Below are positions 1 to 20,022 of a DNA stretch of 20,022 nucleotides, piece by piece (position 1 is the stretch's first letter; the number at the start of each line of letters is the position of its first letter). The notes beneath the pieces are model-generated. The model made no database searches. It saw only the letters and a list, made by a program, of their open reading frames with translations, and was not told the origin of the DNA. The DNA is taken from positions 1 through 20,022 of IMG/VR virus record IMGVR_UViG_3300009181_000464; one strand, 5' to 3'. The position numbers were made by a program, and so were the translations under genes. The stretch comes from a virus.

Positions 1-1697
1 ACAAGAGAACCACCACTATTATTGGTGTCGGCATTTGCTGTAAACCCAAGGGTAAAACCAGTGGGGTTTAAAGATGTAAGGGCATTAGCATCTGTATATG
101 CAGCATTTGTTAAGTCTGAATATAAAAAATTGTTTATGCCTCTAACACTATCAAATAAAAAATGATGGTAGGCACTACTTCTTGATTTAATCCATACAAA
201 ATCAGGTTGAAATCCTGTTGTAATAGATTGCGTTGCGCCTGTTCCTGTGTAAGTTACTGGCGTGAAGAAAGTGTTAGCCAAAGTCGCACTTGTCGCACCA
301 ATAGTAGGCGTAGGCAAGTTCTGTGTGCAAAGTGCTTTGAAGCCACTTGGGGCTGTGTAGGCAAATGGGCGTTGACCGAAGTTGCAGTCCATTACGCCGT
401 AGTCCCCGTTATAACTAAAGATGAATGGGACTAACTCACGCCCTGCTGTACCACCAATAGTTCCTGTTGCCAATGAAGTGTTGTTTCTACGGAATGTAAA
501 TGTGTTAGCACCAAGGTCAACAGCAACAGACAAAACATCTCCACTTAAAAACGCAACACCGCCATCAGTAAAAGCCCCAGAAAAGTTTTTGTAGTAACCG
601 TTGTCTTCCAAAACTAAAGCATCTGTCGAGACGGGAGGGCTTGTTGTTGAATTAAATACAGTTGAAAGTACAAAACCAAAAGCATTATACCCAGAGTTGG
701 TCGCACGGGGCGAATATGGTGCATTTGCTAAAGTAACTTCCCAATACCATTGTCCTGTTGATACAGATATTGTTCCGGTTGGACGCTTATCTTGATTAGC
801 GCCTACATATCGCAAATTAGCTTGCGAGTAAGTTCCTGTGGTTGTAGTAAGCGGATTCAACGTGCAGTAATTCCCCCGCACCTCACCACCCACACCAGTA
901 TCAGTTCCATACGATGTAGGCACATCAACCATGCTGTCATTGCCAACACCCGCAGTCACGCTAAAGTTATTAGGCGTCCAGTTGTTGCCGTTACCTGAGT
1001 AATCTTTACCCAATGTAGCGGCTGTTGTGTTGCTGTTGTCTGAGAAGTTTAGATAGAAGCCGTTAGTGCCGTATGTTCCCGAAAATGCTTTAGGTTGCCA
1101 TACGCCTGTTTGTGCGTTGGTTTCGCCAAAAGATGATGGTGTTAGGGCTTGACCATCAATCAGATTTACCTCGGTAATGTAGCCGTTAAATAGGTTTGTT
1201 GTGCCAGTAAAAGTCCCAATGTAATGCGCCCCGTTGTAATTAACAGCGGTATCTAAGTTTTGTGTTGGCGCGTTGTTAGTGCTAAACGCAGTAATTTCAG
1301 AACCGTTTAAATATACTTTTACACGGTTTGCCGCAGTTGCTTGCGTTGTGTCAACGGCAAGAACAATGTGATACCAAGCAGATGGATCACGAAATACCTG
1401 TGTCGTTGTTCTTAACGTAGTGTTATACAGCTGAATTTCCAACGCATCTACACCGTTTGTAAAACCAACCCAAAAATATCCACTATCTGTATTAGCAAAA
1501 TAACTGTCAAATAATTCTTGTATTGTGCCTAAAGTTGAACGTTTTACCCATGCACTCCATGTCCATGTTCTGCGATTTGTAGCAGTTGCAGGAGTACGAG
1601 TTAGATACGTAGAATCCGCACTATTAAAACGCAAACTGCGTGAGATTTGATAGCCGCCACTCGGACGGGTTAGCAATGTGTCTTTAGCCGCAAACAT
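1..1697 (-). CDS. LamG/SPRY-domain tail or receptor-binding protein (partial, 3' end outside window)
   Basis: An uninterrupted frame of 565 codons runs from the ATG at 1697 to the left edge with no stop, so the C-terminus is missing. Residues about 1-190 look like a LamG/concanavalin-type lectin fold (TWSAWVKRS, AWYHIVLAVDTT, VKVYLNGSEI, FNGYITEVNLIDG). Residues about 300-455 look like a SPRY/B30.2-type domain (GQWYWEVTLA, GDVLSVAVDLGANTFTFRRN, CNFGQRPF). From about 495 (FQPDFVWIKSRS, HFLFDSVRG) it resembles a module often found C-terminal in phage tail proteins (DUF7483-like, from memory). Such proteins usually bind surface glycans. The ATG overlaps the stop of the upstream tail-fibre-like gene (TAATG), which implies translational coupling and a joint role at the tail tip. 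Domain names are from pattern recognition, not a search. Confidence 0.85.
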   Translation of the reverse strand, partial: MFAAKDTLLTRPSGGYQISRSLRFNSADSTYLTRTPATATNRRTWTWSAWVKRSTLGTIQELFDSYFANTDSGYFWVGFTNGVDALEIQLYNTTLRTTTQVFRDPSAWYHIVLAVDTTQATAANRVKVYLNGSEITAFSTNNAPTQNLDTAVNYNGAHYIGTFTGTTNLFNGYITEVNLIDGQALTPSSFGETNAQTGVWQPKAFSGTYGTNGFYLNFSDNSNTTAATLGKDYSGNGNNWTPNNFSVTAGVGNDSMVDVPTSYGTDTGVGGEVRGNYCTLNPLTTTTGTYSQANLRYVGANQDKRPTGTISVSTGQWYWEVTLANAPYSPRATNSGYNAFGFVLSTVFNSTTSPPVSTDALVLEDNGYYKNFSGAFTDGGVAFLSGDVLSVAVDLGANTFTFRRNNTSLATGTIGGTAGRELVPFIFSYNGDYGVMDCNFGQRPFAYTAPSGFKALCTQNLPTPTIGATSATLANTFFTPVTYTGTGATQSITTGFQPDFVWIKSRSSAYHHFLFDSVRGINNFLYSDLTNAAYTDANALTSLNPTGFTLGFTANADTNNSGGSL

Positions 1698-2752
1698 TAT
1701 GCGAACGCCTGTGCGTATGTGCCAAACCAAGATGTGCCGTTAGCCACAAAGGTCAGAATATCAACGGCTGATGCAGTTGCTGTGATTGTGGGTGCAGTCC
1801 CACCGGGGAACTTCACTGATGTAAACACCGCAGTGCCACTTCCTCCAGATGCTTGGGTCACAATCAATATGAACGATTTACCCGCCGTTGCTGTTGGCAT
1901 CGTGAACGTACAAGCAGTTGACGCTGTTAATGTTACTGTCTGAACAGTTCCACTTGTCAAAGACAGCGTGTTAGAAGATGTAACAGTGCCAATAGCCACC
2001 ACAGATTCAACATAGTTTGTTACTGTTGGGTTGGTCAGGGTCTTGTTGGTCAGAGTGTCGGTTGTCGCTCTGCCCACTAAGGTGTCTGTACTTGTTGGTA
2101 GCGTCAATGTGCCAGTGTTGCTGATGCTTGAGATTATTGGCGTTGTCAGGGTCTTGTTGGTAAAAGTTTCCGAACCCGCCAAAGTAGCCAATGTTCCCGT
2201 TGTGGGGAAAGTGACGTTTGTTGTGCCTGTCAGAGTCCTTGTATAGGCAAAGTTGCCAGAGCCTGTGACAGTCATTGCCGCATTATTGGATACACCCGTA
2301 CCACCACCAACAGGGCTAAGAATACCCGTTGAGCCAATGCTAGAAACTTTTACATAGTCTGTGCCGTTGTAATAAACAAAAGCTTTTTCACCAACTGCAA
2401 TTGACACACCTGTTTGGCCGGAGGCTTTGAACGTTACCGCGCTTGTAGCGCCTGCGTGATCCACCATGTACAGTTTGCTGTAGCTGGGGCCTGTGATGAC
2501 CTTGGTAACAGTTTGTGTGCCAGTGATGCGGATCACCATGTACTGGGCTGTGGTGGAAGTTATCGCGTTTCCTGACGAGCTACCCGTAGTGTTTGCCAGA
2601 GTAATAGCGCCATCACCTGCAAAAGATAATGTGCCTGCAATGGCAATATCAAGGTAGTCAGAAATACCGTAGTTGACTGTATCGCCCCACGTACCAGAGA
2701 GCGTTCCCTGTGTGGGGGTGACCAAGCCCAAAAGAGTCGTCGTTGCTGCCAT
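1697..2752 (-). CDS. Tail-fibre-like protein with TNKTLT repeats
   Basis: A 351-residue protein rich in Thr, Ser and Gly. The N-terminus (residues 10-40, PTQGTLSGTWGDTVNYGISD) is typical of phage tail-fibre proteins that begin with a short virion-attachment segment. The middle (about 70-140) is beta-rich (YMVIRITGTQTVTKVI, GEKAFVYYNGTDYVKV). A GGGTG segment at about 149-153 follows. The TNKTLT motif occurs at 198-203 and 235-240 within beta-repeat sequence, a pattern common in trimeric fibre shafts. The ATG follows a Shine-Dalgarno site formed partly by the stop codon of the upstream gene (TAAGGA, 9-base gap). It is followed by the LamG/SPRY gene with a one-base overlap. Role in host attachment is inferred from composition and position. 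Confidence 0.85.
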   Translation of the reverse strand: MAATTTLLGLVTPTQGTLSGTWGDTVNYGISDYLDIAIAGTLSFAGDGAITLANTTGSSSGNAITSTTAQYMVIRITGTQTVTKVITGPSYSKLYMVDHAGATSAVTFKASGQTGVSIAVGEKAFVYYNGTDYVKVSSIGSTGILSPVGGGTGVSNNAAMTVTGSGNFAYTRTLTGTTNVTFPTTGTLATLAGSETFTNKTLTTPIISSISNTGTLTLPTSTDTLVGRATTDTLTNKTLTNPTVTNYVESVVAIGTVTSSNTLSLTSGTVQTVTLTASTACTFTMPTATAGKSFILIVTQASGGSGTAVFTSVKFPGGTAPTITATASAVDILTFVANGTSWFGTYAQAFA

Positions 2753-2761
2753 GTTCGTTCC

Positions 2762-3601
2762 TTACGAAGTATTTGTATTCTGCCAAACTGTTGACTGTTT
2801 GTCATCTATTAATTGCCAAACATTTGATTGCTTGTCGTCAATAAGCTTCCAGTAAACAGCCACCACACTTCCAACACTGCCTGTTGCCCCGTTGCCCGTC
2901 AAACCAAACGTCCTAGGCGTACCCATTGTTCCCACAGCACCCGTTGAACCTACACCGGACAACTCAACTATTCTCTCGGGTGTTACCGTACCAACAAAAG
3001 CCAATGCTTGGTTAGAGTTCAGCGGCACAATCGGCCCACCAACCTCACCCTGTGCGTAGTTACCCGTAATGCCTAGAGTACTTGTAGCTACAACTGTACC
3101 TACACTACCCGTTGCCGCAGTGCCTGTTAATGCTTTACTGCTGTCATTTACTACTGATCCAACCGCGCCAGAAGCATCAACTCCTGTTAACGCAATTGAC
3201 CGCGCCGCAACAGATACATTACCAACCTCGCCTGTAGCACCTACGCCCGTAATCCCAAATCCGTAACCAAACCCTACGTTAGTACCGCCCCAAACTCCGT
3301 CACCCCAAGCGTCGTAGCCCCAAGGCGTACCATTTAAACCTGTTGCACTGACTCCAGTCAAAGCAACCGTAACCGAAGCACCTACCGTACCAACCGATGC
3401 AACCGCTAAATCACCAAGCTCTGCGGCTGACTGACTCTGCGTAACTGTACCAACTGCCCCCGAAGCGCCTACACCCGTAATCGCTACAGAAACGATAGGC
3501 GAGGCGGTGCCAACAGTTGAAACAGCTTCGTTGCCTGTAAGAGCAAGTGCGCCACCCCAAGTGTTATCACCCCACGCATTATCGCCCCACCCGAGAGCCA
3601 T
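2762..3601 (-). CDS. WGD/LTG-repeat structural protein
   Basis: A 279-residue, Gly/Ala/Val/Thr-rich protein built from short repeats. Two Trp-rich WGD clusters (residues 5-16, WGDNAWGDNTWGG, and 94-106, WGYDAWGDGVWGG) sit at the N-terminus and one third in. About nine degenerate copies of a 13-17-residue unit of the form LTGxxATGxVGxV fill the rest. The C-terminus holds a tandem 11-residue repeat LIDDKQS[NT]VWQ. No catalytic motif, signal peptide or membrane segment is visible. This architecture suggests an extended beta-repeat virion protein, possibly a fibre or spike component, since the next two genes downstream are tail-fibre-like and lectin-like. Start: ATG preceded by TGAAGG, where the upstream stop codon forms part of the ribosome site. 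Precise role unknown. Confidence 0.8.
   Translation of the reverse strand: MALGWGDNAWGDNTWGGALALTGNEAVSTVGTASPIVSVAITGVGASGAVGTVTQSQSAAELGDLAVASVGTVGASVTVALTGVSATGLNGTPWGYDAWGDGVWGGTNVGFGYGFGITGVGATGEVGNVSVAARSIALTGVDASGAVGSVVNDSSKALTGTAATGSVGTVVATSTLGITGNYAQGEVGGPIVPLNSNQALAFVGTVTPERIVELSGVGSTGAVGTMGTPRTFGLTGNGATGSVGSVVAVYWKLIDDKQSNVWQLIDDKQSTVWQNTNTS
2780..2845 (-). repeat. Tandem 33-bp coding repeat at C-terminus of the WGD/LTG protein
   Basis: Two adjacent copies (2813-2845 and 2780-2812) encode LIDDKQSNVWQ and LIDDKQSTVWQ. They differ by one residue but several bases. A Trp precedes the first copy, so the pattern is W-11-W-11-W. This suggests a short beta-repeat that can grow or shrink by slippage or recombination. 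Confidence 0.85.
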
Positions 3602-3610
3602 ACACTACCT

Positions 3611-4087
3611 TCAGGTTGTAGCGATACGCAACAACGCAGCAGCAGTGGTATTAGCAGGCATAGTCAATGTAAATGTACCAGCGGTAATTGTTTGAGAACC
3701 AAAGGTATGTACGCTGACAGCCTTATTACTCTGAGTAGAGTTATAAATAAATACTGTGTCAAATGCAGTCGTCAAAGTCACGGTTGTGTACGTAATTGAA
3801 GCCGAAGGCGTCCAGTAAGCAGTTCCCGCAGTTGTTGATGTATTAGAAGACGCTGGCACAGTTGCGTTTGTCACCGTCACACCGCCTGCCGTGTACCCAG
3901 TACCAGACACTTCACCAGTAGCAGAGTACACAGTTGTTGATGCATTTAATGTAGCCGATGCTAAATACAAAGCTGCTTTAAACGTGTCAGCCGCGCTAGA
4001 ACCACGAGTAGGCGCTACGCCAAAATTATGAGTTGCAGTAAAAACTTCGCCTAAAAACGAAGTGCACATTGCTTGTGTATTTGCCAT
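3611..4087 (-). CDS. Phage structural protein, paralogue A of a tandem pair
   Basis: A 158-residue Thr/Ala/Ser-rich protein. It aligns across most of its length with the 139-residue protein at 4282-4701: FKAALYLASATLNASTTVYS matches IKIALYTANANLNEDTTVYS, both continue with a NEV/GEV...GTxY[TA]AGG segment, then IYN-[SV]-TQ-[SG]-NK-[AS]-V, FGS, and a TFT-[LI]-TMP ending with a Leu-Leu/Leu-Ile-Arg C-terminus. The family is common in aquatic tailed phages as an uncharacterised virion-type protein. Start: ATG after TAAGGA, whose TAA is the stop codon of the small gene upstream. Position between connector-type proteins and tail adhesins suggests a neck or tail component. That role is inferred. Confidence 0.82.
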   Translation of the reverse strand: MANTQAMCTSFLGEVFTATHNFGVAPTRGSSAADTFKAALYLASATLNASTTVYSATGEVSGTGYTAGGVTVTNATVPASSNTSTTAGTAYWTPSASITYTTVTLTTAFDTVFIYNSTQSNKAVSVHTFGSQTITAGTFTLTMPANTTAAALLRIATT

Positions 4088-4096
4088 GATGGTTCC

Positions 4097-4285
4097 TTAT
4101 GTAAGAGATGCTGCTTCAGCAACAATGGGGGGCATTTTCTTCAGGGCTACATGGGCTGAACGATGCACCAATTCACCCTCTAACCAATACTCCACCCAAG
4201 TGGTGTATTCGTTCTCATTATCGACGACTCCCTCTCTTTTCTCAAGCAGAGATTCATCCATATCACCTTTGGTTGTAGTAATCAA
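4097..4285 (-). CDS. Small protein of unknown function, TTG start
   Basis: A 62-residue acidic protein (many Glu, one EYTTWVEYWLEGELVH segment with clustered aromatics) lying between two paralogous structural genes. The first possible start is TTG at 4285, which overlaps the upstream gene's stop as TTGA and has a good Shine-Dalgarno site (TTAGGAG, six bases before TTG). An ATG at 4261 (residue 9) also has AAAGG nearby and would give a 54-residue product. I favour TTG because of the better ribosome site and the stop-start overlap. Its own stop TAA forms the first part of the next gene's Shine-Dalgarno site, supporting a real translated gene. No recognisable domain. Confidence 0.7.
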   Translation of the reverse strand: MITTTKGDMDESLLEKREGVVDNENEYTTWVEYWLEGELVHRSAHVALKKMPPIVAEAASLT

Positions 4286-4701
4286 TTTGAACTCCTAATC
4301 AATGAAGTGGTTGCGCCGTTGGTCGGCATGGTAATTGTGAATGTGGTCGTAGAAGTCTTGTCTGAACCAAAGTCCAACACAGCAACAGACTTATTACCTT
4401 GCGTGACGTTATAAATTAACGCGCATCTTGCGGTTAACGCGGCAGTCCAAGCAATATTGGGGAAGCCTACATACGCCGTAGAGCCAGAAGTGCTGACTGT
4501 AATAGGTGTTAACTGCGATCCGCCCGCTGCGTACGTACCCGTAGCCGCCACTTCATTATCTGTGCTGTACACGGTTGTGTCTTCATTCAGATTAGCATTA
4601 GCCGTATACAGAGCAATCTTGATAACGTCAGTCGTCAGGTCATGAATACCTTGATACAACTGCGCCTTAAAGCTGGTAGTTTGGGTTTGGACAATCGCCA
4701 T
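4282..4701 (-). CDS. Phage structural protein, paralogue B of a tandem pair
   Basis: A 139-residue protein homologous to the one at 3611-4087, with matching blocks at residues about 25-60 (ALYTANANLNEDTTVYS, then AAGG) and about 94-136 (LIYNVTQGNKSVAVLDFGS, then TFTITMPTNG). The N-terminus differs: this copy starts MAIVQTQTTSFKAQLYQGIH, and the other has MANTQAMCTSFLGEVFTATH. Both share TSF and a following beta-rich region. No signal peptide or membrane segment. Start: ATG with AAGG in the last codons of the upstream gene, whose TGA lies one base away. The pair most likely arose by tandem duplication and now sits either side of a small TTG-start gene. A virion (neck or tail) role is inferred from neighbours. 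Confidence 0.82.
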   Translation of the reverse strand: MAIVQTQTTSFKAQLYQGIHDLTTDVIKIALYTANANLNEDTTVYSTDNEVAATGTYAAGGSQLTPITVSTSGSTAYVGFPNIAWTAALTARCALIYNVTQGNKSVAVLDFGSDKTSTTTFTITMPTNGATTSLIRSSN

Positions 4702-4702
4702 A

Positions 4703-5377
4703 TCAAGTTACCTTCTGACGGAACTGACCAGAACGATAAGCGTCTTGACGCTCCATACCATCGCCCAAACGTTTTGCAAGCGCCAAAGCTTCTTGATACT
4801 TGCCGTTATACAACGCCATCATGTCTTGCTCACCCTTCATGTAGGTGTAAGCCTCAACCAATGAGCCGTACAAAAGCACTGTATCAAAGTTGTCACCAAG
4901 CCATGTTTGACCATCTGATGCAACTGTAATGGACTCTGGGTAATAGTAATAGTGCAGCTCAACGCCATAACTTTTATCCGCTGTCGGGCCAATTATGAAC
5001 GAAAGTTCGTCATAGATTGTAGAACTCAATACTGTTGGGCCAAACAACGCGTAGTACTTAGGCGTACCTGTATCTGTTGTTGGGTTAGGGTATGCCTGAC
5101 GGATAAAGTTAACGTCTTTATTAAGCAAATATTCGTAGTTGCCATCACCGTCAATAACTGCCATTGAATAGACAGCTAAGAAGTCAAGCGGGCAATCTAA
5201 ATACTTTGTGTTAATAGCGATCGTGCTGGTAACGTTCTTGCGAATGGAAGGGAACTGCACCGAGTTATAAATGCGTTGCTCAGCCTGAGTTACAAAGACA
5301 GGAATCTCCGCCACGAAGCTAGTCTCCGTGTTCTCCGTGTAGGCTTGGATAGCAGCTTTTAACTCGGTGTAATTCAT
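4703..5377 (-). CDS. Head-tail adaptor-like protein (SU10 adaptor-like)
   Basis: A 224-residue protein. The N-terminal helix (LKAAIQAYTENTETSFVAEIPVFVTQAEQRIY), a central beta region (YLDCPLDFLAVYSMAVIDGD, VELHYYYYPESIT) and a C-terminal helical part (YGSLVEAYTYMKGEQDMMAL, YQEALALAKRLGDGM) match the adaptor proteins that dock on the portal in podophages such as SU10. This family assignment is from memory and moderate. It would form the ring below the portal to which tail proteins attach. Start: ATG at 5377 overlaps the upstream stop as ATGA. The downstream gene follows after one base, with its Shine-Dalgarno site in the last codons here. Confidence 0.8.
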   Translation of the reverse strand: MNYTELKAAIQAYTENTETSFVAEIPVFVTQAEQRIYNSVQFPSIRKNVTSTIAINTKYLDCPLDFLAVYSMAVIDGDGNYEYLLNKDVNFIRQAYPNPTTDTGTPKYYALFGPTVLSSTIYDELSFIIGPTADKSYGVELHYYYYPESITVASDGQTWLGDNFDTVLLYGSLVEAYTYMKGEQDMMALYNGKYQEALALAKRLGDGMERQDAYRSGQFRQKVT

Positions 5378-5652
5378 GCCATTGGGCCTCTAGACATCAG
5401 ACCTTTAGTAGCTGCGCCTGTACCGCGCATCTTGATGCCAGTTGTTTTAACAGGCTCATTACCAGCAGACTTGCTAATGTTGCCAATAGTCACATCGTAC
5501 TCGTCAAGCTTGCTTTTGTTTGGGCGTGCGGCAAGCTGGCTTGTAGCCTCTTTAGCGCGGTCAACGTAAGCTGAAGCGGGTTTATTGTTGCGATTAGACC
5601 CAGTTTTAATTGGGGGGCTATTCTTTGTAGTTGGTTTAACTTGTGTAGCCAT
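5374..5652 (-). CDS. Small basic protein with Gly-rich C-terminus
   Basis: A 92-residue basic protein, low in hydrophobic residues and probably largely disordered. The middle (SKLDEYDVTIGNISKSAGNE) is the only part likely to fold. The C-terminal segment TTGIKMRGTGAATKGLMSRG is conserved among many tailed phages as far as I recall, without known function. Its Arg/Lys-Gly pattern resembles the KGKT-[KR]-GK tails of proteins further upstream, though it is not the same motif. Start: ATG with GAGG in the last two codons of the upstream gene and that gene's stop in the spacer. The stop overlaps the adaptor gene start (ATGA), so production of the two is probably linked. Confidence 0.78.
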   Translation of the reverse strand: MATQVKPTTKNSPPIKTGSNRNNKPASAYVDRAKEATSQLAARPNKSKLDEYDVTIGNISKSAGNEPVKTTGIKMRGTGAATKGLMSRGPMA

Positions 5653-5654
5653 GA

Positions 5655-5849
5655 TTAACCTCGTTTCTGATTAGCGACTTTAGCCAAATTACGGCCCATA
5701 GACATCATGTCTGCATTGGTTTTGCCGCCCTTGCCTTTGCCACCCTTAGCACCACTTTCAATACCAACGGTTGGGCCGCTATCACCAAGGTTTGTGCCTT
5801 TAGTTTTACCTGATTTGGTAACGCCATCTGCTGCTTTTCTGAATCCCAT
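5655..5849 (-). CDS. Small basic protein with N-terminal ADG...GKTKG motif
   Basis: A 64-residue Gly/Lys-rich protein (GAKGGKGKGGKTNADMMSMG). Residues 6-18 (AADGVTKSGKTKG) match the motif found at the C-terminus of the proteins at 7721-7981, 7985-8527 and 9236-9550, but here it is at the N-terminus. No hydrophobic core, so it is likely disordered or nucleic-acid binding. Start: ATG at 5849 preceded by TAGGAG, in which TAG is the stop codon of the zinc-ribbon gene, with a nine-base gap. It ends in Lys-Arg-Gly, codons that carry the Shine-Dalgarno site for the following gene. Function unknown. Confidence 0.75.
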   Translation of the reverse strand: MGFRKAADGVTKSGKTKGTNLGDSGPTVGIESGAKGGKGKGGKTNADMMSMGRNLAKVANQKRG

Positions 5850-5858
5850 TTTAATCTC

Positions 5859-6287
5859 CTAAGTAACTGTTACCGTAACTGTACCAACATATGTCGTTGC
5901 CACCAAGTAATTTGGTGTTAAAGACGCATCAAAAGTACTCGACCCACCAACTGGAGCCCAGCCCCATTGAATATCCCGAGAACCACCTGTAACGTAACCA
6001 GCAGCATCCGGGGCATTACTGGTTGAGTTAACTGTCTGCAATCCATTTGTACCAGCCGTGTAGTAAGTCGTATCTCTACGGGGATTACGCACAGCCTGTG
6101 GATCATCAACTGGATACATGCCTAGCAACAACTGCGGCTGATCTGGATCCCAGCACTCAGGACAAACAAGCAGATTGTAAATCTTGGTCTTCTGAATTTC
6201 TTTACGAAGCGCCGTTAGTTTGAACTGGAAGCCACAGCGATCGCACATGGCGATACTGTTCTTACCGGAAGCAAACCTATTGCCCAT
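5859..6287 (-). CDS. Zinc-ribbon phage protein
   Basis: A 142-residue protein. Cys15, Cys18, Cys42 and Cys45 form a CxxC...CxxC pattern (MCDRCGFQF, VCPECWDPD) expected to bind one zinc ion. It is followed by PQLLLGMYPVDDPQAVRNPR, a segment I recognise from uncharacterised proteins of many tailed phages. The remaining half is Gly/Thr/Ser-rich and ends in beta-type sequence (YLVATTYVGTVTVTVT), perhaps a tail that assembles with a virion partner. The ATG directly abuts the upstream stop (TAAATG) with only a weak Shine-Dalgarno site, so it probably relies on re-initiation after the connector gene. A structural role next to the connector genes is inferred; DNA binding is possible but unsupported. 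Confidence 0.82.
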   Translation of the reverse strand: MGNRFASGKNSIAMCDRCGFQFKLTALRKEIQKTKIYNLLVCPECWDPDQPQLLLGMYPVDDPQAVRNPRRDTTYYTAGTNGLQTVNSTSNAPDAAGYVTGGSRDIQWGWAPVGGSSTFDASLTPNYLVATTYVGTVTVTVT

Positions 6288-7217
6288 TTACGTACCGCTT
6301 CCAATAAACATTTGCCTCGGTACAAACCGCAAAGAAGCATGTTCCTGATCTTCGCCAGCAGCTAATTGCCAAGCCTCATCGTATTGAGCTTTTAGGACGT
6401 CCAGACGCTGAGCGCCATTCTCTACCTTAAGTGCAAGATAGTAGGCGAGTCCAGCAACCAAGCAGGGCAGGAAACGGAAAGGTACATCCATAGTCCTAGT
6501 GCCGCCACCTGCGTCATCAATACGGCGCATACGCCAGTAAACGAATTGGTAGGTTTGTGATCCATCGGGAGTCGGCCAAACAGTTACGGATGGCAAGTTT
6601 TGTGAGTAAACAGCAGCGGCAGTTGAGTGCGCCACTGCAGTTGTATTATTTTGGCCACGGAAACAGTTCATCAACTGATTGCCGCTGATGTAGCCGTACT
6701 GAACAGTTTCAGATTCAATCAGGACAAAACCAGTGGTAGCCAAACCAACTGTAGAAGTCAGTGTGATTGTGGTATCTGTGGCTGAGATTCCACCATTTAA
6801 TGTAGTCCCTACGGACGATGTTTGGCCGTCTAAACGCTGGAACCACACCTGAATTGGGCGGGCTTGCTGCAGTTTATTAGGGATGGTCGCATAGGTAGAA
6901 ACACTGATACGGGTAATTGTCAGGTCAGATTGCGTGGAAGAGTTACCCGCGCCCGTACGAATTACATGTTCTAGCAAATCCACAGTGTCATTCGGCAGCG
7001 CGTATGTAGCTAAACCTTGAGTAAAGGTAAGCGTCCCTTGCTCAAACGTCCACATGTTAATGCCACGGTTTGCCCAGTCTGCAAAAAGAAGATTCAAACT
7101 TCGTCTTGCAGTACGTAAGTCGTAGCCCGTGCGAAGTTCAGAGCCCGCACGCTCAAACGCTTCCTCAACGATCTCCGTGAGGTCAAGATTAAACGCTGCA
7201 ACTCCAGAAGTGGTCAT
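6288..7217 (-). CDS. Connector/tail-accessory-like structural protein with inserted beta-domain
   Basis: A 309-residue protein. The N-terminus (residues 11-58: LDLTEIVEEAFERAGSELRT, ARRSLNLLFADWANRGINMW) is a helical segment typical of the phage connector or tail-accessory proteins encoded between capsid and tail genes in podophages, comparable in role to P22 gp4-type factors. Residues about 138-205 (DTTITLTSTVGLATTGFVLI, NCFRGQNNTTAVAH) look like a small beta-sandwich inserted between RPIQVWFQRLDGQ and LPSVTVWPTPDGS. The C-terminal part (PFRFLPCLVAGLAYYLALKV, LDVLKAQYDEAWQLA) is helical again. ATG at 7217 overlaps the upstream stop (ATGA); the ribosome site is weak, so expression is likely coupled. 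Exact position in the tail machine is not determinable here. Confidence 0.82.
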   Translation of the reverse strand: MTTSGVAAFNLDLTEIVEEAFERAGSELRTGYDLRTARRSLNLLFADWANRGINMWTFEQGTLTFTQGLATYALPNDTVDLLEHVIRTGAGNSSTQSDLTITRISVSTYATIPNKLQQARPIQVWFQRLDGQTSSVGTTLNGGISATDTTITLTSTVGLATTGFVLIESETVQYGYISGNQLMNCFRGQNNTTAVAHSTAAAVYSQNLPSVTVWPTPDGSQTYQFVYWRMRRIDDAGGGTRTMDVPFRFLPCLVAGLAYYLALKVENGAQRLDVLKAQYDEAWQLAAGEDQEHASLRFVPRQMFIGSGT

Positions 7218-7447
7218 CTAAATCCCGCCGTTTTCTTTGCAATTGTTTTAGGTTGCGCTACAAACTGCTTTCCAGCTTGTTTACCTGCACGTTTTGCACG
7301 TGTGGTAGCGGCGTATTCTGATGGTGACAAAGACTTGATAGCTGCTTCAGGCAAGTATCTCTCCCCCGTCTTACTCGACGGTTTGCCAGACTTAGTGCGC
7401 CATTTCTGGTCGCCCCAGTCTTTAAGAGACTTTTGCGGAGCTTTCAA
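7214..7447 (-). CDS. Small basic phage protein (DUF5872-like), TTG start
   Basis: A 77-residue, very basic protein. The core SLKDWGDQKWRTKSGKPSSK, then TGERYLPEAAIKSLSPSEYA and ATTRAKRAGKQAGKQF, is a pattern I know from small proteins of phages and large DNA viruses (possibly DUF5872, name uncertain). The only start in frame before the conserved core is TTG at 7447, because a TAG in the same frame lies at 7451-7453. The Shine-Dalgarno match is weak (GAGA close to the TTG). It overlaps the upstream gene by 26 bases in another frame. A +1 frameshift from that gene is a less likely alternative. Its stop overlaps the connector gene's ATG. Function unknown; charge suggests nucleic-acid contact. 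Confidence 0.72.
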   Translation of the reverse strand: MKAPQKSLKDWGDQKWRTKSGKPSSKTGERYLPEAAIKSLSPSEYAATTRAKRAGKQAGKQFVAQPKTIAKKTAGFR

Positions 7448-7718
7448 TCTCTATACCCCCACCGGAAGCTTTATACTTTTTAGCGACAAGCTGGGCCTTG
7501 CGTGCTGACCATTGTCCTGCACCCGTACCTTGCGTAGCTGCGGCCTTTACCTGAGACACAATCCGCTTACGCAGACTGGGTTTAGTGTAGTTGCCAGCCG
7601 CATTTACTTTGCCGCCTTCAGCATACTGTGTGAAATCAGTGTTATCCCGACGAGCTTTACGCTTGCCCTTGGGCATTTTGCTTGGGTTAATATCACCCAT
7701 TCCTCGGGATGCGATCAT
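7422..7718 (-). CDS. Small basic phage protein with QWSARKAQ motif
   Basis: A 98-residue basic protein. The conserved part is residues about 44-88: NYTKPSLRKRIVSQVKAAAT, then GAGQWSARKAQLVAKKYKAS and GGG. This pattern recurs in small proteins of many tailed phages, often next to a gene of the type found immediately downstream here (SLKDW/GERYLP). Its biochemical role is unknown to me. The helical, Arg/Lys-rich core suggests a capsid-interior or DNA-contacting protein. ATG at 7718 is two bases after the upstream stop. An ATG at 7700 (residue 7) is an alternative; neither has a well-placed Shine-Dalgarno site, so coupling is likely. Confidence 0.78.
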   Translation of the reverse strand: MIASRGMGDINPSKMPKGKRKARRDNTDFTQYAEGGKVNAAGNYTKPSLRKRIVSQVKAAATQGTGAGQWSARKAQLVAKKYKASGGGIEIESSAKVS

Positions 7719-7720
7719 AG

Positions 7721-7981
7721 TTACACCATCTTTCCGCGTGTTCTACCTTTGGTACAGCAGCCATCGGCGCGGCTAGAAGCGGTCATACCACCCTTAGCTT
7801 TTTTGCTTACGGATGCGCCATCAACGTCTTGCGGCACGGGCATGCCTTCACGGAAGACTGAGTCTTTAGGTGCGGTCTTCTTAGGTGCTGGTGCCTTGGG
7901 CGCGGACTTTTTAGAAGCCGGTACGCCTTCAGGGTCTGTGGGTGGTTTACCCATTTCAGCAGTGTAGACTGGATCGGCCAT
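7721..7981 (-). CDS. Lys/Pro/Ala-rich protein with C-terminal ADG...KGRTRGK tail
   Basis: An 86-residue protein. The N-terminal half is a low-complexity Lys/Pro/Ala stretch (ASKKSAPKAPAPKKTAPKDS) like histone H1-type tails. The centre is FREGMPVPQDVDGASVSKKA. The C-terminus (residues 71-86, RADGCCTKGRTRGKMV) is nearly the same as that of the protein encoded just upstream, and the two share long identical base runs here (ATCTTTCCGCG, TAGAAGCGG on the plus strand). That points to duplication or recombination between neighbours. ATG is three bases after the upstream stop and lacks a close Shine-Dalgarno site. Probably disordered. Function unknown. Confidence 0.77.
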   Translation of the reverse strand: MADPVYTAEMGKPPTDPEGVPASKKSAPKAPAPKKTAPKDSVFREGMPVPQDVDGASVSKKAKGGMTASSRADGCCTKGRTRGKMV

Positions 7982-7984
7982 GGC

Positions 7985-8527
7985 TTAGCACATCTTTCCG
8001 CGAGTCTTGCCTTTTACAGCAATACCATCAGCGCGTTTAGAAGCGGAGGAAGAAGTCATACCACCGGAAGCCATCTTTTTAGCGGCTCCGCCTTTTTTCA
8101 TACCCATACCAGAACCGCTAAAATCAACGCTGTTTCCACCACGGTTTTTACCGGCAAAGGCGGCACGCAGACGCTCGCCAACAGAGCGCGTATCAGTTGT
8201 GCTACCGCTTCTAGCACGCTCACGGCTTAACTTCATACGATCAGATAAAGACAGCTTTGTTTCGTCAGCAGGGGCTGCTTTAGCGGCGGCTTTAGATTCA
8301 GCCTTTGGAGCAGCTTTAGGGGCGGCTTTGGGCATATTTTTAGCAGCGGCTTTGGCCGTAGGTGTTACGGTTCTACCAGAACCTGCATCGCCAAATTGCC
8401 CGGCTTCTTCCGCAGCGCTACCATCGCCCATTTCTTTGAGCGGAGCTTTAGGCTCTGCTTCATAAGCTTTGTTAGCCGCTTCCATTTCGTCTACATCACT
8501 ACCAGTGGCACCGTTATAACGTTTCAT
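7985..8527 (-). CDS. Ala/Lys-rich H1-like protein with C-terminal ADG...KGKTRGK tail
   Basis: A 180-residue protein in three parts. Residues 1-50 are acidic (DVDEMEAANKAYEAEPKAPL). Residues about 55-90 are Ala/Lys/Pro repeats (AAAKNMPKAAPKAAPKAESK) resembling histone H1 or bacterial H1-like tails. From about 92 comes a basic helical part (LSLSDRMKLSRERARSGS, SVGERLRAAFAGKNRGG), then a GMGMKKGGAAKKMASGGM segment and the terminal RADGIAVKGKTRGKMC. The KKGGAAK segment also occurs in the next gene upstream (8543-9052). Strong Shine-Dalgarno site (AAGGAG, six bases before ATG), so this is likely an abundant product. DNA binding or packaging inside the capsid is a guess from composition. Confidence 0.8.
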   Translation of the reverse strand: MKRYNGATGSDVDEMEAANKAYEAEPKAPLKEMGDGSAAEEAGQFGDAGSGRTVTPTAKAAAKNMPKAAPKAAPKAESKAAAKAAPADETKLSLSDRMKLSRERARSGSTTDTRSVGERLRAAFAGKNRGGNSVDFSGSGMGMKKGGAAKKMASGGMTSSSASKRADGIAVKGKTRGKMC

Positions 8528-8542
8528 GTTTAGCTCCTTAAG

Positions 8543-9052
8543 TTAGCAGGGCCTGCCGCCCATGTTCATTTTTACTATTTTGCCTTTGGTTTTACCCTTA
8601 GACGCAACGCCATTTGGTGTCTTACCAGTCTTTACAGGAGCCATACCGGTTGGCTTTCCCGCCTTAGAAAATTGCATAAATTTAGCTGCACCACCTTTTT
8701 TAAGCGTTAAAGATGTACCCTTGCCGCCTTTATGCTCTTGGGCATCATGCTGTTTAAAGGCTTTTTTAATCATAGCCTTGTCTTGCATTTTGTCCATCTT
8801 CATGTCTTCTTTCATGTCGCTCTTAGCCATACCGCCGCCTTTCATGATTGACATCTTCCCATGAAGTGTCTTTGGTTTGTTAACTTTTTGAAGGTCAGGA
8901 CGAGCGTATCCGCCAGAACCAAACTTCTTTCCTTTATCCGCTTCATCAAAGTCTTTTCCAACACTTTGCGGTATCCCAACTTTTTTGGCAAATGCAGGGT
9001 TATGTGCAATTGCTGCCATAAAGTTATGTTGTTTTTTAGAACTACTCGGCAT
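8543..9052 (-). CDS. Met/Lys-rich protein with conserved KKQHNFM N-terminus and KGKTKGK motif
   Basis: A 169-residue basic protein. The N-terminus (SKKQHNFMAAIAHNPAFAKK, then VGIPQSVGKDFDEADKGKKF) is a module I recognise from uncharacterised tailed-phage proteins. The centre (MKEDMKMDKMQDKAMIKKAF) is Met/Lys-rich and probably helical; 14 Met in total is high. KKGGAAK is shared with the downstream protein. Residues 145-160 (TPNGVASKGKTKGKIV) carry the cluster's common motif, here followed by nine more residues ending GGRPC. Start: ATG with AAGGA six bases upstream, overlapping the holin-like gene by 11 bases. Function unknown. Same-family neighbours suggest a shared target or compartment. Confidence 0.8.
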   Translation of the reverse strand: MPSSSKKQHNFMAAIAHNPAFAKKVGIPQSVGKDFDEADKGKKFGSGGYARPDLQKVNKPKTLHGKMSIMKGGGMAKSDMKEDMKMDKMQDKAMIKKAFKQHDAQEHKGGKGTSLTLKKGGAAKFMQFSKAGKPTGMAPVKTGKTPNGVASKGKTKGKIVKMNMGGRPC

Positions 9053-9239
9053 CTTTTTTCCTTCGAATTATTTCAGCAAAGGGTTTACCCGCAATCATTT
9101 CAGTGATCCGCATGCCTGTCCACACAATCGTAAACAGTGCGGCAACTGCAGGAAGTAGTTGCATTACCGTGCCGATAGCCGTAACAGCGGCAACGCCATC
9201 CGCTACATTCTTTAAGGTTTCAACGTTTTCTTGGTTCAT
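9042..9239 (-). CDS. Small membrane protein, holin candidate
   Basis: A 65-residue protein with a hydrophobic stretch covering residues about 14-49 (GVAAVTAIGTVMQLLPAVAA, then LFTIVWTGMRITEMIAG). It could form one long or two short membrane segments with a Pro at position 30. A basic C-terminus follows (IIRRKKDAE). Size, topology and charge pattern fit small phage holins, which time lysis by opening the inner membrane. No lysis enzyme is seen in the window, so this is a candidate only; a virion membrane protein is an alternative. I chose ATG at 9239 over the upstream ATG at 9275 because it overlaps the preceding stop (ATGA) and has AAGGG eight bases ahead. Confidence 0.75.
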   Translation of the reverse strand: MNQENVETLKNVADGVAAVTAIGTVMQLLPAVAALFTIVWTGMRITEMIAGKPFAEIIRRKKDAE

Positions 9240-9550
9240 ACCATACGCCCTTTTGTCTTGCCTTTGGTAGCACAACCATCAGCCGCAGTTACATAACCGC
9301 CATCAGCACAATTCCACGCTCTCAAAGATTTATTAATCCTTGAATCTGGGTCGTTGGCTGTCTTTGCGCTGGTCAGCTTCTTTTTCATTCCACTCATCCT
9401 CGCACAGAAAGAGTCGCGCCGGGAGCCGCCTTCGGGCTGGGGCCGTTTCAAATTCATGCCTTGCGCTTTGGCAGAGGCTCGCCCCTTGGCGTTCAAACCA
9501 CCCTCGGGGTTCTTGCCTTCTGCTCTCTGCCATGCGGGACTCTTAGCCAT
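9236..9550 (-). CDS. DUF6321-like protein with C-terminal ADG...KGKTKGR tail
   Basis: A 104-residue basic protein. Residues 1-80 (SPAWQRAEGKNPEGGLNAKG, RASAKAQGMNLKRPQPEGGS, RRDSFCARMSGMKKKLTSAK, NDPDSRINKSLRAWNC) match the DUF6321 family, known from many tailed phages and without established function. Residues 89-104 (AADGCATKGKTKGRMV) add the same tail found on two other proteins in this cluster, so the tail looks like a transferable module on an unrelated core. ATG overlaps the end of the upstream gene by eight bases with a weak ribosome site, and the stop overlaps the holin-like gene's ATG. Virion or packaging role is inferred from position. Confidence 0.85.
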   Translation of the reverse strand: MAKSPAWQRAEGKNPEGGLNAKGRASAKAQGMNLKRPQPEGGSRRDSFCARMSGMKKKLTSAKTANDPDSRINKSLRAWNCADGGYVTAADGCATKGKTKGRMV

Positions 9551-9821
9551 AAAACACCACTGCGGTTGTAGTTGCTGACACCACTGCGGAGATGTTAGTA
9601 CTGCATTTGATACCTTCTCCGGGAAACATCATGTAAATAGAACCCGCAGCTGCTGGTGCGGTAAAAGAGAACATAGCTGTACCGCTTGTACCGTCATTTA
9701 ATACAACCGTTGCGCCTGTTGAGTAGCTAATTGATATACCTTTAATGCGGGCTGGGCCAGCAAAAATAGTGGTGGTTGCATTAGCCGCCGCTGCGCCTGA
9801 TTTAACGTCTGTTTGCATCAT
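9543..9821 (-). CDS. Small beta-rich virion-type protein
   Basis: A 92-residue protein made of alternating small and hydrophobic residues (AGPARIKGISISYSTGATVV, LNDGTSGTAMFSFTAPAAAG, SAVVSATTTAVVFYG), predicting a compact beta-sandwich with no membrane segment or signal peptide. Proteins of this type are common next to phage capsid or connector genes and are usually unannotated; a decoration or head-fibre role is possible but inferred. It has one of the strongest Shine-Dalgarno sites of the window (AAGGAG, seven bases before ATG). A terminator lies directly upstream, so its mRNA comes from read-through or from an unseen promoter. A second ATG immediately follows the first. Confidence 0.82.
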   Translation of the reverse strand: MMQTDVKSGAAAANATTTIFAGPARIKGISISYSTGATVVLNDGTSGTAMFSFTAPAAAGSIYMMFPGEGIKCSTNISAVVSATTTAVVFYG

Positions 9822-9834
9822 AATTAATCTCCTT

Positions 9835-9856
9835 AAAAATGGGGGCCGAAGCCCCC
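9835..9856 (-). terminator. Rho-independent terminator with UUCG loop
   Basis: Read on the minus strand, a perfect six-base-pair stem GGGGGC-TTCG-GCCCCC (9841-9856) is followed by A and five T residues (9835-9839). It begins nine bases after the stop of the 9865-10398 gene. The C(UUCG)G tetraloop makes the hairpin very stable. It would stop or reduce transcription into the small basic protein cluster. Confidence 0.88.
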
Positions 9857-9864
9857 TAGACTAA

Positions 9865-10398
9865 TTATTGCTGGGAAGGGGCAGGAGACTGAGTACCGTT
9901 AGATTCTGCTACAGAGTACACAATAGTGTATTGAACAGTACCAACAGTTACGTTGGCAACGGTAGGACGTACAGTAGCAATAACTGTTACATCTGTAGTT
10001 CCAACACCAGCGCCGTTAGGAGAAGCTGTAGTAGCCGCACCACACCAATTACCCAACTTAGCCGCCGCGCCAGTGTTGGCTAAACGACCTTGAGTTGTAA
10101 TATCTGTAGAAGCCCAATACAAAGCTGTTGAGCCTGTAATGCCCAAAGACATATTTGCGGCAGTAGAGCCAGTAAACGCAACCAAAGTATCAATGTGAAT
10201 ACTGTCAATTTGCGAGCCTGCGGGAATAGTAAACAATGTAGTTGTTGTGTCGGCAGTGTAAACAGCACCGTCATAAACAACTTTTTTAGTTTGTGTTACT
10301 GTAGTAGCACCAGTATTTTGAATCGTACCAGCAGTAGTGCCGGTAGTGTTTTTAACAGTGCCGAGCAGCCAAGGGCCTAGGTGTGTTGCGAATCCCAT
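9865..10398 (-). CDS. Beta-rich phage structural protein
   Basis: A 177-residue Thr/Ala/Gly-rich protein starting MGFATHLGPWLLGTVKNTTG. This N-terminus is familiar from unannotated virion-type proteins encoded after the major capsid gene. The rest alternates beta-type segments (TKKVVYDGAVYTADTTTTLF, AGSQIDSIHIDTLVAF, VTVGTVQYTIVYSVAES) and ends in a Pro/Ser/Gln tail. No catalytic motif, membrane segment or signal peptide. It is the only gene between two terminators and has a 105-base leader with inverted repeats, so its level is probably set separately from the capsid gene. Start: ATG with AAGGA seven bases upstream. A capsid-surface or neck role is inferred only from position. Confidence 0.83.
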   Translation of the reverse strand: MGFATHLGPWLLGTVKNTTGTTAGTIQNTGATTVTQTKKVVYDGAVYTADTTTTLFTIPAGSQIDSIHIDTLVAFTGSTAANMSLGITGSTALYWASTDITTQGRLANTGAAAKLGNWCGAATTASPNGAGVGTTDVTVIATVRPTVANVTVGTVQYTIVYSVAESNGTQSPAPSQQ

Positions 10399-10410
10399 GA
10401 TGTTTCCTTA

Positions 10411-10465
10411 CATACAAGTTAAGTGCATCAATCTGTATGTCGTCAGCCGGGACTGTTTGATGCAC
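10411..10465 (-). promoter_or_regulatory. Leader with two mutually exclusive inverted repeats
   Basis: The 105 bases between the capsid-gene terminator and the ATG at 10398 hold no gene. Two inverted repeats overlap: GTGCATCAA (10423-10431) with TTGATGCAC (10457-10465), nine base pairs; and CATACA (10411-10416) with TGTATG (10434-10439), six base pairs, ending one base before the TAAGGA ribosome site. The two stems interleave and cannot both form. This could be an RNA switch, a read-through control, or a protein-binding site. A TTGACT -35-like hexamer is present but has no good -10 partner, so I do not call a promoter. Confidence 0.45.
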
Positions 10466-10497
10466 CGGAAAGCCCGGATTAAAGTCAATATACACCA

Positions 10498-10524
10498 AAT
10501 AAAAAGGGGGCACAAGGCCCCCTT
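10498..10524 (-). terminator. Strong rho-independent terminator after the capsid gene
   Basis: Read on the minus strand, AAGGGGGC (10517-10524) pairs perfectly with GCCCCCTT (10504-10511) around a five-base loop. Three more T residues, an A and three T residues follow (10497-10503), giving TTTTT-A-TTT. This is a textbook terminator, 30 bases after the major capsid stop codon. Confidence 0.92.
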
Positions 10525-10526
10525 CC

Positions 10527-10546
10527 AATATTTCCGAAGAAATATT
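10527..10546 (-). other. AU-rich UUCG hairpin directly after the capsid gene
   Basis: On the minus strand, AATATTTC-TTCG-GAAATATT is a perfect eight-base-pair stem with a C(UUCG)G tetraloop. It starts seven bases after the capsid stop codon and two bases before the strong terminator. It lacks its own T tract. It may protect the 3' end of the capsid mRNA against exonucleases or pause polymerase before termination. Confidence 0.75.
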
Positions 10547-10553
10547 TAATTTA

Positions 10554-11465
10554 TCAGGACGAACCGGGTGAGCCAAAAGTGCCCAACGGATCAGACCAGC
10601 CGAAGCTATAACGCTCACGGGCTTTGTAACGAACGTTACCTGTGTCGAAGTCACCGTCCATCTTGTTCTCCAAAGGAGAGCGGATGAAATGCTTCAGACC
10701 GTTAGGCACATCAGTAGTCAAATACCAGCCGTTTGTATCGGTCAGATAGTGATTAATGGTGTAGCCTTCAGGGATTGAACCGTTGTTCTTTAACGCATTG
10801 ATGTCGTTGTCAGTTGTACCAACGCGGAGGCTGGTTTCCAACAAACGAGTAGCAACGAATTGCAGAGCTGGGGGAACAATCAATTTCTTAGGCTTAGCAG
10901 CGATCAAAAGACCACGCTCGTCTGTCCAAGCAGCGATTTGAATAACGGCGGCTTCCAAAGAAGTCTCGTTCAAGTCAGCGGCTGTAGAAGGACGGTTGCT
11001 GTTTGTGCCACCAGAAACCAAGGGGTGGGCAGTGCTATACAAAGCAACGCCGTCGCCACCGGGGTAGGCTGCGCTGAAACCGTTGTTGATAACGGCGGCA
11101 GCTTTAACCTGCTTGGTGTATGCCATAGCACGAGCCAAAGCTTTGGTGTAACGAGCAGACAGTGAGTCATACAAGTTATCTTCCACAGCTTCTTCAGTGA
11201 TGGAGAAGCCTAAAGCGATAGTCTCGTGGTTGTAGCGAGTTGTCCATGCCTCTTGTGCATTGTCATAAGCGATGGCAGAGCCCTCGTTCTTAACAGGAGC
11301 AGCAGAGAAACCAGACAGTTTGGTCTCTTCTTCGAAGGAACGCTCAGAGGTTTCAGTCTCATAAATTTCTTTATGTTCTTCACCGTAGCGTGCGTACTCC
11401 ATGCCGAACAAAGCGTTCAGACCGGGAAGGAGTTCCTTAAGTAGTTGTGCGCGTGAAATTGCCAT
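10554..11465 (-). CDS. Major capsid protein (Mu gpT-like, HK97 fold)
   Basis: A 303-residue protein. The N-terminus (LLKELLPGLNALFGMEYARY, ETETSERSFEEETKLSGF) and the centre (YNHETIALGFSITEEAVEDN, LYDSLSARYTKALARAMAYT, NNGFSAAYPGGDGVALYSTA) match the Mu-like major head subunit family, whose members adopt the HK97 capsid fold. The C-terminal part contains KKLIVPPALQFVATRLLETS and GWYLTTDVPNGLKHFIRSPL, typical of the family's later domain. Length fits a major capsid protein without a separate scaffold domain, agreeing with a scaffold-like gene upstream. Strong Shine-Dalgarno site (TAAGGAG, where TAA is the upstream gene's stop) and a strong terminator after the gene fit a highly produced protein. 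Confidence 0.93.
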   Translation of the reverse strand: MAISRAQLLKELLPGLNALFGMEYARYGEEHKEIYETETSERSFEEETKLSGFSAAPVKNEGSAIAYDNAQEAWTTRYNHETIALGFSITEEAVEDNLYDSLSARYTKALARAMAYTKQVKAAAVINNGFSAAYPGGDGVALYSTAHPLVSGGTNSNRPSTAADLNETSLEAAVIQIAAWTDERGLLIAAKPKKLIVPPALQFVATRLLETSLRVGTTDNDINALKNNGSIPEGYTINHYLTDTNGWYLTTDVPNGLKHFIRSPLENKMDGDFDTGNVRYKARERYSFGWSDPLGTFGSPGSS

Positions 11466-11478
11466 TTTAAGTTACTCC

Positions 11479-12309
11479 TTAAGCAATGCTGGTACCAGCA
11501 TAGTACTGATGCTGGCCAAAGTTGATTTTGACCAAGATCTCTGGGTACTGCATGAACACAAGTGTGGAACTTGCACCAAAAGCAGCAGCAGGGGCTTGAT
11601 TCAAAATAAACGATGTAGCACCGGCAGCGGCTGCGGTGTCGACAAAAGAACCGGAAGAAATGTATTGACCATTTGAATCCAGCGAACCAACGTCAGTACC
11701 AACAACCAACGCGCTTGGCAGAGCCGAGCAAGTGACGGTAGCGGTAGAAATGCTGGTATAAGTAGCAGTTCCCAAAGAAACAGCCGTGTCAGTCACCAAT
11801 CCAAGCACGCGAACGGGCAAAGATGAAGTGGTAGCAGGGGTGTCGCTAGGTGCAAGAATGGCGTTCTTAGAGTTGCCAGTCGCAGTGCTACCTGTGTTGT
11901 TAATCATGGCCAAGTTTTGACCAATCATAGCGCGAGCGCCAGAAGCAACAGCGGTAGTAGCAGAACAAACAACACCCTTGAACACTTGGTCAGGATCGTC
12001 AGCAACAATAGCTACTGCATCACCAGCCGCAGTTGATGCGGGCCAGTATTGCGAGAAGGTCAACTGTTTAGTGACGGGGTTTGTGTAACGGCATCCCAAG
12101 AAGATACCTGTTTGATTGCCTGCTGTGCCAGTAGTCACAGACAGACGAACGATTTCACCACGAGACAATCCTACGTAATCGCCGTAGAAAATGGCCGTGC
12201 TGTAACCGTTAGTAATCGGATATTCACGAGTAGAACCCGCAAATACCTGACCCCCGATCAAATTGATCGGTTTTAGCCCGTAAGGGGCGTCAACAACCGG
12301 ATAAGCCAT
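11479..12309 (-). CDS. Probable capsid accessory/decoration-type protein
   Basis: A 276-residue Ala/Thr/Ser/Val-rich protein. The N-terminus (DAPYGLKPINLIGGQVFAGS, then TREYPITNGYSTAIFYGDYV) is a familiar pattern in proteins encoded next to phage major capsid genes. The rest is mainly beta-type (GIFLGCRYTNPVTKQLTFSQ, YWPASTAAGDAVAIVADDPD) and ends with YPEILVKINFGQHQYYAGTS. No enzyme motif, signal peptide or membrane segment. Good Shine-Dalgarno site (AGGAG, six bases before ATG). Its stop codon forms part of the capsid gene's ribosome site, so the two are co-produced. Decoration or minor-capsid role is inferred from position and composition. Confidence 0.82.
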   Translation of the reverse strand: MAYPVVDAPYGLKPINLIGGQVFAGSTREYPITNGYSTAIFYGDYVGLSRGEIVRLSVTTGTAGNQTGIFLGCRYTNPVTKQLTFSQYWPASTAAGDAVAIVADDPDQVFKGVVCSATTAVASGARAMIGQNLAMINNTGSTATGNSKNAILAPSDTPATTSSLPVRVLGLVTDTAVSLGTATYTSISTATVTCSALPSALVVGTDVGSLDSNGQYISSGSFVDTAAAAGATSFILNQAPAAAFGASSTLVFMQYPEILVKINFGQHQYYAGTSIA

Positions 12310-12324
12310 AAAAGACTCCTATAT

Positions 12325-12798
12325 TTAAGTACCAGAACCGAAAGTGACCTTGGTTCTCTTCTCTGAGAAAAGAGGCATCCTAGGATCATTTTCACGAAGG
12401 AAATTATTGTCCACTGAATCCACCTGAGACTTGTTTAGGTTCTCATAGTACTTGGCTCGTTGAGCCATGAACTCGGTTGGAATACGACAGAGCAATAAAC
12501 CGCCCACTTCAATGTTGCCTTTAAAGCGACCTTCAGTGGAAGCGTGCATCATGAGCTCGGGATATTCTTCTGCTTTGCAGGGTTCGTATCCTTCGCGTAA
12601 CTTAGAAGAAATGTTACTTGGATCTGCGCTGCCCATAGTGCTAGTACGTACATACCTATGAGTCCAACCGGGACGGTCGTCAGGCATAGGTAATGTCTCA
12701 GGAGGACGCCACGCCTCTGGGCGAGCGAATGTTTCCCGAGTGTCTAGTTCACGTGAAGCGCGATTTTGTGTCTTTCCAGACGATAAAACTTGATCCAT
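12325..12798 (-). CDS. Conserved phage morphogenesis-region protein
   Basis: A 157-residue soluble protein. The most recognisable segment (residues about 30-85) reads WRPPETLPMPDDRPGWTHRY, then VRTSTMGSADPSNISSKLRE and GYEPCKAEEYPEL. It occurs in uncharacterised proteins encoded between scaffold and capsid genes of related phages, as I recall. The middle GNIEVGGLLLCRIPTEFMAQ is followed by a helical segment AKYYENLNKSQVDSVDNN. No membrane segment or catalytic motif. The ribosome site (AGAGG) lies in the last Arg-Gly codons of the scaffold gene and the gap is two bases, so translation is coupled. A head-assembly role is inferred. Function is not known to me. Confidence 0.8.
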   Translation of the reverse strand: MDQVLSSGKTQNRASRELDTRETFARPEAWRPPETLPMPDDRPGWTHRYVRTSTMGSADPSNISSKLREGYEPCKAEEYPELMMHASTEGRFKGNIEVGGLLLCRIPTEFMAQRAKYYENLNKSQVDSVDNNFLRENDPRMPLFSEKRTKVTFGSGT

Positions 12799-12800
12799 AA

Positions 12801-13805
12801 TTAACCTCTTTTAAGTTGAGCAACCTGTTTAGCGTATTCTTCCAAAGGAACCCCAAGACGGCGAGCAATCGCTGCTTCGGATGCCTTCAGCCTAATACGA
12901 TTAGGCGGAGTGCTACGTGAGGCCGGAGCCACAACAGTAGCGGGTTTTGTTGCACGGCGCGGAGGTTCATCCTCGTAAGCCGGTTCTGATACCTTTTTCG
13001 AAGGTGTATCATCTTCATAGCTCTGAGCACCGTCATAGTACTCAGGAAATCGTCGACGCATTGTAGCGTCTACTCGTTTGTAGTATTCATCAGAACCCAC
13101 AAAGTTAGCACCGTGTTCCTTTGCCAGCTTTTGATGCAACCCGAGGGCGGAAGCTGTCATTTCAGGATCGGTACCAAACCAAGTGTTTTTCTGCATCCAA
13201 CTTTCATCTTTTGGAGTAACAGAAGGTTGATTTGTACTACGTTGTTGTATTTGTACATTATTTTCTTCGACTTGTAAAGGTCTCATGTTCTGAACCTTGT
13301 CAAGATTCAGCGTAGCCCGTGAAACTTCTGCTTGTGCGTCTACCACAGCATCGGAATCTCCAGACTCATAAGCTTCCTTATACTTCTTTTTGGCATTCTC
13401 AAATTCCATCTCTGCGGAACTTTTTGACTGCTCAATGTACGCCCTTGACCCAAGCGACACTTGTTCTTGTAGCTTGCGGTTCTGATCCCACAATTGCTTG
13501 GCTAGCTTCTCAGCAGCCTCGCGTTCACGCAGTGCTTCTTCTTTAGCACGGCGCTCATCGTGGTATCCACGTGTAAATTTCTTCAGACGGGTTTGGACTT
13601 TCTCGTCGTAAGAGGCGAGTTCATCTTCAGTGGGGTCTTCAGGTGGTGATTCATCGGGCTTGCGACCGCGATCTTTTTTAGGTGTGTCGTCTTCGATTTC
13701 TACATCAAATCCGCCATCATCTTCTTCTGCTGCGGGTTTACCCTTAGCTTCTTCCTCTACTTCATGAGGAAATTTAAAGTCATCTTCAAACTCAGTTTGT
13801 GCCAT
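12801..13805 (-). CDS. Probable scaffolding protein
   Basis: A 334-residue highly charged protein. Residues 1-70 are very acidic (AAEEDDGGFDVEIEDDTPKK, SPPEDPTEDELASYDEK). Residues about 70-175 form a long predicted coiled coil (KFTRGYHDERRAKEEALRER, EAAEKLAKQLWDQNRKLQEQ, EFENAKKKYKEAYESGDSDA). The C-terminal part is Pro/Glu/Lys-rich and ends in a basic helix (IRLKASEAAIARRLGVPLEE, KQVAQLKRG). Acidic N-terminus, coiled coil and basic C-terminal helix are the usual layout of phage internal scaffolds, whose basic tail contacts the capsid protein. Position between portal and capsid genes agrees. Strong Shine-Dalgarno site (TAAGGAG with the upstream stop). No protease gene is visible. Confidence 0.8.
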   Translation of the reverse strand: MAQTEFEDDFKFPHEVEEEAKGKPAAEEDDGGFDVEIEDDTPKKDRGRKPDESPPEDPTEDELASYDEKVQTRLKKFTRGYHDERRAKEEALREREAAEKLAKQLWDQNRKLQEQVSLGSRAYIEQSKSSAEMEFENAKKKYKEAYESGDSDAVVDAQAEVSRATLNLDKVQNMRPLQVEENNVQIQQRSTNQPSVTPKDESWMQKNTWFGTDPEMTASALGLHQKLAKEHGANFVGSDEYYKRVDATMRRRFPEYYDGAQSYEDDTPSKKVSEPAYEDEPPRRATKPATVVAPASRSTPPNRIRLKASEAAIARRLGVPLEEYAKQVAQLKRG

Positions 13806-13815
13806 TAGTTACTCC

Positions 13816-14226
13816 TTATGCTGCACGTGTAATTCCACGGGGGTCTTCCACAACTGCTTCAACCGAATCATCATTGAGGATACGGAATTCACGGCCATGG
13901 ATCTTCAGACGGGTGCCTGAATTTGGGCGGCAGATGATGAAATCACCTTCCTTGCAACTCGGCCCGCTAGGGAAACGAGTGGTATCTTTATAGCAGTCAG
14001 GCCCAAGCTTGACGACAAATAGAACGGGAGTGAGTACTTCCTCAAAATGCATTGATTGGCTGGATTTTATAATTCCAACCTCACTATCTGCGTACTCCTG
14101 CATAGCTTCAGGCACCACACACAAAATGTGAAATGTACGTGGGTCAGGCAACTGCTTAGCTTTGTCTTCAGATGGCTTATTAAGAATGCCAGACAAGTCA
14201 ACAGCAGCGAGGTCAAATTCAGTCAT
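13816..14226 (-). CDS. GroES-like co-chaperonin (Cpn10)
   Basis: A 136-residue protein. Residues about 30-133 follow the Cpn10 pattern: an initial strand (RTFHILCVVPEAMQ), a loop where GroES has its GroEL-binding mobile loop (YADSEVGIIKSSQSMHFEEV), a beta-barrel return (LTPVLFVVKLGPDCY), the CKEGDFIICRPNSGTRLKI segment equivalent to VGDIV in GroES, and the final strands (REFRILNDDSVEAVVEDPRG). It probably acts with the host GroEL, or replaces host GroES, to fold the capsid protein, as T4 gp31 does. An upstream ATG at 14256 exists. I chose 14226 because GGAG lies seven bases before it and because it slightly overlaps the upstream gene's end. Its stop forms part of the scaffold gene's ribosome site. 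Confidence 0.85.
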   Translation of the reverse strand: MTEFDLAAVDLSGILNKPSEDKAKQLPDPRTFHILCVVPEAMQEYADSEVGIIKSSQSMHFEEVLTPVLFVVKLGPDCYKDTTRFPSGPSCKEGDFIICRPNSGTRLKIHGREFRILNDDSVEAVVEDPRGITRAA

Positions 14227-14416
14227 CAGATTTCTCCATTTTTTGCACGAGGTCATTAATAATGTTTTCTGCTAGGTTAAGACCTCGGATTACCCCACAG
14301 ATACTTCGATACTCTTCAATGTCAGCGGCTCTGCCGTTGGCAAGATGAAAAGCTTGCTCTTCTTTTAACTTCTCAATCTCTTTAGCGACGTGCGCTAATA
14401 GTTTGTAGTCGTTCAA
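14219..14416 (-). CDS. Small helical protein of the portal-scaffold interval, TTG start
   Basis: A 65-residue, mostly helical protein (LAHVAKEIEKLKEEQAFHLA, then NGRAADIEEYRSICGVIRGL and NLAENIINDLVQKMEK). The HLANGRAADxxxYRxxCGxIRGL pattern is one I know from small unannotated genes beside phage portal genes. The start is TTG at 14416, which overlaps the portal stop as TTGA and has a good ribosome site (GGGAG a few bases before). No ATG is available near the N-terminus of the conserved part. Expression is probably tied to portal translation. A role as an assembly factor or portal partner is inferred from position only. Confidence 0.78.
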   Translation of the reverse strand: MNDYKLLAHVAKEIEKLKEEQAFHLANGRAADIEEYRSICGVIRGLNLAENIINDLVQKMEKSDD

Positions 14417-16914
14417 TCTCTCTCCCTCTTAGGTTTTTGATTTGCTCTTTGGCCTGCCATTTGGATGGCCATCTGAGCCTTGTGCTTGGCGATGTCAGCG
14501 CCAATTCTTACCCCTTCAAGCTCTTGGTGCTTTTGAAGTTTGTCTTTTGCAGCGGCTGCGCTTGCACCAACTTGCATAGCCGCAATTTCTTTCTGAGCCG
14601 CAATACGTGACTCTTCAATCTTGAGTTGGTCAGCTTTAGCTGCCGCGTCAATCTGTTGTTTTTGTGCCTTAAGCTGGAGCTCTTGCATTTTGATTTGCAA
14701 CTCTTGCTGCTGCATCTGGATGAGGGGATCCTGCATTTGCTGCTGTACTTGCTGTTGAGCCGCCGCTGCTTGAGCTTGTTGAGTCATACGAGTTGACGCC
14801 TGTGCAGCAAGCTGTGCAACTTGTGCAGCCACTTCTGGAGCCATGTTCTTTTCTTGCTCCTCTGTTGGTAACAACAAGCCAACTGTCTGCTCAATCTCCT
14901 TGCGATACGCGTATGCCAAGTGCTCGTTGATGTGAGCCATCATTGCTGCAGTGAGTGCTTGACCTTGTGGAGTCTGCTGAATAAGCCCCATGATCTTGGG
15001 GTTCTGAAGCATGCTTGTGTGCACTGCAATATGAGCTTGGTGATCCTGCTCAATAAACGCTTTAGCAGGTTTGCCAGTCAACACGTTCTGGTTCTCTTGC
15101 ACTGGGTCTGTAGCTTTAGCATCATCCTCAATCGGGATCAACTTAGCTGCGTTCTTGATACCCAACACCTCAATCATCTGGCGGTGCAAGAGTGGCAAGT
15201 TGTACAGTTGTGGTGCTGTCTGCGCGAGTTGAAGTGCGGCTTGATACTGCACAATCTTCTGCGCCATCGTTGCCGCGTTTGGATCGCTCACAGGAATTAC
15301 AGCAACCATGTCGTAGTCAGACTTCTTAGCACGACGTGAACCATCCACTGGCTCGTAGTCATACTCTTCTGGTGTGTAGTCAGCGATGATTGCTTTCAAA
15401 AGACGGAACTCTTGACGCATTGAGTAGTGCATACGTGCTTGCACGGCACCCATCACCTTCAACGTACGCTCAAGAATTGCCAGTGTTGTACCCACGGGTG
15501 CTTGCGCACTCATGTCGCTAACGTTCATGTCTCCTGCGGATGCGAACTGTCTACCCTCTTGCACAATGTTCTGGAACAAGGCGAAGAGAACCTGACTGGG
15601 TTCTTTGTACGGCAGTGGCAAAATGTTGTCTCGGATGGATCCGCTTGGTACGTCAACATCACGAAACTCTCCCGGTGCGATAGGCGTGTCGTCGCCCTTG
15701 ACCCTGAGTCCTCGTGACTTGAGGCCTCCCGGTAAGTTAGATAGCGTACCTGCATCAACGAGCTGCCTGATGAGCATGGTCGCGCTCTTCGCATATCCGC
15801 CGATAAGGTGAATGAGACCATATCCATAAAAGCCAAACCCCGGTATATATTGGTAATGTACAAAGTGCTGACGCTTAATGTGCAACTCATCATCTTCATA
15901 CCAATTGCGGCGAATAGCAAGAATCTTAGTTGTTGCTTTCTCAACAGTCACAACATAGGGCAGTGCTATGCCCGTCATCTCACCATCTTTGTCCTTGTGC
16001 TCGTATCCCTTCAAGTCAAGGTCAACGTGCATCTCAAGTATGCGGAACCGCTCATCCTGCAGTGCTGACATGCCTGTCTCTTCAGCTTTCTGTTTCTCAA
16101 TATCATCAAGCTCACCGGAGGGTTCACCTAAATCTACGTCGCTGTAGAACCCAGCTTCTTGAAGTTTAAGAATCTCATTCTCAGTCTTACGCATCACGTG
16201 CGTGACCCGCTCGGCACGCTCTAAATTAGATGCGCCATAGGGAACAACAATGTCTTCCGCTGGGATGAACATTGCAACTTGACGTCCAATGCTTGGGTCG
16301 TAGTAAACCTTCTTAAACGCTGAGCCAGACAGAGGTAAATTCCACAATAACTTCTCATGCTCTGGGCGGTACTCAACCATTACCTCAGTAAGCTGGTAGT
16401 TCATGTCTTCTCTTACGCGAGCAGATGCTTCTTCTTTTACAGGCGTATCTTTCCCCAAGATTTGCGTCTTTACTGGGCCAGCAGCGGGGAACGTCTCCAT
16501 GATGCCTTCACTTTGAAAGCGCACAACGGACTCAGTCAACATGGGGTGAAACACACCACAAGCACCGTTCCATGGCTCTGTTCTTTCCTCGTACTTGAGA
16601 CCCAGTAGCTTCAAGCCTTCAACGTAGGTTCTGATCCAATCTTTACGATCGTTGATGTCTTTATCAAAATCAGCAACCAACTCACCACCTAAAGAATCAA
16701 GCGCACTGTCAGACATAAAGTCAGCAAGGTTGGCATCAAAGTCTTCGTCGGTATTCTCGTCATCGGGAGAGAGTTCAATCTCAATATCACCCATGCCAAT
16801 ACGTACGCTTTCTGGGTCTTCGATCTCAATCTCCAATGGAGGAGCCATACCCATATCATCTTCAATACCCAAGGGGGCTGCGTACAAACCTTTGTCCATA
16901 GAACTTGTTGCCAT
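14413..16914 (-). CDS. Portal protein (P22-like)
   Basis: An 833-residue protein. After an acidic N-terminus (IEIEDPESVRIGMGDIEIEL) comes the P22-type portal core: WIRTYVEGLKLLGLKYEERT, EPWNGACGVFHPMLTESVVR, KKVYYDPSIGRQVAMFIPAE, HYQYIPGFGFYGYGLIHLIG, SQVLFALFQNIVQEGRQFAS and MSAQAPVGTTLAILERTLKV. The last 130 or so residues are Gln/Ala-rich and predicted as a long coiled coil (QMQQQELQIKMQELQLKAQK), the barrel helix known for P22 portal. Twelve copies would form the DNA entry ring and dock terminase. Length agrees with this family. Shine-Dalgarno site TAAGGA uses the terL stop, nine bases before ATG. Confidence 0.95.
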   Translation of the reverse strand: MATSSMDKGLYAAPLGIEDDMGMAPPLEIEIEDPESVRIGMGDIEIELSPDDENTDEDFDANLADFMSDSALDSLGGELVADFDKDINDRKDWIRTYVEGLKLLGLKYEERTEPWNGACGVFHPMLTESVVRFQSEGIMETFPAAGPVKTQILGKDTPVKEEASARVREDMNYQLTEVMVEYRPEHEKLLWNLPLSGSAFKKVYYDPSIGRQVAMFIPAEDIVVPYGASNLERAERVTHVMRKTENEILKLQEAGFYSDVDLGEPSGELDDIEKQKAEETGMSALQDERFRILEMHVDLDLKGYEHKDKDGEMTGIALPYVVTVEKATTKILAIRRNWYEDDELHIKRQHFVHYQYIPGFGFYGYGLIHLIGGYAKSATMLIRQLVDAGTLSNLPGGLKSRGLRVKGDDTPIAPGEFRDVDVPSGSIRDNILPLPYKEPSQVLFALFQNIVQEGRQFASAGDMNVSDMSAQAPVGTTLAILERTLKVMGAVQARMHYSMRQEFRLLKAIIADYTPEEYDYEPVDGSRRAKKSDYDMVAVIPVSDPNAATMAQKIVQYQAALQLAQTAPQLYNLPLLHRQMIEVLGIKNAAKLIPIEDDAKATDPVQENQNVLTGKPAKAFIEQDHQAHIAVHTSMLQNPKIMGLIQQTPQGQALTAAMMAHINEHLAYAYRKEIEQTVGLLLPTEEQEKNMAPEVAAQVAQLAAQASTRMTQQAQAAAAQQQVQQQMQDPLIQMQQQELQIKMQELQLKAQKQQIDAAAKADQLKIEESRIAAQKEIAAMQVGASAAAAKDKLQKHQELEGVRIGADIAKHKAQMAIQMAGQRANQKPKRERD

Positions 16915-16923
16915 TTTTAATCC

Positions 16924-18450
16924 TTAAACTGTGTAAAACCGCTCGCGGCGGTGGCTTTTAAACCATTGAATTTCTTCGGGTTCATCGCTTGGTAAACGTA
17001 AGAACCCACCCTGACGAAAGCGCATTAACGCTAGAGTTGTTGCGTCAACCAAGTCATCATGCTCCCCAGATGGGAACGCCGCAATCTCGTCCACTAACTC
17101 TTCTGCCCAGCGGGTCTGTGGAACCCACACTTTTCCACTTGCAATTATGTCTGAGACTGAGTTCAAACGGGCAATTTTGTCTTGGCCCTTACTAGGCGTG
17201 TACTCTTGCACCGGTATGCCCATTGCTCTCAGGTCATAGATCAACGGCGCACCGGACGCTTTCTTCTCCACAATCAGTGAGTCAGGCTCATACTCTTTAT
17301 ATTCTCTGAGCACGTCTCGTTTCAGTTCTGGGAACTCAACCCGCTTTTTATACGTGTTGAGAAGAATGATATTCGGCGCAAAGTTGTCCTCTTCACAGTT
17401 GAAGATGCCCCACGTCGTACCTGCGGAATAGTCAGCCCGCTGGGTTTTCTCAAACGCCGTGTCCCATGACTGGAGGATGTAATCGCAAATGGGCGGAGCG
17501 TCTTTATCCCACCACTTCCACCAATCGCGCTTAACAATAGCTGACTCGTTACCTACAGGATTCTGCTGATATTGGGCTTGCCACTTGGAATTTGGCAGTT
17601 CTTCACGAAGTGCTTCAAGCTCTTCAAGACTCCAAAACTGGGGCCAAAGTGGTCTTCCAGAGGGCAAAATAGCAGGGAATTCAATGACTTCCCACTCTTC
17701 ACCACTGCGTTGCGCTGCACTTTTTAGCACCTGACCGGTCAAATCTCGCTGTGCCCAGCGTGTCATAACTACAACAATAGCTCCACCCGGCTGCAAACGC
17801 TGACGAGGGCCGGATGTATACCACTCATACACCTTGTCATACACTTCTGGGTTACTAGCTGCCATCGCAGCCTCTTGTTCTGAGTGCGGATCGTCAATAA
17901 TGAGCACATCTGCGCCCTTACCGGTCACTGTACCGCCCACACCAATCGCAAAATAGTCACCACCCTTGCTGGTATTCCATCTTCCGGCTGCTTTTGAGTC
18001 TTGTTGGAGCGCTAAATTGGGAAAAATGCTGCTGTAAACCTCAGAATCCACCAAATTTCGCACTTTTCGACCAAAACCTACCGCCAATTCGCCCGTATTA
18101 GACGCCTGAATAACTTTTTTATGTGGAAACTTACCCAAAAACCAAGCTGGAAGCAAGTATGAAGCAAACTCAGACTTAGTATGACGGGGAGGCATATTAA
18201 TAATAAGCCGCTTACAAGTCCCGTTTGCCACACGTTCAAAGGCATCCGCCATTCTCTTGTGGTGTGCACCAGAAATGAATGTGGGCCATACTCGTTCAAC
18301 GAACTTGATGAATTTTTCTTGGCATAGTTCACGGTCTTTGAGTTTCTCGAGTTTAATCAGTGAGGCTTCCAGCACGCGCAGGTCAGCTTCCGACATCTTG
18401 CCGGACTTAATCGCCGCTTCGATCTCTTTAAGCGTTAGGTTGTTGGACAT
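16924..18450 (-). CDS. terL: Terminase large subunit
   Basis: A 508-residue DNA-packaging motor. The ATPase part has a variant Walker A (residues 87-93, PPRHTKS), Walker B (182-188, VLIIDDP), and the VMTRW coupling segment at 228-232. The nuclease part is RuvC-like, with acidic residues at Asp330 (SWDTAF), Glu395 (LIVEKK) and Asp465/466/469 (HDDLVDA). The enzyme cuts concatemeric DNA and pumps it into the head through the portal encoded next. Length is normal. The ATG at 18450 has a poor ribosome site but overlaps the small subunit gene by 23 bases, so it is probably translated by coupling. No frameshift or missing catalytic residue is seen. Confidence 0.96.
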   Translation of the reverse strand: MSNNLTLKEIEAAIKSGKMSEADLRVLEASLIKLEKLKDRELCQEKFIKFVERVWPTFISGAHHKRMADAFERVANGTCKRLIINMPPRHTKSEFASYLLPAWFLGKFPHKKVIQASNTGELAVGFGRKVRNLVDSEVYSSIFPNLALQQDSKAAGRWNTSKGGDYFAIGVGGTVTGKGADVLIIDDPHSEQEAAMAASNPEVYDKVYEWYTSGPRQRLQPGGAIVVVMTRWAQRDLTGQVLKSAAQRSGEEWEVIEFPAILPSGRPLWPQFWSLEELEALREELPNSKWQAQYQQNPVGNESAIVKRDWWKWWDKDAPPICDYILQSWDTAFEKTQRADYSAGTTWGIFNCEEDNFAPNIILLNTYKKRVEFPELKRDVLREYKEYEPDSLIVEKKASGAPLIYDLRAMGIPVQEYTPSKGQDKIARLNSVSDIIASGKVWVPQTRWAEELVDEIAAFPSGEHDDLVDATTLALMRFRQGGFLRLPSDEPEEIQWFKSHRRERFYTV

Positions 18451-19048
18451 CAGGTACGTCTTGGCGGGTATTTTCTGATTCGAATCCCGCGTCTGTTGAT
18501 TCGCTTGGGCCTAGTAGCGTATCCAGATCATCTAGGGGCGTTACATCCGTAACATCTGCATTCATGAGCCGTTTGATGCGTTCTTTAATAGAGTCTTCCA
18601 AACCTTTGCTCGTAGTGTGGTGCACAGTAATCTCACTACGTTCAGTGAACAGGCCAATATCGGAATGTTTGCCCAAAAGCTCAAGCGCTTTGATCTCAAT
18701 CTTGGCATCACCGCAGTCAGACAGGGTGACTAACTTATTGGTAATGTATGTGCGTGCTTGCTGAATATCTGCAAAAGCTTGGAAGTCAAACTTCTTAATA
18801 AGGACTGATGCCGCTTTCGCTTCTGCCGGTACGGATATGTGCTTAGGTGCAGTGGGTTTATCGGTACCGTTAAAAAGCTCCGCTGTTTTGTGCAGGTCTT
18901 TATCTTCGTAGTCAAGGCCGGGGCCGAGCTTATCGATCAGGTTTGAGGTATTTACAGCGATGGCGATGCCGTCCTTGTGAGTCTTGGGTTGCTCATCGGA
19001 CATATCAAATGGCAGAGGCTTGTCTGCGCTTGGCTGTATTTCAATCAT
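18428..19048 (-). CDS. terS: Probable terminase small subunit
   Basis: A 206-residue protein encoded just before, and overlapping, terL. The N-terminal 65 residues are variable. The middle is helical (ASVLIKKFDFQAFADIQQAR, TYITNKLVTLSDCGDAKIEI, KALELLGKHSDIGLFTERSE), a pattern typical of small terminase subunits that recognise phage DNA at the packaging site. It continues with ITVHHTTSKGLEDSIKERIK and an acidic, low-complexity C-terminus. The start could be ATG at 19048 or GTG at 19054; neither has a good Shine-Dalgarno site, and the six-base difference is minor. First gene of the minus-strand operon, downstream of the candidate promoters at 19079-19107 and 19241-19270. The family is assigned from position and helix pattern. 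Confidence 0.83.
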   Translation of the reverse strand: MIEIQPSADKPLPFDMSDEQPKTHKDGIAIAVNTSNLIDKLGPGLDYEDKDLHKTAELFNGTDKPTAPKHISVPAEAKAASVLIKKFDFQAFADIQQARTYITNKLVTLSDCGDAKIEIKALELLGKHSDIGLFTERSEITVHHTTSKGLEDSIKERIKRLMNADVTDVTPLDDLDTLLGPSESTDAGFESENTRQDVPDVQQPNA

Positions 19049-19078
19049 AGGCACCGAGTAGTTATCGGGAATGGCCGA

Positions 19079-19107
19079 AATGTAACACTGTTTTTAATTT
19101 TTTGCAA
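19079..19107 (-). promoter_or_regulatory. Candidate late-operon promoter (proximal)
   Basis: Read on the minus strand: -35 TTGCAA (19102-19107), a 17-base spacer and -10 TACATT (19079-19084) preceded by TGT, an extended -10 element. Transcription would start about 20 bases before the small terminase start. It shares the TTGCAA box and extended -10 with the plus-strand promoter at 19354-19382. The -10 matches only four of six consensus bases and the area is A/T-rich, so chance is possible. Confidence 0.45.
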
Positions 19108-19240
19108 AAATTTTTTTTGATGGCTCGATTTATTTTGCACCGGGGGGTGTTTCTAGATTGGGCTTGATAACGTTGTGGTACAGAATTGTATAGGGGGTGG
19201 GGGGATTTTTAAAAATGAGTATCGAGTGAGCAACACACTG

Positions 19241-19270
19241 TGTATAGGATCACGGGACTCCTTATGTCAA
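19241..19270 (-). promoter_or_regulatory. Candidate late-operon promoter (distal)
   Basis: Read on the minus strand: a perfect -35 TTGACA (19265-19270), an 18-base spacer and -10 TATACA (19241-19246). The transcript would carry a leader of about 185 bases before the small terminase gene. This is the best sigma-70-type match on this strand, but activity is unproven. Confidence 0.55.
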
Positions 19271-19303
19271 AAATGGGGTGGTGGGGTGTCGGTGTCGTCA
19301 ATA

Positions 19304-19319
19304 TCTAACATTTGTTAGA
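19304..19319. promoter_or_regulatory. Palindromic operator candidate TCTAACA-TT-TGTTAGA
   Basis: Seven-base perfect inverted repeat with a two-base spacer, lying between the distal minus-strand promoter (19241-19270) and the plus-strand promoter (19354-19382). Size and symmetry fit a dimeric regulator site. No regulator gene is in the window. Confidence 0.5.
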
Positions 19320-19349
19320 CCATGCCCCTATTGAAATATCGTATAGAAA

Positions 19350-19364
19350 ACACTTGCAAAGTGT
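19350..19364. promoter_or_regulatory. Palindromic operator candidate ACACTT-GCA-AAGTGT over the -35 box
   Basis: Six-base perfect inverted repeat with a three-base spacer. It covers the -35 hexamer TTGCAA (19354-19359) of the plus-strand promoter, so a bound protein would block polymerase. Its centre is about 45 bases from the centre of the palindrome at 19304-19319. Confidence 0.5.
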
Positions 19365-19382
19365 ACCACGTTTTGCTAATAT
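19354..19382 (+). promoter_or_regulatory. Sigma-70-type promoter with extended -10 for the plus-strand gene
   Basis: -35 TTGCAA (19354-19359), exactly 17 bases of spacer, and -10 TAATAT (19377-19382) preceded by TGC (extended -10). Start expected near 19389, giving a leader of about 80 bases before the ATG at 19470. Best promoter match in the window. Confidence 0.75.
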
Positions 19383-19393
19383 AGACCTATGGC

Positions 19394-19448
19394 AACAAAA
19401 AAGTTTTGTTTCCATGCTTAGGTGATCGGCGGATATTCCAAGATCACC
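19394..19448 (+). promoter_or_regulatory. Leader RNA with two hairpins
   Basis: In the predicted leader of the plus-strand gene, AACAAAA (19394-19400) pairs with TTTTGTT (19404-19410) and GGTGATC (19421-19427) pairs with GATCACC (19442-19448) around a 14-base loop. The second hairpin ends about ten bases before the AAAGG ribosome site at 19458-19462. They could influence translation or mRNA stability; the first lacks G/C and is not a terminator. Confidence 0.45.
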
Positions 19449-19469
19449 ATTGTTAGAAAAGGTTAGATT

Positions 19470-20006
19470 ATGTCTACTCAAGTTATTGTCTCTCCCGCCG
19501 TTGACACCGGCATTTTATCCATCGCACGCAATGCCCTTGTTGAGGGTGTTACAAAAACCGGTGTTGTCATTGACAACTACTCTAACGCCATTGCATCGGT
19601 TTTCGATCGCAAAGACACCAACGGCAAAATCATTGCAAAGTGGTTTGCTCTTGATGGAAAAGAGGCTAAGGGTATCAAGTTAGAAAAATCATTGTTTGCT
19701 AACACCCTGATGGATCGTGATCCTAAGTTCATTAAATCCATTGATGCGGATGGAAAGCGTACCCCTACGGCAACAGTAGACACCTATTGGATGCGCGTAA
19801 AAATCGCTAGCGGTTATGTGCCAAAAGGTAAGTTAAAAGGTTCAAATGACGTTGACGCAAAAACGGCAACAGAATTGAAAACCATGATAAACCGGATTTT
19901 AGGTGCGGAAGAAGCCGGACAAGAGTGCCACGCTAGCACAATCTTGGAAAACCTTAAGAACAGTTATTTTGTTCTTACTGGTGAGGCTTACAACGCTAAC
20001 AAGTAA
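19470..20006 (+). CDS. Unknown protein, first gene of the divergent (probably early) arm
   Basis: A 178-residue soluble protein, the only plus-strand gene in the window. It has no membrane segment, signal peptide or recognised catalytic motif. The N-terminus (VIVSPAVDTGILSIARNALV) is followed by a beta-type part (KIIAKWFALDGKEAKGIKLE), a Lys-rich stretch (DRDPKFIKSIDADGKRTPTA), VDTYWMRVKIASGYVPKGKL, and a helical C-terminus (ATELKTMINRILGAEEAGQE, STILENLKNSYFVLTGEAYN). Start: ATG with AAAGG seven bases upstream. It has its own promoter and a structured leader, so it is likely made early or at high level, perhaps in DNA metabolism or host takeover. That is inference from position; I do not recognise the family. 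Confidence 0.85.
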   Translation: MSTQVIVSPAVDTGILSIARNALVEGVTKTGVVIDNYSNAIASVFDRKDTNGKIIAKWFALDGKEAKGIKLEKSLFANTLMDRDPKFIKSIDADGKRTPTATVDTYWMRVKIASGYVPKGKLKGSNDVDAKTATELKTMINRILGAEEAGQECHASTILENLKNSYFVLTGEAYNANK

Positions 20007-20022
20007 GTAAACGACAGAACCT

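Follow-up and report, generated by a model that had tools for sequence, protein, structure and literature searches.

In phage T4, the capsid-targeting sequence (CTS) is located at the N-terminus and is removed by the prohead protease. It is this sequence that brings the T4 internal proteins into the virion (PMC3012670). Another loading signal, the encapsulin targeting peptide, is short, mostly C-terminal and sometimes N-terminal, and is carried by unrelated cargo proteins encoded beside the gene of an HK97-fold shell; its consensus is SDGSLGIGSLKRS (PMC8346489). The 20,022-base virus record analysed here (the whole stretch is called the window) encodes a peptide tag of about 16 residues. In one group of freshwater phages this tag has the behaviour of an address label, with the virus head as its probable destination. 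No mention of DUF6321, Pag-Yong1 or gp165.1, and no phage-related mention of the peptide, was found in the papers searched.

Tagged proteins in the window

An earlier note on this DNA had listed five ADG-type motifs, and all of them were recovered in their places, each read on the minus strand. The ORF translations show ADGxxxKG[KR]T[KR]G[KR]xx at the very end of three of the window's proteins, and the degenerate DNA pattern ADGxxxKG[..]T[..]G[..] has three matches in the window against 0.00 expected from 100 dinucleotide shuffles. The first of these carriers (9236–9550, minus strand, 104 aa) is a DUF6321 protein whose body matches Pfam PF19846 with 66.2 bits, above the curated cut-off of 28.5 (E=4.3e-18, residues 12–79); the domain stops at residue 79, and the C-terminal tag AADGCATKGKTKGRMV (9239–9286), with which the protein ends as ADGCATKGKTKGRMV, lies outside it. 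The second (7985–8527, minus strand, 180 aa) is an Ala/Lys-rich basic protein with the tag RADGIAVKGKTRGKMC (7988–8035) and the end ADGIAVKGKTRGKMC, and the third (7721–7981, minus strand, 86 aa) is a Lys/Pro-rich basic protein with the tag RADGCCTKGRTRGKMV (7724–7771) and the end ADGCCTKGRTRGKMV; profile searches gave no family match for either. The fourth motif belongs to a class called extended below, and lies in a protein of 169 aa (8543–9052, minus strand) whose residues 1–43 form a KKQHNFM module matching PHROGs 16759, 22033 and 25121; it occupies the PNGVASKGKTKGKIV region (8573–8620), where PNGVASKGKTKGK is followed by 11 residues to the end. The fifth is N-terminal (MGFRKAADGVTKSGKTKGT / AADGVTKSGKTKGT) in a 64-aa protein (5655–5849, minus strand) of a conserved family represented by a 26-sequence alignment.

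The slot that holds most tag carriers is bordered upstream by the major capsid protein gene (10554–11465, minus strand; PHROG 371, E=1.6e-22) and downstream by a probable adaptor gene (6288–7217, minus strand), assigned by gene order: it sits between the capsid cassette and the tail genes, the place of the annotated portal-adaptor of Planktothrix phage Pag-Yong1. Sequence comparison of the window's capsid, portal, DUF6321 and KKQHNFM proteins with solved structures showed no resemblance, and NCBIfam, Rfam and tRNA scans returned nothing useful.

The earlier note had also read the tails at 7724–7771 and 7988–8035 as products of recent duplication or recombination. Their DNA is identical at 28 of 45 positions and their peptides at 10 of 15, whereas each of the other two pairs of window tails shares 29 of 45 bases; since this pair is no more alike than the others, it bears no sign of recent duplication.

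Distribution and genomic slot of the tag

A scan of IMG/VR with the DNA pattern of the motif gave at least 120 stretches, against a single match for a frame-shifted control (the pattern one base shorter), a chance match within a tail-protein gene (L002). A search of 84,980 species genomes of bacteria and archaea found it in 18 stretches, only four of which (L198, L200, L203 and L212) contain phage-like tails; these cellular matches look like phage contigs within assembled genomes, given that L203 has both a tagged DUF6321 protein and the capsid-adaptor neighbours. With a relaxed protein motif, 393 occurrences were collected in 214 loci (1.8 Mb), and the reversed motif gave none. When loci were chosen by the motif only, 103 of 104 encoded relatives of the window's structural genes; their major capsid proteins are 76–92% identical. 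This modular tag is thus essentially the property of a single phage lineage. Among isolate phages, tblastn with short tail queries and with carriers found no tail, but a regular expression search found one, in Pag-Yong1, so that the tblastn negatives are no evidence of absence. Pag-Yong1 is a more distant isolate (its portal is about 43% identical), and its one tail carrier, UMO75986.1, occupies the same slot.

The position of the tails in the genome is nearly constant. They lie on the same strand as the structural genes in 369 of 372 cases and, in loci holding both borders, 157 of 163 are located between the major capsid and adaptor genes, the remaining six being just past the adaptor gene. 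Thirteen long contigs carry one to four motifs each (control motif, 0), and 3 of 44 complete slots are free of tails. A holin-like gene is also found in the capsid-adaptor slot, and for this reason position in the slot is by itself no proof of a role in the virion.

Anatomy, carriers and coding sequence of the tag

Three positional classes of the motif are distinguished. In the terminal class (265 of 380 matches) the motif stops exactly two residues short of the stop codon; in the extended class, which is common in the relatives of the window, around 90 matches lie 9–14 residues from the stop, with endings such as KMxxGGKC; the third class is N-terminal. The terminal consensus is SAS[KSR]RADG[CI]A[TQV][KR]G[KH]T[KR]G[KR][MFI][VC], where counts from pattern-chosen loci overstate conservation at the sites that the pattern fixes. 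Loci chosen by DUF6321, and not by the motif, also have D-G...G.T.G fixed, and the C-termini of their other ORFs are sharply bimodal: on the coding strand 80 score 8 or 9 of 9 and none scores 6 or 7, and on the opposite strand none scores above 5. In the N-terminal family (60–68 residues), which was collected with part of the D-G/T pattern already required, A7, G9, G14, T16 and G18 are invariant across the 26 aligned sequences; the invariance of the same residues at the other end of a protein argues that the peptide itself is under selection. Two copies of the motif occur in single proteins of four loci (L086, L108, L128 and L153). AlphaFold models, built on shallow alignments, leave the motif unstructured (pLDDT about 38–53) and have low confidence overall (mean pLDDT 58 for the DUF6321-plus-tail protein and 59 for the 64-aa family); the predicted disorder is consistent with a short linear motif. 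A tail typically has a single cysteine, placed either at -12 or at -1 and rarely at both, a tendency whose p-value is optimistic because the sequences are related. This covariation suggested a beta-hairpin, a reading that was dropped because the other expected residue pairs were unremarkable and the model contains no hairpin.

The bodies to which the tag is attached are highly diverse. BLAST sorts the 354 carrier cores into about 143 clusters, of which 108 are singletons. This clustering is rough, since it compares short, low-complexity bodies, and one chained cluster has 111 members. Ten carriers compared with PHROG gave no match except one weak match to a holin. It might be argued that the carriers are one diverged gene family whose disordered bodies drifted until only the C-terminus was left, nothing having moved. 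Low-complexity bodies evolve fast, the clusters are approximate, and a KxGG element stands upstream of the tag in 82% of carriers as against 12% of other same-strand ORFs, all of which would fit such drift. On the other hand, DUF6321 and the KKQHNFM module are distinct conserved modules that also exist untagged, one family bears the motif at the opposite end, and in one locus (L127) the tail has been copied between genes with different bodies; descent from a single family is therefore considered improbable. The three L127 genes concerned, whose bodies are unrelated, have tails identical in 45 of 45 bases, through the stop codon and the overlapping next start, the mark of recent copying of DNA. 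Outside L127, the tails of one genome share a median of 31 of 45 bases and are, judged by this divergence, old.

DUF6321 is tagged in the near relatives of the window and untagged in the isolates Pag-Yong1 and HTVC115P, from which it follows that the tag is detachable. Proteins of widely differing length have the domain itself at their C-terminus. The claim of the earlier note that a mobile tag sits on unrelated proteins is thus borne out by the terminal bias, the many unrelated cores, DUF6321 with and without the tail, the three genes of L127 and the near absence from cells. Among the observations that this note had named as speaking against it are a lack of terminal bias and a motif equally common in cells; neither held, the bias being strongly C-terminal and the motif nearly absent from the 84,980 cellular genomes.

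A new observation concerns the codons of the tag. Of 258 terminal tails, 169 (66%) encode Gly-4 by GGA or GGG, whereas 10 of the 258 use these codons for Gly-8. At the position equivalent to Gly-4 they occur in 8 of 87 extended tails (9%) and in 0 of 9 N-terminal ones. The next gene starts between -5 and +6 from the stop in 221 of 258 terminal tails, and where it starts 7–12 bases from the stop only 1 of 18 has GGA or GGG. It is in the terminal class alone that the tag codons pair more strongly with the anti-Shine-Dalgarno sequence than their synonymous shuffles do. These results show that in this class the last tag codons double as the Shine-Dalgarno of the next gene. In the window, GGAAAG is formed by tag codons -4/-3 at 7730–7735 and at 7994–7999 (both minus strand), and on sequence and class statistics these hexamers are Shine-Dalgarno-like for the genes starting at 7718 and 7981 respectively. 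It is unusual for the same coding bases to serve both a peptide tag and a Shine-Dalgarno, and this double role suggests a route by which genes of a coupled operon might be swapped while translation of the next gene is kept.

These codon counts, together with the base-identical tail-stop-start junctions of L127, could also mean that the conserved unit is a nucleotide junction cassette for gene swapping (gene end, Shine-Dalgarno and overlapping start), with the peptide as a by-product. However, a Shine-Dalgarno takes about six bases and the tag has sixteen codons, the other synonymous sites vary freely, and the extended and N-terminal classes, which are unable to serve the next start, have the peptide just as firmly fixed. 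The classes without a Shine-Dalgarno role refute the cassette as sole explanation, a reading to which hardly any weight is given, and it stands as a contributing function. Because the peptide is conserved in those classes, the tag is selected as a peptide in addition to its ribosome-binding role.

Proposed function and comparison with known systems

The reading preferred here, for and against which the balance is about even, is that the tag is a docking label: a partner on the head binds the tail, and accessory proteins thereby enter the virion. The carriers are small, basic, mostly unrelated proteins from genes between the major capsid and adaptor, bearing the tag mostly at the C-terminus and sometimes in tandem or at the N-terminus. 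The flexible tail would bind a conserved partner on the assembling head, which may be the capsid interior, the scaffold or the portal vertex, and docking would build or load these fast-changing accessory proteins into the virion. This reading is preferred on account of the confinement to one lineage and one slot, the fixed residues, the predicted disorder, the tandem copies and the virion-linked modules. The tandem copies and the disorder predicted by the models fit a linear binding motif. Among the modules, DUF6321 ends S-CREM2 gp137 and also a protein of Sf-FS3 annotated as structural, and the KKQHNFM module stands at the start of PHROGs named virion structural protein; these links concern the attached modules and not the tag. 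S-CREM2 gp137 was detected in virions by mass spectrometry with four peptides (PMC10665884).

Agreement among the tails of one genome also bears on docking. Residue -10 agrees with a frequency of 0.52 within genomes versus 0.23 between them and, when DUF6321 tails are compared with other tails, 0.47 within genomes versus 0.24, as if the tails of a genome faced one partner; extended-class tails do not have the residue -10 of the terminal tails of the same genome. The agreement comes with little extra codon identity. Gene conversion as its general cause was rejected, since outside L127 the codons of shared residues are barely more alike within genomes. Co-evolution of the tail with any named structural protein was looked for and not seen: the tail residue classes do not track the phylogeny of any neighbour compared, the major capsid protein, portal and adaptor included (rho mostly ≤0.1, maximum 0.24), and hence no partner can be named. 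This result, the differing extended-class tails and the few tail-free slots count against docking.

The main rival to docking is nucleic-acid binding, in which the tail would be a Lys/Arg/Gly loop gripping the phosphate backbone and the carriers, needing no protein receptor, would coat or compact the genome or phage RNA. The carriers are indeed strongly basic (median pI 10.0); the tail has many K, R and G residues and resembles the phosphate-binding G-x4-G-K-T loop, and K and R are freely interchanged at -9, -5 and -3. But charge alone needs neither the invariant D-G, G, T and G nor a fixed distance from the C-terminus, one acidic residue is invariant, and confinement to one lineage is not expected of such tails; the rival is thought unlikely, without being negligible. 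Slightly more credit, still well short of even, is given to a fuller form of the docking reading, in which an abundant group of freshwater phages uses a lineage-specific C-terminal label to load rapidly changing small proteins into its heads for delivery to the host and the same codons, as the next ribosome-binding site, make the cargo genes pluggable. If the tag addresses the head, it would offer a label for finding the packaged accessory proteins, most of them without a family match, of one common group of uncultured phages, and this short, portable peptide could be used to load phage heads with proteins.

Compared with a Walker A motif or P-loop, most tails contain G-x4-G-K-T, but the Walker A lysine is not invariant (227 K, 20 H and 4 R, about 10% replaced), the tag lies within about seven residues of the C-terminus and is modelled as unstructured, with no beta strand-loop-alpha helix, and its carriers lack an NTPase fold. 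The tag resembles the T4 CTS in being a short conserved signal on diverse small proteins (about 143 core clusters) of a head cassette. Unlike the CTS, it is mainly C-terminal, its sequence is unrelated, it belongs to another phage group and the encapsidation of its carriers is putative; none of the window's genes was recognised as one for a prohead protease. It resembles the encapsulin peptide in its terminal position on unrelated proteins beside an HK97-fold shell gene, the fold of the window's capsid protein resting on its PHROG match to major head proteins. The shell is in this case a phage capsid to which binding is putative, and the tag consensus RADG[CI]A.[KR]GKT[KR]G[KR] differs from SDGSLGIGSLKRS. 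On the preferred docking reading the tag would work like the T4 CTS or the encapsulin peptides, but it is a member of neither family, since it differs from the former in position and from the latter in consensus.

DUF6321 and KKQHNFM as terminal modules

The DUF6321 domain of the tagged protein encoded at 9236-9550 matched PHROG profiles of very different lengths (99 to 928 residues) at their C-terminal end, and DUF6321 therefore also behaves like a C-terminal module, as does the tag, the peptide of about 16 residues (ADGxxxKG[KR]T[KR]G[KR]xx) that mostly ends small basic phage proteins. DUF6321 is likewise located at the end of S-CREM2 gp137, a protein that has been detected in virions by mass spectrometry. 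A further terminal module of this detachable kind looks to be the KKQHNFM module (8924-9052, minus strand), which forms the N-terminus of the 169-aa protein encoded at 8543-9052. It shares 79% identity over 43 residues with phiKZ gp165.1, and PHROGs 22033 and 25121, named as virion structural protein, start with the same module.

Other features of the tag carriers

Most tails harbor exactly one cysteine, the place of which shifts among the positions -12, -4 and -1 counted from the C-terminus. Additionally, a second mini-motif, [KR]x[YF]xxGG (e.g., KRYDEGG), is found at the start of about 9% of the tag carriers compared to 1.3% of other same-strand ORFs; carriers with this start occur in the collected relatives L195, L186, L089 and L162, among others.

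Neighboring genes

The gene at 9042-9239 (minus strand) encodes a 65-aa protein with hydrophobic stretches that is probably a holin; the start codon of this gene and the stop codon of the DUF6321 gene with the tag overlap as ATGA. Two further basic proteins of small size, which lack the tag (7214-7447 and 7422-7718; jointly PHROGs 14910 and 17747, function unknown), are retained by most relatives, and DNA resembling the 7214-7447 gene is contained in HMO-2011 and in the Roseobacter phages CRP-13 and CRP-603. A GroES-like co-chaperonin is encoded between the portal and capsid genes (13816-14256, minus strand), and the same portal, co-chaperonin and capsid order is also annotated in DSL-LC04, HTVC027P, CRP-901 and the Planktothrix phage Pag-Yong1.
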